DNA of 64,000 nucleotides. Source: Bryobacterales bacterium F-183 (lineage in GTDB: Bacteria; Acidobacteriota; Terriglobia; Bryobacterales; Bryobacteraceae). Location: the NCBI GenBank assembly GCA_016865505.2, contig AP025252.1, forward strand, positions 992,001 to 1,056,000. The letters run 5' to 3'. A program made the translations under genes and the position numbers. Each line of letters opens with the position of its first letter. Position 1 is the stretch's first letter. Under the pieces are notes generated by a model. That model ran no database searches, had not been told where the DNA came from, and saw nothing but the letters and a program-made list of their open reading frames with translations. Positions 1 to 64,000 of the stretch are shown here, piece by piece.

Positions 1-2679
1 GGTGCGCGAAGAAGGTACGGTGGTGGCGGCCATGGCGTGTACGAAACGTTCGAAGCCGTTGTTGCGGAGCACGTAGATCTGCTTGGTGGCCGGGTCGACG
101 GCGGCGACGCGTACCCAGCGGTTCTTGACGAGGCGTTCGACGAGAGGCAGGCGCGACACGACTTCGCCGATCTTGGCGGGCGGCGCTTCGATGATGAAGA
201 TGATGCGCACGGGTTCGTGGATTTCGACCATTTGGACCGGAAGGCCGGTACGAAGGTCGCTGGAGTGGCCGTCCATCACGCCGACCAGGCCTGCGATGTT
301 GTGCGGTAGCTTGGTGCCGGCGCCGTACTTGGCGCTGTCGATGTAGCTGAAATAGTATTCGAGGTTGATGCCGCCGCAGACGGGTCCGCCGGCGGCGAGG
401 AGCGCCTGAAGGCTGGTGCCGTCGGCGTCCTGCGCGCAGTCATACGAGGCGAGGAACCAGCGGCGGTCGAGGAACAGGCCGCGGGTGAGTTCGCGAGTGC
501 CGACCACGCAGACCGCGTTGGTGGCGTGTCCGCATTCGGGGCGAGGCTGCGCCAAGTGTTCGGCGCGTTCTTCCACATGTACGATGGCGTCCGGCGCTTC
601 CTTGATGTGTGCGGCGGATTCGAAGCGGCGGCAACGTTCGAGAGCATTGGCGGCGCGGGCGAGTTCGAGCGACGTGTAGACGCGGTTGAAGGCGGACTTG
701 CAGGCTTCGGGCAGCAGGGCGAGGTCGAAGAGTTCGATCTCGTCGGTGGAGGTGTCGTGATAGCCGCCGATGAACCAGGTTGTGTCCGGGATGTGGATGC
801 CTTTGGCGCGGAGGCCTGCGCGTACTTCGGGGTTGTTCGCCATGGCGGCAAAGACACGGCCGTTGGCTGCGCCGCGGCGTCCACCACAGGCGCCGCAATC
901 GTACGCCGAGCCGTGCGGGTTGTTCAGGCTGGTGGAGCCATGGCCGAGGATGATGACCACGGGCGCGAAGTTGGAGGTCAGGCCGGCGGGGCGGAGGCAG
1001 GCGGCGACGCGGTCGACCTTCTCTTCAATGAGGAAGCCGAGTTCCATACCGTCGGGCACGGTGTGGTTGTGGTTGTGGTTTTCGACGCGGGTGACCGTCA
1101 GTTCCGTGCGCGGCGTGGGGACGAAGAGGTCGTGCAGTTTGCTGAGGATCCGGCCGTAGCTTCGCGGGGCGAGGATGTGCAGCAGCATGGGGAACAGCGA
1201 GAATACACCGAGGATGGCGGTACTGCACCAGCCGAGGATCAGAGATCGCGACGATTGGGACCAGCCGGCTGCGAATCGCGACCAGAGCTTGCGGAACTTG
1301 CGGCGCTTTTCGAGAGCATCCTGCTGGTCGCCGGCAGCGTGTTCGCGTACGGCGTGCTTGGGCTTTACGACTACCGGGCAGAGCGCGACGCTGGACGCGT
1401 CGTCAATGCCGGCATAGTCGATGGCGATGCCGTAGAAGCCTGCGGTGCCGAGGGTTTCGACGTCCGGGGCGATCTCTTCCAGGTGGCGGCGGATGGATTC
1501 TTCGCGCTCGTCGAGGCAGAAGAACACTTGCGCTGTGGGATGCGCCGGCGTGACGCGGTAGTGCTTGGACTTGAGACGGGCAGCTAAGGGTCCGAGGACC
1601 ATTTTCTCGTGGCGGCGCTCGAAGGCGAGATGCCAGAGGCGGCGGCGTTCGAAGGTGTCGAAGGCGAGGACCTCTTCGCAGAGCGAATCGGTGATGGGGA
1701 GGGTCCAGCCGCCGGGGAGAGCGTCCAGCGCGTCGTAGAGGGCGGCGGTGAACTCGAGTTCGAGGTCGGCGGGCGTGGGTCCGGCAGCGGTGCGTTCGGC
1801 GGCGTTCTCACCAGCGAGCGTCCGGAAGGTCAGGCGTACCGCGAGGTACTCCATGAGGCTGCAGGGGACCGGTTCGTAATTGAGCAGGAAGGGCTCGTGT
1901 TCGAGGCGATGGAACATGCCCGCCCAGCCGGGGAGAGCGAACAGTTCGTACTTCAGGAACTCCTCCTGTTGGCCTTTGAGGATGTTCATCTGGCGCAGGC
2001 AGCGTTCGACGATTTGTACGGCGTCGAGGCCGGCGGCCATTTGGATTTTGGCTTCTTTGCGAGTGCCGGGGAAGGGTTGAATCGTCGCCTGGGCGAGCAG
2101 CTTTTGGACACAGGCGAGAAAGCCCTGGTCACGATTGTCCATGGGCCAGTGCGAGACGCCTTGGTCAAGGAACGCGGAGCAGAGGCGGATCATCCAGGTG
2201 TCGACTTCCGGATAGCTCGCGGTGCCGGTGGGTGGACCGAAGGGTTCGGGGAGCGCGCCGAAGTGGTGTACGGCATCGCGGCAGGCGGCAAAGTGCTGAC
2301 GATCCTGCTGGGAGGTCTTGCCGCTTTCGTCGAGCCACCAGCGGATTTCCGGAGCGGTACGGAATAGCTTGCGGCGAAGGAGGATCGCGCGGCGGAGTTT
2401 GGTACGAGTGAGCAGGCCGTGCGGGAGGAGTTCGAGGTCATGCTCTTCGGCGAGAATGTCGTCCAGATCTTCCGCTAAGATACGCCCGGTTTCGAACTCA
2501 TGCAGGTACCGCATTTCGGACATGTAGGGCTCGCTGCCGTAGATCTTGGAGGCAGCCTTGACGGCGTCCTCAAAGGGCATGTCCTCAAAAGCGTGCAGTG
2601 TGTTGTGGTGGATGAACACCCCGATGGGGCCCTGGGCGGGGAGGTAATGCGCGAGGTGTTCGACGGCTTCCTGGATCAT
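1..2679 (-). CDS. dabA: DabA-type inorganic carbon transporter subunit (DUF2309), C-terminus cut by window edge
   Basis: The reading frame is open from an ATG at 2679 to base 1 (893 codons, no stop), so the C-terminus lies outside the window. DabA proteins (DUF2309, formerly YbcC) are zinc-dependent, beta-carbonic-anhydrase-like subunits of energy-coupled CO2/bicarbonate uptake complexes at the cytoplasmic membrane. The expected ligand pattern is visible: FFCLDERE puts Cys388 and Asp390 in a Cys-x-Asp pair, and GHGS (His580) is followed 15 residues later by Cys595 in the DCGACGG stretch, matching the spacing of the characterised DabA site. The gene starts 8 bp after the SulP stop, so the two are probably one transcript. 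The usual partner DabB (NADH dehydrogenase subunit-5-like) is not upstream, where SulP sits instead. I checked two distant motifs for frame and found no shift. Confidence 0.88.
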   Translation of the reverse strand, partial: MIQEAVEHLAHYLPAQGPIGVFIHHNTLHAFEDMPFEDAVKAASKIYGSEPYMSEMRYLHEFETGRILAEDLDDILAEEHDLELLPHGLLTRTKLRRAILLRRKLFRTAPEIRWWLDESGKTSQQDRQHFAACRDAVHHFGALPEPFGPPTGTASYPEVDTWMIRLCSAFLDQGVSHWPMDNRDQGFLACVQKLLAQATIQPFPGTRKEAKIQMAAGLDAVQIVERCLRQMNILKGQQEEFLKYELFALPGWAGMFHRLEHEPFLLNYEPVPCSLMEYLAVRLTFRTLAGENAAERTAAGPTPADLELEFTAALYDALDALPGGWTLPITDSLCEEVLAFDTFERRRLWHLAFERRHEKMVLGPLAARLKSKHYRVTPAHPTAQVFFCLDEREESIRRHLEEIAPDVETLGTAGFYGIAIDYAGIDDASSVALCPVVVKPKHAVREHAAGDQQDALEKRRKFRKLWSRFAAGWSQSSRSLILGWCSTAILGVFSLFPMLLHILAPRSYGRILSKLHDLFVPTPRTELTVTRVENHNHNHTVPDGMELGFLIEEKVDRVAACLRPAGLTSNFAPVVIILGHGSTSLNNPHGSAYDCGACGGRRGAANGRVFAAMANNPEVRAGLRAKGIHIPDTTWFIGGYHDTSTDEIELFDLALLPEACKSAFNRVYTSLELARAANALERCRRFESAAHIKEAPDAIVHVEERAEHLAQPRPECGHATNAVCVVGTRELTRGLFLDRRWFLASYDCAQDADGTSLQALLAAGGPVCGGINLEYYFSYIDSAKYGAGTKLPHNIAGLVGVMDGHSSDLRTGLPVQMVEIHEPVRIIFIIEAPPAKIGEVVSRLPLVERLVKNRWVRVAAVDPATKQIYVLRNNGFERFVHAMAATTVPSSRT

Positions 2680-2687
2680 GGCGATGG

Positions 2688-4280
2688 TTACAGCGCCCCC
2701 GCGCGGGTGACGCGGCGTCGCGCCGCCAGTTCGTGGTTGGACCACGCCTTGTGATTGTCGAAGCCTTGGAGAACGAGTTCGCGATCGGCCCATTGCGCCC
2801 CAATACGATGCATCTTTTCGAGTACCGTGTGGTCGACTACCCACGCGTTTTCGAAATCAACGACGACCTTGCGCACGCCGTCTGGAATGGACGCCAGGCG
2901 GTTTTTGAGGCCCAGGAAGTTGGTAAAGATCGCCGAGTCGTGTACTCGTAATACCAGGGTATCGCCCTGCCGGTCCTCTTGCACAATGGCTTTGAATAGG
3001 GACCGTACGGGCGCGCCGTGGATGAGGTGGAGCAGGAGTTTGAGCATCAGGCCGACGCCTACGCCGATGAGAAGGTCTGTCGCCAGGGTGATGATCAGGG
3101 TGGTGCAGAAGAGCAGAAGCTGCTCGGGCCCGATCTTGTATACGTGTACGAACTCTTTGGGCGAAGCGAGGCGGAAGCCGGTGTAGATGAGCATGCCGGC
3201 GAGGGCCGCGAGCGGGATTTCCTGTAGCAGGCCGGGGATAAACATGAGGGCCGCAAGCAGGAACGCGCCATGGAAGAAGTTGGACCAGCGGGACTTGGCT
3301 CCGGCATCGAGGTTGGCTTTAGAGCGGACGACTTCGGAGATCATGGGCAGGCCGCCGATGGCCGCGGCGATGGTGTTGCCGATGCCGGTGGCGAGCAGGT
3401 CGCGATTGAGGTCGCTGGTGCCTTTTTCGGGGTCGATGGAGTCGACAGCGCTGACGGTGAGGAGCGATTCGATGGTGCCGACGAGGGCGAACATCACGAT
3501 GTACTTGATGGACACGGCGCTGGTGATCATCGAGAAGTCCGGGAAGGCAATGGCGCTGAGCATCGACGCGGGCAGGCGGATGAGGAAGTCCGGGCTCAAG
3601 TGGTAGAGGTGGTTGGCGAAGTTGTAGGTGTGCTCGTGTTCGAGGTCAAAGAGCAGGCCGAGGGGAATGGCGACGGCCATCACCACCATCTGTCCGGGTA
3701 CTTTGCGGGCCCACTGGGACTTGATCATCGGGAGGCCGAATAGGATGAGCAAAGCTACGATGCCGATGAAGAATACTTCGGGGTTGAGTTTGCTGAGGCT
3801 CTGCGGGATTTCGGCGAGCAGGTGGAGCGGTTCTTTGCCTTCCGGCTTGACGCCCATCGCCACGTGGGACTGCTTGGCGATGATGATGACGCCGATGGCC
3901 GCGAGCATGCCGTGTACGACAGAGGACGGCATGAGTTCGCCGATGACGCCGGAGCGTACGAGAGCGAGGATGATTTGGAGGATGCCCGCGACGACACCGA
4001 TGGCGAGGGTACGCTTGTAGCCCACGGTTCCGCCGCCGAGTTCCGTGACCGCGCCGATGACGACTACGATGAGGCCTGCGGCGGGTCCTTTGATGGTGAG
4101 CTTAGCGCTGCCGAGGAGCGACACCAGCATGCCGCCTACGATCGCGGTGATGAGTCCGCCGGTGGGCGGGAATCCGCTAGCGAGGGAGATGCCCAGGCAG
4201 AGCGGAAGTGCAATCAGGAATACAAGGAACCCAGAAATGATGTCGGGCTTGAGCGCAGACAGCCGGTGCATGTACTCCAC
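2688..4280 (-). CDS. SulP family anion transporter with C-terminal STAS-like domain
   Basis: The 530-residue inner-membrane protein has the SulP order: a short cytoplasmic N-terminus, a DIISGFLVFLIALPLCLGIS first segment, about 10-12 hydrophobic helices to roughly residue 430, then a STAS-like tail (VRKVVVDFENAWVVDHT) to the end. SulP members exchange or symport bicarbonate, sulfate or other anions. The substrate cannot be read from sequence, but the DabA gene 8 bp downstream argues for bicarbonate. ATG 4280 is used; ATG 4271 is an alternative. The 103 bp to the divergent porin gene hold its promoter and a C6-GGAA-G6 hairpin (4310-4325). Confidence 0.9.
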   Translation of the reverse strand: MEYMHRLSALKPDIISGFLVFLIALPLCLGISLASGFPPTGGLITAIVGGMLVSLLGSAKLTIKGPAAGLIVVVIGAVTELGGGTVGYKRTLAIGVVAGILQIILALVRSGVIGELMPSSVVHGMLAAIGVIIIAKQSHVAMGVKPEGKEPLHLLAEIPQSLSKLNPEVFFIGIVALLILFGLPMIKSQWARKVPGQMVVMAVAIPLGLLFDLEHEHTYNFANHLYHLSPDFLIRLPASMLSAIAFPDFSMITSAVSIKYIVMFALVGTIESLLTVSAVDSIDPEKGTSDLNRDLLATGIGNTIAAAIGGLPMISEVVRSKANLDAGAKSRWSNFFHGAFLLAALMFIPGLLQEIPLAALAGMLIYTGFRLASPKEFVHVYKIGPEQLLLFCTTLIITLATDLLIGVGVGLMLKLLLHLIHGAPVRSLFKAIVQEDRQGDTLVLRVHDSAIFTNFLGLKNRLASIPDGVRKVVVDFENAWVVDHTVLEKMHRIGAQWADRELVLQGFDNHKAWSNHELAARRRVTRAGAL

Positions 4281-4309
4281 TATGGGGCCGCTGCCGGGTC
4301 GCTCGGTAT

Positions 4310-4325
4310 CCCCCCGGAAGGGGGG
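4310..4325. repeat. Short G/C-only hairpin in the SulP/porin divergent spacer
   Basis: Six C, a GGAA tetraloop and six G form a perfect 6-bp stem 30 bp from the SulP start. It has no T-run, so it is not a standard terminator. It would sit in the 5' leader of the SulP mRNA or near its promoter. Any regulatory role is a guess. Confidence 0.35.
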
Positions 4326-4383
4326 CGATTTACGCTTGTCCAGGGTATTTCAAAAGGCGGCATAGCGACCCTAGTCTGGAAAA

Positions 4384-5679
4384 GTGAGAGCAAAAATTGC
4401 CCCGCGATTTGTATTTCTTGTTTGCGGTATTTCCGCCCTCGCGCAAGACCAGCGCGTCGGCCCCATTAACCAGGAACTCCCTAGTTGGCTTACACTTACG
4501 TTCCAATCCCGGTATCGATCGGAAGGCCAGCATGATGTCAATTTTCAGGACGGAAACAACCGCGATTTTCTGTATCAGAGGTACCGTTTTGGGGTTGGGG
4601 TAAAGCCCCTGTCCTGGCTGTCACTGTATGCCGAGGGACAGGACTCCAGGGCGTTCGGGCTAGCCCCGCAGTCGGCCTCAGACCGGGATACGTTCGATCT
4701 GCGGCAGGCGTACGTCGTGGTGGGTAAGCCGGATCACTGGTGGGATCTGAAGGTGGGACGGCAGCGGCTGTTGTTCGGGTCTGAGCGAGTGATCGGCGCG
4801 GCGGAGTGGGGCAACGTACCCCGGGTGCATGACGCGGTCCGGCTGGCGATTCACCATGGGCCGAACCGGGTGGACATGTTTGCGTCGTCGGTGGTGGTGT
4901 CTGATCAGGACAACTGGGATCACCATCAGGAGGGCAACAACCTGTACGGTGCATATGGGTCGATCGGGTCGTGGATCAAAAATGCGCGGGTGGAGCCGTA
5001 CTACATCTTCCGGACGTCCCCGAATTATGTCGGGGAGCCGGGTGGGCAGCGGGGGACCATCCATGGGTCGACGTACGGACTGCGGTTTGCGGGTAGCATT
5101 GCAAAGCCTTGGACGTACGAGACGGAGGCGATCGGGCAGACGGGTACCATCGGGGCGGCGCAGTTGCGGGCCAGTGCGTACCTGGCGCAGCTGAATTACA
5201 AGTTCACCGAGGTGAAGTGGACGCCGACGTTGGCGACCGAGTACAACTACGCGAGTGGCGATAACAAGCGCGGCGACAATGTGGTGAACACGTTTGACCA
5301 GTTGTACCCGACCAACCATTTGATTTACGGCGTGGTGGATCAGCAGGGCCGGCGCAATGCGGAGAATCTGCGTGGCGGGCTGAAGGTACAGCCTCGGAAG
5401 TGGTTGGCGGTGCGGGCGGAGCAGCGCTGGCTGTGGCTGGCGAGCAAGAACGACGGCCTGTATTTGTTCAACGGCGCGGTGTCGGTGCCGGCGGTCGTCG
5501 GCGGGGCGAAGTATCGCGATGTCGGGCATGAGTTCGACATGATTGCGGATGTAACGCGGTTCAAGTACTCTGCGATTGGTGCGCAGTGGGGGTATCTGAC
5601 GCCGGGAAAGTTTTTGAAGACGTACTCAGCGGGTAGCGGACGGATGTTTTACTGCTTCTACGTGGACTTCAAGCTGTAG
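4384..5679 (+). CDS. Alginate-export-family outer-membrane beta-barrel porin
   Basis: The 431-residue protein has a Sec signal peptide (about residues 1-20, ending ISALAQ) and then alternating amphipathic strands typical of the alginate_exp / DUF1302-like barrel family. Visible family features include an early RYRSEGQ...FLYQRYRFGVGVKPL strand pair, DLKVGRQRLLFGSERVIGA, and a terminal aromatic strand (RMFYCFYVDFKL). Such barrels sit in the outer membrane and pass anionic or small organic solutes; the substrate is unknown. It is divergent from the SulP-DabA pair, which raises the possibility of coordinated solute entry, but no shared operator is apparent. GTG 4384 is the assumed start. Confidence 0.8.
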   Translation: MRAKIAPRFVFLVCGISALAQDQRVGPINQELPSWLTLTFQSRYRSEGQHDVNFQDGNNRDFLYQRYRFGVGVKPLSWLSLYAEGQDSRAFGLAPQSASDRDTFDLRQAYVVVGKPDHWWDLKVGRQRLLFGSERVIGAAEWGNVPRVHDAVRLAIHHGPNRVDMFASSVVVSDQDNWDHHQEGNNLYGAYGSIGSWIKNARVEPYYIFRTSPNYVGEPGGQRGTIHGSTYGLRFAGSIAKPWTYETEAIGQTGTIGAAQLRASAYLAQLNYKFTEVKWTPTLATEYNYASGDNKRGDNVVNTFDQLYPTNHLIYGVVDQQGRRNAENLRGGLKVQPRKWLAVRAEQRWLWLASKNDGLYLFNGAVSVPAVVGGAKYRDVGHEFDMIADVTRFKYSAIGAQWGYLTPGKFLKTYSAGSGRMFYCFYVDFKL

Positions 5680-5819
5680 CGGGGGCGGGCAGCGGATCTC
5701 TTTGGCTGCGCACCAGTACCGGAAGCAAGATGGCTCTACACTTGGCGACTTTGCGCGATGTTGATCGGGTTCGGTGGAGCGAGTTCCTGCGACGCAATGG
5801 ACGCCGATTGCCGGGGGCG

Positions 5820-6203
5820 TCAACTCCCGTCGCGGCTTGGACCGACGCCCGACTCTCGGTTAAGCCTCGCAATGAAGCCTTCCGCCATGTAGAACAACAG
5901 ACAGAGTACTGCGATCACGAGCGAGAACATTGGCGGAGCTGTGCGGTAGCCGGGCCGCCGATTGAAAAGAACTGCGCTAAAACCGTCACGCCATAGGACA
6001 ACCTGTTGCTCCGGGCGTAGGATCTCAACGCAGGCAAGTGCCAACGCAAGGACAGCCCCGGCCAACGCAGCCCAGCGAACCCGCCCCTGCCGTGACTGCG
6101 CCACTGCGGCGATCATCATCAGCGCCAGGACCGCGACAGTCTTTGCGAGTGCGTCTAGGTAGCCGACCAGACCCGAGGTGCCTTCCATAGTACAGACAAT
6201 CAA
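5820..6203 (-). CDS. Small hypothetical membrane protein
   Basis: A 127-residue ORF with three clear hydrophobic segments (about residues 15-36, 42-60 and 92-112) and a polar C-terminal tail, so probably an inner-membrane protein with three helices. I do not recognise a family. ATG 6203 or the internal ATG at 6188 (MEGTSGLVG) could start it. The overlapping plus-strand ORF at 5730-5996 looks like a shadow because it has no hydrophobic or domain pattern. The neighbours (porin on the other strand, PIN module) give no functional hint. Confidence 0.5.
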   Translation of the reverse strand: MIVCTMEGTSGLVGYLDALAKTVAVLALMMIAAVAQSRQGRVRWAALAGAVLALALACVEILRPEQQVVLWRDGFSAVLFNRRPGYRTAPPMFSLVIAVLCLLFYMAEGFIARLNRESGVGPSRDGS

Positions 6204-6464
6204 TCGGATGGTTTCCGGGCGCGCTGTAGCACCTAGATCGGTAGTGCTGGGTCGGCCCCGGCATTTTCTCGCGGAATCAAATTCCTTCGTATGCGTAGCT
6301 TTCTGAACGCTTTAGCGATAGAGAACGATAAACGGCGAAGTGTTTAGTGATTGCTCCCGGATCGCCGACGATCTGAAAGTTGGGAACGAGATGCATTACT
6401 TCACACGCCTCAGCCGGAGCGAATATGGCCCCGGCTATAGCGTCGCCTGCACCAAACTGACTCA

Positions 6465-6935
6465 CTACCCGCGGGCGTGGTCGGCCGGGTGGATGGCTTG
6501 CACGGCGGGGAAGCGGGAGAAGCCGGTCCGGTCGAAGGTGAGGACGCGGCGGACGCCGTGGACGAGCATGGCGGCGACCAGGTGCGCGTCGTGCGAGGGT
6601 TTGCCGGAGACATTGTGGTCGCGCACGAGGCGTTCCCAGGTGGGGTAGATTTGGTCGGTTTCGGGGAGAACTTCGAATGTACGCTTGAGGGCGTCCACCT
6701 CACGTGCAGCTTCTTGAGTGGACCACCCGAGACCATTCTGCGCGATCGGACGAGTGGCAACTGCCCAAAATTCGACCACGTTTTGTGGAGCCAAACAAAG
6801 AGTGGCACCTCGTACGGGCAAGGTCTTAATCGAGTTGACCGCGAGCAGATGATCAGGGTTGTGCTTCTGGAGAGTACGTATCAGGACGCTCGTGTCCGTG
6901 AGGATCCAAGTACACTTAGTCGTAGATGGAGTCAC
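6465..6935 (-). CDS. PIN-domain toxin, VapC-like ribonuclease
   Basis: The 156-residue protein shows the PIN layout: an N-terminal strand with acidic residue (WILTDTSVLIR, Asp near residue 14), a central acidic residue in VVEFWAVATRP, and the C-terminal pair in PSHDAHLVAAMLVHG and VLTFDRTGFSRF. These four acids coordinate Mg2+/Mn2+ in VapC toxins, which cut tRNA or rRNA. Its start lies inside the upstream antitoxin gene (20-bp overlap), the usual order and coupling for a type II toxin-antitoxin module. Confidence 0.85.
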   Translation of the reverse strand: MTPSTTKCTWILTDTSVLIRTLQKHNPDHLLAVNSIKTLPVRGATLCLAPQNVVEFWAVATRPIAQNGLGWSTQEAAREVDALKRTFEVLPETDQIYPTWERLVRDHNVSGKPSHDAHLVAAMLVHGVRRVLTFDRTGFSRFPAVQAIHPADHARG

Positions 6936-7188
6936 GGCTCATGGCATAGTCAGACAAGACGGGAGTGTTGGGGTCGTGGCTATCAACCCACTCCTGGAAG
7001 CGTCTGATCCACTCTTCCGGGTTGGTCCGCTGCAAGTGAACAAACGACTCCGGTTCGTCCTCAGCCTTTGGAACATGGCTATCGGCGGTTTGGACCAGCC
7101 ACTGCTCCAGGCTCAGACCGCGGGCTTCTGCCTGCTTGCGGTACTGTTCCATCTGCTGCTCGGTGACTTCCAGCGTAAGTGTCATCAC
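6916..7188 (-). CDS. Antitoxin partner of the PIN toxin
   Basis: A 90-residue protein with an N-terminal strand-helix-helix pattern (MTLTLEVTEQQMEQYRKQAEARGLSLEQW, split here only for description) that resembles a ribbon-helix-helix DNA-binding unit. An acidic, Pro/Trp-containing tail (residues 50-90) could wrap the toxin. It overlaps the toxin start by 20 bp. ATG 7188 or the next codon may start translation. The family assignment rests on position and fold pattern rather than on a motif I can name. Confidence 0.7.
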   Translation of the reverse strand: MMTLTLEVTEQQMEQYRKQAEARGLSLEQWLVQTADSHVPKAEDEPESFVHLQRTNPEEWIRRFQEWVDSHDPNTPVLSDYAMSRDSIYD

Positions 7189-7220
7189 TTCTTTGACCCT
7201 TTCCTCTTAAATTAGCTCAC

Positions 7221-8147
7221 TCAAAAGCCATAGAGTCTGGCCGGATTCTCTACCAGTACTGTCTTTAGGTTCAGTTCGCACCAGCTTGCGGTGTGGTTCA
7301 ACAAGCGACCGTCGTCGAGATTGTCGAAGTCGTCTCCGCCTCCGGGGTGGGGCCAGTCGGTTCCCCATAGGATGCGTTGTGGGTTGGCTTGCAACAGTTG
7401 GCGGGCGAGGGCTTCTGCGTCCTCGAACATGGGGGATTTCGAAGTCGACAGGTAGCGATGCGTCACCTTTACGTAGGCTTTGCCCGTGCGGACTAAGTCC
7501 ACCAGAGTTTGGAAGCCGGGCTGTTGCGGACCCTGCGCGGGGATGGCTCCAGCGACGTGGTCGATTACTACCGGGACCGGCGCGTCCTCGATCATCGCTT
7601 TGAGTGATTCGATCACGGTTAGCGAGGTGTTGATTTGGACGTGCCAGTTTTGTTCTTTCGCTTTGGCGAATGCCTGGCGGAGCTGTTCGGGAACGATGGG
7701 GGTGGCGTTGATGCGGATGCCGCGGATGCCCTGGCGGTCCATGTCGCGGAGGTCCGCGGTGGTGACCGTTGCGGGGTCGATGACGGCGATGCCTCGGGCG
7801 CGTTTGGGACCTCCCATTTCGCGCATGCCCCAGAGGGTGGCGCGATTGTCGGTGCCGTAGACCGACGGCTGTACGATGACCACGCGTTCGACGTCGCGCA
7901 GGGCCTTGTGCATGCGCTTGAGGTCTGAGGGGAGGGCGGGCGACGGCGTGTACTTGCGGCCTTCAAAGAAGGGGAACGTGGCGGGGTCGCCGAAGATGTG
8001 GGTGTGACAGTCGCAGGCGCCGCGCGGTACGACAAAGCCGACGCGGGTGCGAGGTTGGGGTGGCGGCTGCTTGGGGCCGGGTGCGCCTTGGCCTTGGATG
8101 GCAAGGCCCATGGTTGCCAGTACTGCCTGCCGCCTCCCCAGTTTCAT
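7221..8147 (-). CDS. Exported amidohydrolase_2 family hydrolase (PDC-lactonase-like)
   Basis: A 308-residue TIM-barrel metal hydrolase of the amidohydrolase_2 group that includes 2-pyrone-4,6-dicarboxylate lactonase and sulfomuconolactone hydrolase. The metal ligands are visible: CDCHTH (His48, His50), the VIDHVAG histidine near residue 200 and WGTDWPH with Asp264. The N-terminus (KLGRRQAVLATMGLAIQGQG) carries an RR pair and hydrophobic stretch, consistent with Tat export. It begins 4 bp after the DUF1080 stop and is probably the last gene of the operon. The substrate is likely a lactone or similar ring product of the upstream enzymes; this is inference. Confidence 0.82.
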   Translation of the reverse strand: MKLGRRQAVLATMGLAIQGQGAPGPKQPPPQPRTRVGFVVPRGACDCHTHIFGDPATFPFFEGRKYTPSPALPSDLKRMHKALRDVERVVIVQPSVYGTDNRATLWGMREMGGPKRARGIAVIDPATVTTADLRDMDRQGIRGIRINATPIVPEQLRQAFAKAKEQNWHVQINTSLTVIESLKAMIEDAPVPVVIDHVAGAIPAQGPQQPGFQTLVDLVRTGKAYVKVTHRYLSTSKSPMFEDAEALARQLLQANPQRILWGTDWPHPGGGDDFDNLDDGRLLNHTASWCELNLKTVLVENPARLYGF

Positions 8148-8151
8148 ATGG

Positions 8152-8823
8152 TTATGGCAGCGTCTTGACGCGCATGTTGCGGAATTCGACGTGGCTGTGG
8201 TGACCGAGCAGGCCGATGTGGCCGCTGGTGCGCGCGATGCCGGGGTGCTTCTTGAGCAGTTCCGGATCCTTCACCGAATCGAGATTCGCGTCGTTGATGA
8301 CCTTGCCGTTGAGCGTCACGACAACGCGGCGGCCGTCCACCAGGATCTCCTCTTCGTTCCACTCGCCCTGGGGCTTGAGGTTGCGGCCCTTGGCAGCGAC
8401 CAAGTTGTAGACGGAGCCGTGGTACTGCCAGTCTTTCAGTTCCTGGCCGGGCTTGTGGTACATCGGATGGTCATGATCGAGGACCTGGATTTCCATGCCG
8501 GAGTACGCGACATCGCCCGTCATAGGAGCGCGGATGCCGATGCCGTTGTTGCCGCCGGGGGAGAGCTTGAACTCAAAGCGCAGGATGAAGTTCGCGTACT
8601 CTTTTTCGGTGAACAGGTTGCCGCCGCCGTCTTCGGGGCAGATGATGGTGCCGTCCTTGACGATGTAGCCGGGGCCTGAGGGTTTGACGAGCTTCCAGCC
8701 GTTGAGGGTCTTGCCGTCGAAGATGGGTACGAAGCCCTTCTCATCCTTTTTCTTGTCGGCTGCGAGCAGGGCTGCTGCCGCTCCACCACCCAGCGCCAGT
8801 ACTGCGAGAGATCTTCTGGTCAC
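8152..8823 (-). CDS. DUF1080 protein, 3-keto-disaccharide hydrolase domain
   Basis: The 223-residue exported protein (signal peptide about 1-21) carries the DUF1080 concanavalin-like beta-sandwich. It has the diagnostic [16 protein letters not shown] start, the [23 protein letters not shown] strand region with split acidic residues, and a closing [20 protein letters not shown] strand. Members of this Pfam family are linked to hydrolysis of 3-keto-glycosides after oxidation by Gfo/Idh-type enzymes. The genes on either side (Gfo/Idh upstream by 31 bp, amidohydrolase downstream by 4 bp) fit such a pathway. Confidence 0.88.
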
Positions 8824-8854
8824 GTAATTCTCTTTCCTTTCCTCTTCTTCCGTC

Positions 8855-9943
8855 TTACTTCTTTGCGTCCGCCGTCATGCGCACCGGTTTGCCAGTTTTT
8901 ACCGATGCTTTGGCGGCTTCAATGATTTCGATCACGCCGACGTTGATGTCGATGGCGGTCATGCCTTCCACCGGCTTGCCGGAACGGATCGCGCTGATCA
9001 TATAGGCGATGGGTTCGGCCTTTTCGGGTACAAGGGGCAGGATATCGGCGTTGGCTGCGGGTTGACGTCCCTTGCGGACTTCCACTTTGCCGTTGGTCAT
9101 AACGGCGCTGCCTTCGCGGCCGAAGATCTCGAGTTCCTGGAAGCTGCGGGGAAGGTCCCAACTGCCTTCAAAGAGCCCGCTGCCATTTTTCCAATGTAGG
9201 ACGATGGTCGCGTTGTCTTCCACTTTGGGAAAGCGCTGGGGCTGCAGGCGGTTGACGGTGGCGTAGACGGTTTCGGGACGGCCCAGGTACATCAAGGCCC
9301 AGAGCGCGTTGTAGCAGCCGAAGTCCATGAGCGCGCCGGCGCCGTTCTTTTCGGGGTCGGTGAGCCAGTCGAAGAAGTACTTGTTGCGGGCGCCTTCGGA
9401 GCTGGGTCCGCCATGGCCGACCACACCGCGCAGGCGGTACACGGTGCCGAGGGTACCATTGTCGGCGAGGGCTTTGGCGGTGTAGTTCGATGCCCACCAG
9501 GCCATCTGGTAGTTAGTGAGGATCTGGATGCCATGTTGTTTGGCGAGGGCCTGAATCGCCACCGCGTCCTTGTACGTGGAGGCGAGCGGCTTTTCGAACA
9601 TAAGGTGGATTTTGCGCGGTGCGCAGGCCTTGGCGATTTCCAGATGCCGGTTGTTTTCGACAAACGCCCAGACGATGTCGGGGCGCTTTTCGTCGAGCAT
9701 CTTGTTGTAGTCGGAGTAGATCAGATTGTCGGCGACGCCGATCTTTTTGGCTTCGGCTACGAGGTCCGGGATAGTTTCGGCGACGCCGACCAGGGTCGCG
9801 GGTTTGCCGGCCACCATCTTGGGCAGATGTCCCCAGGCATGCGAGTGTACGAGGCCGATGACAGCGATCTTCATCGGTTCCTGGCCGCTGGCGGACATGG
9901 CAAATGCAGCCAATGCAGCGGCTGCCAACAGTTGCTGTCTCAT
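8855..9943 (-). CDS. Exported Gfo/Idh/MocA family oxidoreductase
   Basis: The 362-residue protein has a Sec-type signal (residues 1-20), the Rossmann start [12 protein letters not shown] and the family signature FEKP (Glu117-Lys118-Pro119), followed by the usual C-terminal alpha/beta domain. Gfo/Idh members use NAD(P) to oxidise or reduce sugars and cyclitols; exported members carry a tightly bound cofactor. It is followed by the 3-keto-disaccharide hydrolase gene, so a sugar 3-oxidation role is a reasonable inference. It begins 21 bp after the stop of the kinase-like gene and may be co-transcribed with it. Confidence 0.85.
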
Positions 9944-9964
9944 GTTGGTTTAGCCCCGAGAATA

Positions 9965-12043
9965 TCACGGACAGGCTTTGGCAGCAGCGCTGCGGATGCC
10001 TGTACCGACGGCCTCTTCGCCGGGGAGTTTGACCGTCACCTTTTCGAACTCGGCGACGGCTTGTTTACGGATCGTACAGTCGCTGGTGAGTTCGCCGAGT
10101 TTGCCCAGGGCTCGTGTACGGAGCATGTGGGGCGTGGGGCGATCGACGGTGGCTTCATTCAGAAGTCCTTTGGCGAGCGTGTCGGCTTCAAGCAGCGGAC
10201 CTCTAGCGAGCAGCGGTTCTTCGGGATTGACGAAAGCGGCCGATTCGATGAGTGCGCGGGCGAGCAGTTCGCGCGTCTCGATGTCGCGCGGGTCGCGACG
10301 CATGATCTCGCGCAGGATGTCGATGCATTCCGCAAATCGATTGGCGGCGTGTTCGAGGTTGTCGCCGCCGAGTGCGGTTTCTGCGAGTCCCGCAACGAAC
10401 ATCAGGCGGGCTTTTTGGATGCTGGCGCCGATGCCTTTGTTGATACCGGCTACGAGGTCGAGTCCGATGCGGGCCTGGTCGAGCGCGGCGTTGTGATTGC
10501 CCTGGCGGAAGTAGGCGTCGGCCATCGCGTACCGGGCGTCCATGCGTACTCCGGTGGCGTTCTTGTCGTTCCCGAGTTCAAGCTCGGCCTGGTCAAGCGC
10601 GGCGAGGTCTGTGGCGGATACGCTGCCCGCCTGGTCGAGGATCGCGCGGACGCGGAGGGCGCGGCAGGTGAGCCGGATGCGAGTGATCGAGTCGTTACCG
10701 CCGCGAATGCTGGGCGCCATGGTGAGGCACTGTTCGGCGGCTTGTGCGGCTTCGGCAGACTTGCGGGTCAACAGCAGCAGGTTCGTCTTGCGGACTAGCA
10801 GGTCCCCCATGGCCGTCGCGACTTGGGGGTCGGGGAGGAGCGAGGCTCCGTCCTGCCAGAAGAGGTCCTGCGCGGAGCGGTAGCGGGTGAGAGCTTGATC
10901 GAAGTCCCCGAGCGCGACCATGGCGTTGGCGGTTTCGTACTGGCCGAGGGCGAAGGTTTTGCGCTGCACGCGATCTTCGGGGTTGAGTTCCGGTAGGTGC
11001 TCGTCGAGGTACGTGACGCCTTGGGCGATCATCTTGCGGCGGAGGTCGAGGGACTGGGGGAGGTCCGCGATGTGCTGGGGCATCTGGATGGCCATGAGTC
11101 CTGCGGTGCCGCGGAGGTCGTTGAGGGCAGCTTCGAGGCGATAGCGTTCGCGGATGCTGACGATGGAATACCAGAGAAAGAGCAGGCCGACGACGGTGGC
11201 ACCCGTGGCGGCGAGCATCAGCGCCTTGTGGCGGAAGAGGAACTTGCGGGCGCGATAGAGCGAGGTTTGGGGTCGCGCGAGGACGGGGAAGCCTTTGGCA
11301 TAACGTTCGACGTCGAGGGCGAGTTGCTCCACCGATTCGTAGCCGCTTTGTTCCGCTTTGGCGGCGATGTCGCGGAGTTCGGCGGGGAGGCTGCGTCCGG
11401 CGAAGACGGCGGGGAGTACGACAGAGCCGAGAGCGACGATGTCGGGTCGGGTAGAGGCTATGGGCTCGTCGCCACTGAGGTACGCGGCTCCGAAATCGGA
11501 GAGAACGGGGGTACCGTCCGGGGCCACGCCGACCAGGGTCGGGTTGCCGAGGTCGCCGTGCGGGAGGAGGTTCGAGTGGGCCTGGCGTACGGCGCGGCAG
11601 ATGGTGAAGAAGAGAGCCAGGCGATCTTCGAGGTTGTGGCGGAGGATGAAGTCCGCGACGGGCTTGGTGTCGGCAGCGGGTTCGGGGTAGATCAGGAAGG
11701 GTGTGCCGTGGGCAATGCCGCCTCCGGCGAGGCGGACGATCGAGGGGTCCGAGATGCCGCGGAAGGAGGCCTCCACCTGGGCGAGGCGGCGAGTGAACTC
11801 TTCGGCAGGGAGGCGCGCGGTTGAGAGGATACGGGCTCGGGCGACTTCGGTGGGTCCGCGTCTGACACGCAGGACCGCGCCGGCGTTGGTGTCGGCGATC
11901 TTTTCGACCAGGGTCCAGCCGCCGGGAAGGAATTCGGTGGTGATGCTGGTGGGCTGCGGCGGCTGTGGGTCGGAAGGGGTCATGTACGGCAGGTTTGAGG
12001 GACTGCGAACCACTGTAACAAAAGGCCTGCTGTTATCATGCAA
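9965..12043 (-). CDS. Degenerate Ser/Thr kinase-like protein with one TM helix and TPR-like region
   Basis: A 692-residue protein: kinase-fold N-half (about 38-252), one transmembrane helix (about 273-297), then an extracytoplasmic helical repeat region (about 360-650) like TPR. The kinase core keeps Asp164 (HGDLGN) and Asp183 (DFG). The Arg of HRD is Gly163, the catalytic-loop Lys is Gly166, the Asn is Thr169, and the VAVK lysine is Arg. It is thus probably a pseudokinase or a very weak kinase that senses or scaffolds. The start could be ATG 11983 (MTPSDPQ) instead of 12043; the longer form leaves only 5 bp to the divergent glycosyltransferase, so the shorter is attractive. Neither has a clear Shine-Dalgarno. 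Confidence 0.72.
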   Translation of the reverse strand: MHDNSRPFVTVVRSPSNLPYMTPSDPQPPQPTSITTEFLPGGWTLVEKIADTNAGAVLRVRRGPTEVARARILSTARLPAEEFTRRLAQVEASFRGISDPSIVRLAGGGIAHGTPFLIYPEPAADTKPVADFILRHNLEDRLALFFTICRAVRQAHSNLLPHGDLGNPTLVGVAPDGTPVLSDFGAAYLSGDEPIASTRPDIVALGSVVLPAVFAGRSLPAELRDIAAKAEQSGYESVEQLALDVERYAKGFPVLARPQTSLYRARKFLFRHKALMLAATGATVVGLLFLWYSIVSIRERYRLEAALNDLRGTAGLMAIQMPQHIADLPQSLDLRRKMIAQGVTYLDEHLPELNPEDRVQRKTFALGQYETANAMVALGDFDQALTRYRSAQDLFWQDGASLLPDPQVATAMGDLLVRKTNLLLLTRKSAEAAQAAEQCLTMAPSIRGGNDSITRIRLTCRALRVRAILDQAGSVSATDLAALDQAELELGNDKNATGVRMDARYAMADAYFRQGNHNAALDQARIGLDLVAGINKGIGASIQKARLMFVAGLAETALGGDNLEHAANRFAECIDILREIMRRDPRDIETRELLARALIESAAFVNPEEPLLARGPLLEADTLAKGLLNEATVDRPTPHMLRTRALGKLGELTSDCTIRKQAVAEFEKVTVKLPGEEAVGTGIRSAAAKACP

Positions 12044-12048
12044 TTCGG

Positions 12049-12963
12049 ATGAGTTCCGACCCCGCCGCCGAGCACGCTGCCCAATCTGCCGAGCCTCTAG
12101 CGCCCAAAGTGACGGCGCTGATCGTGTCGTACAACAGCGCGGACGCGCTGCGCCGCTGTGTGCAGTCGTTACGCGCGTCAGAGGGGCGCGACCTGTTTGA
12201 GATTCTGGTGGTGGACCTTGGGTCGCGCGATGAGAGTCCGCAGATCGACACGGAGTTCGACGATATTACGATGCTGCGGCTGCCTAAGCATTTTGGGGCG
12301 ACCAAGGCGATGAACATCGCGACACGGACGGCGATGGGCGACTACATCTTCTATCTAGATCCGCATGTGGAGCTGAAGCCGGATGCGCTGGTGCGGCTGA
12401 TGCGGCATCTGGACGGGGACGACGATGCGTCGGCCGTGTGTCCGCTGCTTGAGGAGGCTGGGTCGGGCAGGCCTGTGCCGCAGGCGTACCGGTTGCCGAA
12501 TCGCGAGACGCTGGACGCGGCCTGCAAGAGCGGGGTTGTGCCACTGGCGGCCGTGAATGTGGGCGACGGAGCATCGCCGGTGCCGGTGGAATACCACAGC
12601 CGGGCGGCGTTGATGGTGCGTAAGGTGTTTGTGCAGGGGATGAACTACTTCGACGAGAGGTACGGGCATTACTGGGGGGACGCTGAGCTGGCTTGGCAGA
12701 TCCGTAAGGCCGGGAAGAAAACTCTCATCCTACCGGGTGCGCGGGCGAGTTGGTATGCGCCGCCGCCGGAGTCAAAATCCAAAGCGCTGGAGGCGGACCG
12801 TTGGGTGGGCGCGTCGGCGTTTTTGCGCAAGCATGAGGGATTTGGCGCCGGGCTGGGGTTCTTGTTTGGGGCTGCGTTACGAGCGCTGTTCAGCTTCAAC
12901 TTCGGGCTGTTTACGGCGCTAGTGAGCGGTCAGAAGGTGGACGGGAACCAGGGTCCGATATAA
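12049..12963 (+). CDS. Glycosyltransferase family 2 protein
   Basis: A 304-residue GT-A fold enzyme resembling rhamnosyltransferase-like GT2 proteins. Visible signatures are VTALIVSYNSADALRRCVQSL (nucleotide-binding start), ILVVDLGSRDES, the metal/donor region YLDPHVELKPDA and the acceptor-side WGDAELAWQIRKAGKK, which corresponds to the ED-type base motif. A C-terminal hydrophobic stretch (about residues 262-290) may anchor it at the membrane. It probably adds a sugar to a cell-surface glycan. It is convergent with galU, which makes UDP-glucose, and shares a bidirectional terminator with it. Confidence 0.85.
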   Translation: MSSDPAAEHAAQSAEPLAPKVTALIVSYNSADALRRCVQSLRASEGRDLFEILVVDLGSRDESPQIDTEFDDITMLRLPKHFGATKAMNIATRTAMGDYIFYLDPHVELKPDALVRLMRHLDGDDDASAVCPLLEEAGSGRPVPQAYRLPNRETLDAACKSGVVPLAAVNVGDGASPVPVEYHSRAALMVRKVFVQGMNYFDERYGHYWGDAELAWQIRKAGKKTLILPGARASWYAPPPESKSKALEADRWVGASAFLRKHEGFGAGLGFLFGAALRALFSFNFGLFTALVSGQKVDGNQGPI

Positions 12964-12968
12964 ATGAG

Positions 12969-13000
12969 AAAAGGCCTCCTGTTTTGGCAGGAGGCCTTTT
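12969..13000. terminator. Bidirectional rho-independent terminator
   Basis: A perfect 13-bp stem (AAAAGGCCTCCTG and its complement) closes a TTTTGG loop, with A-runs and T-runs on the two sides. It lies 5 bp after the glycosyltransferase stop and 12 bp after the galU stop, and it serves both convergent genes. Confidence 0.93.
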
Positions 13001-13012
13001 TGTTTGTGCCGG

Positions 13013-13897
13013 TTAGAGCGTGAGCTTTTTGAGATATTCGCGGAAGGGGCCGCCGAGGTCGTGCCGCTTGAGGCCGAATTCGACGGTGGCTTTGAGGAAG
13101 CCGAGCTTGTCGCCCGCGTCGTAGCGGGAACCTTCGAACTTGTAACCGTAAATCGGGCGGCTGCGGAGCAGATGCTTTAGGGCATCAGTGAGCTGGAGTT
13201 CGCCGCCGCTGCCGGGTTCGATGGACTCAATGGAACCAAAGATTTCCGGCGTCAGGACGTAGCGGCCGATGATGGCGAGATTCGACGGGGCTTCTTCTGC
13301 CTTGGGCTTTTCCACCAGGTTGCGGATGCGGTACAGACGGTCGCCCCCGGCCACGTGGCTGATGGGTTCGGCATCGACCACGCCGTAGGCCGAGATCTGG
13401 TCCTTGGGGACTTCCATCAGGGCAACTACGGAGGCGCCGTAGAAGTCGTACACATCGAGGAGTTGGCGGAGGCAGGGTACACCGGCGTCGATGACGTCGT
13501 CAGAGAGGACGACGGCAAAGGGTTCGGGACCCACCAGTTCCTTGGCCTGCAGGACTGCGTGGCCGAGGCCCAGGGCCTGCTTTTGCCGCGTGTAGGCGAG
13601 GTTGGTCATCTCCGAGACGCTCTGCACAACCTGCAGAAGTTCCTTCTTGTTCTTCGAACTCAGAAGTTGCTCCATTTCGAAAGAGACATCGAAATGGTCC
13701 TCAATCGAGGATTTGCCGCGTCCGGTGACGATGATAATGTTTTGGATTCCCGAGTGGATGGCCTCTTCCACGCCGTACTGGATGAGGGGTTTATCCACAA
13801 GCGGCAGCATCTCCTTGGGCATCGCTTTCGTCGCGGGGAGAAAGCGCGTGCCGAGGCCGGCCGCAGGGAATACCGCTTTTCTAACTTTTGGAATCAT
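13013..13897 (-). CDS. galU: UTP--glucose-1-phosphate uridylyltransferase
   Basis: The 294-residue enzyme makes UDP-glucose from UTP and glucose-1-phosphate in the cytoplasm for surface polysaccharide and trehalose-type pathways. The nucleotidyltransferase signature is clear: FPAAGLGTRFLPATKAMPKE at the N-terminus, DKPLIQYGVEEA, the catalytic VVLSDDVID loop and VEKPKAEEAPSNLAIIGRY. The length is normal for bacterial GalU. It may be the last gene of a minus-strand group with the two-component pair upstream, 47 bp away. Confidence 0.95.
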   Translation of the reverse strand: MIPKVRKAVFPAAGLGTRFLPATKAMPKEMLPLVDKPLIQYGVEEAIHSGIQNIIIVTGRGKSSIEDHFDVSFEMEQLLSSKNKKELLQVVQSVSEMTNLAYTRQKQALGLGHAVLQAKELVGPEPFAVVLSDDVIDAGVPCLRQLLDVYDFYGASVVALMEVPKDQISAYGVVDAEPISHVAGGDRLYRIRNLVEKPKAEEAPSNLAIIGRYVLTPEIFGSIESIEPGSGGELQLTDALKHLLRSRPIYGYKFEGSRYDAGDKLGFLKATVEFGLKRHDLGGPFREYLKKLTL

Positions 13898-13944
13898 TAG
13901 ACGTTACGCTTGCAATGGTAGCGCCAAACGGCCTTGCGGCAAGC

Positions 13945-14610
13945 TTACGCCAGATTCGGGATCTTGATGATCTTCTTCTGGATGGCGTACTGGACGAGCT
14001 GCGCCTTGTTGTGGATATCCAGCTTGCGCATCAGGTTGAACTTGTGAGCCTCGACGGTTTTGACGCTGAGGTTCAAGTCGCAGGCGATTTCCTTGACGGA
14101 GTTGCCTTCGGCCAGCATTTTGAGCACTTCGCGCTCACGGGTGGTGAGGGTGGCAAAGCGCGGCAGACGGTTGGCCGACTTGATGCGGGAGCGGAAGTCG
14201 TCGACGAGCTGGGACAGCATGCGGGGGCTCAGATAGCTGCCACCACGGCAGATATCGCGCACGGCGGCGACGAGCTGCTGGGACGGGCTGTCCTTGAGGA
14301 CGTAGCCAGAGGCGCCCACTTCCATACCTTCGACGAGGTAGTCTTCATCGTCGTACATGGTGAGGAAGAGAACCTTGGTTTCCGGCCGGTTCTTACGGAT
14401 TTGACGAGTTGCCTCAAAGCTGCTCAGCCCCGGCATTCCGATGTCCATCAGAACGACGTCGGGCCGGACCTCAGCGGCCTTCTCCACGGCGTCTCCGCCA
14501 TTGGAGGCCTCACCGATAACTTCCATGTCGAGTTCCGCTGAAATCAGCGTTTTGATGCCCTGGCGGAACAGTGTGTGATCGTCCGCCAACAAAATCCGGA
14601 TCTTCGCCAT
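13945..14610 (-). CDS. NarL/LuxR-family response regulator
   Basis: The 221-residue protein has a receiver domain (residues 4-120) with acidic pocket Asp10-Asp11, phospho-acceptor Asp56 (VLMDIGMPG) and the conserved Lys in GYVLKDSP. A LuxR-type helix-turn-helix follows (about 150-215), with LTTREREVLKMLAEGNSVKEIA and the recognition helix in LSVKTVEAHKFNLMRKL. It lies 17 bp downstream of a HisKA_3-type kinase, which is its evident partner. Target genes are unknown. Confidence 0.93.
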   Translation of the reverse strand: MAKIRILLADDHTLFRQGIKTLISAELDMEVIGEASNGGDAVEKAAEVRPDVVLMDIGMPGLSSFEATRQIRKNRPETKVLFLTMYDDEDYLVEGMEVGASGYVLKDSPSQQLVAAVRDICRGGSYLSPRMLSQLVDDFRSRIKSANRLPRFATLTTREREVLKMLAEGNSVKEIACDLNLSVKTVEAHKFNLMRKLDIHNKAQLVQYAIQKKIIKIPNLA

Positions 14611-14627
14611 AATTCCTTACTGCCCTC

Positions 14628-16538
14628 CTACTGCCTGGTACGCACTGGCCTGTATGCGCGGGTTGGTTTGATTCCCGCTGCAGTTGTTACTTGCTCGCGT
14701 TGTTGCTGCCGGGGCGGGATCGACACGCCGGCACCAGCCAGCTTTCGCATCAATGCCACTGCACCCGGGTTGTCCTCCGGAGAGGCTCCCCCACTACTAC
14801 GTCTGCGGACCGGGGCCTCATGGGACGTACGTGCCGCCGCCAGTGCCACCGCTCGCTCCCCAGCCGGAATCACTTCGTTTTCCGCGACTGGAAGCTCAAT
14901 CGAGATCCTTGTGCCACGTTCGCTGCGCTTTTGACCGCGACTTTTGGGCGAACTGGACACCCGGAAACGGCCCCCTAACAGAGCCACTCGCTCACGCATC
15001 CCCGACAGACCGAAAGAGTCCCGCCGGGCTAGCGCTTCTTCCACAACAAACCCAACGCCGTTGTCTTCCACGTTGAGCCTTAGTACTCCATCGGCTGAAC
15101 TTACCGAAACATTTACAGTAGTTGCCTTGGAGTGTTTGCCGATGTTGTTAAAACACTCTTGCACCAGCCGGTATACAATCACCTCGATTTTCTGAGGCAA
15201 TCCACCCAGCCGGGCTAGGCTTAACTTGACCCGGATGGGGTGTACGCGCTGGAAGCGTGCGACCAGTTGGCGCAACGCCGCGCCGAGGCCGAGCGATTCC
15301 AAAACCGCCGGGCTTAAGGCGGCGATAAGACGGCGCATTTCAAGGATGGTGCGTTCCGTCAGGTCCCGCGCCTCGCGTAGCTTGCGGCGGGATTCCACTT
15401 CCTGTTCCGGTAGCTCGGATTCGAGCAGTTCCATTTGCAGGCGGATACAAAGGAGCGATTGGCCCGCCTCGTCGTGCAGCTCACGGCTGATGCGGCGGCG
15501 CTCCATCTCCTCGACGTGCAACATATGTTCGGCGAGTTGCCGGATCTGTTCTTCGCTGGCGGCGAGATGCTCCATCAGACGGGTCTTTTCGGCGGCCATC
15601 AGGCAGCGTTCGGCGGCGGCGGCGAGCAGTTCCTGTTCGCGCGGCAGCCACTCATAGAAGGACCGGAAGCCGAATTGGATGATACCCGCGACCTTACCGT
15701 CCTTCGACAGCGGGATGGACCAGCAGGACTCGTACTTGGTTTTCCACGAAGCGTCGAGCAGTGCGCTGGCCGGGGCCGTACGGCAATCCACAAACTTGGG
15801 CTTGGCGATGGCGCGGAGGTTCAGCTTAGGATTGACCGGCGGGACAGGATTCTGATCGGCGGGGAGGGAGGCGACGAACGTCCAGTCGGTACCCGCAGCA
15901 TTCAAGAGGCCGAGTTCGCCCGCGTCGGCGCCACAGACGCCCATTAAGGTCTGTAAGAAACGGCGCAGTAGTTCTTCGAGGTTGTGCGATTCGAGTTCGA
16001 CGCGGAAGAGCTCGTAAAAAGCTTCTGTTTCCGCTTCGCGAACCTGGTAGTACGCATTGTTCAGGGTGAGGATCACACAGAAGTGGATCTGTTCCCGAAC
16101 CCATTGAAAATTCGCTTGTTGCGCCGGATCGGACGAGGCCTTGCGGAGGCGCGCCGTTAGCAATTGATCGTACTCCTGGAGGGCTTCTACGATCGCGCTA
16201 GGAGGTAGATTGAGCTTGGCCAGGCGGCGGCCGCTGTATTCCACCTGCTCAATGAACTTGAGCGCGGGCTGACCACCGGCGAGGATGCGTACCGCGTTGC
16301 CAAAGGTGATGGCGGCAAGGGCGGTACGCTGGGGCGCCAGGTAGCCCTGCTTTTCGAGCTTGGCCTGAAAGCGCTGGTCCAGCTTTTCGACATCGCGCTC
16401 GAGCAGTGCGGACATGCGCTGCAGTTGCGAGCGCAACTGGTCGCTTAGTACATCCGCTGCGTCGGCGAGTTCCGGTGATAGTTCGGCTGTTGGCAAACGG
16501 TTCCCAAACGCGTGGCAATCACGCGATATAGTGTCCAT
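14628..16538 (-). CDS. Cytoplasmic sensor histidine kinase (HisKA_3/HATPase) with GAF domain
   Basis: A 636-residue kinase with an all-helical N-terminal region (about 25-175), a GAF-like domain (about 185-320), the HisKA_3 dimerisation box RRRISRELHDEAGQSL with phospho-acceptor His355, and an HATPase_c domain (NVEDNGVGF, GLSGMRERVALLGG). There is no transmembrane segment, so it senses a cytoplasmic signal. The N-terminal helices resemble those of RsbR/globin-type sensors, but I cannot assign a ligand. An unusual tail of about 85 residues, rich in Arg/Ala/Pro, follows the HATPase domain. The gene is paired with the response regulator 17 bp downstream. Confidence 0.9.
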   Translation of the reverse strand: MDTISRDCHAFGNRLPTAELSPELADAADVLSDQLRSQLQRMSALLERDVEKLDQRFQAKLEKQGYLAPQRTALAAITFGNAVRILAGGQPALKFIEQVEYSGRRLAKLNLPPSAIVEALQEYDQLLTARLRKASSDPAQQANFQWVREQIHFCVILTLNNAYYQVREAETEAFYELFRVELESHNLEELLRRFLQTLMGVCGADAGELGLLNAAGTDWTFVASLPADQNPVPPVNPKLNLRAIAKPKFVDCRTAPASALLDASWKTKYESCWSIPLSKDGKVAGIIQFGFRSFYEWLPREQELLAAAAERCLMAAEKTRLMEHLAASEEQIRQLAEHMLHVEEMERRRISRELHDEAGQSLLCIRLQMELLESELPEQEVESRRKLREARDLTERTILEMRRLIAALSPAVLESLGLGAALRQLVARFQRVHPIRVKLSLARLGGLPQKIEVIVYRLVQECFNNIGKHSKATTVNVSVSSADGVLRLNVEDNGVGFVVEEALARRDSFGLSGMRERVALLGGRFRVSSSPKSRGQKRSERGTRISIELPVAENEVIPAGERAVALAAARTSHEAPVRRRSSGGASPEDNPGAVALMRKLAGAGVSIPPRQQQREQVTTAAGIKPTRAYRPVRTRQ

Positions 16539-16603
16539 CGGCTAAGTAAGTGGTTCTCTTTAGAAAACCTGTTAAAAACGGTACACTTACGTTTGTTCCC
16601 CCC

Positions 16604-17833
16604 ATGAAAATTCTGGTGATCGGCGGCGGCGGCCGCGAACATGCCATTGCCTGGCGACTTTTGGCTAACGGACATACCGTATTCGCTTGCCCTGGCAACC
16701 CCGGGATTACAGCTCATGGTGGTACGTCGATTCCTGGCGGCGATTTCTTAGCCGCAGCACGGCAGGCTGACGTAGACCTTACGGTGGTAGGTCCTGAGGC
16801 GCCGCTGGTGGCCGGGGTGGTCGATCAGTTCCGCGCGGAGGGTTTGCAGATTGTGGGTCCGACGGCGGCGAATGCGCAGTTGGAGGCCAGCAAGATGTAC
16901 TCCAAGCAGTTCATGGTGGACACCGGGATTCCCACGGCGCGGTTCGCGCGGGTGGAGACGGTAGAGGATGGACTGCGGGCGCTAGAGGGCTTTCCTGAGC
17001 TGCCGGTGGTGATCAAGGCCGACGGGTTGGCGGCGGGCAAGGGCGTGATCATCGCGCATACGGCTGAGGAGGCGCGCGAGGCGGTACGTACCTTGGGGCC
17101 GCGGCTGGTGATCGAGGAATTTTTGATCGGCGAAGAGGTCAGCTTTATTGCGCTGTGCGACGGGAAGTCCGCGGTGGCGCTGGAGCCGACCCAGGATCAC
17201 AAGACCATTTTTGACGGCGATACGGGGCCGAATACCGGGGGTATGGGGTCGTATTGCGATGGGCGGATTCTGACGGCGGAGCAGGGCGCGGATGTCATGC
17301 GTACGGTGATTGAGCCGGCGGTGGCGCGGTTGGGGTTCAGCGGATTTCTGTACGCCGGGCTGATGATGACGGCGGCGGGTCCTAAGGTGTTGGAGTTCAA
17401 TGTCCGGCTGGGCGACCCGGAGACGCAGGCGTTGATGCACCGGATGGATTGCGACTTTGGCGAGATCCTGCTGGCGGCGGCGGAGCCGGGCGGATTGGCG
17501 GGTAAGTCCTTTGATTGGAAGACGGAACCTTCGGTTTGCGTGGTGATGTCGGCGGCGGGTTATCCGGCAACGCCTCGTGCGGGGGACCGGATTACGGGGC
17601 TTGAGGACGCTGCGGCGACGGGCGCGGTGGTGTTCCAGGCGGGGACGAAGCTAGGGGCGGGGAACGATCTGGTGACGGCAGGAGGCCGCGTGTTGGGGGT
17701 TACAGCTTCGGGTACGGACCTGCCGGAGGCGATTGCCAGAACGTACGACGCGGTGGGCAAGATCGCGTTTGACGGGGCACATTACCGGCGGGATATTGCG
17801 GCGAAGGGTTTGAAGCGCTGGCAGCAGGCGTAG
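16604..17833 (+). CDS. purD: Phosphoribosylamine--glycine ligase
   Basis: The 409-residue GARS enzyme of purine synthesis joins glycine to 5-phosphoribosylamine using ATP. The start ATG 16604 is chosen because the conserved N-terminus MKILVIGGGGREHA begins there; the frame is open to 16550, but that extension has no homology pattern. ATP-grasp features are present: VIKADGLAAGKGV, the EEFLIGEEVSF strand, HKTIFDGDTGPNTGGMG, and the ligand residues in VLEFNVRLGDPETQ. It stands alone, divergent from the histidine kinase. Confidence 0.95.
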   Translation: MKILVIGGGGREHAIAWRLLANGHTVFACPGNPGITAHGGTSIPGGDFLAAARQADVDLTVVGPEAPLVAGVVDQFRAEGLQIVGPTAANAQLEASKMYSKQFMVDTGIPTARFARVETVEDGLRALEGFPELPVVIKADGLAAGKGVIIAHTAEEAREAVRTLGPRLVIEEFLIGEEVSFIALCDGKSAVALEPTQDHKTIFDGDTGPNTGGMGSYCDGRILTAEQGADVMRTVIEPAVARLGFSGFLYAGLMMTAAGPKVLEFNVRLGDPETQALMHRMDCDFGEILLAAAEPGGLAGKSFDWKTEPSVCVVMSAAGYPATPRAGDRITGLEDAAATGAVVFQAGTKLGAGNDLVTAGGRVLGVTASGTDLPEAIARTYDAVGKIAFDGAHYRRDIAAKGLKRWQQA

Positions 17834-17852
17834 GGGCCGGGAGAGACAAAAG

Positions 17853-17884
17853 CCACGGTCCGGCCTCGGAGCAACCGAACCGTG
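17853..17884 (-). terminator. Hairpin, probable second terminator for the ChaN-like transcript
   Basis: Arms 17853-17863 and 17874-17884 pair over 11 bp with one mismatch. On the minus strand the hairpin is followed by CTTTTGTCTC, a modest T-run. It lies in tandem with the stronger minus-strand terminator 18 bp upstream and could also help end the convergent purD transcript. Confidence 0.5.
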
Positions 17885-17901
17885 GGTTCGAAATCGCCGC
17901 G

Positions 17902-17940
17902 AAAAAACAAAAACGATGTTAGAGAAAAGCTCCAACATCG
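17902..17940 (-). terminator. Rho-independent terminator for the ChaN/VOC operon
   Basis: Read on the minus strand, a 12-bp stem with one mismatch (17914-17940) is followed by a T-rich run complementary to the A-run at 17902-17913. It lies about 90 bp beyond the ChaN-like stop codon. Confidence 0.85.
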
Positions 17941-18032
17941 GTGCGACGGAGCGATGGTCCACCCATCCGCCCGCCTCTATCGTATAGCCGGTGTCCTACA
18001 GCAGTCATCACCCAGATGAGTGATTTGTTGAT

Positions 18033-19037
18033 TTAATCCTTCTTTTTCTTTTCTTTTTTCTTCTTTTTCCCACCCTTATCCGAACTCGGTGGATTTGCAT
18101 CGTACGACCGGGGTAGTTTTGCGTCGGTCAGGATGACGAAATCGCCGGCCCCGGTGTCGTTGGCGGTGTCGAATTTTGCGATCTCTTTGGAGGGGCGCAT
18201 GGTGACAACCATTACGTCGACGCCCGGGCGGTAGAGCTTGAGGTGATCGACAAGTCCCATGTTTTGTTCGGTGTGGAAGCCACCGTTGACGTGCACGACC
18301 TGCTGCTTGGGGTGGCGTTCGAGGGCTTGGGAGACAAAATATGCCATGGTGGCGTCCCAGAGACTTTGGGCGTCGAGTCCCCATTTGGGGTCGCGCTTCG
18401 GGGCCCCTGGATTTGCGGATCCGGCGGGGATTGCCGAGGCCATTATTTTATTGAATTTTGTAGCGTACGCTTCAGTTGCTTCGGCATACGGCAGGGGCGG
18501 TAGCCACTGGCGTGCAGTGGTGGATAATTCGTCTAACGAAGCGCGTCCGAGACGGCTGACACGGTTGACGTAACGGCGGGGTGCATTGGCGGCGATGACC
18601 GGGAGTTTCCGCTCCTTAGCGATCTCCACCATCGGGCGGTAATCCTGCTTGTAGTTCTTCCAGGCACGTCCGGCGGAGATCAATTGTTCTTCTGTAATCA
18701 GGCCGGCCAGGTACTCGTTGAGGACGATTTGCGTGTCGGCCTCAAACATTTCCATCGCGAGTTGGACGGGTCCGGCATCGGCAAGGCTGCGGAAGATTTC
18801 GGCTTCGAGGTGGTGGGCGGCAGGATCGTTGTGGGTCTCGCCGAGGAATACGGCGTTGGCGGTTTTGGCGCGGGCCAGGATGTCCGCTAGCGAGGCAGGG
18901 GTACCGTCGGCGCGGTAGATCCGGTAGTGTTCGCTGGTGATTTTGGGAGGTGTGTCGTCCTTCTTATCGTCCTTCTTATCGGCGGCGGAAGCGGAAACCA
19001 GCGGCAACAACAGTAACAGAGCGGACCAAAGGCGCAT
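18033..19037 (-). CDS. ChaN-family (haem-binding uptake, Tiki-like) exported protein
   Basis: The 334-residue protein has a signal peptide (about 1-19) and the ChaN/DUF399 core: AVFLGETHNDPAAHHLEAEIF with the conserved GETH, PVQLAMEMFEADTQ, and the C-terminal HVNGGFHTEQNMG histidines. ChaN proteins bind haem or act in iron regulation; the wider fold includes metalloproteases. The last 15 residues are almost entirely Lys with Glu (from GGKKKKKEKKKKD), as is the segment just after the signal (DKKDDKKDD), giving two highly charged ends. It follows the VOC gene by 8 bp. Confidence 0.82.
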   Translation of the reverse strand: MRLWSALLLLLPLVSASAADKKDDKKDDTPPKITSEHYRIYRADGTPASLADILARAKTANAVFLGETHNDPAAHHLEAEIFRSLADAGPVQLAMEMFEADTQIVLNEYLAGLITEEQLISAGRAWKNYKQDYRPMVEIAKERKLPVIAANAPRRYVNRVSRLGRASLDELSTTARQWLPPLPYAEATEAYATKFNKIMASAIPAGSANPGAPKRDPKWGLDAQSLWDATMAYFVSQALERHPKQQVVHVNGGFHTEQNMGLVDHLKLYRPGVDVMVVTMRPSKEIAKFDTANDTGAGDFVILTDAKLPRSYDANPPSSDKGGKKKKKEKKKKD

Positions 19038-19045
19038 TCCTTACC

Positions 19046-19858
19046 TTATCCTTCCTCGACTTCGATTGGTAGACCCCCGGTTTGCGATGGATGCACGAGC
19101 AGGCGCCTATTGGACAAAGCGCAATCTACGCCGGCGTCTTTCCACACGGTTTGCAGATTCCAGAGGTTTGCCGCACGGAGGAGGAGGGCGGAAAGACCGT
19201 CGCGTTCACCGGCGCGGAGGACAAGTCCGGGTGGTACACGGTCGCACAGGACTTTTCGCCAGCGGGACATGGAGGCGGCGGAGGCTACGTCCACCTGAGC
19301 GCGGACGTCGCGGGCGATGCCTAACGGACTTCCACCGTGGAGGCGTGGTTCGGCACCGCTGTGGTTGGTGCTGGTATCGCCCATCATGTACTGGACGACG
19401 AGAAGACCGGGGTCGCCCGGGGCGAGGATTCCGGATAGCGCGTAGCAGGCGATGTTGCCGCGGGGCTTGCCGGCGATCATGAAGATGCCGCTGCCGTGGA
19501 GACCTCGTGCATCGGCCTCAGCTTCGACGTCAGTGAGGGGAAGGTCCGACCGCATGGCTAAACCGATGGGTTGGCTGGCATGCCATTCGGCGCGTTCCAC
19601 GAGGCGCACGGGAAGGTCGCCGATGGCGACGGTGGCGGTTCGCAAGGCTCGGGGATGGGCGGGAGCGGCCGGAGCGATGGGGAAGCCCATGCGGCGTGTG
19701 AGACGGTCGACGGCATCGTCCAGATTGGCCACCGACCAGATGACGTGATCGAGCGCGGAGACGAGCGGGGTTTGTATGGCCGCGGTTACGGGGGAGGCGG
19801 TGGATACGCGAACGGTGCAGCTGTGCATAGGCGTCCGTGAGAGGGTCGCGAAGTGCAA
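19046..19858 (-). CDS. VOC/glyoxalase-like domain protein
   Basis: A protein of up to 270 residues with the Glyoxalase_3-like arrangement: LDHVIWSVANLDDAVDRLTRRMGF starts the first beta-alpha-beta-beta-beta module, and a second half carries Arg/His-containing strands. Such proteins bind a divalent metal, but the substrate is unknown. The first candidate codon may not be the start; ATG 19828 or later would remove a 10-residue leader. It is transcribed with the ChaN-like gene (8-bp gap). Confidence 0.7.
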   Translation of the reverse strand: MHFATLSRTPMHSCTVRVSTASPVTAAIQTPLVSALDHVIWSVANLDDAVDRLTRRMGFPIAPAAPAHPRALRTATVAIGDLPVRLVERAEWHASQPIGLAMRSDLPLTDVEAEADARGLHGSGIFMIAGKPRGNIACYALSGILAPGDPGLLVVQYMMGDTSTNHSGAEPRLHGGSPLGIARDVRAQVDVASAASMSRWRKVLCDRVPPGLVLRAGERDGLSALLLRAANLWNLQTVWKDAGVDCALSNRRLLVHPSQTGGLPIEVEEG

Positions 19859-19969
19859 GTGAGTTGCAGCATCGGGGTCCTTGAGCCCATAGTAAGACTG
19901 AATTGGTCTTAAATCAAGATTCGGGATTGAAAATGCAAAAAAGCGGGTGGAACGGCAGGAGTTGGGAGG

Positions 19970-20650
19970 TCAGATGTTGATGCCGACGCGCCAGAGTCCG
20001 TAGGCGACGGCTTGCCGGTAGTGCAGCCAGTCCCGGCGGGTTTCGTCGAGCTTGATCTGTTCGGGGCGGGGGGAGCCGTAGACCTGGTAGCCGCGGCTCT
20101 CTAGGACGCGCTTGACGCGGAAGATGTGGTAGCCGTCGCTGACGACGATGCAGGTTCGCATGCCGAACTTGCGCATGATTTCGCTGGCGGCAGCCAGGGA
20201 GTGTACGGTGCTTTCGCCTTCGGGTTCGACGAGGATGTCCTCGGCGGGAACACCGCGACGGCTCAGGTACGTGCGGCCGACTTCGCCTTCGGTAAAGTTG
20301 GGGTCACCGCCCGCGCCTCCGGTGGTGAGGATCTTGGGGGCGAGTTTTTGGAGGTACAGAAACAGGGCGTGGTTGAGGCGTGCTTCGAGCACCGGGGATG
20401 GGCGTCCACGATAGGCGGCGGCGCCTAGGACGATGATGACGTCGGCCGGCTTGGCTTCGTCGATGGTCGATTGGCGGCGAATCGACGCGGCGGTGCGCTG
20501 GAGCCAGAACGCGCCGATGCCTGCCACCGTAAGGGCAGCAGCCAGAAGCACATAGCTGATTCCGGCAAACCAATGCCTGGAGCGTTTTGTACGGGAATTC
20601 CCTTGTCCGCTCCCCGCAGTTGCAGTGATGACTCCCCTCCCAATCTCCAC
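19970..20650 (-). CDS. YdcF/SanA-family (DUF218) membrane-anchored protein
   Basis: The 226-residue protein has one N-terminal transmembrane helix (about 27-50) and a periplasmic DUF218 domain: ADVIIVLGAAAYRGRPSPVLEARLNHAL, the TTGGAGGDPNFTEGE loop, VEPEGESTVHSLAAAS and VVSDGYHIFR. Members affect envelope permeability (SanA, ElyC) or bind S-adenosylmethionine (YdcF); the biochemical role is uncertain. It is divergent from the TPR/beta-barrel gene with only 54 bp between the starts. Confidence 0.85.
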   Translation of the reverse strand: MEIGRGVITATAGSGQGNSRTKRSRHWFAGISYVLLAAALTVAGIGAFWLQRTAASIRRQSTIDEAKPADVIIVLGAAAYRGRPSPVLEARLNHALFLYLQKLAPKILTTGGAGGDPNFTEGEVGRTYLSRRGVPAEDILVEPEGESTVHSLAAASEIMRKFGMRTCIVVSDGYHIFRVKRVLESRGYQVYGSPRPEQIKLDETRRDWLHYRQAVAYGLWRVGINI

Positions 20651-20704
20651 TCTAGCGGAAGATAATGCCTGAGAAATTTCCCTCTTCCCGGCACTATATA
20701 GCCG

Positions 20705-22759
20705 ATGATGTTCCTACGCCAGATCGCGGCGCTGGCCGTAGTACTGCTGCAGGTATCTGCATACGCAGCAGATAACAGCGCGGTGAGCGCGGCAAATGCC
20801 GCGTATCAGGCGCTGAACGCCCGTGATTATGACCTTGCGCTATCCGAGTTTCGCAAGGCGCTGCGGTCGAATCCCAATAATCCTTCTCTTCGGCAGGACT
20901 ATGCGTACACGCTGCTCAAAACCGGCGAAACGGCGTTGGCCCGCGACGAATTTGAGGTCGTGCTGGCGAGTTCGCAGGTCCAGTCGCCCAACACCGAGCG
21001 ACTGTCTTTGGAGTATGCCTATCTCTGCTATGAAACGCGTAAACCGATCGAGGCGCGGCGCACCTTTTTGCGCCTTTCAAAGACGGCTGCGGACGCGACG
21101 ATCCGGGCCAATGCAGTGCAGGCGTTCCAGAATGTGGATCGACCGCTGGCAGAGGGCATTGCACGGTGGAAGCAGGCCGTCATCGAGACCCCAAACAGCT
21201 TTTCGGCCCATGAGGAACTGGCCCGTCTGGCTGAGAATCGCGATGAGCTGGAACTTGCCGCACAGCATTATCAGTATGCCTGGAAGCTTCGGCGAGACAT
21301 GCGGTCCTTCCTGCTGGACCTGGGTCGCGTCTGGAAGGGACTCAACCGTCCCGAAGAGGCGAATGCGGCTCTGATTGCGGCGTCGCGCGGGGCGGATCCT
21401 CGTACGGCGGATCGGGCGCGGGCGTTGTTGCCGTCGCGCTATCCGTATGTGTACGAGTTTCAAAATGCGCTGAGCCTGGATGAGCAGAACCTGCCGTTGC
21501 GGCGCGAGTTCGCGTACCTGCTGCTGGAGATGGGCAAGAAGGACGAGGCGCAGAAAGAGTTCGAACGGATCACCAAGGACACGCCGAAGGACCGGCTGGC
21601 ATCGGCGCAGTTGGGGTTCCTATGGTTGACGCAGGCGGAGCTTGCGGGCAGCGCGCGGCCTTTGCTCGATAAGGTACTGAGCCATGAAGAAGACGATGAG
21701 CTTTCGGATCGTGTACGCAAGACGTTGCACCTGCCGCAGACGTTGAAGCGGCGTCCGGAAACGCCGGAACAGAAGGTGAATCGCGAGGCTCGCGAGTTGG
21801 CGAAGAAGAGTCTGGACGCCGGGTTCATGCAGGATGCGGTGCGGTATCTGAAGGTGGCGCATGAGACGGACCCCATCGACTTTGGCGTGATGCTGCAGCT
21901 TGGCTGGGCCAACAATACGCTGCAGGACGATCGTACGGCGGTGCAGTGGTTTAATCTGGCGCGGCGGAGTCCCGATCCCAAGCAGGCGGCGGAGGCGGAT
22001 CGCGCGTACAAGAATCTGGCGCCGTCGCTGGCGCGGACGCAGACTTCGGTGTGGCTGTTTCCGTTCTATTCGCGGCGTTGGGACAACGGGTTCGGGTACG
22101 CGCAGATCAAGACGGAGTTCAAGCTGGGCAAGCTTCCGGTGCGGCCGTATTTGAGTACGCGCTTTATTGGCGATGTCCGTCGGCAGGCGCGCGAGCGAGG
22201 CGACTTGCCGCCGCAGTACCTGTCCGAGAGTTCGTTCATCATGGGCGTCGGCTTGCGGACCTCCGTATGGAAGGGTGTGATGGCGTGGGGCGAGGCGGGA
22301 CAGGCGTTGCGGTACCTGGGTCGCGGCAACGGTACGGGGTTGATGACGCCGGATTATCGCGGTGGGATTTCTGCCAGCAGGTCCTATGGGCGGAATCTGG
22401 GAGCGCCGAAGTCGGGTGCGTTCTTTGAAACCGTCAACGATTTTGTGTTTGTGAGCCGGTTTAGTCGGGACTGGCTGTTTTATTCGCAGAACAAGCTTGG
22501 ATACACGCTTCCGCGCGGCGAAGAGAGCGGCTTTCATCTGCAGGGGTTTTGGAGCTTCAACGCTACGACGGACGTAAAGCGGTTCGCCTGGGCGAACTAT
22601 GCGGAGCAGGGCCCTGGGGCGAGGTTCCGGTGGGGCGCGCTGCCGCCTTCGATGTACTTTCTGGTGCAGCATCTGCGAGGGACACATTTTTATGACATGC
22701 CGCAAGGGCGCAGGTACAGCGACACGCGGGCGGGGCTTTGGTATGCGTTCAGCAAGTAA
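20705..22759 (+). CDS. Outer-membrane TPR protein with C-terminal NfrA/PgaA-like beta-barrel
   Basis: A 684-residue exported protein: signal peptide (about 1-22), at least eight TPR-like helical repeats (about 25-440, for example AAYQALNARDYDLALSEF), then a region of alternating strands (about 450-684) ending in GLWYAFSK. The C-terminal half resembles the NfrA C-terminal domain and the porin half of PgaA/BcsC/PelB, which export surface polysaccharides across the outer membrane. The gene overlaps the TIM-barrel gene by 17 bp, so the two are translationally linked. No synthase or c-di-GMP module is adjacent, so the exported polymer is unknown. ATG 20705 and 20708 are both possible. Confidence 0.75.
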   Translation: MMFLRQIAALAVVLLQVSAYAADNSAVSAANAAYQALNARDYDLALSEFRKALRSNPNNPSLRQDYAYTLLKTGETALARDEFEVVLASSQVQSPNTERLSLEYAYLCYETRKPIEARRTFLRLSKTAADATIRANAVQAFQNVDRPLAEGIARWKQAVIETPNSFSAHEELARLAENRDELELAAQHYQYAWKLRRDMRSFLLDLGRVWKGLNRPEEANAALIAASRGADPRTADRARALLPSRYPYVYEFQNALSLDEQNLPLRREFAYLLLEMGKKDEAQKEFERITKDTPKDRLASAQLGFLWLTQAELAGSARPLLDKVLSHEEDDELSDRVRKTLHLPQTLKRRPETPEQKVNREARELAKKSLDAGFMQDAVRYLKVAHETDPIDFGVMLQLGWANNTLQDDRTAVQWFNLARRSPDPKQAAEADRAYKNLAPSLARTQTSVWLFPFYSRRWDNGFGYAQIKTEFKLGKLPVRPYLSTRFIGDVRRQARERGDLPPQYLSESSFIMGVGLRTSVWKGVMAWGEAGQALRYLGRGNGTGLMTPDYRGGISASRSYGRNLGAPKSGAFFETVNDFVFVSRFSRDWLFYSQNKLGYTLPRGEESGFHLQGFWSFNATTDVKRFAWANYAEQGPGARFRWGALPPSMYFLVQHLRGTHFYDMPQGRRYSDTRAGLWYAFSK

Positions 22760-24722
22760 AGCGGTTGGTTTGTTCTTTGTTGCTTTTGTTGGCATGGCCG
22801 CGACGTTGCAGCCCCCGACGTACCATGTGCTGGGCGATGATCCGGGACCTTGGCCGAAGATCTTGGGATCCGCGGGGTTCCAGCCGATTCGCGGTGGCGC
22901 GGCCGGCGTGGTGGTGATCCGCCGCGGTAGCGAAACGCATGCCGAGGAGTGGCGGGCTCGGGTCGAGCAGGGGATGTTTTTGGTGCTCGAAGGCGAGTCC
23001 GCGATTGCGGAGACATTGGGGTTCAGGCCCACCGCGAAGCGTGTGAATGCGCAGAGCGTACGCGAGGAGCGGGTGCCGCATCTGTCGATGGTTTGGGAGA
23101 AGGCGGTGGAGTTACCGATCTGGACCGTACCGCCGGATGCCACGGTGTTTGCCGCCGAACGCTGGACCTCGGCGCCATTGGTGGCGGGTGTCAAGCTGGG
23201 TCGCGGCGGGGTACTTTGGATGGCGGTTACGCCGGGTGCGGAAGGGTACGAGCGGTTCCCGTATTTGCTGCAAAGCCTGGGCGACCTTGGATTGGCGACA
23301 CCGTTCCGGTCCCAACGGTTGTGGGCGTTCTTTGATTCGTCCTACCGGCTGCGCGTGGACCTCGATTACTTTGCGCGGCGCTGGCGCAAGGCCGGCATCG
23401 CGGGGTTGCAGGTAGCGGCTTGGCACTTTTACGACGAGCCGGATTCGGACTTTTTGAAGAAGCTGATTGAGGCTTGCCACAAAGAGGGCATCCTGGTTTA
23501 CGCGTGGCTGGAATTGCCTCATGTGAGCGAGAAGTTCTGGGAGCAGCATCCGGAATGGCGCGAAAAAACAGCGCTACAGCAGGACGCGCATCTGGACTGG
23601 CGCAAGCTGATCAACCTGACGAATCGCGATGCGTTTGCGGCGGTGTCGGCTGGTGTGAAGAATCTGCTGAGCAAGCACGATTGGGATGGCGTGAATCTGG
23701 CGGAGTTGTACTTTGAGTCGCTGGAAGGCGCGGCGAATCCTGCGCGCTTTACGCCGATGAATGCAGATGTACAGGCGGAGTTCCGCAAGCTGACGGGCAA
23801 GGATGCAACGCGCGAGTTCGGGTCGCGGGAGTTTTTGGATTACCGGCGGAAGTTGGCGCAGCGGCAGCAGTTGGAATGGCTGGATGTGATCGGCGGCGTA
23901 CGCCGATCAAAGCCTTGGCTGGACCTGGTGGTGACGCATATCGACGATCAGTTCGATACGCGGATGAAGGATCTGCTGGGGGCGGATGCGGCGGGGTTGC
24001 TGCCGCTGATTGAGCCTCGCGACGTGACGTTCTTGATTGAGGATCCGGCGACGATTTGGAATCTGGGACCGAAGCGCTATCCCGAGATCGCGGCGAAGTA
24101 TCAGCCGTTGACGCAGCGCCCCAACAAGCTGGCGATCGACATCAACATCGTGGAGCGGTATCAGGATGTGTACCCGACCAAGCAGCAGACGGGTACGGAG
24201 TTGTTTCAGTTGATCCACCTGGCGTCGGGCGCGTTTGCGCGGGTCGCGCTGTATTTTGAAAGCTCGATTTCACGCGAGGACGAACCCTGGATCGGCTCTG
24301 CGGCAGCCGCGGTCACCGGGTTCGAGCAGCGCGGGGAAGCGATGACCATCACGTCGCGCGATGGCGTGGGCATTCCGTGGACGCCGGGGGTTTCGGTAAC
24401 AGTGAACGGGCACACATCGTGGCCGTTGCGCGATGGCGACACGATCTGGCTGCCTGCGGGTACGCATACAATTGCGCCGTCTACGGCTGGGCAGACAGAG
24501 CCGAGGCTCGCCGGGTGCAACGCTCGGTTGACGTCCGTCGCGGCCGGTGCGAAGACGCTGGACCTCGCTTATGAAAGCTCGGCGAGGGCGTACTGCAGGC
24601 TCACCGGACCGATGCCGAAGTCCATGGAAGTGGACGGCGAGCCGGTGGCGCTAGCTGTGAAGCAGAAAATGCTGGTGCTTCCGCGCGGCCAGCATCTGGT
24701 AACGCTGCAGTACGAACACTAG
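22743..24722 (+). CDS. Exported TIM-barrel glycoside-hydrolase-like protein
   Basis: ATG 22743 begins a good signal peptide (AVGLFFVAFVGMAATL) inside the end of the porin gene; the frame is open further upstream, but that part lacks any protein pattern. The 659-residue product has a central TIM barrel resembling the GHL10/PgaB C-terminal group: AGLQVAAWHFYDEPDSDFL, GILVYAWLELPHVSEKFW, LDWRKLINLTN and WDGVNLAELYFESLEG, the last being where a catalytic acid is expected. A beta-sandwich-like C-terminus follows. Porin plus TIM-barrel hydrolase parallels PgaA-PgaB and PelB-PelA. Its last 72 bp overlap the convergent acyltransferase gene. Confidence 0.68.
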   Translation: MRSASKAVGLFFVAFVGMAATLQPPTYHVLGDDPGPWPKILGSAGFQPIRGGAAGVVVIRRGSETHAEEWRARVEQGMFLVLEGESAIAETLGFRPTAKRVNAQSVREERVPHLSMVWEKAVELPIWTVPPDATVFAAERWTSAPLVAGVKLGRGGVLWMAVTPGAEGYERFPYLLQSLGDLGLATPFRSQRLWAFFDSSYRLRVDLDYFARRWRKAGIAGLQVAAWHFYDEPDSDFLKKLIEACHKEGILVYAWLELPHVSEKFWEQHPEWREKTALQQDAHLDWRKLINLTNRDAFAAVSAGVKNLLSKHDWDGVNLAELYFESLEGAANPARFTPMNADVQAEFRKLTGKDATREFGSREFLDYRRKLAQRQQLEWLDVIGGVRRSKPWLDLVVTHIDDQFDTRMKDLLGADAAGLLPLIEPRDVTFLIEDPATIWNLGPKRYPEIAAKYQPLTQRPNKLAIDINIVERYQDVYPTKQQTGTELFQLIHLASGAFARVALYFESSISREDEPWIGSAAAAVTGFEQRGEAMTITSRDGVGIPWTPGVSVTVNGHTSWPLRDGDTIWLPAGTHTIAPSTAGQTEPRLAGCNARLTSVAAGAKTLDLAYESSARAYCRLTGPMPKSMEVDGEPVALAVKQKMLVLPRGQHLVTLQYEH

Positions 24723-25754
24723 GATCGCGACGGTGGCGAGCGCGAAGGGTACGGTGACCCAAAGCGGGAAGCCGAAGCCTTCCGGGATACCGCCAAATCT
24801 CTTGCTGAAGTCGGCGATGCCGAGGCCCATGGCGAGGCTGGCGAGCAATGCCAGGGCGTGCAACAGGTACAAGTGCGCAACGTAGAAGATGAGCGGCGAA
24901 CGTCCCAATGTGAGTATCCATTGGGGAGCGTTGGTGAGCGGATGGGTGAAGGATAGGAACAGCAGCGCGGGTCCCAGGGTCATCAAGGCGAACTGCAAGG
25001 ACACGGGGTACTTGGTGACGTTGCCAAGCGACATCAGCGTACCGCCGAAGGCGCCCGCATCGCCGTAGCCGACCACCGTACGTAACAGCACGAACAACAC
25101 CAGGAAGGCCGCACCTGTGATGGCGAGACGGCGTCTTGCATCGGGCAAGCGGAACCATGGGGCGATGCCATAGCCGAGCATCGCGATCGCGGCCAGCGGC
25201 AGGAACGGGTACGTGGTGCGGACCTCAAAGCCACCGCCCAAAGGCAGTACGTTCATCTGGTGCAGGAACGACCAGACGTAATGTACGGGCGTACCTTCCG
25301 GGAAGCGGACATGGTCAAACAGGTTGTGGGTGGCAAGGATCAGCGCGCCGATGGCGAGTACGGCACGGTGTCCCAACCGCGATAGCGCGGCGATGAGAAG
25401 GCAACTGGCTCCGAGTGCCGCGATGACCTGCCAGAACTTGCGATGCCATAGCGGGTTGAAGGTCCACGACCAGTCGATGATGGTGAACTCCAATAGCAGC
25501 AGCATCAGTCCGCGCTTGGCGAGGCGGGCGGCATCGGGGCGGAAGCCTGCGGAGATGCCCATCAGCAAGGCGAAAGTCGGCGCGCAGAAGTGCGATAGCC
25601 AGCGCAGAGTGTACAGCAGTGGCGTGACCTTCGACAGGTCCATGGGGTCACTGACGCGGCCGGGTCCGGACGAGTACTCACGGGCGTGGTCGATGGTCAT
25701 GAGGATCATGACCAGGGCACGGAGTACGTCGATGGAGACCAGCCGCGAGGACAT
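24651..25754 (-). CDS. DUF1624/HGSNAT-like membrane acyltransferase
   Basis: The 367-residue protein has about ten membrane helices and the opening motif RLVSIDVLRALVMILMTIDHAREY, which is typical of DUF1624/heparan-alpha-glucosaminide N-acetyltransferase-like and acyltransferase_3-related proteins; the DHAR histidine is the likely catalytic residue. Such enzymes acylate sugars using a cytoplasmic acyl donor. Its ATG overlaps the TonB-receptor stop (TAATG), so it is translationally coupled to the receptor. The 3' end overlaps the glycosidase-like gene on the other strand. Confidence 0.82.
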   Translation of the reverse strand: MSSRLVSIDVLRALVMILMTIDHAREYSSGPGRVSDPMDLSKVTPLLYTLRWLSHFCAPTFALLMGISAGFRPDAARLAKRGLMLLLLEFTIIDWSWTFNPLWHRKFWQVIAALGASCLLIAALSRLGHRAVLAIGALILATHNLFDHVRFPEGTPVHYVWSFLHQMNVLPLGGGFEVRTTYPFLPLAAIAMLGYGIAPWFRLPDARRRLAITGAAFLVLFVLLRTVVGYGDAGAFGGTLMSLGNVTKYPVSLQFALMTLGPALLFLSFTHPLTNAPQWILTLGRSPLIFYVAHLYLLHALALLASLAMGLGIADFSKRFGGIPEGFGFPLWVTVPFALATVAILVFVLQRYQMLAARKHQHFLLHS

Positions 25755-28102
25755 TAGCGCTTGGGTGCAGGGAAAATGTAGCGGATGGTGAAGGTGGCGG
25801 TGCGAGGTGCGCCGGGCATGTTGCCGGCGCGTGCCGCGAACAACAGCGCGGTGCCGTACACCTTGTCAGCGACATTTTCAAGCGTGGCGCGGAGTTCGAC
25901 GTTGTTGGCGACACGCTGGAAGACGCCGAGGTCCCAAATGCCGTACCCAGGGGCACGAGTGCCTGCGTATGGCTCAAAGAACTGTCCGCGAGCTTCGGAA
26001 CCGACGGTGAGGGCGGTGCCGGTGCGGCGAATGTCGTAGCGGACGTGCAGGCCTGCGGCGTGGCGTACGGCATTGGGCATGGGGCGTCCGACAGCGGCGG
26101 GCGTGAAGCGGTCCTGCCGGATTTCGGAGTCCAGAAACGAGTAGTTGGCGATGACGCTGAGGTCGCGGGTAACGCGTCCGGTGACGTCGAACTCAATACC
26201 CTGGTTGACGACCGAACCGACCGGAAGTACGGCGGCGAAGTTGTCGCCACGGGGTCCAAAGACGGGGTCGGGACGGAGCACGTTGTTCTTGCGGATGCGG
26301 TACACCGTGGAGGTGAAGAGTACGCGCTGATTGGCGAGTTCCGCTTTGACGCCGCCTTCCACTTGGACGCCGGTTTCGGGGTCGTGCGGGCCGTTGGCCA
26401 GCGGGGTTTGGGCCAATGCCGGGGCGCGATTGAAGCTGTTGCTCACACTGCCGAAGAGGCTCCAGCGCGGGGCGACGCGGTAGACAGCGCCGAGGCGTCC
26501 GGTAACGGCTGTAGCGGAGAACGACAGGGGATCGGGCGCGGTGCCGACGTCGCGCAGGCGTTCAATACGGCCGCCGAGCAGGATCTGAAAGCGCGGATGT
26601 ACGGTGATCTGGTCCTGCAGGAAGAAGCCGTTGCGGGTGGAGTCAATGTCCTGACGGGTGAAAGCGGCGATCGTGTAACGGCCGCCGTTGGTGAGGCCGT
26701 ACACCGGATTGAGCAGGCTGATGTCCGGCACGGGACCTCCGCGGCCACTGTCGCGCGCGGTGCCGTAGCGGCCGAACCAATCCTGCCGGACAAACTCGTA
26801 GCCGAAGACGAAGTTGTGTACGCCAAACTTGGCGGTTTCGGCGCGCTGGTAGCCGTTCAGAGTCACGGCTTGGTCTGTATTGGCGCGGTACTGATTGCGG
26901 AACTCGCGGCGCATCGACAAGCCGTCCGGCGTGATGCCGCGAGGCTCATGGTACAGTTCCGGGCGCTCGGAATTGAGGAAGCGATAGGAGCCGTCCATGC
27001 GGAGCGACGAGGTGAAGGCATGGTCAAAGCGGGTGTTGAGGACGCGGGCCTGGAGCGCGGAAGAGTCCGAAGGTTCGGCGTTGTTCCACTCGCGAGCGGC
27101 CAGGAAGGTACCGTCGGCGCGGATCGGGATGCCGCGGAGGCGATGGGCGGGCAGGTACTGATCGATGTACTCGAAGTCGGCGGAGACGGACGTACTTTCG
27201 CCGGCGCGCCAGGATAGCCCGGTGGCGAGGTGCGAGTTCTCGTTGCGCGCGTTGTGGCGGAACAGGCGGCGGTCTTCCTGGTACCAGGCCGTACGGTAGA
27301 ACAAAGATTTTTTGTACAGCGGACCGCTGAGGTCAATGTTGCCGCCCTTTTGTGCGAAGGATCCGGTGCGGAAGCCGGCTTCGACGGAGTGTACGTTCTT
27401 GGGTTTGCGGGTGACGAAGTTGACCACGCCTCCGGCCTCGCCCGCGCCGAACAGGACGGCCGCAGGACCCTTCAATACTTCGACGAACTCGACGTTGGAC
27501 AAGCGGCCCTGGCTGGTGCTGAAGCCTGCGTCGTTGATGTCGTTTTCGAGGCTCCCATAGGGGTTGCCGCGCATGCCGTTGAACAGGACCTCGCGCTGGG
27601 TGAAGCCGCGGAAGGTCATGGCGGAGTAGGCCGAGTCGGTGATGCCGCTGACGTTGCGGTAGAGCCCTTTGATGTCGTGCTGGGCGCGATCGTCGAACAG
27701 GGCCTTGGGCAGCACTTGTATGGCGTACGGCAGATTCAGTAGGTTTTCGGGCGATTTGGTGACGCTGACGGAGTTGGTGGCGAGGAAATCGTCGAGACGG
27801 TCTGTGACGTCGACGGCGGTTTGCACGGTCTGCATTTCCACCTTGAACGGCGCGCCGGCTTTGGCTTCCAGTTGGACAGGGATGTAGCCGAGTCCGGTGG
27901 CGGTGATCCAGTAGGTGCTGCCCTCAGCGGCGACGTTGAGGGTGAACTTGCCGTCGGCGCCCGTAGTGACCTTAAGGGAGCCGGGTTCGGCTTGTACGGT
28001 GATGCCGGCAAGGGGGCCGCCGCCGGGTCCGGTGACGGTGCCGGTGAGGTCCGCTGCGATGGAGAGCAGGGGGAGGAGCAGGAGCGTGTAAAGGCGTCGC
28101 AA
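25754..28102 (-). CDS. TonB-dependent siderophore-type receptor with carboxypeptidase-regulatory-like domain
   Basis: A 782-residue outer-membrane receptor: signal peptide (about 1-17), a CarboxypepD_reg-like beta domain (about 18-95), a plug (SVSVTKSPENLLNLPYAIQV onward, with VEFVEVLKGPAAVLFGAGEAGGVVNFVTRKP) and a 22-strand barrel ending ATFTIRYIFPAPKR. The plug resembles the FhuA/ferrichrome siderophore group. It probably imports a ferric chelate, although the extra N-terminal domain is common in Bacteroidota/Acidobacteriota glycan receptors. Stop and downstream start overlap as TAATG. The start lies 141 bp from the divergent aroB. Confidence 0.88.
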   Translation of the reverse strand: MRRLYTLLLLPLLSIAADLTGTVTGPGGGPLAGITVQAEPGSLKVTTGADGKFTLNVAAEGSTYWITATGLGYIPVQLEAKAGAPFKVEMQTVQTAVDVTDRLDDFLATNSVSVTKSPENLLNLPYAIQVLPKALFDDRAQHDIKGLYRNVSGITDSAYSAMTFRGFTQREVLFNGMRGNPYGSLENDINDAGFSTSQGRLSNVEFVEVLKGPAAVLFGAGEAGGVVNFVTRKPKNVHSVEAGFRTGSFAQKGGNIDLSGPLYKKSLFYRTAWYQEDRRLFRHNARNENSHLATGLSWRAGESTSVSADFEYIDQYLPAHRLRGIPIRADGTFLAAREWNNAEPSDSSALQARVLNTRFDHAFTSSLRMDGSYRFLNSERPELYHEPRGITPDGLSMRREFRNQYRANTDQAVTLNGYQRAETAKFGVHNFVFGYEFVRQDWFGRYGTARDSGRGGPVPDISLLNPVYGLTNGGRYTIAAFTRQDIDSTRNGFFLQDQITVHPRFQILLGGRIERLRDVGTAPDPLSFSATAVTGRLGAVYRVAPRWSLFGSVSNSFNRAPALAQTPLANGPHDPETGVQVEGGVKAELANQRVLFTSTVYRIRKNNVLRPDPVFGPRGDNFAAVLPVGSVVNQGIEFDVTGRVTRDLSVIANYSFLDSEIRQDRFTPAAVGRPMPNAVRHAAGLHVRYDIRRTGTALTVGSEARGQFFEPYAGTRAPGYGIWDLGVFQRVANNVELRATLENVADKVYGTALLFAARAGNMPGAPRTATFTIRYIFPAPKR

Positions 28103-28172
28103 GCTGTCATGAGAACAGACCGTCGCGGTCGGGTAGTACAGTTTTCCGGTGAGCGGGCGGTGTACGGTGGCA

Positions 28173-28192
28173 AGCGGACTTGTATGTCCGCT
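28173..28192. promoter_or_regulatory. Perfect inverted repeat in the TonB-receptor/aroB divergent spacer
   Basis: AGCGGAC and its complement GTCCGCT flank a 6-bp TTGTAT centre. The repeat is 70 bp upstream of the receptor ATG and 50 bp upstream of the aroB GTG, so it could be an operator or a leader hairpin. It does not match the Fur box consensus. The role is inference. Confidence 0.35.
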
Positions 28193-28243
28193 GTGAGGAT
28201 TTGTGCGGGGAGCGCTAGGCGATCACGGCATAATAGAAGGACA

Positions 28244-29317
28244 GTGCAGCGTTTTTCCGTCACCACGCCCCAGCGCGATTACGACGCGTGTGTCGGGCGC
28301 GGGGTGCTTTCCCAAATCCAGGACTTTGTTCCTCCCAAGACCGGCAAGATCTTTGTTTTGACCACGCGCGACGTGTGGGAACTGCATGGGTCGAAGTTCC
28401 CGCCGTTTGACCACGTGCTGTACTTCCGCGGCGGCGAGGAGAACAAGCGCCTGGCCGAGGTGGAGGCTTTGGCCGAAGAGATGGTGCAACATGGGGCCGA
28501 CCGGTCCAGCCTATTGGTGGCTGTCGGCGGCGGGATCGTAACGGACATTGGCGGGTTTTTGGCAGCGTCCTTTATGCGCGGCATCCCGGTGATTCAGGTT
28601 CCGACGACCTTGCTGGCGCAGGTGGATGCTGCTGTCGGCGGCAAGACGGGCGTCAACCTTGTGGCGGGCAAGAACCTGTTCGGGGCCTTCCATCAACCGC
28701 TAGTCGTACTGGTGGATCCCCAGGTTTTGGGTACTTTGCCCGAAAGGGAGTACCGCGCCGGGCTCTACGAGATCATCAAAGGGGGTGTGATCCGTGACGC
28801 CGCCCTGTTTGAGTTTTTGGAAAGCCACAGTGAGGAAGTGCTGGCGCAACAGCCCGACGCTGTGGATCGCATCATCGCGGATAAGGTCCGGATCAAGTGC
28901 GAGGTGGTGACGGCGGACGAGCGCGAGGGCGACCTGCGCCGTATCCTCAACTTTGGCCACACCATCGGGCATGCGCTGGAGGCAGAGACGCTGTACAAAC
29001 GGTTCCTGCATGGTGAGGCAGTGGCGTACGGGATGCACGCGGCGACGGATCTGGCGGTGCGGGTCGGGACCCTGGATGCTGCGGTGGGCGAACGGATTCA
29101 CCGGGTGGTGAAGATGTACGGTCCGATCCCTTCGATGGATGGGATTTCCGCCCAGAATCTGCTGGGCCGGTTGGCGAGCGACAAGAAGACGATTCAGGGC
29201 AAGGTCCACTTTGTGCTGCCGACGGAGATTGGCGCGGTGCGGGTACAGTCGGGGATTGATCCGACGGTGATCCTGCAGTCGATCCTTGCGGGGTTTGAGC
29301 GGGCAGCAGCAGCATGA
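28244..29317 (+). CDS. aroB: 3-dehydroquinate synthase
   Basis: The 357-residue shikimate-pathway enzyme converts DAHP to 3-dehydroquinate using NAD+ and a metal. The GTG at 28244 is chosen because AGAAGGA lies just upstream and the product (VQRFSVTTPQRDYDACVGRG) starts at the family length; the frame extends to 27821 with no support. Signatures present: FPPFDH...GGEENKRL, VAVGGGIVTDIGGFLAA, PTTLLAQVDAAVGGKTGVN, and the metal ligands in EYRAGLYEIIKGG and NFGHTIGHALE. The gene overlaps ubiE by 4 bp (ATGA). Confidence 0.95.
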   Translation: MQRFSVTTPQRDYDACVGRGVLSQIQDFVPPKTGKIFVLTTRDVWELHGSKFPPFDHVLYFRGGEENKRLAEVEALAEEMVQHGADRSSLLVAVGGGIVTDIGGFLAASFMRGIPVIQVPTTLLAQVDAAVGGKTGVNLVAGKNLFGAFHQPLVVLVDPQVLGTLPEREYRAGLYEIIKGGVIRDAALFEFLESHSEEVLAQQPDAVDRIIADKVRIKCEVVTADEREGDLRRILNFGHTIGHALEAETLYKRFLHGEAVAYGMHAATDLAVRVGTLDAAVGERIHRVVKMYGPIPSMDGISAQNLLGRLASDKKTIQGKVHFVLPTEIGAVRVQSGIDPTVILQSILAGFERAAAA

Positions 29318-30054
29318 GCACGAGCAGCGGTACGACACCGAAAGGGATTACGAACGAACAGCAGGCGTCCGTCTGGGTGCGTGGGATGTTCGGCAAGATC
29401 GCCGGACGGTACGACCTGCTGAACCATCTGCTGTCGTTCAACCTGGACCGGTTGTGGCGCCGCCGCTTAACCAATCGTGTCGCGCATGTGTTGACCGATC
29501 CGAACGCTCGCGTCCTGGATTTATGCTGCGGTACGGGCGATGTGATGCTGTCTTTAGAGAAACGTCGCGGGGCGCCGGTGCTGGGTGCGGACTTCTGTCA
29601 TCCGATGCTGGTTGAGGCGCAGCGCAAGGTAGCGGCGAAGGGCTTTCGGTCCAAGCTGTTCGAAGGTGATGGACTGCAGTTGCCGCTGGCCGATGCGTCG
29701 CTGGACCTGGTAACGGTGTCGTTCGGGTTCCGGAATTTTTCGAACTATGAACGCGGTTTGCGGGAACTGCTGCGGGTGCTGAAGCCTGGCGGTACGTTGG
29801 CGATTTTGGAGTTTTCGCAGCCGAATAACCGGTTGTTTGCGGCGGTGTACAACTGGTTTTCATTCACCTTGCTGCCCCGTGTTGGCGGGATGATTTCGGG
29901 GTCCGGCGAGGCGTATGAGTACTTGCCGGAGTCGATTCGGAAGTTCCCGAATGCGGAAGGGTTGAGGGCGAAAATGCTGGAGGCCGGGTACGGCGCGGTG
30001 GAGTTCGAGCAGTTGACGTTTGGGGCGGTCGCGCTGCATTTGGGCCGGAAATAG
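29314..30054 (+). CDS. ubiE: Demethylmenaquinone/2-polyprenyl-quinol methyltransferase
   Basis: The 246-residue class I SAM methyltransferase carries the UbiE/MenG signatures: GRYDLLNHLLSFNLDRLWRR, motif I LDLCCGTGDVMLSLE, VSFGFRNFSNYERGLRELLRVLKPGG and LEFSQP. It catalyses the C-methylation step of menaquinone (and, where present, ubiquinone) synthesis. It overlaps the aroB stop by ATGA, which ties chorismate supply and quinone synthesis into one transcript. It converges on the next minus-strand gene with a 6-bp gap and no visible terminator. Confidence 0.93.
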   Translation: MSTSSGTTPKGITNEQQASVWVRGMFGKIAGRYDLLNHLLSFNLDRLWRRRLTNRVAHVLTDPNARVLDLCCGTGDVMLSLEKRRGAPVLGADFCHPMLVEAQRKVAAKGFRSKLFEGDGLQLPLADASLDLVTVSFGFRNFSNYERGLRELLRVLKPGGTLAILEFSQPNNRLFAAVYNWFSFTLLPRVGGMISGSGEAYEYLPESIRKFPNAEGLRAKMLEAGYGAVEFEQLTFGAVALHLGRK

Positions 30055-30060
30055 AGCGAA

Positions 30061-31137
30061 TTAGTCCTGGTCATCCAGCAGGAGCGCGTCGGCAATGAGT
30101 CTTGAAGCCGCATCCGTCCCCCGACGACCACATTTTTCATGAGCCTGATCGTCGGAAAGTTCCCTGGAGAGAAAGCTAGTCAAGTCCAAATTGATGAAGC
30201 CTGAGAGCGTTCCGTGTATCTCTTCACCGGCCATGGAAGAGGTAAAGAGCAAGCCGCGTCGAGCGGAACGCTTGGCGTGATTTCCTCTGGTTTGGAAGAA
30301 ATTGTGCCGGTTTACAGTTGCTCCGGCGCTGGGCGTGAATAGGGGCACTGTTGTGGGTTGATCGACGTTTGCTTCGGGCCGGGATGCGGTGTCCGCCTGA
30401 AAGAAGGCAGCATCCACGGCGGCAACAAAATGCGGCTTCAGCCCCAAGGTGGACAAATGGTTGGCAAAGTCTATGGCGTTGCGTCCACCGGAAGAACTGC
30501 CGTGAATGAAGATCCTGCCCGGGTCGGCGCGAAGCCGCTCGTGAATCAAACGAAGTTCGGCAAGAACGGAAGCGAAGACACCCGCGGAGGCAAGTCCGAT
30601 GGTGTTGGTTTGCCGGCCAACGCGCACGACGGCGCGCGACTTATGCGGGTGCATTAGTACTCTCGGGCCGAAGGTGTGATTCGGCATCTCGTTAAAGATC
30701 GCGATCAGGGAGCGCGGCAGCACTCCGTCTGGCGTAAGATTTCCGGCTGTCGCCGCGCCGCGGAACCGAACGACGAGATCCGCACGAAGCTTTGCAGGCG
30801 TAGGATCAGGACCTGCTGCGGGTAGTAACTCGTCCATCTTGCGTAGTGTTTTGGGACCTACGCGTCCGTCCCATTGCTTAGGGTCGTTAGGGAAGGCGCG
30901 TTTTTGAAAGGCAATGACTGCCTGCCGGGTTTCGGTGCCGAACTTGCCGTCCGGTTCACTATTGGGACCATTGGGGAAGGAGCGGGGCAGCGCGTGGCCC
31001 AACGTCACCAGCGCCCGTTGAATTCGTTGCACTGCCTCGAAGTCGTCGGGTGTTGATGGCAGTTGTAGGACTCGCCCGCCCGCAGATACGTCTTCCAGTC
31101 TTCGGCAGCCGGAAAGCTGCGCAGATCGCAGGTGCAT
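30061..31137 (-). CDS. Peptidoglycan-binding domain fused to an alpha/beta-hydrolase-like domain
   Basis: A 358-residue protein. Residues about 32-105 form a PG_binding_1 domain (VQRIQRALVTLGHALP, DGKFGTETRQAVIAFQKRAF, WDGRVGPKTLRKMDELL). The C-terminal half (about 115-358) resembles an alpha/beta hydrolase, with IFIHGSSSGGRNAIDFANHL as the nucleophile elbow (G-S-S-S-G) and later Asp and His (VAAVDAAFF, GEEIHGTLSG) as candidate triad members. No signal peptide is visible, so it is either cytoplasmic or exported by a non-Sec route. I do not know a characterised homologue; a cell-wall or lipase-type hydrolase is plausible. Confidence 0.68.
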   Translation of the reverse strand: MHLRSAQLSGCRRLEDVSAGGRVLQLPSTPDDFEAVQRIQRALVTLGHALPRSFPNGPNSEPDGKFGTETRQAVIAFQKRAFPNDPKQWDGRVGPKTLRKMDELLPAAGPDPTPAKLRADLVVRFRGAATAGNLTPDGVLPRSLIAIFNEMPNHTFGPRVLMHPHKSRAVVRVGRQTNTIGLASAGVFASVLAELRLIHERLRADPGRIFIHGSSSGGRNAIDFANHLSTLGLKPHFVAAVDAAFFQADTASRPEANVDQPTTVPLFTPSAGATVNRHNFFQTRGNHAKRSARRGLLFTSSMAGEEIHGTLSGFINLDLTSFLSRELSDDQAHEKCGRRGTDAASRLIADALLLDDQD

Positions 31138-31296
31138 TCGGTTCTTTCATTGGGTCAACGGGCTCGAAAATAGAATTGAAAGCCCGGACCCTGGTTTTTG
31201 TTATCTAAGCTACTGTGGCACATTCCGGCCGATCGCGGATGTGGAATGTAGCGGCCTTTTCCGAATCCACTCCGGATTTATACTGGTTGGAAACAC

Positions 31297-32073
31297 ATGA
31301 GCTACCAACCTTTTGATTTGTCCGGCAAGACTGCCGTTGTCATCGGCGGTACGTCCGGCATCGGGCTCGCCATTTCTGCCGGACTCGCCGAGGCCGGCGC
31401 TGACGTCATCCCTTCCAGCCGGCGCCAGAGCGAAGTCGATGCCGCAGTTGCACTGGTGGAATCCAAGGGCAAGTTGTCGCTCGCCCAGACGTCCGATGTC
31501 GGCGACCGGAAGTCGCTTGAGGCGCTGCTGGAAGAGTCCGTCAACAAGTTCGGCAAGGTGGACATCCTGGTGAACTGCGCGGGCCGTACCAAGCGCACGC
31601 CTACTCTGGATGTCAGCGAAGAGGAGTGGAATGGGATTCTGGACACCAACTTGACCGGGATCTTGCGGTCCTGCCAGGTGTTCGGCGGGCATATGCTGGA
31701 GCGCGGTTACGGGCGGATTGTGAACATCGCGTCGCTTTCGTCTTTTGTCGCGCTGTTCGAAGTGGCGGCGTATGCGGCGAGCAAGGCGGCGGTGGCGTCC
31801 TTAACCAAATCGCTAGCAGTGGAGTGGGGGTCAAAAGGGGTGTTGGTGAATGCCATTGCGCCCGGTGTGTTTCCTACTCCGCTCAACGCGTCCTTGCTGA
31901 ACGGGACCCCCCGTGGGCAGGAATTTATCACGCGCACTCCACTTAAGCGTTTTGGTAAGACTGAGGAGCTTGCAGGGGCTGCAATCTTCCTGTGTTCGGA
32001 CGCAGCGAGCTACGTCAACGGTGAAGTGATCGCCGTGGACGGCGGGTTCCTGGCGAGTGGCGTGAATCAATAA
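31297..32073 (+). CDS. SDR-family oxidoreductase (KduD/FabG-like)
   Basis: The 258-residue classical short-chain dehydrogenase has the cofactor motif TAVVIGGTSGIGLA (TGxxxGxG-type with IGG), NCAG near residue 90, the catalytic Ser in NIASLSS and the YAASK Tyr-Lys pair, and the C-terminal YVNGEVIAVDGGF. It reduces or oxidises a carbonyl/alcohol using NAD(P)H. It resembles gluconate 5-dehydrogenase/2-deoxy-D-gluconate 3-dehydrogenase, but the substrate is not determinable. It stands alone, followed by a strong hairpin. Confidence 0.9.
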   Translation: MSYQPFDLSGKTAVVIGGTSGIGLAISAGLAEAGADVIPSSRRQSEVDAAVALVESKGKLSLAQTSDVGDRKSLEALLEESVNKFGKVDILVNCAGRTKRTPTLDVSEEEWNGILDTNLTGILRSCQVFGGHMLERGYGRIVNIASLSSFVALFEVAAYAASKAAVASLTKSLAVEWGSKGVLVNAIAPGVFPTPLNASLLNGTPRGQEFITRTPLKRFGKTEELAGAAIFLCSDAASYVNGEVIAVDGGFLASGVNQ

Positions 32074-32081
32074 AGCCGTCG

Positions 32082-32118
32082 GAAAAAGGAAAAGCCGGTG
32101 ACTTCTCGTCACCGGCTT
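32082..32118 (-). terminator. Terminator of the micropeptide transcript, also useful to the SDR gene
   Basis: An 11-bp perfect stem (arms 32092-32102 and 32108-32118, loop TTCTC) is followed on the minus strand by TTTTCCTTTTT. It lies 28 bp past the micropeptide stop and 19 bp past the SDR stop. On the plus strand the tail is poor in T, so the minus orientation is the better one. Confidence 0.85.
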
Positions 32119-32146
32119 GTATTCCAGATAACTCAGCGAGGGGGTA

Positions 32147-32197
32147 TTAGTCACCCCAGATCGCGTTACCGGACTTCACGTTCGACTTGATTTTCAT
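32147..32197 (-). CDS. 16-residue micropeptide, possible RiPP-type precursor or signalling peptide
   Basis: The minus strand encodes MKIKSNVKSGNAIWGD. Everything a gene needs is present: a promoter at 32250-32278, a Shine-Dalgarno AAAGGAG about 11 nt before the ATG (with a second purine run GAAGGG closer), and a strong terminator 28 bp after the stop. The peptide is basic at its N-terminus (K2, K4, K8), lacks Cys, and ends Ile-Trp-Gly-Asp. A Lys-rich start with Asn-Val-Lys-x-Gly and one Trp is reminiscent of very short radical-SAM or other RiPP substrates, but I cannot name a family and no maturation enzyme is adjacent. It is too short for normal gene callers. Confidence 0.6.
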   Translation of the reverse strand: MKIKSNVKSGNAIWGD

Positions 32198-32249
32198 GTG
32201 GAACCCTTCTCCTTTGGTCGTGAGATAGGCTGGTGCGGCAGCCAGTTCC

Positions 32250-32278
32250 AGTATACGCAGAAGACCTTAGGGCGTCCA
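32250..32278 (-). promoter_or_regulatory. Sigma70-type promoter of the micropeptide gene
   Basis: Read on the minus strand, TGGACG (32278-32273; 4/6 to TTGACA) and TATACT (32255-32250; 5/6 to TATAAT) are separated by exactly 17 bp, 53 bp upstream of the micropeptide ATG. Confidence 0.6.
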
Positions 32279-32337
32279 GACTTTTTCGTCTTGGGTGATA
32301 CGTGAAAATACCAATAATCACTTAGGCCACAAGTACC

Positions 32338-32369
32338 AAAAAAAACCGGTGAGGGTTGCTCACCGGTTT
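32338..32369 (-). terminator. Minus-strand rho-independent terminator with no gene upstream
   Basis: An 11-bp perfect stem (arms 32343-32353 and 32359-32369, loop GGTTG) is followed on the minus strand by eight T. No ORF with a ribosome site precedes it on that strand between 32370 and 32620. The transcript it ends may be a small RNA or a divergent transcript from the regulator promoter. Confidence 0.75.
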
Positions 32370-32622
32370 AAAAATCGATTCAAGCGGGGGGTGCCGACGA
32401 ATCGTTCAGAATGGAGTCGCAAAAAACTTTTGAAGTAACTATAGGTGCACGTGACGATCCAAAGTGGGTACTTAGTGCTGATAGCCTCCAAATCAAGGGT
32501 TTAGGACGAACCTAGCGATATGGCTAAGTTAGAAGCCTTAGCATTTTGGCTAATTTCAAAAAATACCTATCATCCAAAACGTTAATCTATCCCCTGAATA
32601 TTGCGGTATACTTGCCTCATTA
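32370..32622. other. A/T-rich intergenic region with inverted repeat, no protein gene seen
   Basis: This stretch is clearly richer in A+T than its surroundings. It holds an inverted repeat GCTAAG/CTTAGC (32523-32528 and 32537-32542) with a third related half-site a few bases on (GGCTAA), which suggests a protein-binding site. A TATACT at 32607-32612 could be the -10 of the downstream regulator; that would give an almost leaderless mRNA. No RNA family is recognised. Confidence 0.4.
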
Positions 32623-34545
32623 ATGCCCCAGGAACCTGATCCGCCGCAGAGCGGTAGTCCCTACTGGCTGGTCGCAGAATCCGGGCCTTTAAGGGGACAA
32701 AGTATCGAGATCCGAGAGGGAGAGACGGGCTTCGGCCGTGATCCCAATAACGGAGTCGCAATATTGGACTCCGCAATGTCCAGGCGGCACTTCATCATTG
32801 TTCGGGAAGCAGGCCGCATATCTGTTCGCGATTTGGGTAGCCGGAATCAGACTTTGCTAAATGGCAAACCTGTTACCGAGGCGAGACTGCAAGAAGGGGA
32901 TACCGTCCGGGCGGGAGGCTCGGAATTTCGCTTTCTGCGGCACTTGCCGTTAACACAATCGCAAACGTCACAGCTGTTCGACATAAACGATACGCATTCG
33001 ATTGTGCTTCGGCCAGCCGAAAGCCGGTATCTACAATTAGCGACACCGCATGTTCCACCCCCTGGTGCGACGCCCGTTCCTCGGGACTTGCGCGACCTGA
33101 GTGGCTTACTTAGATTTGCTCGATCTATCGCTTCGGTTCGGGATATGCCAACTCTCGAATCGCGGGTGTTTGAAGCGATACGGGATTTGACCAAGGCAGA
33201 ACAAGCCACTCTGATCCTCACCGAAGATGGCGACGGACCCGTCGTATATGAAGGTGTATGGCGACGGACCGGGGATGAATCCTGGCCGGTAAGCCGGACG
33301 ATCATTGCGCGAGTGTTGCATGAGGGTCTAGCGATTCTGGCCGGCGATGTCCCGTCTGAGTTGCCGAGTTCGGAAAGCCTGGTGCTTACCTCGATCCGAT
33401 CTTTGGTTGCGGTGCCGATCGGCAAGGTTGGCGTCCTTTATCTGGATTCGCGATCGCCGAGCAACCGGTTCGACAATCAGGATCTGGAACTGGCGGCCGC
33501 GATCGGGAATATCGTAGCGTTGTCGCTATCCAACATGCGCGACTTGGCGCTGCTTGCTCATGAGAACGAACGCCTGCGCGAGGATCTCGGGATCACGCAT
33601 GACATCAAGGGCGATAGCGAAGCGATCCGTGTTGTTCTTCAGTACATCGCCAAGGCCGCAGCGGCGGACTCCAATGTACTGGTGCTGGGTGAGAGCGGTA
33701 CGGGTAAAGAACTGGTGGCTCGCGCCATCCACTTCAATAGCGACCGGGATCTGCGTCCGTTCATTGCGATCAATTGCGCGTCGATTCCCGAACAGTTGAT
33801 TGAGTCCGAACTTTTTGGGCATGAAAAAGGCGCATTTACACACGCGCTTCAACTCAAAAAAGGGAAATTCGAACTCGCTCATGGCGGGACCATTTTTCTG
33901 GATGAGATCGGTGAGCTTTCCCTGCCTTTGCAAGCCAAGTTGCTGCGCGTGATTCAGGAGCGCGAGATCGAACGTTTGGGTGGCTCAAAGCCCCTAAAAA
34001 TCGATGTCCGGATCATTGCGGCTACGCATCGCGACTTGAAGGACATGGTGAAGACGAACACCTTCCGGCAGGACCTGTACTTCCGCCTGAACGTGATCCC
34101 GATTCGCATGCCCGCGCTGCGTGAACATCCGGAAGATATTCCGGTATTGGCCACGCATTTTCTGGAAAAATTCCGGCAGCGTACCAAACGGCGCGTGGTT
34201 GGACTTTCCAATCGCACACGGGATTTGCTGTGCCGTTACGATTGGCCGGGGAACGTTCGCGAACTCGAAAACGCGATCGAGCGCGCCGTGGTGATGGGCA
34301 TGACCGAGTTGCTGCTGCCGGAAGACTTTCCGGAGATCTACGAGACGATTGGTCCTGAGTTGACGGATCGTCCCGATACATTGCAGGCGGTGATCCTGGA
34401 AGCCAAGCGTCGCGCGATTCTGCGGGCGCTCGAGCAAAGCGGCGGCAATCAAACAGAAGCGGCGCAACTGTTGGACATCCACCCGGTGCACCTTTCAAAG
34501 ACCATTAAGGCACTGGGTTTACGAGCGAGACGCATGGTGAAATAA
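32623..34545 (+). CDS. FHA- and GAF-domain sigma-54-dependent transcriptional activator
   Basis: The 640-residue regulator has an N-terminal FHA phosphothreonine-binding domain (14-106; Arg39, Ser53, His56, Asn80 all present), a GAF-like domain (about 165-310), an AAA+ sigma-54 interaction domain (about 325-560; Walker A GESGTGKE 356-363, Walker B FLDEIG) and a Fis-type helix-turn-helix (about 595-635). The sigma-54-contacting loop, normally GAFTGA, reads GAFTHA (403-408). The FHA domain implies control by a Ser/Thr kinase, and the kinase-like gene at 9965-12043 shows that such proteins occur here. It precedes the haem/copper monooxygenase-like gene by 7 bp. Confidence 0.92.
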   Translation: MPQEPDPPQSGSPYWLVAESGPLRGQSIEIREGETGFGRDPNNGVAILDSAMSRRHFIIVREAGRISVRDLGSRNQTLLNGKPVTEARLQEGDTVRAGGSEFRFLRHLPLTQSQTSQLFDINDTHSIVLRPAESRYLQLATPHVPPPGATPVPRDLRDLSGLLRFARSIASVRDMPTLESRVFEAIRDLTKAEQATLILTEDGDGPVVYEGVWRRTGDESWPVSRTIIARVLHEGLAILAGDVPSELPSSESLVLTSIRSLVAVPIGKVGVLYLDSRSPSNRFDNQDLELAAAIGNIVALSLSNMRDLALLAHENERLREDLGITHDIKGDSEAIRVVLQYIAKAAAADSNVLVLGESGTGKELVARAIHFNSDRDLRPFIAINCASIPEQLIESELFGHEKGAFTHALQLKKGKFELAHGGTIFLDEIGELSLPLQAKLLRVIQEREIERLGGSKPLKIDVRIIAATHRDLKDMVKTNTFRQDLYFRLNVIPIRMPALREHPEDIPVLATHFLEKFRQRTKRRVVGLSNRTRDLLCRYDWPGNVRELENAIERAVVMGMTELLLPEDFPEIYETIGPELTDRPDTLQAVILEAKRRAILRALEQSGGNQTEAAQLLDIHPVHLSKTIKALGLRARRMVK

Positions 34546-34552
34546 TCGTGGC

Positions 34553-35881
34553 ATGCGCCTTATGTGGTTCGGAATCGTGGCGGCTGCCACGGCTTGCACA
34601 ACAGCAATGGCAGCCAATACGCCCACAGACTTTGCAGACGTCGCGCCGGTGATCGAGAAACACTGCACGGGATGCCATCAGAAGGGCGAGATCGGCCCGA
34701 TGGCGTTTACCTCGTACAGCGAGATCCGGCCGTGGGCGAAGGCGATTCGTGCGGCGGTACTGTCGCGCAGCATGCCGCCCTGGCATGCCGATCCCAAGGG
34801 AAGTACGCATTTTGCCAACTCGCGCGCGTTGTCGCAGACGGAGGTGGCGCTGCTAACGCGTTGGGTGGACGAAGGCGCACCACAGGGAAAACGCGCGGCG
34901 GCGATTCGGGTGACGACGCAGTCGACCGGTTGGAAGCTAGGGGCGAAGCCGGACCTGATCGTGAGCGTACCGCCGCATCCGATTCCGGCGGGCGGCATCA
35001 TGAGCTACGTCTTCGTCGTGCGCGGTACGAACTTCAAGGAAGACAAGTGGATTCGCGGCGCGGAATGGCGGATCGACCAGCGGCAGGTGGTCCACCATAT
35101 GAATGCGTTCATCCGTCCGCCGGGATCGAGCTATCTGAGCGGGGCGCCTCGCGATGTCGCGTATGTGGCGACGTCGTCGGAGCGGTCGGCGCGCCGTCCG
35201 GATGAGCGCGAGACGGACCGTCGCGAACTGCTGGCGGGGTATGAGCCGGGGTATCGTCCTGCGTTTTGGGAGAACGGCCGTGCGAAGTTGCTGCGCAAGG
35301 GGTCCGACATCGTGTTCGAGATCCACTACACGCCCAATGGCAAGGAGACCACCGACGCATCCGAACTGGGGCTGTATTTTGCGAGCGAGCCTCCACGGGA
35401 ACGGGTGCTGACGATTACACCGGCGGACGCCAACATGGCAATCCCGCCCGGGGATCCAAACTATGTCACGCGGATGAGCGCGACCATGAAGTCGCCGGTG
35501 GAGTTGATCTCACTGCAACCTCACATGCATTTGCGGGGCAAGGCGTTTCAGGTTCGCGCGGTGTTCCCAGATGGGCGGACGGAGCCGTTGCTGGACGTCC
35601 CGAAGTACGACTTCAACTGGCAGACGACGTACTACTTGAAGTCGCCGCTCCGGCTGCCGGAGGGAGCGAGGTTGGAGTATGTCGGGGTGTTCGATAACTC
35701 GGCGAACAACAAGTCGAACCCGGATCCGACGCAGACGGTCCGGTGGGGCGACCAGAGTTACGAGGAGATGAGCATCGGGTTCACGGAGATCGCGTTCCCA
35801 GTGACGGCGGACGCTGAGGTAGCTGTACTGAGCGGTACGACACGGCCGGCGGGTATAAGCGCCTCCCCCGGCACCCGGTAG
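34553..35881 (+). CDS. Exported haem-c protein with copper type II monooxygenase-like domain
   Basis: The 442-residue protein has a signal peptide (1-21) and a mono-haem cytochrome c-like domain (about 25-110; CTGCH, Cys38/Cys41/His42, with SMPPWHAD supplying the Met ligand). A PHM/DBH-type copper monooxygenase-like C-terminal half follows, with RQVVHHMNAF, EIHYTPNGK and LQPHMHLRGKAF as candidate copper-binding His/Met sites. This fusion is common in Solibacter-type Acidobacteriota; the substrate is unknown. Only 7 bp separates it from the sigma-54 activator, so they share a transcript. Confidence 0.82.
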   Translation: MRLMWFGIVAAATACTTAMAANTPTDFADVAPVIEKHCTGCHQKGEIGPMAFTSYSEIRPWAKAIRAAVLSRSMPPWHADPKGSTHFANSRALSQTEVALLTRWVDEGAPQGKRAAAIRVTTQSTGWKLGAKPDLIVSVPPHPIPAGGIMSYVFVVRGTNFKEDKWIRGAEWRIDQRQVVHHMNAFIRPPGSSYLSGAPRDVAYVATSSERSARRPDERETDRRELLAGYEPGYRPAFWENGRAKLLRKGSDIVFEIHYTPNGKETTDASELGLYFASEPPRERVLTITPADANMAIPPGDPNYVTRMSATMKSPVELISLQPHMHLRGKAFQVRAVFPDGRTEPLLDVPKYDFNWQTTYYLKSPLRLPEGARLEYVGVFDNSANNKSNPDPTQTVRWGDQSYEEMSIGFTEIAFPVTADAEVAVLSGTTRPAGISASPGTR

Positions 35882-35888
35882 ATTGCGT

Positions 35889-35951
35889 ATCCCTTTTGTG
35901 TCAGATCGGTCTGACACAAAAGGGATAGATCGGTCTGACACAAAAGGGATA
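35889..35951. repeat. 17-bp perfect inverted repeat merged with a 24-bp tandem repeat
   Basis: Arms 35889-35905 and 35910-35926 are exact complements (ATCCCTTTTGTGTCAGA, centre TCGG). The unit AGATCGGTCTGACACAAAAGGGAT occurs twice head to tail (35903-35926 and 35927-35950), described here by position. It lies between two convergent stop codons and may block transcription from both sides. The second copy looks like a duplication of one arm plus loop. Confidence 0.9.
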
Positions 35952-35970
35952 TAACAGGGAATAGATTGGG

Positions 35971-37362
35971 CTAGGAGTTCAGCTTCCAACCCTTGCGGTA
36001 TTTGGGCTGGATCAGCGAGTTCGCTTCCTTGTTGTTGGTGATGCGCATGTTCGCGCTGTCCCACTCGATCTTGCCTTCGTACCGTAAGGCGATGACTCCC
36101 AACAGGATCCACTCCGTGAACGGCGCGGCGATGTTGAAGTTCGAGCAGGCCGGGTCGCCGCCTTTGGCTGCGCGGATCCAGTCCCGGTAGTGGCCGGGGG
36201 AGCGCGTCAGGAACGCCGGAGGCATCTTGTAGTCAGTCATCTTCGATTCCGGTAGTAGACGAGTGCCTTCGCCGTACGTTCCGGTAGTAAGTGCGCCCTT
36301 CGAACCGAGGAATAGCGACCCATTGGCATCCGCCGGGACCCTTGGTGGCTGCTGGCCGGGCCGTAGTTCGCGCGGCAGATCCCCCAGCTTTTCCGACGCA
36401 TCGATGCCCGCCGGGCGCGGTGTGGGAGGTCCGCCCATGCCGTCGTACCAGAAGATTTTCACCGCCGGCATGTTGGCACGGGCCGGGAAGTCAAAGCGAA
36501 TAATAGACTTCTTGGGGAATTGGAACGAGCTCTTGCCCTCTTGCTTGATTGCTTCTACCGAGGTAGGAGCACCAAGCATCAGCGCCATGTTCGGCGCGCC
36601 GAGGATGTGGCAGGCCATGTCGCCGAGCGCGCCGCAGCCGAAATCGAAGAAGCCGCGCCAGTTGAATGGTGCGTACGCCGGGCTGTACGGCCGCTCCGCC
36701 GCGACTCCCAGCCAGGTGTCCCACTCCATGGTGGACGGCACAGGTTCGGGCTTGGGCTGTTCTTCCAAACCCTGGGGCCAGATGGGACGGTTGGTCCAGG
36801 CGTGGACCTCGGTGACATCGCCAATGTCGCCGGACCAGACGATTTCCGCGCACTGCCGCGTACCTTCGTTCGAGTAGCCCTGGTTGCCCATTTGGGTGGC
36901 AACTTTGTACTTGGCCGCTGCATCCCGTAATTGACGGGCTTCCCAGATGGTGCGCGTCAACGGTTTTTGACAATAAACGTGCTTGCCGCGTTCCATGGCC
37001 CACATGGTGGCCATGGCGTGCATGTGGTCCGGCGTGGACACGACAACCGCGTCGATGTTCTTCTCTTCTTTGTCGAGCATCTTGCGGAAGTCGGTGTACT
37101 TTACCGCCTTCTCATACTTCTTGAACGTCGCTTCCGCTTTCTTGCTGTCCGGGTCAGCCAGCGCGACGATGTTCTCTGTGCTGCAACCATTTAGGTCGCT
37201 GGCGCCTTTGCCGCCCGCGCCGATGCCCGCGATGTTCAGTCTCTCGTTTGGGCTCTTGTAACCCAACTGCTTGAGCGATGCGGTGCTGCCGTAGCCCGCT
37301 GCGGGAACCGCTCCGGCGAGCAGCGACCCATAGAAGAAGTGACGTCTGGAAAGATTTGGCAT
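35971..37362 (-). CDS. Tat-exported Gfo/Idh/MocA family oxidoreductase
   Basis: The 463-residue protein starts with a Tat signal (SRRHFFYGSLLAGAVPAAGYG), then a Rossmann domain (RLNIAGIGAGGKGASDL, IVALADPD, VSTPDHMHA) and the substrate domain ending about residue 455. The family EKP signature reads CQKP (132-134 is QKP), so the glutamate is replaced. This subgroup is typical of Planctomycetes/Acidobacteriota and often sits with DUF1080 genes; here it stands alone. It probably oxidises a sugar in the periplasm with a tightly bound cofactor. Confidence 0.88.
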   Translation of the reverse strand: MPNLSRRHFFYGSLLAGAVPAAGYGSTASLKQLGYKSPNERLNIAGIGAGGKGASDLNGCSTENIVALADPDSKKAEATFKKYEKAVKYTDFRKMLDKEEKNIDAVVVSTPDHMHAMATMWAMERGKHVYCQKPLTRTIWEARQLRDAAAKYKVATQMGNQGYSNEGTRQCAEIVWSGDIGDVTEVHAWTNRPIWPQGLEEQPKPEPVPSTMEWDTWLGVAAERPYSPAYAPFNWRGFFDFGCGALGDMACHILGAPNMALMLGAPTSVEAIKQEGKSSFQFPKKSIIRFDFPARANMPAVKIFWYDGMGGPPTPRPAGIDASEKLGDLPRELRPGQQPPRVPADANGSLFLGSKGALTTGTYGEGTRLLPESKMTDYKMPPAFLTRSPGHYRDWIRAAKGGDPACSNFNIAAPFTEWILLGVIALRYEGKIEWDSANMRITNNKEANSLIQPKYRKGWKLNS

Positions 37363-37481
37363 ATCGTGGCCCCGGCATCCACTCTACTCCATGTGGAGCC
37401 CCGCTGCTAGTGGGTTGTGGAAAATGTACCCCTAGATCTCGTCTAGTCGTTGAAAACAAAAGAGAAAGCCGAATGAGGGTA

Positions 37482-37510
37482 TTGACTTGGCACGGGCTTC
37501 CATTCACAAT
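37482..37510 (+). promoter_or_regulatory. Sigma70-type promoter of the MerR gene
   Basis: TTGACT (37482-37487) and CACAAT (37505-37510) are spaced by 17 bp and lie 40 bp before ATG 37550. This supports ATG 37550 over the earlier in-frame codon at 37487, which would fall inside the promoter. Confidence 0.55.
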
Positions 37511-37549
37511 CCAAGAACTAGTTGGTTTGTCCAAAACATAAAACAAGAT

Positions 37550-38146
37550 ATGAACACCGCGTTCAAAACAAAACGGCCTAGAGCTGGAAACACTGGGGAT
37601 ACTGTTTCGCAGGTTGGGTCCGCCGCCACGGCTCGGTCGCTGCCGGGCGCCGCGAAAGATGATGCTCCGCCCGTCGGCAAGAGCTACACGAGCTTCGAAG
37701 TGGCGCAGATTGCCGGGGTGAGTTTACGGCAACTGCAATGGTGGGATGAGCGGAAAGTAGTTTCGCCGCAGCATGAAGGACACCGGCGCGTGTACTTGCC
37801 GGGGGAAGTGGTGGAGATCACCGTGATCGCCGAGCTGCGCCGCAAGGGATTCTCGCTACAGAAGATTCGCCGCGTGCTGCGGTTCCTGCATAAGGAAATG
37901 GGGCGCCGGTTATCCGAAGTGCTGGAAGCTCGAGCCGAACTCCACCTGGTGACCGACGGCAAGAACATCTTTCTGGAAGACCAGCATTCGCGCATCATCG
38001 ACCTGCTGAAGAATGCCGACCAGCCGATGTTCCTGGTTTGCGTCACCGATCAGGTCCGGCGATTGGAAGAGCCGTTGTCGCGCAAGCCCGCAGGGGCCGC
38101 GTCGTCCACCTCTGCCGGGTCGCGCCGTCTGCGTACGGCTGTTTAG
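37550..38146 (+). CDS. MerR-family transcriptional regulator
   Basis: A 198-residue protein with a disordered, basic 45-residue N-terminus and then a MerR winged-helix domain: YTSFEVAQIAGVSLRQLQWWDERKVVSP, the HRRVYLPGEVVEITVIAELRRKGFSLQKIRRVLRFL helices (described in two parts). The C-terminal part has no Cys-rich metal site, so a small-molecule or protein signal is more likely than a metal. The WDERKVV segment replaces the usual YYERIGL. Divergent from the Gfo/Idh gene, it may regulate it. Confidence 0.83.
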   Translation: MNTAFKTKRPRAGNTGDTVSQVGSAATARSLPGAAKDDAPPVGKSYTSFEVAQIAGVSLRQLQWWDERKVVSPQHEGHRRVYLPGEVVEITVIAELRRKGFSLQKIRRVLRFLHKEMGRRLSEVLEARAELHLVTDGKNIFLEDQHSRIIDLLKNADQPMFLVCVTDQVRRLEEPLSRKPAGAASSTSAGSRRLRTAV

Positions 38147-38179
38147 GGCCAGGACAGACATCACCCCAAAAAGAAAACG

Positions 38180-38221
38180 GGCCGCTGGAGCCAAGTGGAC
38201 TCCGAGCGGCCTTTTCGTTTT
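38180..38221 (+). terminator. Rho-independent terminator of the MerR gene
   Basis: A GGCCGCT-GGAG / CTCCGAGCGGCC stem with one bulged base is followed by CTTTTCGTTTT on the plus strand, 34 bp after the MerR stop. Confidence 0.88.
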
Positions 38222-38225
38222 AAGC

Positions 38226-38256
38226 TGCGCCGGTCCGCTATGGCAAAACCGGCGCA
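38226..38256. terminator. Hairpin after the hcp pair
   Basis: Nine-base arms TGCGCCGGT and ACCGGCGCA pair perfectly. It lies 57 bp past the downstream Hcp stop on the minus strand and has only a weak T content, so it is a weak or processed terminator. Confidence 0.4.
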
Positions 38257-38312
38257 TCCCCTCCGAACCTCTAAATGTGTTTCTTTGAGGGCTCTGCCTA
38301 GGTGGAAGGTTC

Positions 38313-38801
38313 TTAGACCTTCTGGCCCTTCTTGATGTCGTAGCCGGCCTTGATGCCTGCGCCGAGCGTACCATCCGCCTTCTGCGGCTTGTATTCCATT
38401 TCGATCTTGGTGAAGTTGAACGACACCTGATCGGTGGGGAGGACATCGCTGCCACCGCTGCCACCGGTCTGGTAGCTGGAGATCAGGATGTCGGTGAACT
38501 TCCAGGTTACGAACACCTGCTGGTCACCACCGGCCTTGCGGATGTGCAGTTCCGCGCTCGGGATGTGCTGGCCGCTGGCGCAAGCCAGGAACAGCTTGGG
38601 CGAGCTGATGCCGTAGCTGATGACGAAGTGGAAGTCCTGCATCGACACCTTGCCGGAGCCTGCGCCCGAACCGGTGCCCGACGAACCGGAGTTGGATTCG
38701 CCCCAGCTCCAGCTCTGCAGTTCCATCCACTTTTCGTGGCCTTTCTGGCTCGACTCACCGTCGATCGTGTCAATCTTGAGCAAATAATCTGAAGAAGCCA
38801 T
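38313..38801 (-). CDS. Hcp-family type VI secretion tube/effector-like protein
   Basis: The 162-residue protein has the Hcp (DUF796) beta-barrel pattern: YLLKIDTIDGESSQKGHEKWMELQSWSWG, SMQDFHFVISYG, SPKLFLACASG, DILISSYQTGGS and FNFTKIEMEYKPQ. A Ser/Gly-rich linker replaces the usual second loop. Hcp proteins form hexameric rings that stack into the T6SS tube or act as chaperones for effectors. A good Shine-Dalgarno (AAGGAAA) precedes the start. It is a close paralogue of the next gene. No sheath, baseplate or membrane-complex genes are in the window. Confidence 0.88.
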   Translation of the reverse strand: MASSDYLLKIDTIDGESSQKGHEKWMELQSWSWGESNSGSSGTGSGAGSGKVSMQDFHFVISYGISSPKLFLACASGQHIPSAELHIRKAGGDQQVFVTWKFTDILISSYQTGGSGGSDVLPTDQVSFNFTKIEMEYKPQKADGTLGAGIKAGYDIKKGQKV

Positions 38802-38885
38802 TTGAGTTTTCCTTGTTTGAACCTTTCTAATCAGACAAGCGCAGGAGTTTGCAAAAGTGGATCAGATTTTTTCCGGCCCGCGGCG

Positions 38886-39371
38886 TCAAACTTTCTGGCC
38901 CTTCTTCAAGTCGTAACCTGCCTTCACGCCGGCGCCCCGGCTACCGGATCGCGTCTGCGGCCAGTACTCCATTTCGATCTTGGTGAAGTTGAACGAAATC
39001 CGGTCCGTGGGCAGGGCATCGCTGTCCCCCTGGCCGCCGGTCTGGTAGCTCGAAATGAGAATGTCGCCGAACTTCCATTCGACAAACGTCTCCTGCTGGC
39101 CTCCCGCTTTGCTCGCATGCAGAACCGCCCTCGGAAAATGTTCCCCGGTCGCGCAGGCCAAGAACAGTTTGGGCGAACTGATCCCGCACTGAATCACAAA
39201 CTGGAAGTCCTGCATCGCAACCTTGCCCGACCCCGCGCCGCTACCCACCGAGGACGATCCGTCATTGGATTCGCCCCAGTTCCAGCCCTTCAGCTCCATC
39301 CAGTTCTTGTGCTTCCGGTCCTGCGACTCGCCCTCGATGGTATCGATCTTGAGATGGTAGTCTACCGCCAT
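38886..39371 (-). CDS. Second Hcp-family protein, tandem paralogue
   Basis: ATG 39371 is chosen over the earlier frame opening at 39395 because AGAGGAG lies 8-9 nt upstream and the product then starts like its neighbour (MAVDYHLKIDTIEGES). The 161 residues align along the whole length with the downstream Hcp, including WMELKGWNWGESN, AMQDFQFVIQCGISSPKLFLACATGEH and the C-terminal AGYDLKKGQKV. The pair therefore arose by tandem duplication. The genes are 84 bp apart. Whether they form one mixed ring or two separate ones cannot be judged. Confidence 0.87.
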   Translation of the reverse strand: MAVDYHLKIDTIEGESQDRKHKNWMELKGWNWGESNDGSSSVGSGAGSGKVAMQDFQFVIQCGISSPKLFLACATGEHFPRAVLHASKAGGQQETFVEWKFGDILISSYQTGGQGDSDALPTDRISFNFTKIEMEYWPQTRSGSRGAGVKAGYDLKKGQKV

Positions 39372-39458
39372 GTTTTCAGCTCCTCTTGTGCCCACTCATC
39401 GGCGGATATTCCGCTTCGAAGTAGGCCAAAATGCACCTGCCTCGGCTACTCTGACTAT

Positions 39459-41573
39459 TTGGACCTCACCGCACCGTTGATGTACGTGAAAGGCGTTGGC
39501 CCCGCACGAGCCAAGATGCTCGAGGCCAAAGGCCTGCATACTGTCGAGGATCTGCTGACGTACTCGCCGTTCCGGTACGAGGATCGCAGTAACGTCAAAC
39601 CGATTTCGGAACTTGCAGTAGGCGAGACGGCGACGGTGCTGGCGGAGGTACGAAGCGCGCGTGCACCCGGCTTTCAGAAGAAGCGATTGGGGTTGTTTGA
39701 GGCTGTATTCACCGATGGCAGCCGAGTCTCGTTGCTCGGCAAGTGGTTCCATGGTGGCTACCTTGCGGACGTGTTGCAGCCAGGCACACGAGTGGCGCTG
39801 TTTGGCAAAATCGAGTTCGACGGGTACTCGGGCTCGGTGATGATCATGCATCCGGAGTTCGAGATCCTGCGTGACGACGATGATCCGGATACGACAGGGT
39901 TGCACACGGGTCGCATTGTGCCTGTGTATGAAGCTGCCGGCAAGGTGAGTACACGGGCGATTCGGTCCATTGTGTGGAAGGTCCTGGAGAGTATGCCGTC
40001 GCGCATGGAGGATCCGGTACCGGCTGCCGTGCGCGACAAGCTGCAATTGCCGGATCGCTGGCAGGCAATTCGCGACATGCACTTTCCGCCCTCGGGTACG
40101 GATCTGCGGTTGCTCAATAACTTTCGTGCCGCGGGTCAACAGCGACTGATCTTTGAAGAGTTCTTCTGGCTCGAGACCGGGCTGACGTTGAAGAAGAACG
40201 AAGCGCGGTTCCAGCGGGGCATTGCGTTTGAGTTGACCGATAAAGTGCGCGAGCAGATCAAGCGCATGCTGCCGTTTCGTCCTACGGGCGCACAGAAGAA
40301 GGTGCTGAAAGAGATCGCCGAAGATATGGCGACGCCACATCCCATGTACCGTTTGGTGCAAGGCGATGTGGGCAGTGGCAAGACCTTGGTGGCCGCGGAA
40401 TCCGCGATTATCGCGATCGAGAACGGCTATCAGGTAGCGGTGCTGGCGCCGACAGAAATCCTGGCGACGCAGCATTACTTTTACTTCAAGCGGCTGCTGG
40501 AGCCGCTCGGTTATCAGATCGTGCCGCTGACGGGGTCGAATACTGCGAAGGAGAAGGCGTCCATCAAACGCGCGCTGGCAGCAGGTACGTTTATCCAGAT
40601 GGCAGTTGGTACGCATGCGCTGCTCGAGCCCGATGTGGAGTTCGGCAACTTGGGGCTGGCGATTGTCGACGAGCAGCATCGCTTTGGCGTAGAGCAGCGG
40701 CAGAAGCTGATGGCGAAGGGTCGCGCGGGACAGCATCCAGACGTACTGGTGATGACGGCGACGCCGATTCCACGTACGTTGGCGCTGACGTTGTACGGCG
40801 ACCTGGATGTGTCGATCATCGATGAGCTGCCGCCGGGTCGCAAGCCCATCGTCACCAAGCACGCGAAGCAGGATCGTATCGAGCAGGTGTGGAGCTTTGT
40901 ACGTCGCGAAATCGATGCCGGGCGGCAGGCGTATGTCGTGTATCCGCTGATTGAAGAGTCCGAGACGCAGTCGATGAAAGCAGCGCAGAAGATGCATGAG
41001 CATCTGTCGACGGTGGTGTTTCCGGATCTGAAGGTCGGGCTGCTGCACGGCAAGCTCGCACAGGACGCGAAGGAAGCGGCGATGGACGCGTTCAAGCGCG
41101 GCGAGACGCAGATCCTGGTGTCGACAACAGTGATTGAAGTGGGCGTGGACGTACCAAATGCGAGCGTGATGGTGATCGAGCAGGCGGAGCGGTTCGGATT
41201 GTCGCAACTGCATCAGCTGCGGGGTCGTGTGGGTCGAGGCGCGGAGCAGAGTTACTGCATTCTGGTGACGGAGAAGCTGGGCGACATCGCGCGGGAGCGG
41301 ATCCGCACGATGACGGAGTCGACAGACGGGTTCCACATCGCGGAGATGGATTTGAAGCTGCGGGGTCCTGGGGAGTTTTTTGGGACGAAGCAGTCGGGAT
41401 TGCCGGCTTTTCGCTTGGGGAACATCATTCGGGACAAAGAGATTCTGGAGCTGGCGCGTACGGAAGCGGGGGAGTTTGTGGGGAATCCACCGTCGCAAGG
41501 GGAGTTGCAGAAGGCGATCCGGTACTTGCAGGATCATTGGCAGCGGCGGTATGGATTGGTGCAGGTAGGATAA
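39459..41573 (+). CDS. recG: ATP-dependent DNA helicase RecG
   Basis: The helicase remodels stalled replication forks and Holliday junctions. The 704-residue product has an N-terminal wedge/OB domain (about 60-160, FRYEDRSNVKPISELAVGE onward), Walker A GDVGSGKT, the DEQH box (AIVDEQHRFGVEQR), TATPIPRTLALTLYGDLD, and the C-terminal motifs STTVIEVGVDVPNAS and QLRGRVGRG. TTG 39459 gives the family-like start MDLTAPLMYVKGVGPARA; ATG 39480 would trim seven residues. The frame stays open to 38802, but that part is antisense to hcp and is not protein. Confidence 0.95.
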   Translation: MDLTAPLMYVKGVGPARAKMLEAKGLHTVEDLLTYSPFRYEDRSNVKPISELAVGETATVLAEVRSARAPGFQKKRLGLFEAVFTDGSRVSLLGKWFHGGYLADVLQPGTRVALFGKIEFDGYSGSVMIMHPEFEILRDDDDPDTTGLHTGRIVPVYEAAGKVSTRAIRSIVWKVLESMPSRMEDPVPAAVRDKLQLPDRWQAIRDMHFPPSGTDLRLLNNFRAAGQQRLIFEEFFWLETGLTLKKNEARFQRGIAFELTDKVREQIKRMLPFRPTGAQKKVLKEIAEDMATPHPMYRLVQGDVGSGKTLVAAESAIIAIENGYQVAVLAPTEILATQHYFYFKRLLEPLGYQIVPLTGSNTAKEKASIKRALAAGTFIQMAVGTHALLEPDVEFGNLGLAIVDEQHRFGVEQRQKLMAKGRAGQHPDVLVMTATPIPRTLALTLYGDLDVSIIDELPPGRKPIVTKHAKQDRIEQVWSFVRREIDAGRQAYVVYPLIEESETQSMKAAQKMHEHLSTVVFPDLKVGLLHGKLAQDAKEAAMDAFKRGETQILVSTTVIEVGVDVPNASVMVIEQAERFGLSQLHQLRGRVGRGAEQSYCILVTEKLGDIARERIRTMTESTDGFHIAEMDLKLRGPGEFFGTKQSGLPAFRLGNIIRDKEILELARTEAGEFVGNPPSQGELQKAIRYLQDHWQRRYGLVQVG

Positions 41574-41602
41574 AGGGAGGCGCTATTCTAGGGAGTAAGC
41601 AA

Positions 41603-41848
41603 ATGCAGCTGAGCAAGTCCTACGAAGAGATTCTAGACTTCATCGCCTCCGGCACCACGCCAGAAGCGGTTGCCGCGTTTCGCCCTTCGGAAGCGGCAAC
41701 GCAGCGAGTGGAAGAACTCACGCGGCGCGCGGAGGATGGCATGCTTGACGCAGAAGAGCGCGCCGAGCTTGACGACTATCTACAGCTGGAACATTTGATG
41801 ATCCTCGCGAAGGCCAAAGCGCGGCAGCGCATCGACCTTGGGAAGTGA
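41603..41848 (+). CDS. Small acidic/helical protein upstream of HNH nuclease
   Basis: An 81-residue protein with a good Shine-Dalgarno (AGGGAG, 8 nt before ATG 41603). It is predicted to be almost all helix: SYEEILDFIASGTTPEAVAAFRPSEAATQRVEEL, then DAEERAELDDYLQLEHLMILAKAKARQRI, described in two parts. It overlaps the HNH gene by 11 bp, so the two are made together. Proteins of this kind are often found before PIN or HNH genes and may neutralise them, but that is inference. Confidence 0.72.
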   Translation: MQLSKSYEEILDFIASGTTPEAVAAFRPSEAATQRVEELTRRAEDGMLDAEERAELDDYLQLEHLMILAKAKARQRIDLGK

Positions 41849-42251
41849 CGTCACTGAACACCACCGCCGCCTGATCGCCCGCCAGGCTGCTCATCGTTGT
41901 GAGTATTGTCTTCTGCACGAAGAAGACTCGTATCATCCACATCAGATTGATCACATCATCAGCCGCAAGCACGGTGGGGATTCCGACTTGAAAAACCTCG
42001 CGTATGCATGCCTCCGTTGCAATGCGTGCAAGGGAAGCGACATCGCGTCGCTGGATGTTGTCTCAGGGCAAGTTGTTCGTTTGTTTCATCCAAGGCAGGA
42101 TGTATGGCAAGTGCACTGCTCATTGCGCGATTGGATCATTGAACCGCTCACGCCGGTGGGGGAGGTGACGGCACGCCTTCTGCGCTTCAATGTGGATCAA
42201 AGAGTGGTCGAGCGGCGGGCGCTCGGTGCCCTTGGGAGATATCCGCGCTGA
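41838..42251 (+). CDS. HNH endonuclease
   Basis: The 137-residue protein uses TTG 41838 (or a codon slightly later) and has the HNH core: a CEYC zinc knuckle (Cys21, Cys24), QIDHIISRKHGG with the catalytic His39, Asn53 and the CLRCNACKG second knuckle (Cys58/61/64 region). HNH proteins of this size nick or cut DNA and occur in defence, mobile elements and toxin-like modules. It overlaps the small helical gene by 11 bp and converges on the YprB-like gene with a 3-bp gap. Confidence 0.85.
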   Translation: MGSDVTEHHRRLIARQAAHRCEYCLLHEEDSYHPHQIDHIISRKHGGDSDLKNLAYACLRCNACKGSDIASLDVVSGQVVRLFHPRQDVWQVHCSLRDWIIEPLTPVGEVTARLLRFNVDQRVVERRALGALGRYPR

Positions 42252-42254
42252 TTA

Positions 42255-43532
42255 CTACAGCAACCGGCGCGAACCCGACTTCTTCATCAGCCGCTCCGCT
42301 CGCTTAATCAGCTCTGGAGTCTCTCCGCAGTAGGCCAACGCGCATTGCGTCATGTGGAGCGCTTGCGCGTAGTTCTTTTCGCGATGCTCAAAGTGCTTGG
42401 CCAGCTCTTCATACGCGCTGGGACGATGCGGATGATCCGGGATCTCCACCAGCTCTCGCAACACCGCGATCGCCGATTCCAAATTGCCGGTCTTCTTTTC
42501 CAGTAGCGCCAAATCCCACATCGCGCGGACCTGTAGGTCCTGCCGTAGGCCTCGCTTCAACGCGTTGCGGAACAGCGCTGCCGCTTGCTCTTCCTGCCCG
42601 GCCTGACGCATCCAGCGGGCGAGTCCCACCATTTCTGCGCCGTGACCGAAGCGGTACTCTTCCGGGTTCTTGAAGGCGAACGGTACGATGGCCGTCAAGC
42701 ATGCCAGCGCCACGATGTCGCACACGTTGTGATGCAGAATCGGCACCACGCGGAACGCCTCTTGCGTACGGACGTACTCGAAGTAGACGTACGGGATGAG
42801 TTCGCCGGGCAGGTCGCCTTCGCGCTCGATGCCGAGGATCTTGTTTTCGAGTTCCACCAGGCGGCAGCTTTCAAAGCGAAGCTTCCACAACCGGCGCGAC
42901 GCGTACAGCAGATCGACGTGGCGGAGCGAGGCGAACGGCGGCCTCAGGCGCGACATGCGGTAGCGCGTTTCGAGCAGCGGCTGGTCGTAACTCTTGCCGT
43001 TGTACGTCACCAGGATATCGAACTGTTGCAGGTGTTCGGTCAAGGCCAGCATCATGCTGGGTTCTTCATCATAATTGCGCATGAAGAACTGGCGGACCGA
43101 GAAGCCGTCGGGTCCGATGGAACCTACGCCGATGAGGAACGCGTACGTGCCGGAGCCTCCTGCAAGACCCGTGGTTTCGGTATCGAGAAACGCCCAGCGA
43201 GTGGGACATGCACTGCCCGATTCGCCCTGGGTGATCGCTTCCAAAAGGTCATGCGGGAGGTCGGCGAGGTCCGCGATGTCGAAGGAGCCGTAGCGGCGAT
43301 GACGCTCGTACCGCTTGACGCTTTGGAAGTGCTTTCCCAGCTCGTTTTCGACGACTTCGCCCGAAAGATACTCTTCGACGAACGTCTGCGGGACCTCGAC
43401 AGCGGGCCTTGCCGCAGTCTGATGGACAACAGGGAACGCGCGTCGCGCCGCTTGACCGGGGTCAGCAGCGTACTTGGCGTCGATTCGCGCCACGCGTTTG
43501 CGCAGCGCGGAGAGTTGTTCGTGGATGTCCAA
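42255..43532 (-). CDS. RNase H-like exonuclease (YprB-type) with C-terminal helical repeats
   Basis: A 425-residue protein with an RNase_H_2/YprB DnaQ-like fold: WAFLDTETTGLAGGSG supplies DxE, DILVTYNGKSYDQPLLE the second acid region, RHVDLLYASRRLW the third, and HHNVCDIVALACL the final Asp. About residues 300-425 form TPR-like helices (AGQEEQAAALFRNALKRGL, EELAKHFEHREKNYAQAL). It probably trims or proofreads single-stranded DNA or RNA. ATG 43532 follows a conserved short helical N-terminus. Confidence 0.85.
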   Translation of the reverse strand: MDIHEQLSALRKRVARIDAKYAADPGQAARRAFPVVHQTAARPAVEVPQTFVEEYLSGEVVENELGKHFQSVKRYERHRRYGSFDIADLADLPHDLLEAITQGESGSACPTRWAFLDTETTGLAGGSGTYAFLIGVGSIGPDGFSVRQFFMRNYDEEPSMMLALTEHLQQFDILVTYNGKSYDQPLLETRYRMSRLRPPFASLRHVDLLYASRRLWKLRFESCRLVELENKILGIEREGDLPGELIPYVYFEYVRTQEAFRVVPILHHNVCDIVALACLTAIVPFAFKNPEEYRFGHGAEMVGLARWMRQAGQEEQAAALFRNALKRGLRQDLQVRAMWDLALLEKKTGNLESAIAVLRELVEIPDHPHRPSAYEELAKHFEHREKNYAQALHMTQCALAYCGETPELIKRAERLMKKSGSRRLL

Positions 43533-43635
43533 GTTGGAACTTTCGCCCTTTATTGCCCACTTTCAACTATAGGGGAGCGGTCGGCATTGCGGCAAGCGTG
43601 GAACATCTCTCGGATGGCCGGTGTCTGTAGCCGTA

Positions 43636-44709
43636 ATGCGGATTGCGCCTTATGTCGTGTTCTTGCTCGTAGGTGTGGGGACTCAGGGGCAGTCGCAGCT
43701 GGCGACGGAGGCGCTGGGGTTGCTGGACGCTTCCCGATCGCCGGTTGAGCAAGCCTGGGGAGCGTATTTGTGCGGCAGCCTTGCGGTGGAAGCCTGCAAA
43801 CCGCCGCTGATCAAAGCGCTCGAAGCTTGGGACTCGCGCTTGGGCGGTGGTCCAGCGGTCCCCGACAGTCCCGAATACTTCCAGGTGCAGTCCATTATGG
43901 ATGCATTGATCCGCGTGCGGGCGATGGTCCCTTCGCAGGTGGCGCTGCGCTTTCGGGCAGGATGGCGTGATGAGGCGTTCCTGCTCTTCTTGCTTTCCAA
44001 CCCCACCGAGGATATGTTGTTGGCACTGCCGGAAAGTGAGCTCACTTCGCCGGAATGGATCGCAGTGAGTAACGCGCTGCTCAATCGCGGCTCGGCAGCG
44101 TTCTTTTTGCGGATGGCACAATCCAAACGCTTTGAGCATCATTTCTCGGTATACGATATCGAGCGGGAATACGGAACAGCTGGCGGGATTGGCGACGGTA
44201 TCTACACGCCACCAGCGATTCGAAAAGTTCCCGCAGAGTACCCGCCGGTGGGCGTTTATGAATTAAAGGCCAATGGCCGTAGCGGCGACACGCTGGTATC
44301 TAGCGGACCTTGTGCGAGCTACCAAAACATCGCTTATTCGCGGATGGAGATCACGCCAGCAGGCACTCCGTTGCGGCCCAATCGCCCTTTCATTGGGCAT
44401 CCGCCGATCTACTGTCGGGATGCCTATTTGGCAGCGTTTCGCGGGATGCAAGAGGCGGATGCACGGCCGATTCTTCGGCCGTCCACTGACGTCCGATGGT
44501 CCAGCCCGAGCGAGTTTCGAAAGCAAACCGAAGCAGCGATGGAACGTAGTGCAACTGCTTTGCGGCAGTTTCTGGCGGACGGTCTGATCGGCCACTTAAC
44601 CTACGGCAAAGAGATCCCGATCACGGTTACGCCTGTTGTCACAGACCTTCGCGAGAACCAGAAAGTACCGCTACCGGCCGTAGCGCCGAAGACGTTCGTA
44701 TTGAACTGA
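43636..44709 (+). CDS. Exported hypothetical protein
   Basis: I do not recognise a family. From ATG 43636 the product is 357 residues with a signal peptide (RIAPYVVFLLVGVGTQGQ); GTG 43621 would add five residues. Residues about 25-190 look all-helical, like HEAT or TPR repeats (LLDASRSPVEQAWGAYL, VALRFRAGWRDEAFLLFLL). The C-terminal half contains two Cys (PCASYQNIAYSR, PPIYCRDAYLAAFRG) that could form a periplasmic disulfide. It may be a periplasmic scaffold. It ends 6 bp from a convergent gene. Confidence 0.6.
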   Translation: MRIAPYVVFLLVGVGTQGQSQLATEALGLLDASRSPVEQAWGAYLCGSLAVEACKPPLIKALEAWDSRLGGGPAVPDSPEYFQVQSIMDALIRVRAMVPSQVALRFRAGWRDEAFLLFLLSNPTEDMLLALPESELTSPEWIAVSNALLNRGSAAFFLRMAQSKRFEHHFSVYDIEREYGTAGGIGDGIYTPPAIRKVPAEYPPVGVYELKANGRSGDTLVSSGPCASYQNIAYSRMEITPAGTPLRPNRPFIGHPPIYCRDAYLAAFRGMQEADARPILRPSTDVRWSSPSEFRKQTEAAMERSATALRQFLADGLIGHLTYGKEIPITVTPVVTDLRENQKVPLPAVAPKTFVLN

Positions 44710-44715
44710 TGAGCG

Positions 44716-44967
44716 CTAGTCGACGCTGAACTTGGTTCCCTGCGACGACGCTGTGGCCGTCGACTTACGCTGCAGGCTATCGATGCGCTGATCGATGAGC
44801 TCGCGGAAGCCTTTCAGGAATTCGATACCGGCGTTGCGGAAGTGCTCGCTGGCTGTGTCGGCAGCAGGCATCATCATGTTGATCATCTGCGACAACGCAG
44901 GACCCTTGCCCCCGCACACGCAACCGGCAGACTGCGCTTGGGATGTCGAATCGTTCTGTTGGCTCAT
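44716..44967 (-). CDS. Small Cys-containing protein coupled to the ArsA-family ATPase
   Basis: An 83-residue protein with an N-terminal GCVCGG element, which could bind a metal or thiol ligand, and an amphipathic C-terminal helix (HFRNAGIEFLKGFRELIDQRI). It overlaps the ArsA-like stop codon by 4 bp (ATGA), so the two are translationally coupled. I cannot name its family. A partner or adaptor for the ATPase is the natural guess, for example a tail-helix client, since ArsA/Get3 proteins bind helices. Confidence 0.7.
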   Translation of the reverse strand: MSQQNDSTSQAQSAGCVCGGKGPALSQMINMMMPAADTASEHFRNAGIEFLKGFRELIDQRIDSLQRKSTATASSQGTKFSVD

Positions 44968-46169
44968 GCGGTGTTCCTCAGCTCTACCACTAACATATCG
45001 CGTTCCATGCGGGCTTTGGACGGTGTCATGGCGGACATTGTGGTCGGGAGTCCAATGTGGCGGCGAATGGTGCCGATTTCGACCACCAACTCATCGTTCT
45101 TCTTGAAGAGCCCGATTTCGCCTTTCTGTACGAACGGCATGCGCACGCGAACCTCAAAGGCTCCGTTGCTGCCAGCCGCGAACTCGTACGCCTTATCGGT
45201 ACGGGTGATCTTGGCGGGATCGGCGCCGTCGCGATAGAGCTGTTCAGCCAGGCGCGTGAGGCCTGCTTCGCCGAGCACTTCATTCTGAAAGAGCGGAGCT
45301 TTGGACACAGGGACCGGCGCGAAGTACGACTCGATTTCGCCCAAAATCTGCTGCTGGGCAGCGCGGCGGCCGTCAAAGAATGAGTCTGTCACTTCGTCGG
45401 GAAGTACGCGGTTGACGATGATGCCGTCAACGCACAGGCCGTGGAGGCTGAAGTACACAAAGGCGCGCTGGGTTTCGCGAAGGACCATCCGTTCGGCGTT
45501 GGTGACGAGGCGGACGCTGGTGACGTTGGGATCTTCCAGCACCGTGTCGATGCCTTCGATCTTCTGGAAGAGGCTTTGGATGTTGCCGAAGTAGCTATCG
45601 GGTGGCGCCTCGATGGGTCCAAGGGTGTTCAACAGCGGGCGGACGGCCTTCATCACGCGGCGCTGCAGGGTGAAGACGTGCTTCATGTACCAGTCGAGCG
45701 TGGTGGGCAGGCTGATGAAGCGCAAGGATTCGGCTGTCGGGGCGCAATCGAGGACGACGACATCGTAGGTCTTCTCGCGAAGGTACTGATTGACGTACAT
45801 CATGGCGCTGAGCTCTTCCATGCCGGGGAAGATTGCCATTTCTTCGGCTTCGACGTCGTTGAGGCCGGTGGTGCGGAGGGCGGAGGTGACGTAGCTGGAG
45901 ATTTCCTTCCAGTGGCGCTTGATCTCACGCTGGATGTTCACTTCCTGGATCCACAGCTTGTCGCGGATGGCGCGGGGTTCGCCGGTGGAGCCGTGGAAGA
46001 GAGCGGCATCGCCTTGGCTGGAGAGGTCGAAGGAGTCGCCCAGGGAGTGGGCGGGGTCGACGCTCATGACGAGGGTCCGGTAGCCGAGTTGGGCAAGCCG
46101 GAGTCCGGTGGCCGCCGCGACGGAGGTCTTGCCGACGCCGCCTTTGCCGCTGTAGAGAAGGATTCGCAC
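44964..46169 (-). CDS. ArsA/Get3-family ATPase with C-terminal HSP20-like domain
   Basis: The 401-residue ATPase starts at GTG 46169 with the deviant Walker A LLYSGKGGVGKTSVAAATG, switch I VDPAHSLGDSFDL, and switch II VVLDCAPTAESLRF. About residues 320-401 form an HSP20-like beta-sandwich (AFEVRVRMPFVQKGEIGLFKK), as in the ArsA_HSP20 Pfam family. There is no ars operon nearby (no arsB/C/R), so arsenite export is unlikely; chaperoning of a membrane or helical client is more likely. A truncated copy of its first 67 bp lies at 46897-46963. Confidence 0.88.
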   Translation of the reverse strand: MRILLYSGKGGVGKTSVAAATGLRLAQLGYRTLVMSVDPAHSLGDSFDLSSQGDAALFHGSTGEPRAIRDKLWIQEVNIQREIKRHWKEISSYVTSALRTTGLNDVEAEEMAIFPGMEELSAMMYVNQYLREKTYDVVVLDCAPTAESLRFISLPTTLDWYMKHVFTLQRRVMKAVRPLLNTLGPIEAPPDSYFGNIQSLFQKIEGIDTVLEDPNVTSVRLVTNAERMVLRETQRAFVYFSLHGLCVDGIIVNRVLPDEVTDSFFDGRRAAQQQILGEIESYFAPVPVSKAPLFQNEVLGEAGLTRLAEQLYRDGADPAKITRTDKAYEFAAGSNGAFEVRVRMPFVQKGEIGLFKKNDELVVEIGTIRRHIGLPTTMSAMTPSKARMERDMLVVELRNTA

Positions 46170-46388
46170 ACCTTTGTGATGCCGAAACTAGGGCGGTGGA
46201 CTGATCTTCCTAAGTTAGCTGCGGTGGAGTTCCCATATAGTGATCTATCCAATAGCTGGTGATGGTTCGGGCCCCTTTATCTGCTATCGTGACCAGATAT
46301 ACGTCCGGGTGGCCTGTTGTTGTCACGATTTGGGCGAGGTGTGGGGGCCGATTGGAAACGGGGCAGCGGAGTTAGGAGGATCTCATCG

Positions 46389-46709
46389 GTGTATTGGCCT
46401 GTGTTCACTCTCTTGGGTGGCGCGTATCTGATTGGTGTTTTTTTTACGGTGCGTGCCGTATTTCGCTATACCGAACCTGTACGGGGACGTCTGTGGTTTG
46501 TCTTTGAAGGGCTATGTATAGGGTCTCTGGTGCCATACATGCTGTTTCTGTTGTTGCTTCTTCCTTTCGGCTGGTTGGAGGAAGCGACTGGCCATCGCGC
46601 GTCCGAGGACGGCCAAATTTTGATGCGGGCAGGTGTGGCCTTTGGCGTGGTCCTGGCGATTACCTATGCAATCGCGCATCGCCGAAAACAGTTGGGCGTG
46701 CGGCCTTAG
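46389..46709 (+). CDS. Small membrane protein, three predicted helices
   Basis: GTG 46389 is preceded by GGAGGA at 8 nt, which decides the start over the earlier TTG 46317. The 106-residue product has hydrophobic segments at about 5-25 (FTLLGGAYLIGVFFTVRAV), 38-60 (LCIGSLVPYMLFLLLLLPF) and 82-98, and ends with a basic tail (HRRKQLGVRP). The family is unknown. It lies between the arsA start and the scar that carries the arsA/dnaJ fragments. Confidence 0.6.
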   Translation: MYWPVFTLLGGAYLIGVFFTVRAVFRYTEPVRGRLWFVFEGLCIGSLVPYMLFLLLLLPFGWLEEATGHRASEDGQILMRAGVAFGVVLAITYAIAHRRKQLGVRP

Positions 46710-46751
46710 CCACAAATCGACTTCCTGTAAATGATTTGTCCGTGGTGCATG

Positions 46752-46776
46752 GCGGACGGTCTAAACATGCCGTCCG
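46752..46776. repeat. Eight-base inverted repeat beside the chimeric remnant
   Basis: GCGGACGG and CCGTCCGC flank a 9-bp spacer directly left of the dnaJ-tail copy. Its function is unknown; it may mark one edge of the rearranged segment. Confidence 0.4.
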
Positions 46777-46782
46777 CTTGTC

Positions 46783-46963
46783 AGTTGAAGATATCCCGGA
46801 CCTTGTCGAACAGACCCTTGTTTTCGGGTAGGTTCTCCACCGGCAAGGTATCCCGCAGCTGCTCGAACAACCGGCGCTGCTCGTGCGTCACCTTACTCCG
46901 GTGGCCGCCGCGACGGAAGTCTTGCCGACGCCGCCTTTGCCGCTGTAGAGAAGAATTCGCACA
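46783..46963 (-). pseudogene. Chimeric remnant: start of arsA joined to end of dnaJ
   Basis: On the minus strand, 46963-46897 repeats the first 67 bp of the ArsA-like gene (46170-46104) with 2 mismatches, including the GTG start and P-loop. Then 46895-46783 repeats the last 113 bp of dnaJ (49129-49017) with about 4 mismatches, in the DnaJ reading frame up to the Asn end. The ArsA frame stops two codons after the junction (GVR then TGA). It is a recombination scar, not a working gene. Confidence 0.9.
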
Positions 46964-47025
46964 ATTGTAGGATGCTGTGCGGGGGTGGTTCGCTGTGGAG
47001 AATGATGAGATGGGCGGGGCCTGCG

Positions 47026-48906
47026 TTAGGATCCGAAGAACTCGCGATGCCACAACTCGAATTGAATCAACAAGAAGATCTGCCGTTTCAAGTCACGCTG
47101 GCCGGATTCGTGCAGGGACAGCAGTTCCTGAATGTAGGCCTGATTGAAGTAACGATGGACCACAGCGCCGTCGCTTAGGAGACAGTCGCGGACATAGGGG
47201 CGTAGGGGACCGCGAAACCATTGGTCCACAGGATTGGCGAAGCCTTTCTTCTTGCGGTAGACAATGTGGCGGGGGAGCCACTTTTCGGCAGCCTTCTTGT
47301 GGAGGTACTTTCCGCGCAGGTAGCGGAGTTTGTAGCGCGAAGGAATGGTCTCGACAAACTCCACGATGCGGTGATCGAGGAAGGGCACTCGGGCTTCGAT
47401 TGAGGTGGCCATCGACATTTTGTCGCCCACCATCAAGAGGTCATCGACCAAATTGGCTCTTGTGTCGATGTATAGCATTTGGGCAAGTGGCTGTAAATGC
47501 GGAACTTCGTGGAGCAGACAGCCAAGTGCTTGGCGAGCTTGCGTCGGTGCGCACCCGATCTCCGCCTGCAGCCAGGGTTGGAGCAGGCGCGATCGCATGG
47601 ACGGCGTGTAGAGGGTGTAGATATCCACCAGACGAGCAAGCATGTCTCGCTCGTACAAGGACCGGCAGCCGCGTCGCAGCTTTTCATTCCGTAGGCCCTC
47701 GGCAAAGCGGCCCAAAACGTCGCGTGTCAGCCACTGAGGTGCGCGAGTATAGTATCCGGCCAAGTACGTGCCGAGGTGGCGAGGGTAGCCAGCCCAAAGC
47801 TCGTCGACACCCTGTCCTTTGAGGACCACCTTCACCTTTTGGCTGGAAATGTAGCTCAGAAAATAGTAGGCTGCAGCCGTTTCGCTGGCGAGTGGCTCTT
47901 CGAGATCGCGGAGGTGCCGGCTGAGGTACTGCTCGTAGTCGGCAGGACCTACTATCCTCTCCGTATGTTCCGCGTCGAACTGCGCTGCCATTTGCCGTGC
48001 GTCGTTGGTTTCATTGGACTTCTCGCCGCCCACGAAGCCGATCGTGAACGTCGAGACCGGGCCGCGCGCGTGTTGGCGCATCAGCGATAACAGCGCTCCG
48101 GAATCGACGCCTGAGCTGAGCCACAAGCCGACCGGTACATCGCTTCGCATTTGCATGCGGACGGCGTCTTCCACGAGATAGCGGTACTGTTCGAGCAGTT
48201 CCCCTTCGCTCGCCGAGCTGGATTGAACGGGTGGGGTCCAGTTCCAATAGCGGCTGATGTCGCAGGACGCACCACGTCCAAAGGTCATGTAATGGCCTGC
48301 TGGGAGTTTCTGGATCCCGGCGAACATCGTGTTGGGCGAGAGTACGTAGCGTAGCGTAAAGAGCTCGCCCAGCGAGCGGAGATCCACCTCGCGCGGGCAG
48401 GCGGGATCGGCCAAAAGGGCCTTGATCTCCGATCCGAATAGTAGACGGTCGCGAAGAGCTGCGTAGTAAAGGGGCTTTACGCCCAGGCGATCTCGCGCAA
48501 GGATACCTGTACGCTGCGTCTCGTCCCAAAGTGCGAAGGCAAAGATACCATTGAGCCGGCTGAGTGAGCCCGTGCCCCATTGTCCATAGGCATGCAGGAT
48601 CACCTCCGTATCTGAGTTGGTACGGAAGCGATGGCCGAAGCCTTCCAGTTGCTGGCGTAGTTCGATGAAGTTGTAGATTTCGCCGTTGAAGACCAGCCAG
48701 ATCGTACGTTCCTCATTGCACATCGGTTGGGCGCCACCCTCAACGTCGATGATGCTGAGGCGTCGATGGCCCAAACCGATAGCGGGGGCAGTGTAAGTGC
48801 CGGAACCGTCGGGTCCGCGATGGGCGAGAGCCTGTGTCATCCGATTGAGAAGTTGGGATGAGACAGGTTGATGGTCGAACCGGTAGATACCCGAGATGCC
48901 GCACAC
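47026..48906 (-). CDS. asnB: Asparagine synthase (glutamine-hydrolysing)
   Basis: The 626-residue enzyme makes asparagine from aspartate, ATP and glutamine. The class II glutaminase nucleophile Cys2 (MCGISGIYRF) and the RRLSIIDV, VFNGEIYNF and RDRLGVKPLYY motifs form the N-terminal half. The ATP-pyrophosphatase loop LWLSSGVDSGALLSL and VPFLDHRIVEF mark the synthetase half. The length matches AsnB proteins that often act on cell-surface or secondary-metabolite substrates. It lies between direct repeats of the dnaJ 3' end, so it was probably placed here by recombination. Confidence 0.93.
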   Translation of the reverse strand: MCGISGIYRFDHQPVSSQLLNRMTQALAHRGPDGSGTYTAPAIGLGHRRLSIIDVEGGAQPMCNEERTIWLVFNGEIYNFIELRQQLEGFGHRFRTNSDTEVILHAYGQWGTGSLSRLNGIFAFALWDETQRTGILARDRLGVKPLYYAALRDRLLFGSEIKALLADPACPREVDLRSLGELFTLRYVLSPNTMFAGIQKLPAGHYMTFGRGASCDISRYWNWTPPVQSSSASEGELLEQYRYLVEDAVRMQMRSDVPVGLWLSSGVDSGALLSLMRQHARGPVSTFTIGFVGGEKSNETNDARQMAAQFDAEHTERIVGPADYEQYLSRHLRDLEEPLASETAAAYYFLSYISSQKVKVVLKGQGVDELWAGYPRHLGTYLAGYYTRAPQWLTRDVLGRFAEGLRNEKLRRGCRSLYERDMLARLVDIYTLYTPSMRSRLLQPWLQAEIGCAPTQARQALGCLLHEVPHLQPLAQMLYIDTRANLVDDLLMVGDKMSMATSIEARVPFLDHRIVEFVETIPSRYKLRYLRGKYLHKKAAEKWLPRHIVYRKKKGFANPVDQWFRGPLRPYVRDCLLSDGAVVHRYFNQAYIQELLSLHESGQRDLKRQIFLLIQFELWHREFFGS

Positions 48907-48980
48907 GTATCGCCTCGCTTCTGAAGCGCGAAGGTTCGCAATTCAGTGTGGATGCTCCGGTTGAAGGAAAGGTTTGGAGT

Positions 48981-49016
48981 GGGCGGCCCTCGTTGGGGTC
49001 GCCCTTGTTTTGTTCT
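48981..49016 (+). terminator. Plus-strand terminator-like hairpin between asnB and dnaJ
   Basis: A 9-bp stem (48981-48989 with 48996-49004, one G-T pair) is followed by TTGTTTTGTTCT on the plus strand. Both flanking genes run on the minus strand, so no obvious plus-strand transcript needs it. It may be left over from the recombination that placed asnB here. Confidence 0.6.
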
Positions 49017-50142
49017 AGTTGAAGATATCCCGGACCTTGTCGAACAGACCCTTGTTTTCGGGCAGGTTCTCCACCGGCAAGGTATCCCGCAGCTGCTCGA
49101 ACAACCGGCGCTGCTCGCGCGTCAGCTTGCTTGGGATCTTCACTTCAATATGCACGTAGAGATCGCCACGGCCCCCCGCGTTCAGGAACGGGACCCCAAG
49201 ACCTTTCAGCCGCAGAATCGCGTTGTTCTGCGTACCTTCGGGAATTTTGAGGCTCTGTAAGCCGTCGAAGGTGAGCAGCTCGACGGATGTCCCCAACGCC
49301 GCTTGCGCGATGTTGATGGGGACTTTGCAGTGCAGGTCGTTTTCCTGGCGCTCGAAGATCGGGTGCTCTTTGACCTTCAACACCACGTATAGATCGCCCG
49401 GGGGACCACCGTTGGCTCCCGGTTGACCTTCGTTCTGCAACCGCAGCCGGGTGCCGTTGTCGACGCCGGCCGGGATGTTGATCTTCAGCTTGCGCTCGGA
49501 GCGGGTGTAGCCTTCACCCTTACAGTCCTTGCAGGGACGGCGGATGATTTGGCCTCGGCCACCGCACTGCGTGCAGGTGCGGCGCACCGACAAAAAACTC
49601 TGCTGGAAGACGACTTCGCCTTTGCCTTTACAGATCGGACACGTTGTGAGGCCGTCTTCGGGTTCGGCGCCCTGGCCTTTGCAGCGTCCGCAGGAATCGA
49701 GGCGCGGGACCAGGATGTCCGCCGACATGCCCTTCATCGAGTCGTCAAAGCTGATTTCGAGGTCGTACCGGACGTCGTCGCCACGCTGGGTGCGGGTGCG
49801 GCGCTTGCCTGCGCCTCCGCCGCCGAAAATGTCGCCTAAACCGAAGGCGCTAAAGAGATCTTCGAGATCCGGCGGAGCTTCGTAGCCCGACGGGCCGGCT
49901 CCACCGCCACCGTTCACGCCGCTGTGGCCGAACCGGTCGTACGCGGCGCGCTTCTGGCCGTCACTCAGGACGGAGTACGCCTCGTTCGCTTCTTTGAACT
50001 TCTCTTCGGCTTCGGTATTTCCGGGGTTGCGGTCGGGATGGTATTGCAGGGCGAGCTTACGATAGGCGCCCTTGAGCGTCTGATCGTCGGCATCTCGCGA
50101 GACACCAAGGACTTCGTAGTAATCGCGCTTTGCCACGCTCAT
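49015..50142 (-). CDS. dnaJ: Molecular chaperone DnaJ
   Basis: The 375-residue Hsp40 stimulates DnaK ATPase and delivers unfolded proteins. The J domain has [12 protein letters not shown] (HPD), a Gly-rich region follows, and then four CxxCxGxG zinc repeats ([32 protein letters not shown]) and the C-terminal beta domains. It is the third gene of hrcA-grpE-dnaJ, 3 bp after the grpE stop. The last 113 bp are copied at 46783-46895. Confidence 0.96.
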
Positions 50143-50145
50143 GTC

Positions 50146-50676
50146 TTATTTCTTCACCGCGACTTTCACCATCGCTGGCCGCAACAGTTTGCCCTTCAGA
50201 TAGTAGCCCTTCTGGTATTCGGCCAGAATAGCCTGGTCTTCCGCCTCGTCGGTGGGAACCATGTCCACCGCATAGTGTACGTTGGGGTCAAACGTCTTCC
50301 CCTCCGTTTCAATCGGCGTAAGGCCCAGCTTCTTTAGGGTGTCAGCAAAACGCTGGTGAATCAGTTCGATACCTTTCGAATAATTCTTGTCCTGCGTTTC
50401 GACCTGGAGAGCGCGGTTGAAATCGTCTACGACTGCCAGAATCTGGCGGACAACGTCGGCTGCGCCGTGGTCCACCATCTCCGCCTTTTCGCGATCCACG
50501 CGCCGCCGGTAGTTGTCGAATTCGGCGCGGCTGCGCTGGACAAGGTCCTTCAGCTCATCGCGTTCGGCGCGAAGCTGTTCGATTTCGCTCGAGGTGGGAT
50601 TGCTGTTTTCTTTATCCATGACAACCGGGTCGAGGCCGCCTTCCGCTGCTGGTGTCTTTTCTTCCGGAGTGTCCAT
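50146..50676 (-). CDS. grpE: Nucleotide exchange factor GrpE
   Basis: The 176-residue DnaK co-chaperone has an acidic N-terminus, a long coiled coil (about 30-85, LRAERDELKDLVQRSRAEFDNYRRRVDREK in part) and the beta-wing (FDPNVHYAVDMVPTDEAEDQAILAEYQKGYYLKGKLLRPAMVKVA, seen in pieces), including the YQKGY signature. It lies 87 bp after hrcA and 3 bp before dnaJ. Confidence 0.95.
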   Translation of the reverse strand: MDTPEEKTPAAEGGLDPVVMDKENSNPTSSEIEQLRAERDELKDLVQRSRAEFDNYRRRVDREKAEMVDHGAADVVRQILAVVDDFNRALQVETQDKNYSKGIELIHQRFADTLKKLGLTPIETEGKTFDPNVHYAVDMVPTDEAEDQAILAEYQKGYYLKGKLLRPAMVKVAVKK

Positions 50677-50763
50677 AACGATCTAGATCAGAAATATTTG
50701 GGAAAAATGCGAGTTCCCTGTTCTCAGGTTACCAAAGGGGTCCAAACGCGGCCTGGTGCCGGA

Positions 50764-51798
50764 CTAGCTACGCCCCGAAGTTTCAGCAGCTTCGCCCACT
50801 TGCTGTACTGCGGAAATGACTCGCTCGTAGTTCATGCGCATGGGGCCGAGGACGGCCATCTTGGCGGACATCCCGCCCGGCAACATGACTTTGAGCCCGA
50901 TCAAGGCGAGGCCGGACATACTGGGGTGGACCTGGCCAAGTCCAAACTGCAAGCCAAGCTCACCGGCGGGCACTTCCAGGAACCGTTCGAGGATTTCCAG
51001 CATCCGCTGCTTTTCTTCGAGCGCGACGAAGAGCTCGCGCATACGGTCCCGGGTTAAGTCCAGGTCGATGCCAATGAGGTTGCTGGCCCCCTCCAGGTGG
51101 ACTTCGGCGGAAAACCCGAGGTCCAGGAGACCCTCTGCATACAATAAGGTTAACTTTCCGAGGATCTCGTCGTAGCGGGCGCGTTCCTGTTCGAGGCGGC
51201 GGTGGAGTTCGATGCGCATCGAGCGTAGCGTCCAGCCCTGGAACTCATGGTTGATGTAGTTGCAGATGGATTGGAGCTCTTCGCGGGAGACAGACTGGCG
51301 CACGAAGACGACCCGGTTTCGCATCATGCGGTTGCGGGTGACCACCACCATCAAGATGCGATTGGGGTCGAGCAGGACGAGTTCGAGATGGTCGAGCGTC
51401 TGTTCGGTGACCGGGATGGCGGCGGCGATACCCACGCTACGGGTCATGTTCATCAGCAACTGCGAAGACCGTTCGACGAAAGATTCGATTGTGGGCGCTT
51501 GCGACAGGTCCGCCCGGAGGCGCTGCATGTCGGTGAAGGACGGGCGGCGCGCCGTCAGGCTGTGTACGTAGCTTTCAAACGCTTTGGCCGTGGGAACGCG
51601 GCCGGCCGAGGTATGCGGCTGGTCCAGATAACCTTCGTCCGAAAGATCCGCCATGACATTGCGGATGGAGGCGGGGCTCAGGTGATCGAGGCGTTCCTTG
51701 GAGATGCTGCGCGAAGCCACAGGTTCGCCAGTCTCGATGTAGGACTTAACGATCGAGTGCAGAATCTGGAGCTTACGGTCCTGTGCGGTGCGTGCCAT
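50764..51798 (-). CDS. hrcA: Heat-inducible transcriptional repressor HrcA
   Basis: The 344-residue repressor has an N-terminal winged helix (SYIETGEPVASRSISKERLDHLSPASIRNVMADL in part, with LDQPHTSAGRVPT), and the C-terminal effector domains (VVVTRNRMMRNRVVF, IGLKVMLPGGMSAKMAVLGPMRMNYERV). In most bacteria it binds CIRCE (TTAGCACTC-N9-GAGTGCTAA), but no such palindrome is visible between 51799 and 51984. It heads the grpE-dnaJ operon and is likely self-regulated through another site. Confidence 0.94.
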   Translation of the reverse strand: MARTAQDRKLQILHSIVKSYIETGEPVASRSISKERLDHLSPASIRNVMADLSDEGYLDQPHTSAGRVPTAKAFESYVHSLTARRPSFTDMQRLRADLSQAPTIESFVERSSQLLMNMTRSVGIAAAIPVTEQTLDHLELVLLDPNRILMVVVTRNRMMRNRVVFVRQSVSREELQSICNYINHEFQGWTLRSMRIELHRRLEQERARYDEILGKLTLLYAEGLLDLGFSAEVHLEGASNLIGIDLDLTRDRMRELFVALEEKQRMLEILERFLEVPAGELGLQFGLGQVHPSMSGLALIGLKVMLPGGMSAKMAVLGPMRMNYERVISAVQQVGEAAETSGRS

Positions 51799-51846
51799 GG
51801 TCGTGGACTACTGGGGTGCCGTTTGGCCCTCACGGTTCCCCTATCG

Positions 51847-51864
51847 ACGATTATAGGGAATCGT
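51847..51864 (-). promoter_or_regulatory. Inverted repeat over the hrcA -10 region
   Basis: ACGATT (51847-51852) and AATCGT (51859-51864) form a perfect 6-bp inverted repeat with a 6-bp centre. The minus-strand hexamer TATAAT (51855-51850) lies inside it, 52 bp upstream of the hrcA start. A repressor bound here would block the -10 element. Confidence 0.5.
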
Positions 51865-51963
51865 ATCACAAGATGTGTGGAAAAGGCCGTGGAATCGTAC
51901 TACTTCAACTTAGACGGCAAGGAATGGTCGGCGGTAACAGTCCAAAACAAATCGATCTGTTTT

Positions 51964-51973
51964 TGATATATCA
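51964..51973. promoter_or_regulatory. Palindrome TGATATATCA upstream of the PadR gene
   Basis: A 10-bp perfect palindrome ends 11 bp before the PadR start codon, which suits an autoregulatory operator or a -10 region. PadR proteins often bind short A/T palindromes at their own promoter. The link is inference. Confidence 0.4.
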
Positions 51974-51984
51974 TCATTGGAGCT

Positions 51985-52344
51985 ATGCGTGGCCATCTTT
52001 TGCTGCTTACGCCCGCCCCGATTACTCCGGTGATGCTACATGTACTGATCGTCTTAGGCGAACAGGATCTACACGGGTACGCCATCATGCAGACCGTGTC
52101 GGAGATCACCGAGGGGCGATTCCAGGTCGGGCCGGGTACGTTCTACTCGAACTTGGAGAAACTGCTGGCTTGGGGCCTGGTACGGGAAACGGGATCGCCG
52201 GATCCGGGACACACCGATACTCGGCGACGGTACTACACGCTTACAGATTCTGGGCGAAAAGTGTTGGATGCAGAACTAACAAGGCTGGAAGCGTTACTGA
52301 AACGGGCACGATCTCAAAAACGGTATTTCGCTGCGGGGAACTGA
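51985..52344 (+). CDS. PadR-family transcriptional regulator
   Basis: The 119-residue protein has the PadR winged helix: TPVMLHVLIVLGEQDLHGYAIMQTVSEITEGRFQVGPGTFYSNLEKLLAWGLVRE (seen in parts) with the GPGTFYSNLEKL recognition region, and DTRRRYYTLTDSGRKVL for the wing. A short C-terminal helix gives dimerisation. GGAG lies only two bases before ATG 51985, so an in-frame downstream codon could be used. It is divergent from hrcA. Confidence 0.9.
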   Translation: MRGHLLLLTPAPITPVMLHVLIVLGEQDLHGYAIMQTVSEITEGRFQVGPGTFYSNLEKLLAWGLVRETGSPDPGHTDTRRRYYTLTDSGRKVLDAELTRLEALLKRARSQKRYFAAGN

Positions 52345-52368
52345 GAGGATCGAGGCAACCTATTGTTT

Positions 52369-52416
52369 ATTAAGACCCTTACGGGCGCCGGGGAGGGTTG
52401 CTTCAGGGGTCTTAAT
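52369..52416. repeat. Long-armed inverted repeat after the PadR gene
   Basis: ATTAAGACCCT (52369-52379) pairs with AGGGGTCTTAAT (52405-52416) with one extra G; the loop contains further G/C pairing. There is no T-run. It may be an RNA processing structure or a binding site. Confidence 0.4.
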
Positions 52417-52457
52417 GAGGTTAGTCTCGCTTTGGTGGGAGTTGACCTCCCCGGCTT

Positions 52458-52489
52458 AATTCCAATCTTAGGATATGAGATTTGGAATT
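52458..52489. promoter_or_regulatory. Inverted repeat upstream of the fused E1 gene
   Basis: AATTCCAATCT (52458-52468) and AGATTTGGAATT (52478-52489) are complementary except for one base. The repeat lies 140 bp before the E1 start, downstream of the PadR gene, and could be a PadR operator. Confidence 0.4.
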
Positions 52490-52626
52490 GCAAGAACTTT
52501 TTTTGGGATCGCCTGTGAAATGTGTGTTAATGAAGTGTAAGAAACCTCTTCCCAGGGTGTGTCACCGCAATAGGGAGTGCACCGGGAGGGGTTCGAGCGT
52601 ACAATAATTGGTGGAGCTTCCCTCTC

Positions 52627-54762
52627 ATGGCCATCGACGTTGCCCTTACCACGAGCCAGCCACAAACGGACTCGGTCGATGGTTTAACCACTGATTTCAT
52701 GGACTTAGCGGGCCTTACGCCCGAGTTTCTGAGTCACGCGCTGCGGCTGATGGTGACATCGCGCCGGGTGGACGACCGGGAAATCCTCCTCAAACGCCAG
52801 AACCGGGTGTTTTTCCAGGTCAGCGGCGCAGGCCATGAAGCGATCCAAGTTGCTGTAGGTCTTCACGTTCGGCCTGGCAAGGATTGGGTGTATCCCTATT
52901 ATCGGGATCGCGCGTTATGCCTGGCAATTGGTGTCACGCCCCATGAAATGCTACTGGGATCGGTAGGCGCGGCGGATTGTCCGGCCTCCGGCGGACGCCA
53001 GATGCCCAGCCACTGGAGTTCTCCCAATCTTCATATTGTCACGGGGTCGTCGCCGACGGGGTCGCAGTTCGTACAGTCGATGGGCTGCGCGGCCGGCGGG
53101 CGGTACCTGAATCCGGGGTCGGACGAGGTCACGGTGGTCTGCACCGGCGACGGCGCCACCAGCGAGGGCGAGTTCTGGGAGACCATGAACGTCCTCTGCC
53201 TGGAAAAGCTGCCTGTCCTGGTAGTGGTGGAAGACAACAACTACGCGATTTCGGTTCCGGTGGAGAAGCAGACGGCGGGCGGCAGCATTTCCGCGCTGCT
53301 CTCGGGCTTCCCGAACCTGCTGCGTATTGAGACGGACGGTACGGACTTTGTACGGTCCTACCGGGCGGTAGAGAAGGCGCTGGAACATATTAAGGCGGGC
53401 AAGGGTCCGGCACTGGTACACGCGCACTGCATCCGGCCGTACTCGCACTCGCTGTCCGATGACGAAGCCTTGTATAAGTCTGCGGCCGAGCGCCGGGCCG
53501 AGGCAGCGCGGGATCCGATCTCGACCTTCCCGGACTTTTTGATGGCCAACGGCCTGTTGCATCCGGCGACCTGGGCCCGCATGAATCGCGAGATCGACTC
53601 CGAAATCCAGGATGCGACCGACCGGGTGTTGAAGGCAGTGCCTCCGCCGTCGGGTTCGGCCATGCGGTACCTGTACTCCGAGCGCGTCGACCCGACCTCG
53701 CAGGACTTTGACACACCAGCCAGGCTGACGGGCGCACCTCGCACGATGGTGGATTCGATCAACCTGACCTTGCACGAGGAGATGGCCCGCGATACCCGGG
53801 TGGTGGTGTTCGGCGAGGACGTCGCCGATTGTAGCCGCGAGGAGAATCTGCGGGAAGTAAAGGGCAAGGGCGGCGTCTTCAAGGCGACCCACGGCCTGCA
53901 GTCTGCGTTTGGGTCCAAACGCTGCTTCAATTCCACCCTGGCGGAAGCGGCGATCATGGGCCGGGCGATCGGCATGGCGACGCGCGGCTTGAAGCCCGTG
54001 CCGGAGATCCAGTTCTTCGACTACATCTGGCCGGCGATGATGCAGATCCGCGATGAGCTGGCGAACTTCCGGTGGAGGTCGAACAACGGGTTCTCGGCGC
54101 CGCTGGTGATCCGCGTAGCGATCGGCGGGTACTTGAATGGCGGCGCGGTGTACCATTCACAGTGCGGCGAATCCATCTTTACGCATATTCCGGGTTTGCG
54201 CGTGGTGTTCCCGTCGAATGCTTTGGACGCCTGCGGGTTGCTGCGTACAGCCATCCGCTGCGACGATCCGGTTTTGTTCCTGGAGCACAAGCGGCTGTAC
54301 CGGGAGCTGTACAACCGGTCTCCGCATCCGGGACCCGAGTACCTCATCCCGTTCGGCAAGGCCAAGATCGTGAAGCCGGGCCAGAATCTGACGATTGTGA
54401 CGTACGGCGCGCTGGTACAGAAGTCGCTGCAGGCTGCGGCGACCCTGGAGCAGCGCTATCCGGGTACATCGGTTGAGATTCTGGACTTACGGTCCTTGAA
54501 TCCGTACGACTGGGAAGCGATCAAGACCTCGGTGATGAAGACGAACCGCGTGCTGATTGCACATGAGGATACGATTTCCTGGGGCTACGGCGCGGAAATC
54601 GCGGCACGGGTAGCGGACGAACTGTTTACGTCGCTCGATGCGCCGGTGGGTCGCGTGGCGGCGAAGGACACCTGGGTGGCGTACCATCCCAACCTGGAGG
54701 CGGAGATTCTGCCCCAGAACGAGGACCTCGTTCGCGAAGCCGAGCGGCTGCTTCAGTTTTAA
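52627..54762 (+). CDS. Fused alpha/beta E1 component of a 2-oxoacid dehydrogenase
   Basis: The 711-residue thiamine-diphosphate enzyme joins the E1-alpha half (about 25-340; [30 protein letters not shown] motif [15 protein letters not shown]...EDNNYAI) and the E1-beta half (about 370-711; [72 protein letters not shown]). It oxidatively decarboxylates a branched-chain 2-oxoacid or pyruvate and passes the acyl group to an E2. No E2 or E3 gene lies adjacent. The fusion is typical of Bacteroidota/Acidobacteriota. Confidence 0.9.
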
Positions 54763-54919
54763 GGTTCTTTCACTCAGATTGCTACAAGTTCCCGACTGGG
54801 CCGATAAGGTCCTTCGAGGAGGTTGTGGCGCGCCTGTGTCCGGAATATCCCCGGTGCGCCCGAATGGAGCCGGATGTGCCATTGGCATCAACCATTTAGC
54901 TGCTATCGCCAGGTAGTTT

Positions 54920-55888
54920 TTGGGTTCCACTGTGCTTAGCCGCCGCCAGTTCTTGGAGGCCGGTCGCGCAGTGGCGATGCGGCATTGCCGCGCTGATGGG
55001 ATCTTTCCGTCGGCACTGCCGGGGGTAAACCTCATGCGATTCAGCTGGCCGAGCCAGCCGCTGGTGAACGTGCAGTCGCCAAGTATGGCGGTTGTCCTGC
55101 AAGGGGCAAAGTGCGTATCGTTCGCAGGCAGTAACCTCACCTACAAGGCGGGGCAGTATGCGCTGGCGGCGATCCATCTGCCGGCGATCTCGCGGATCTT
55201 GGAAGGTAGTGCCGATCGTCCACTGGTCGCGGTGGTGATCGACATTAGCTTCGGAGAGCTGCGGGAGGTGATGAAGCGGTGCGACCATCTGCCCGCCGTC
55301 GGCTCGACGCGTGGGGTGGAGGTGTTCGACGCCGATTGCTCGCTGCTTGAGTCTGTGATACGGCTGCTCCGTTTGCTCGATACGCCCCCGCACATCAAGC
55401 CGCTGGCGCCGTTGCTGCGGCAAGAGATCCTGTACCGGTTGCTGGCCGGGCCGGGGGGTCCAAGGTTGATCGAGATCTGCAATCATGGGAGCCCGGCAAG
55501 CCACGTCACGGAGGTGACGTCCTGGATCCGGCGCAATTACGCGGAGGATCTGCGGATCGAAGAGCTGGCGGACATCGCCGGCATGAGCGTCGCGGCGTTC
55601 CACCAGCATTTTAAGGCGATCACCGGCATGTCGCCCGTGCAGTATCAGAAAAGCGTACGGCTGCAGGAAGGCCGGCGCAGTCTGTTTCTGGACAACCTAG
55701 ATGTACACGAGGCGAGCCTGCGCGCGGGCTACCATACGGCGTCGCAATTCAGCCGGGATTACCGTGCGTACTTTGGCCGGTTGCCGAAGGCGGATGCGTT
55801 CATTTACCACCGGCAAGGCGGGGCTCCGATCCACGCCTACTCTCCGGTCCCGCTGCAGGAAACACAAGGCGCGCTTGCCGCGAGTTAG
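54920..55888 (+). CDS. AraC-family transcriptional regulator
   Basis: A 322-residue regulator with an AraC_N (PF06719-type) cupin-like N-terminal half (LPGVNLMRFSWPSQPLVNVQSPSMAVVLQGAKCV in part, HLPAISRILEGSADRPLVAV) and an HTH_18 C-terminal domain (about 200-300; IRRNYAEDLRIEELADIAGMSVAAFHQHFKAITGMSPVQYQK in part). The start is uncertain: TTG 54920 has AGG at 6 nt; GTG 54929 or ATG 54977 are options. It lies 157 bp after the E1 gene and converges on the DUF4143 ATPase with a 2-bp gap. Confidence 0.85.
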   Translation: MGSTVLSRRQFLEAGRAVAMRHCRADGIFPSALPGVNLMRFSWPSQPLVNVQSPSMAVVLQGAKCVSFAGSNLTYKAGQYALAAIHLPAISRILEGSADRPLVAVVIDISFGELREVMKRCDHLPAVGSTRGVEVFDADCSLLESVIRLLRLLDTPPHIKPLAPLLRQEILYRLLAGPGGPRLIEICNHGSPASHVTEVTSWIRRNYAEDLRIEELADIAGMSVAAFHQHFKAITGMSPVQYQKSVRLQEGRRSLFLDNLDVHEASLRAGYHTASQFSRDYRAYFGRLPKADAFIYHRQGGAPIHAYSPVPLQETQGALAAS

Positions 55889-55890
55889 GC

Positions 55891-57348
55891 CTAGGCTGCG
55901 GACGGATCTTCCACGGCCTCTCCCTCACCCATCCAGTAACAAAGCAGTGGCGCCGGAACCCGCATGATCTCGGTGCGGATGTCCTCCGGGACGGCCTTCA
56001 ATGGTCCGAAGTCCGTCAAAGACTTGGTGACGATATAGGCTCGCTCCATCTGCTTTTCGGCACACAACTGCAGAAGCCCCTTGAGTTCCCGCTTGCCTGT
56101 GGCCCGTTCGCGGTACTTCACCTCGAACGGAATCAGGTGGCCGCCCAGTTCGGCGAGCAGGTCCACTTCCAGGTCCCGCTTGCCGCGCCAGTAGCTGAAG
56201 CGGATCTGCTGGGCGTAATAGCGCGAGTACAGATGCTTGAAGACGGCAGTTTCCGTCGCGATGCCCATCGCTCGGGGATCGTCGATCAGGTTACGGCCCT
56301 TCAGCATGACGGCCGGGGCAATGCAGGCATCGGCGAGGTACACCTTGTATCGCGCGCGCAGCACCTCCTTGCCGTACCCGTACGGCAGCATCCGAAACAC
56401 CAGATTGGTGGCTTCCAGTAGCTGCAGGTAGTTCTGCACCGTCGGCCGGTTGATGTGCAGATTCTCGCAGATGGACTGGATATCCAAAAGTCCGCCGTCG
56501 TTGATACAGAGGTACAGAAACATGTACTCGAGTTCGACAATGCGCCGGACACCGAATAAAGCCGTCATGTCGCGCTTCAGTACCTTGTCGATAATGTCCT
56601 CGCGAAGCAGCCGTTGCACCTCGGTGATACTGGCCATCTGCGCCGTTTGCGGAAAGCCCCCGCGTACGATGTACTCGTGAAAGTGTGCGATGTACGGTAG
56701 CGCGGCTTCCTGCACCTTGGCGTACTGCCCTTCGTCATAACGGAAGAGTTCCTGCAGGCTGCGGAGCGTGGGGAGACGCGGCAGATCCAGCTTTCGGATC
56801 CGCAAGTATTCCCAAAAAGACAACGTACTGAGGCGAATCGAGTGCCATCGCCCCACCCCCGATTCCTGCCCCCCTTCGAGCAACGGTGTCGCCGACCCTG
56901 TGAATACGATCCGGCGCTTGTTCTTCGAAAAATCCACCTGATGCTTGATCCAGACCGCCCAATCCCGCATGAACTGCGCCTCGTCCAAGAACAGATATTC
57001 CGGCCCCGGCTGCTTGGGGTCGCGCTGACGCCAGGCCGAGAGTACGGCATCGATCCCGGCGAGCTTAATGAGCGGATGGTCGAAGGTGACATACAGGATG
57101 TTGGCCGCCGGGACACCATCGCGCAGGAGCCTCTCAATCGACTGCAGGAGGAGTGTGGTCTTCCCGACTTGCCGGAGCCCGGAAACGAGGATAGCCCGGG
57201 GTGCAGGAGGTTCTGCCACCCATCGATGCAGTTGAAACCAAGCCGCGCGATGCCAACTCGGCAGTTCCGGCAGGGGGTTACCGCGCCACCAGGGGTTGAA
57301 CTGCGCGAGAACCGCGTAGAGCTCGTCAGGTGCGACGGTAGTGATCAT
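55891..57348 (-). CDS. AAA_14/DUF4143 family ATP-binding protein
   Basis: The 485-residue protein has an AAA_14 ATPase half (Walker A VSGLRQVGKTTLLLQ near 55, Walker B YLFLDEAQFMRDWAVW, sensor VFTGSATPLL) and a C-terminal DUF4143 restriction-endonuclease-like half (YYAQQIRFSYWRGKRDLEVDLLAELGGHLIPFEVKYRE in part, with the E-V-K motif). Such archaeal-type and bacterial ATPases are common accessory genes, sometimes linked to defence or toxin-antitoxin function. The N-terminal addition (about 45 residues) lies before the P-loop. No partner gene is adjacent. Confidence 0.85.
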   Translation of the reverse strand: MITTVAPDELYAVLAQFNPWWRGNPLPELPSWHRAAWFQLHRWVAEPPAPRAILVSGLRQVGKTTLLLQSIERLLRDGVPAANILYVTFDHPLIKLAGIDAVLSAWRQRDPKQPGPEYLFLDEAQFMRDWAVWIKHQVDFSKNKRRIVFTGSATPLLEGGQESGVGRWHSIRLSTLSFWEYLRIRKLDLPRLPTLRSLQELFRYDEGQYAKVQEAALPYIAHFHEYIVRGGFPQTAQMASITEVQRLLREDIIDKVLKRDMTALFGVRRIVELEYMFLYLCINDGGLLDIQSICENLHINRPTVQNYLQLLEATNLVFRMLPYGYGKEVLRARYKVYLADACIAPAVMLKGRNLIDDPRAMGIATETAVFKHLYSRYYAQQIRFSYWRGKRDLEVDLLAELGGHLIPFEVKYRERATGKRELKGLLQLCAEKQMERAYIVTKSLTDFGPLKAVPEDIRTEIMRVPAPLLCYWMGEGEAVEDPSAA

Positions 57349-57457
57349 CTTGCTCTGATTCTATACTAAATCAAGCCAATAGTAACTCCGTATTATCGTT
57401 ATTTGCAGATTTTAGTGATGGTGCGGCAGGAAAAGCTACACTGAATGCAGAAACAGT

Positions 57458-59104
57458 ATGCGGCTCGCTTTGGGTCAGATCAACCCCACTGTCGGGGATT
57501 TGCGCGGCAACGCCGCCAAGATGCTCGAGTACGCAAATCGAGCGGCGGAGGGAAACGCCAGCCTGGTAGTGTTTCCCGAGCTCTCGCTGAATGGGTACCC
57601 GCCGCGCGACCTGGTGGAAAAGCCATCGTTTCTGGCGCGTACGGAAGAAGTACTGCTCGATTTCGCCGCCAAAGCCCCCAAAAACATCACGATCATCACC
57701 GGCTATGTCGGACGTCCGGAACAGACCGGCCGTCGCGTCTATAACTCTGCGGCGGTGATCCGCGACGGGCAGATCCTGTTCCATCAGAACAAGGTCCTGC
57801 TGCCGACCTACGACGTATTCGACGAGGCGCGCTACTTTCTTCCGGGCGAACAAGGCCGCTTGTTTGAGTTGGACGGCAAGCAGGTGGCACTCACCATCTG
57901 CGAAGACGCCTGGAACGACCGTACGTTTTGGAAGAACCGCCTCTACAAGCGCGACCCGGTGGAAGAGTTATTCGAGCAGGGCGCCGAAATCCACGTCTGC
58001 ATCAACGCCTCGCCGTTTTCGATGGGCAAGCGCGACATGCGACGGCGTCTGTACCGCGCCACTGCGCGGCGCTTCGAGATCCCTGTGGTGTACGTCAACC
58101 AGGTGGGCGGCAACGATCAACTGGTGTTCGACGGATCCTCGTTCGCGATGGACGCAAGCGGCAACGTGATCGCGCAGGCCAAGTCCTTTGAAGAGGATTT
58201 GGTGTTCTGCGAGCCCTTTGCTGGTACCGGCGAACAGAATTGGTCCTGCCCGGAAGAGGCAGAGGCGGTGTACGAAGCGCTGGTGCTGGGCACGCGCGAC
58301 TACATTCGCAAGTGCGGCTTCCGCAAGGTTCTCATTGGGCTCTCCGGCGGCATCGATTCCTCGATCGTCGCGTCCATCGCCGTGGAGGCAGTAGGCAAAG
58401 AGAACGTCATCGGCGTCGGTATGCCCGGTCCGTACTCGAGCGACCATTCGGTGAAGGACGCGCGCGACATGGCCGAGCGGCTGGGCATCCGCTTTGAACT
58501 GATCAGCATCAACGCCGGATATCAGGCCATCAACGATACGCTAGCCCCTGTGTTTGCCGGCGCCAAGCAGGACGTAACAGAAGAGAATCTGCAATCGCGC
58601 CTGCGTGGCGTGACCTTGATGGCGCTCTCCAACAAGTGGGGAGCCCTGGTGCTGACCACCGGCAACAAGAGCGAGCTAGCCGTCGGCTACTGCACCTTGT
58701 ACGGCGACATGTGCGGTGGACTTGCCGTGATCAGCGACGTACCCAAGACTTTGGTCTACGACATTTCGCGCATCGCCAACCGCCGCCTGGGCAATCCGAT
58801 CCCGGAAAATGTCTTTGTAAAGCCGCCCTCCGCCGAGTTGCGGCCCGACCAGAAAGATACGGACTCGCTCCCCGAGTACCCTGTGCTCGACGCGATCCTC
58901 GAAGGCTACATCGAACACTACAAGACGCCGCAGGAGATCGCGGACGACATCCGGCAGCCCGTGGCACTGGTGCGCGACATCATCAACAAGGTGGACCGCA
59001 ACGAGTACAAGCGCCAGCAGGCCGCGCCGGGATTGCGTGTCACATCGAAGGCGTTCGGCATCGGTCGCCGCTTCCCGATTGCGCAGAGGTTTTCCGAACA
59101 ATGA
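57458..59104 (+). CDS. nadE: Glutamine-dependent NAD+ synthetase
   Basis: The 548-residue two-domain enzyme makes NAD+ from deamido-NAD, ATP and glutamine. The N-terminal nitrilase domain has the triad in VVFPELSLNGYPPRD, FHQNKVLLPTYDVFDE and LTICEDAWND; the C-terminal synthetase has the P-loop LSGGIDSSIVASIAVEA and the TTGNKSELAVGYCTLYGDMCGGLAV loop (in part). The stop overlaps the next start (ATGA), so they are co-translated. ATG 57458 gives the canonical MRLALGQINPTVG start. Confidence 0.95.
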   Translation: MRLALGQINPTVGDLRGNAAKMLEYANRAAEGNASLVVFPELSLNGYPPRDLVEKPSFLARTEEVLLDFAAKAPKNITIITGYVGRPEQTGRRVYNSAAVIRDGQILFHQNKVLLPTYDVFDEARYFLPGEQGRLFELDGKQVALTICEDAWNDRTFWKNRLYKRDPVEELFEQGAEIHVCINASPFSMGKRDMRRRLYRATARRFEIPVVYVNQVGGNDQLVFDGSSFAMDASGNVIAQAKSFEEDLVFCEPFAGTGEQNWSCPEEAEAVYEALVLGTRDYIRKCGFRKVLIGLSGGIDSSIVASIAVEAVGKENVIGVGMPGPYSSDHSVKDARDMAERLGIRFELISINAGYQAINDTLAPVFAGAKQDVTEENLQSRLRGVTLMALSNKWGALVLTTGNKSELAVGYCTLYGDMCGGLAVISDVPKTLVYDISRIANRRLGNPIPENVFVKPPSAELRPDQKDTDSLPEYPVLDAILEGYIEHYKTPQEIADDIRQPVALVRDIINKVDRNEYKRQQAAPGLRVTSKAFGIGRRFPIAQRFSEQ

Positions 59105-60918
59105 TCAGGCGTGTACTGCTCGCTGCCGTACTTGGCGCGTTTTTGGCGTATGGACAGCCGGAAATGCAGCGTCTGCCAGTGGGCGAACATCCGATGTCGC
59201 CACTTGTGACCCGCGACGGCAAGACGATGTTCGTGCTGAACTCCGGCCGTGAGCGTCCGTCGGTAAGTGTCATCGATACGGCATCGCTACGCGAGTTGTC
59301 GCGTACGCCGGTGGAAGGCGCGTGGTTGGGCCTGGCGCTAACAGAAGATGAGAAGACCTTGTACGTATCGGGCGGGTCCAAGCCCGGCGTACATGAGTTT
59401 CGCGTGGAAGCCGGCACCGGCAAGCTCACTTTGGTGCGTACCCTTGGGACCCAGCCCGCCACCTTTATCGGCGATGTACGCTTGTCGCCCGACGGCCGTA
59501 CCCTGATCGCCGCCGCTCCGCTCGACAACGGCTTGGTGGTGATCAACACGCAGACCGGCAAAGCCATCGATCGCTGGCAGACCGGCCGCCGTCCGTACCG
59601 GATTCTGTTCCACCCTGACGGCCAGTCCTTCTTTGTATCGAGCTGGGCCGATGGCTCGGTCTATCAGCATCGTTTGTCCAACGGCGAGCGCCTGGGTGTC
59701 ACGCGGTTGGCGCAACAGCCCATGGACATGGTGCTCTCCTCCAAGCCCGTGGATGTCGACGAAGAGGGCGAAAACAAGCCCTTCTGGAAGCATCGCCTGT
59801 TCGTGACCGCCGCCAACAGCAACGCCGTCTACGTACTCGGCATCAGCGCGACCGGCGAGATTAGGCTGGCGGATACGATCAACATCGCACTATCGCCCCG
59901 GCATCCCCTGGGCATGACGCCACTCGCGTTATCGCTGAGCGCAGATGAAAAGACGCTCTACGTCGCCTGCGCTGATGCCAATGCAGTTGCCGTGGTGGAC
60001 ATCGGCGGTGCCAAAGCTGCCCTGAAAGGCCATGTACCCGCAGCCAGCCCGTACCCCACCGGTGTGAAGGAGCTTGCCGCCGATCGTTTGGCGATTCTGA
60101 GCAGCGGTACCCTCGCCGTCGCCACTGGACTGCAGGACTTGCCCGCCTACACCAAGCAGGTTCGCGCGGCGACAGCCTATAGCGACGCCACTCTCGATGT
60201 TGCCGTGAATCCCGGCGCGATTCGCAACGTCGTGTACATCCTCTGCGAAGGACCACTTGCCGGCCCGAACACCGATCGCCTGGCGGCGGAGTTCGCCGCG
60301 CTTTCCAAAGTCTCGGCCATGCCGGCGACGTCCCCCACACAGTCGTTGTACTGGGCGACGGCAGCGATTGTCCCACCGTTCGTACGGCTGCTGAATCCGG
60401 CGTCGCTGGGCGATCCCGCTGGCTTGCCTGCCGCAGGTTATCTCTGGAGCAGCGCCCTCACCGCAGGTATGCCCGTCAAGAACTACGGAGTGCTGGTGTC
60501 CAACGGCAAGGTGCTCGATCCGGGATTGGCACGGTACACGAAGCTGGATGGCTCAGTAGTGCAGGATCTGGCGGCTGGCGGGCTGGCTCGTTTGACCCTG
60601 ATTCGGGTTCCGCAAGAACGGCAGGACGCAGAGTTGGGCCGGATTGTGGAAACGATTTCGAAGACCAGCGCATGGGCCAACACTGCAATCTTCGTGGCGT
60701 CATTGAATGCCACCGGATCGCGTGGCTTGGTCGTCTCACCGTACACCAGGCTGAAGGGCAAGCCCGACGCCACCCCGTACACGCAGACGTCGTTCCTGCG
60801 CACAATCGAACTGCTGCTGGGCCTGCGCCCGATGACCCAGTTCGACGCAGCCGCCGTACCGATTTCCGGCGTGTTTCAGGCCGAGGGCAATCCTGCGCCG
60901 TATGTGGCCGTTCCATAA
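59101..60918 (+). CDS. Exported YncE-like beta-propeller with degenerate phosphoesterase-like C-terminus
   Basis: ATG 59101 overlaps the nadE stop and gives a signal peptide (RVLLAAVLGAFLAYGQ); the upstream open frame is antisense-like and was dropped. The 605-residue protein has repeated beta-propeller blades (RDGKTMFVLNSG, EDEKTLYVSGG, PDGRTLIAA, HPDGQSFFVSSW, ADEKTLYVAC). A C-terminal part (about 370-590) has the layout of the alkaline-phosphatase-like domain in YncE/phosphoesterase fusions but lacks obvious metal-binding Asp/His clusters. It may be a periplasmic binding protein. Confidence 0.72.
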   Translation: MIRRVLLAAVLGAFLAYGQPEMQRLPVGEHPMSPLVTRDGKTMFVLNSGRERPSVSVIDTASLRELSRTPVEGAWLGLALTEDEKTLYVSGGSKPGVHEFRVEAGTGKLTLVRTLGTQPATFIGDVRLSPDGRTLIAAAPLDNGLVVINTQTGKAIDRWQTGRRPYRILFHPDGQSFFVSSWADGSVYQHRLSNGERLGVTRLAQQPMDMVLSSKPVDVDEEGENKPFWKHRLFVTAANSNAVYVLGISATGEIRLADTINIALSPRHPLGMTPLALSLSADEKTLYVACADANAVAVVDIGGAKAALKGHVPAASPYPTGVKELAADRLAILSSGTLAVATGLQDLPAYTKQVRAATAYSDATLDVAVNPGAIRNVVYILCEGPLAGPNTDRLAAEFAALSKVSAMPATSPTQSLYWATAAIVPPFVRLLNPASLGDPAGLPAAGYLWSSALTAGMPVKNYGVLVSNGKVLDPGLARYTKLDGSVVQDLAAGGLARLTLIRVPQERQDAELGRIVETISKTSAWANTAIFVASLNATGSRGLVVSPYTRLKGKPDATPYTQTSFLRTIELLLGLRPMTQFDAAAVPISGVFQAEGNPAPYVAVP

Positions 60919-60930
60919 TAGATCCCAGAT

Positions 60931-61947
60931 ATGAGTCGCCGTAAACTTCGCTGGGGCATCCTGGGGGTGTCCAACTTCGCTGTCCGCAAGATCATTCCTG
61001 CCATGCGTACCTGCGAGTACTCCGAGTTGACCGGAATCGCCTCGCGGGACGGCGCAAGAGCGAAGGAAGCGGCGGCGACCTTGGGCATCCCAAAGTCCTA
61101 TGGCTCCTACGACGAGTTGCTCGCGGACCCGGAGATCGACGTCGTCTACAACCCGCTGCCCAATCATCTGCACGTACTCTGGTCGATCAAGGCGGCCGAG
61201 GCAGGCAAGCACGTGCTGTGCGAAAAGCCGATCAGCACGACCACGGCAGACCTACGGTCGTTGATCGACGCCAAGAACAAGCATCGTGTGGCGGTGGCGG
61301 AAGCGTTCATGATCCGTTTTCATCCGCAGTGGAAGCGCGTGTCAGAACTCGTACAGAGCGGCGCGATCGGCGAACTGCGCGCAGTGTCGACGTGCTTCAG
61401 CTACTACAACGCGAACCCCGAGAACGTCCGGAACATCGTAGATTACGGTGGCGGCGGCATGTGGGACATCGGCTGTTACGCGGTGAACGTCTCGCGCCTG
61501 CTGTTCCAAACGGAGCCAAACGCCGTGGCCGCATCGTTTTCCCCGGATCCTGAGTTCGCCGTAGACCGCATCGCCTCCGGCATCCTGCAGTTTGAAAAGG
61601 GGCAATCTGTCTTCGTGGTGGGTACGCAAATGGTGCCGTACCAGCGCGTGCAGGTGTTCGGCACCAAGGGTCGCATTGAAGTGGAAATTCCGTTCAACGC
61701 TTTGCCCGGCGAAGGAATGCGGATCCTGATCGACAACGGCACAGACCTCCGCGGCGCCGGCATCACGTCAGAAGTGGTAGAGCCCTGCGACCAGTACACG
61801 TTGCAGGCGGATGCGTTCTCCTTGGCAGTGCAAGGCGAAGGTACGCTGGTGAACTCGCTCGAAGAGTCGTTCGGGAATACGGCGGTGCTGGAGGCGGCAT
61901 TCCGCTCGAAGGAAAGCGGCCGCTTCGAGGTGCCGGAGCGGCTGTAA
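60931..61947 (+). CDS. Cytoplasmic Gfo/Idh/MocA oxidoreductase
   Basis: The 338-residue protein has no signal peptide, unlike the other two in the window. Features: RWGILGVSNFAVRKIIPA (Rossmann), YNPLPNHLHVLW, CEKPIS (EKP intact), EAFMIRFHPQWKRV, and the second domain with DIGCYAVNVSRLLF. It resembles D-xylose 1-dehydrogenase or trans-1,2-dihydrobenzene-1,2-diol dehydrogenase-like members. It is 12 bp after the propeller gene and is probably part of the nadE transcript. Confidence 0.88.
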   Translation: MSRRKLRWGILGVSNFAVRKIIPAMRTCEYSELTGIASRDGARAKEAAATLGIPKSYGSYDELLADPEIDVVYNPLPNHLHVLWSIKAAEAGKHVLCEKPISTTTADLRSLIDAKNKHRVAVAEAFMIRFHPQWKRVSELVQSGAIGELRAVSTCFSYYNANPENVRNIVDYGGGGMWDIGCYAVNVSRLLFQTEPNAVAASFSPDPEFAVDRIASGILQFEKGQSVFVVGTQMVPYQRVQVFGTKGRIEVEIPFNALPGEGMRILIDNGTDLRGAGITSEVVEPCDQYTLQADAFSLAVQGEGTLVNSLEESFGNTAVLEAAFRSKESGRFEVPERL

Positions 61948-61986
61948 GGCGTTCAGGCCCGCAGACGAGCATGTGCCGGTGGCTGA

Positions 61987-63543
61987 TTAGTGCGCTGACC
62001 CCGATAGCTTATCGATCTCTTCGTCATTGATCGCCATCACATGCTCGCCGGCCTCCGCTGGAATCAACCCCTCGTTCATCCCCCGCCGTACCGCTGCCTG
62101 CTCGGTAGCCAATAGACGCAGGCGGGCAAAGCGGATCTCCTCACTCACCATCTCCGGCCTTGCCTGCTGGACGCTGTGGAGCTGGTCTTCCAACTCACGC
62201 GTGCGATTCTCCAGTTCCTTCGTCAGCGCTTCGTACGCCGGGTTCGAGATCGCTCGCATCGACCGCAACGATTCGAGTTCCTCGCGCGTGGCGTTGAGCG
62301 CGATCTGTTTGGTTCTCTGGAAGGCCAGGACGTTTTCTGACGTCTCCAATATTCCCAGCCACTGCAGCAGCGGCTTCATCGTCAGGCCCTGCACCACAAT
62401 CGAAAAGGCAGCCGCGCCAAAGCACAGCGTCAACAGCGTGGCACGATGCGGAAAGTCCTGCGGTAGGCTGAGCGCCAACGCAATCGACACGCTGCCGCGC
62501 AGGCCGCCCCACACCAGCACCGGGTTCCACTTGCGGGGCACCGCAGGTCCAAGGCGAGCGCTCAACGGCGTCAGCAAGTACACCGTCAGCGTGCGCCCGA
62601 TCAATACGGCGCCGATCGCCATCAGTATCGGCCACCAGGACTCAAGCATTTGCGCCACGTGCACCTCGATCCCGATCAGCAGAAACACCAGGGAATTGGC
62701 GAGAAATGCCACGTACTCCCAAAACGACCACACGGCCACCCTGGTCCGCGGGCTCATCCCCGTGAGCGCGCCATAGTTGCCGATAGTGAGCCCGGCCATG
62801 ACGGTGGATAAGACGCCCGACACGTGCAAATGTTCGGCCAGCAGATAGCTGCCGTACGCAACGATGGTCGTCAGCGTGATCTCGATTCGAGGCTCGTCCA
62901 CATGTGCGGTGATCTTGCTCACCGCAAAGCCAATCACCAGACCTACGACAACGCCTCCCAGCGCGACAACCAGAAAGCGGCGGACACCTTCTGCGGGATC
63001 GAACTGCCCGGTCAGAATTCCTGCCAGGATCAACTGAAAGACGACAGCCGCCGTACCGTCGTTGAACAGGCTTTCGCCTTCCACAATCACCGCCAGGCGC
63101 TTGCTTACTCCGAGTTCACGAAACAGCGCGATCACCGCAATGGGATCTGTCGCGCTGATCAAGGCGCCGAACAGCAGAGAAACCAGAACCGGCAGACCAA
63201 GAAACTGGTGTATGGCAAGTCCGGTAATGGCAGTGGCAGCACCAACCCCAACCACGGCAAGCAATATGATAGACGCCAAATTCTCTCGCAGAGTGCGAAT
63301 GTCGAGGTTCATGGCGGACTCGAACAAGAGCGCCGGAAGGAAGAGCGTAAAGATGATCTCCGGCGTTAACAATTGTGCGTTTCCGGCCACTTCTTTAATC
63401 GGCACGTGGAACAAATCAATTGCAAAACCCGCGAACACCAACGCGATGGTGTACGGTACACGCCAGCGGCTTGTCAGTAGCGCCACTGCAGACACAGCAA
63501 GCAGCAGCAGCAGGACCAGTTCTACGGCAACGGTGGCAGACAT
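61987..63543 (-). CDS. CPA1-family Na+/H+ antiporter
   Basis: From ATG 63543 the product is 518 residues, with about 12 membrane helices (to residue 400) and a cytosolic helical tail of about 110 residues rich in Glu/Arg. The NhaP/CPA1 signatures are present: the ATDPIAVIALFRELG Asp-Pro pair in the unwound helix and EGESLFNDGTAAVVF. It exchanges Na+ or K+ for H+ for pH control. The frame extends to a TTG at 63585, but MSATVAVELVLL is the better start. It is divergent from the MFS gene. Confidence 0.9.
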   Translation of the reverse strand: MSATVAVELVLLLLLAVSAVALLTSRWRVPYTIALVFAGFAIDLFHVPIKEVAGNAQLLTPEIIFTLFLPALLFESAMNLDIRTLRENLASIILLAVVGVGAATAITGLAIHQFLGLPVLVSLLFGALISATDPIAVIALFRELGVSKRLAVIVEGESLFNDGTAAVVFQLILAGILTGQFDPAEGVRRFLVVALGGVVVGLVIGFAVSKITAHVDEPRIEITLTTIVAYGSYLLAEHLHVSGVLSTVMAGLTIGNYGALTGMSPRTRVAVWSFWEYVAFLANSLVFLLIGIEVHVAQMLESWWPILMAIGAVLIGRTLTVYLLTPLSARLGPAVPRKWNPVLVWGGLRGSVSIALALSLPQDFPHRATLLTLCFGAAAFSIVVQGLTMKPLLQWLGILETSENVLAFQRTKQIALNATREELESLRSMRAISNPAYEALTKELENRTRELEDQLHSVQQARPEMVSEEIRFARLRLLATEQAAVRRGMNEGLIPAEAGEHVMAINDEEIDKLSGSAH

Positions 63544-63614
63544 GATGTTCCCATTCTGCGATACTTGCGTATCAAGAAATTGCAATCAATCGTGATACGT
63601 TGGTTCCTTCGCTA

Positions 63615-64000
63615 ATGTCCGTTCCTGCGTCTTCTTCCCGATACCCCTGGTTAGTAGTCCTCATGTTGTGGGCCATCTCATGCTTCAACTATGCGGACCG
63701 GCAGGCTATCTTCTCGGTATTCTCGGTTCTCGAAAAAGAGTTCGGCCTCACCACCGTCGAACTCGGCCTCCTGGGATCCTCCTTCGCCTGGGCCTATGGA
63801 CTCTCGGGTCCCTTAGCCGGCATGGCCGTCGACCGCATGAAGCGCAAAACCGCCATCCTCACCGGACTGCAAGTCTGGAGCTTTATCTGCGCCGCCACCG
63901 CCACCGCCCGTACCTTCCCGCAACTCGTGATGTTCCGCGCGGCGGAAGGCCTTGGCGAAACCATGTACTTCCCCGCCTCGATGTCGATGATCAGCGACTA
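63615..64000 (+). CDS. MFS transporter, N-terminal part, cut by window edge
   Basis: From ATG 63615 the frame stays open for 128 codons to the window end. It opens with a first helix (WLVVLMLWAISCFNYADRQAIF) and contains the A-motif region LAGMAVDRMKRKTAILTG between helices 2 and 3 and an acidic FRAAEGLGETMYFPAS segment in helix 4. The NYADRQ start is typical of the anion:cation symporter/hexuronate and spinster-like MFS groups. The substrate is unknown. Confidence 0.85.
   Translation, partial: MSVPASSSRYPWLVVLMLWAISCFNYADRQAIFSVFSVLEKEFGLTTVELGLLGSSFAWAYGLSGPLAGMAVDRMKRKTAILTGLQVWSFICAATATARTFPQLVMFRAAEGLGETMYFPASMSMISD

Follow-up and report, generated by a model that had tools for sequence, protein, structure and literature searches.

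A conserved family of very short peptide genes in Bryobacteraceae, with probable C39-type export under FHA/sigma54 control

The window gene and its surroundings

The window is a stretch of 64,000 nucleotides (C1:992001-1056000) from the 6.28 Mb genome of Bryobacterales bacterium F-183 (G000). On its minus strand a sigma70-like promoter, a Shine-Dalgarno sequence, a 16-codon ORF and a terminator follow one another (Table 1), and all four lie where a preliminary description of this DNA had placed them; the stem of the terminator, its T-rich tail and its distance from the stop codon agree with that description as well. Gene finders miss the gene because it is so short. Taken alone, the promoter match is weak, with two such sites in 2.5 kb against a mean of 1.3 in shuffles. 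In G001, a genome of the same genus, TGGAC, TATACT and the 17-nt spacing are retained and the spacer sequence is altered, while the ORF is identical at 51 of 51 bases although the region as a whole differs. The window peptide gene looks real.

Table 1. Features of the peptide gene and its upstream region (positions are those of the window)
Feature	Position	Strand	Remarks
Peptide ORF MKIKSNVKSGNAIWGD, 16 codons and stop	32197-32147	-	Conserved in the family; same in G001
Proposed leader (residues 1-10 of MKIKSNVKSGNAIWGD) and proposed product (NAIWGD)	32147..32197	-	Putative split
Shine-Dalgarno AAGGAG	32214-32209	-	
Predicted hairpin GGCTG/CAGCC at message start	32228..32243	-	Identical in G001
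Sigma70-like promoter TGGACG-17-TATACT	32278-32250	-	Hexamers kept, spacer changed in G001
Intrinsic-terminator-like hairpin, 11 pairs, T-rich tail	32118-32092	-	Begins 28 nt past the peptide stop
Next gene downstream of the peptide gene	31297-32073		Convergent with the peptide gene
FHA-GAF-sigma54-activator (AAA+)-Fis-type HTH protein, 640 aa	32623..34545	+	Pfam; divergent from the peptide gene
Proposed activator sites (binding predicted)	32512..32553	-	Arms kept, spacers changed in G001
Dyad TTAGC-N6-GCTAA	32553-32538	-	Also before the peptide arrays of G000 and G001
Dyad TTAGC-N6-GCTAG	32527-32512	-	
Dyad GCTAAG-N8-CTTAGC	32542-32523	-	
Sigma54-like -24/-12 site TGGATCGTCACGTGCA	32461-32446	-	9/12 consensus letters; 8/12 in G001
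Probable short transcript (small RNA or attenuated leader)	32343..32436	-	Start inferred from the sigma54-like site
Second terminator, ending the short transcript	32369-32343	-	Conserved in G001

The 152-nt peptide message folds better than shuffles (z = -4.4), much of this being due to the terminator hairpin, and on this ground the unit might be read as an RNA gene in which the ORF is incidental. We regard this as scarcely conceivable: variation across genera is of the codon type, and a DNA similarity search matches the unit in only two of 61 genomes, its own and G001, whereas the peptide reaches 26 of 237. A scan of the window against Rfam returned nothing at gathering score. The peptide had also been proposed as a regulatory-leader product, a use that finds no support in the window copy, since this is followed by a terminator and then by a convergent gene.

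Upstream of the peptide gene, the window holds in order a sigma54-like site, a block conserved in G001, a terminator and the sigma70-like promoter. Since the terminator stands between the two promoter-like elements, the transcript from the first would either be a small RNA or serve the peptide message as an attenuated leader. Its region folds with a z of -4.2 and includes a C-rich block of ~52 nt that is identical in G001; the probable small RNA is absent from Rfam and, among the collected loci, turned up only in this genus. Direct sigma54 control of the window gene was considered and dropped, as no GG-N10-GC site lies within 150 nt; the 9/12 site is 264 nt upstream with the terminator in between.

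A peptide family conserved in sequence

Searches of 237 genomes of the host's taxonomic family bear out a conserved short peptide gene. All patterns combined, the family is present in the 26 genomes mentioned above and follows the pattern M-K-x-K-[ST]-x-[VI]-K-[AS]-G, 2-9 variable residues, Trp-Gly-x and stop. A strict leader pattern, with only codons 2-4, 6-8 and 10 fixed, gave 12 matches in 11 of the 237 genomes and none in the reversed control. Eleven of these lie in frames of only 16-50 residues, and the remaining one (G274) in a frame of 240. In all 11 true ORFs the unfixed codon 5 encodes Ser or Thr, with Ser written both as AGC and as TCG, and the unfixed codon 9 encodes Ala or Ser. A looser leader pattern combined with a Shine-Dalgarno sequence matched 23 of the 237 genomes (control 0), and 38 distinct ORFs remained once G105 and G121, judged false, and two double rows were dropped. 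Trp is third from the end in 28 of these 38, and is no part of that pattern. Finally, searching with a Trp-type 16-mer pattern returned 33 matches from 19 of the 237 genomes (control 0), one of which (G033) was set aside.

The collected Trp-type set comprises 45 ORFs encoding 36 distinct peptides in 20 genomes, many of them in tandem. Gly10 and the Trp are invariant, position 9 (-2 relative to the proposed cut) is Ala in 35 and Ser in 10, and Gly precedes the last residue in 41. Since the search patterns themselves impose part of the leader conservation in this set, we place weight on the free positions, on the Trp recovered by leader-only searches and on silent differences. Four peptides are each encoded by two to three DNA versions that differ only silently. 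Because copies differ in this way, the peptide itself is what is conserved. Among 28 distinct 16-mer sequences, the free leader codons 3 and 6 take only V/T/I and K/N/R, with a pN of 0.34 that is not far under the pS of 0.41, and core codons 11-13 vary widely (pN 0.58, pS 0.60). The preliminary description had looked to related genomes for conservation of the peptide with codon-type substitution, and this is what they hold. Neither Pfam nor NCBIfam yielded a family above cut-off for the peptide or its long relatives, and searches of the open-licence literature for the peptide strings and the system found no paper on it, the one string match being to a paper on histidine-triad hydrolases; the family is apparently undescribed.

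Paralogues, also anticipated earlier, exist in the host itself. Four more copies, three of MKIKSKIKAGDEGFKITWGT and one variant, start between C1:1515428 and C1:1515830, 490 kb from the window gene, and G001 likewise carries four copies at one place. A terminator-like hairpin lies within 130 nt after 10 of the 45 Trp-type ORFs against 0.5 in shuffles, and copies within arrays mostly have none. At one locus (L072 6979, G128), an ATG copy adjoins a second copy with a Shine-Dalgarno sequence and a TTG start, (L)KIKSNVKAGQSIWAS, so that ATG-only patterns undercount the family.

Other genomes contain longer relatives that share the same start and carry up to 13 KAGG...NHNQ modules. The repeats are ~20 residues long ([VL]KS.VKAGG...NHNQ; 13 repeats give 270 aa) and occur at L060 4481, 7676 and 10866, L061 5294, L062 631 and 3536, L028 8958 and L070 5442; several adjoin Ser/Thr kinase genes. 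Tails can also differ, as at L068 6992 (G220), where the same leader precedes MKVQTGVKAGFNPQPDPPGDHKS in a locus that also has HlyD and C39-ABC genes. In genus g5 (L025 6967, L026 1256, L027 6634) leader peptides end in basic or Gln-rich tails, not in Trp-Gly-x, and two of the three adjoin Ser/Thr kinase genes.

In 399 genomes sampled from the class, two pattern matches fell outside the taxonomic family, and a phylum sample of 297 genomes gave two leader-like short peptides from other families of the phylum, MKIRTGIKAGCPRNDDDGGGE (L073, G554) and MKVKTKVKAGLAPTCGCGARGKGDHKPSYLGRHTR (L074, G753); the Trp type was found in 0 of 178 other genomes of a phylum sample. The strict Trp pattern hit two stretches in 84,980 species genomes, namely G001 and G075. 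Viral contigs gave no match to the strict Trp pattern, and tblastn against plasmids gave one weak match (E = 3) and none in a second search.

Exporters, activators and promoters near the peptide genes

The gene was first described as isolated. This holds for the window read alone; in relatives, however, the peptide genes have recurrent neighbours, and one of these, the FHA-GAF-sigma54 activator, adjoins the window gene too. Genome comparison shows that the peptide, conserved at the protein level, recurs beside a C39-ABC exporter, mostly with HlyD, or beside this activator. When the neighbours at 28 loci were clustered, C39-ABC/ABC proteins and Ser/Thr kinases were each found at eight loci, HlyD at six, and the activator, a hybrid histidine kinase with propeller repeats and one further large protein family at five each. 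Ser/Thr kinases are common in these bacteria, and the kinase neighbours were therefore given little weight.

Among 25 Trp-type loci, the activator is divergent from the peptide in nine, the window included, which span five genera; L136, L138 and L139, first found by the Trp pattern, have this arrangement. A peptidase-C39 ABC exporter adjoins the peptide in six and a kinase in two, and 10 have no activator, exporter or kinase. Some of the latter are on short contigs, and since several loci are contigs of only 3.5-9 kb, missing neighbours are no proof of absence. In seven genomes, chosen with the loci known, the best full-length activator homologue is at the peptide locus; a second full-length homologue (G035:C17) has no peptide beside it.

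A C39 domain (PF03412) is found in 89 of the 237 genomes. Fisher tests on the co-occurrence counts that follow, like the placement probabilities of the neighbours, take related genomes to be independent, an assumption that does not hold; the underlying lists were compiled by hand. The exporter type seen near the peptides, a hand selection of C39 matches that start at profile position 5-6, is present in 23 of 26 peptide genomes versus 14 of 211 others, and in 11 of 11 peptide genera versus 5 of 65 others, while any C39 match occurs in 24 of 26 versus 65 of 211. The peptide genomes without the exporter type are G075, G248 and G180, of which G180 has a C39 fragment and G075, 96% complete, has no C39 match. 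Among nine genomes overlooked by the leader pattern, three (G035, G222, G149) have a leader peptide at the exporter locus, and among 11 peptide-positive genomes only G181 does; a small-ORF search around ten exporter loci found no leader peptide.

The host encodes a single C39 protein (C1:89091-91691), adjoined by HlyD and a second ABC protein. This locus (C1:87-93 kb) is ~930 kb from the window gene and thus unlinked to it, and no peptide was found there. The catalytic residues Gln13, Cys19, His99 and Asp115 are the same in all 10 exporters aligned, the host's included. By sequence, PCAT1 matches the exporter with an E of 1e-42, outranked by several multidrug transporters whose similarity lies in the ATPase part. 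An AlphaFold model of the host exporter (pLDDT 74.8, pTM 0.56) has as its best fold match PCAT1 bound to substrate (6v9z; E = 4e-29). A precursor whose partner protein is encoded elsewhere in the genome had been foreseen, and the exporter fits that part.

It is very unlikely that the peptide instead acts inside the cell, with the activator or a kinase as a conceivable target, and that the exporter linkage reflects other cargo. Such a role would suit the atypical leader, the 19 of 25 Trp-type loci that have no linked exporter, and the recurrence of kinases and the FHA activator as neighbours. It accords poorly with the co-occurrence of peptide and exporter by genome and by genus, and with the gene order peptide-HlyD-C39ABC-ABC of genus g63, which is complete in L021 and the same in L022, L024, L067 and L072 within the reach of their contigs. 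The long KAGG/NHNQ relatives of L028 and L070, which adjoin the exporter, argue in the same direction.

Modification of the peptide before export, at the Trp or at the last Asp, Thr or Ser, would make it a RiPP, as had been envisaged in the preliminary description, and an invariant Trp and a Gly that precedes the last residue in 41 of 45 ORFs are compatible with this. In addition, a modifying enzyme could be encoded at a distance, as the exporter is in many genomes. A Pfam scan of 19 neighbour proteins revealed no radical-SAM or other modifying enzyme, and none is among the identified recurrent neighbours; we thus consider a modified product quite unlikely.

Many relatives carry predicted sigma54-type promoters and upstream dyads. 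Of the 45 Trp-type ORFs, 13 have within 150 nt a GG-N10-GC site that agrees with the consensus at 9 or more of 12 letters, against a mean of 0.63 and a maximum of 4 in 200 rounds of Markov resampling; among 150 other genes of the same loci, 3 have such a site. Of the 10 genes collected from genus g35, eight were examined, and seven of these have one or two CTATC-N6-GATAG dyads at 178-225 nt upstream together with a -24/-12 site at a distance of 59-69 nt. In five of the seven the dyad is doubled, with a spacing of 21 bp. The remaining gene, without a dyad, starts 137 nt past another. All 12 such dyads in 90,645 bases of this genus stand before these peptide genes.

The window genus (g1) has a different dyad, TTAGC-N6-GCTAA, which in G000 and in G001 occurs both in the gap from activator to peptide and ahead of the array, at no other place among 142 loci and in none of 100 shuffles of the window. 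The arrays have a -24/-12-like site that scores 8/12 in G000 and 7/12 in G001, with its ends kept and its middle changed, and RpoN is encoded in the host genome. Meanwhile, in genus g63 long perfect hairpins, such as GAGTTCTTGC...GCAAGAACTC, are located directly before the Shine-Dalgarno sequence of the L021, L022, L003/L020 and L024 peptide genes; their sequence differs and their place is constant.

A proposed export system and its known counterparts

We consider it probable that these genes encode regulated, exported and very short peptide precursors with a 10-residue leader, C39 export and FHA/sigma54 control. Residues 1-10 would form the recognition leader, and the C39 domain would cut after Gly10. 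The released product, 5-12 residues long and with Trp as its antepenultimate residue, would leave through the C39-ABC/HlyD exporter, in the host presumably the one described above. The FHA activator, perhaps fed by Ser/Thr-kinase phosphorylation, would bind the dyads and turn on sigma54 transcription of the four-gene array (C1:1.5154-1.5158 Mb) and of the short transcript ahead of the window gene, which would additionally be served by its own sigma70-like promoter. Several observations run against this scheme, among them the 10 Trp-type loci with none of the three neighbours, the many exporter loci at which no leader peptide was found, the absence of a C39 match from G075 and the activator homologue G035:C17 with no peptide beside it. 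In addition, position -2 is Ala or Ser rather than Gly and -7 is Lys-like, and the nearest promoter of the window gene is sigma70-like, with a terminator separating it from the sigma54-like site.

The exported and cleaved product would act as a signal or a microcin. Cell-cell signalling, earlier named as a possible quorum role, is the likeliest use, and a small microcin is the main alternative. An antibacterial mini-microcin could take the same export route, its variable core reflecting competition and the activator timing its release. Parts of PMC10986499 and PMC7018657 describe C39 exporters with HlyD that also carry bacteriocins and microcins. The core codons, as variable at replacement as at silent sites, would be in keeping with such a role. 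Against it, the neighbour clusters contain no recurrent immunity-type gene, tandem copies often encode the same peptide and, at about six residues, the core would be unusually small for a microcin. We therefore judge a microcin unlikely and retain the signalling reading.

A bolder and tentative proposal is that the family constitutes a new communication system of this Acidobacteriota family, in which a phosphothreonine-fed FHA-GAF-sigma54 activator would control 16-residue pre-pheromones that yield hexapeptides with an invariant Trp. Cores and operator dyads would co-diverge by genus, and a sigma54-driven small RNA would have been added in the window genus.

Neighbourhood, co-occurrence and promoter layout connect a gene that annotation does not reach with a dedicated exporter and a signal-fed activator. 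If the scheme is correct, it sets a very low size limit for a C39 substrate and its leader, and the 16-residue precursors may be smaller than any other substrate so far put forward for such an exporter. It would also provide a simple motif for finding many overlooked peptides, and six-residue synthetic candidates that are directly testable as signals or antibiotics. To our knowledge, little is known about peptide signalling in Acidobacteriota. An apparently undescribed family of tiny peptides, probably trimmed and exported under a signal-responsive switch, may give access to chemical signalling in a phylum that is poorly known.

Similar to double-glycine/PCAT systems (PCAT1/CtA, ComAB, BlpAB, RtgAB), the family has a linked C39-ABC exporter, in 6 of 25 Trp-type loci, with catalytic residues kept and a PCAT1-like model. 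Its peptides share with double-glycine peptides a conserved N-terminal leader, variable C-terminal cargo, tandem or multiple precursors, Gly at -1 (45/45) and V, I, L or M at -4 (45/45, a position partly fixed by the patterns). By the canonical double-glycine leader rules, as set out in parts of PMC6959990 and PMC7018657, the family differs in that it has no Gly-Gly, Gly-Ala or Gly-Ser at the cut but Ala or Ser at -2, K, R, N or Q at -7 (45/45), and a leader that ends at -10 without the -12/-15 hydrophobics. The CtA leader is 24 residues long in the portion of PMC6959990 that treats it, whereas the leader here has only 10. The short cargo of 5-12 residues and the FHA-sigma54 control are further differences. 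From the non-canonical leader and the lack of a modifying enzyme among the 19 neighbours scanned, we therefore view this as an exported mini-peptide family that would work like double-glycine peptides and is not filed as such.

The exporter also resembles the NHLM/NHLP cassette (TIGR03796, TIGR03797), which has two ABC proteins, one with C39, plus HlyD. The L021 proteins are far below the cut-offs of these families, in that the C39-ABC protein best matches TIGR03796 among NCBIfam models with 192 bits against 853, and the second ABC protein scores 112 of 709 bits against TIGR03796/TIGR03797. NHLM/NHLP precursors have by definition a nitrile-hydratase or Nif11 leader, which our peptides lack.

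PatS of Nostoc is similar in size to the peptides described here and has a C-terminal active pentapeptide. The pairing of a C39 exporter with short peptides that lack a typical leader recalls Nostoc HetC and its suggested cargo, PatS/HetN. HetC, as discussed in part of PMC10986499, is a Gram-negative C39 exporter thought to export leader-atypical short regulatory peptides, and raises the question of whether Gram-negative C39 exporters accept substrates with atypical signals. Unlike in Nostoc, several genomes have the peptide gene linked to that of the exporter, and no sequence similarity to HetC, PatS or HetN was seen.

The activator has its own counterparts. FHA-domain sigma54 enhancer-binding proteins of Myxococcus xanthus were reportedly described by Jelsbak in 2005, and they share with our protein the combination of FHA with a sigma54-activating AAA+ domain. 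Cascades of such enhancer-binding proteins act in multicellular development of M. xanthus, according to a section of PMC12288465. Unlike those proteins, the activator here adds a GAF domain and has a fixed place beside mini-peptide genes.
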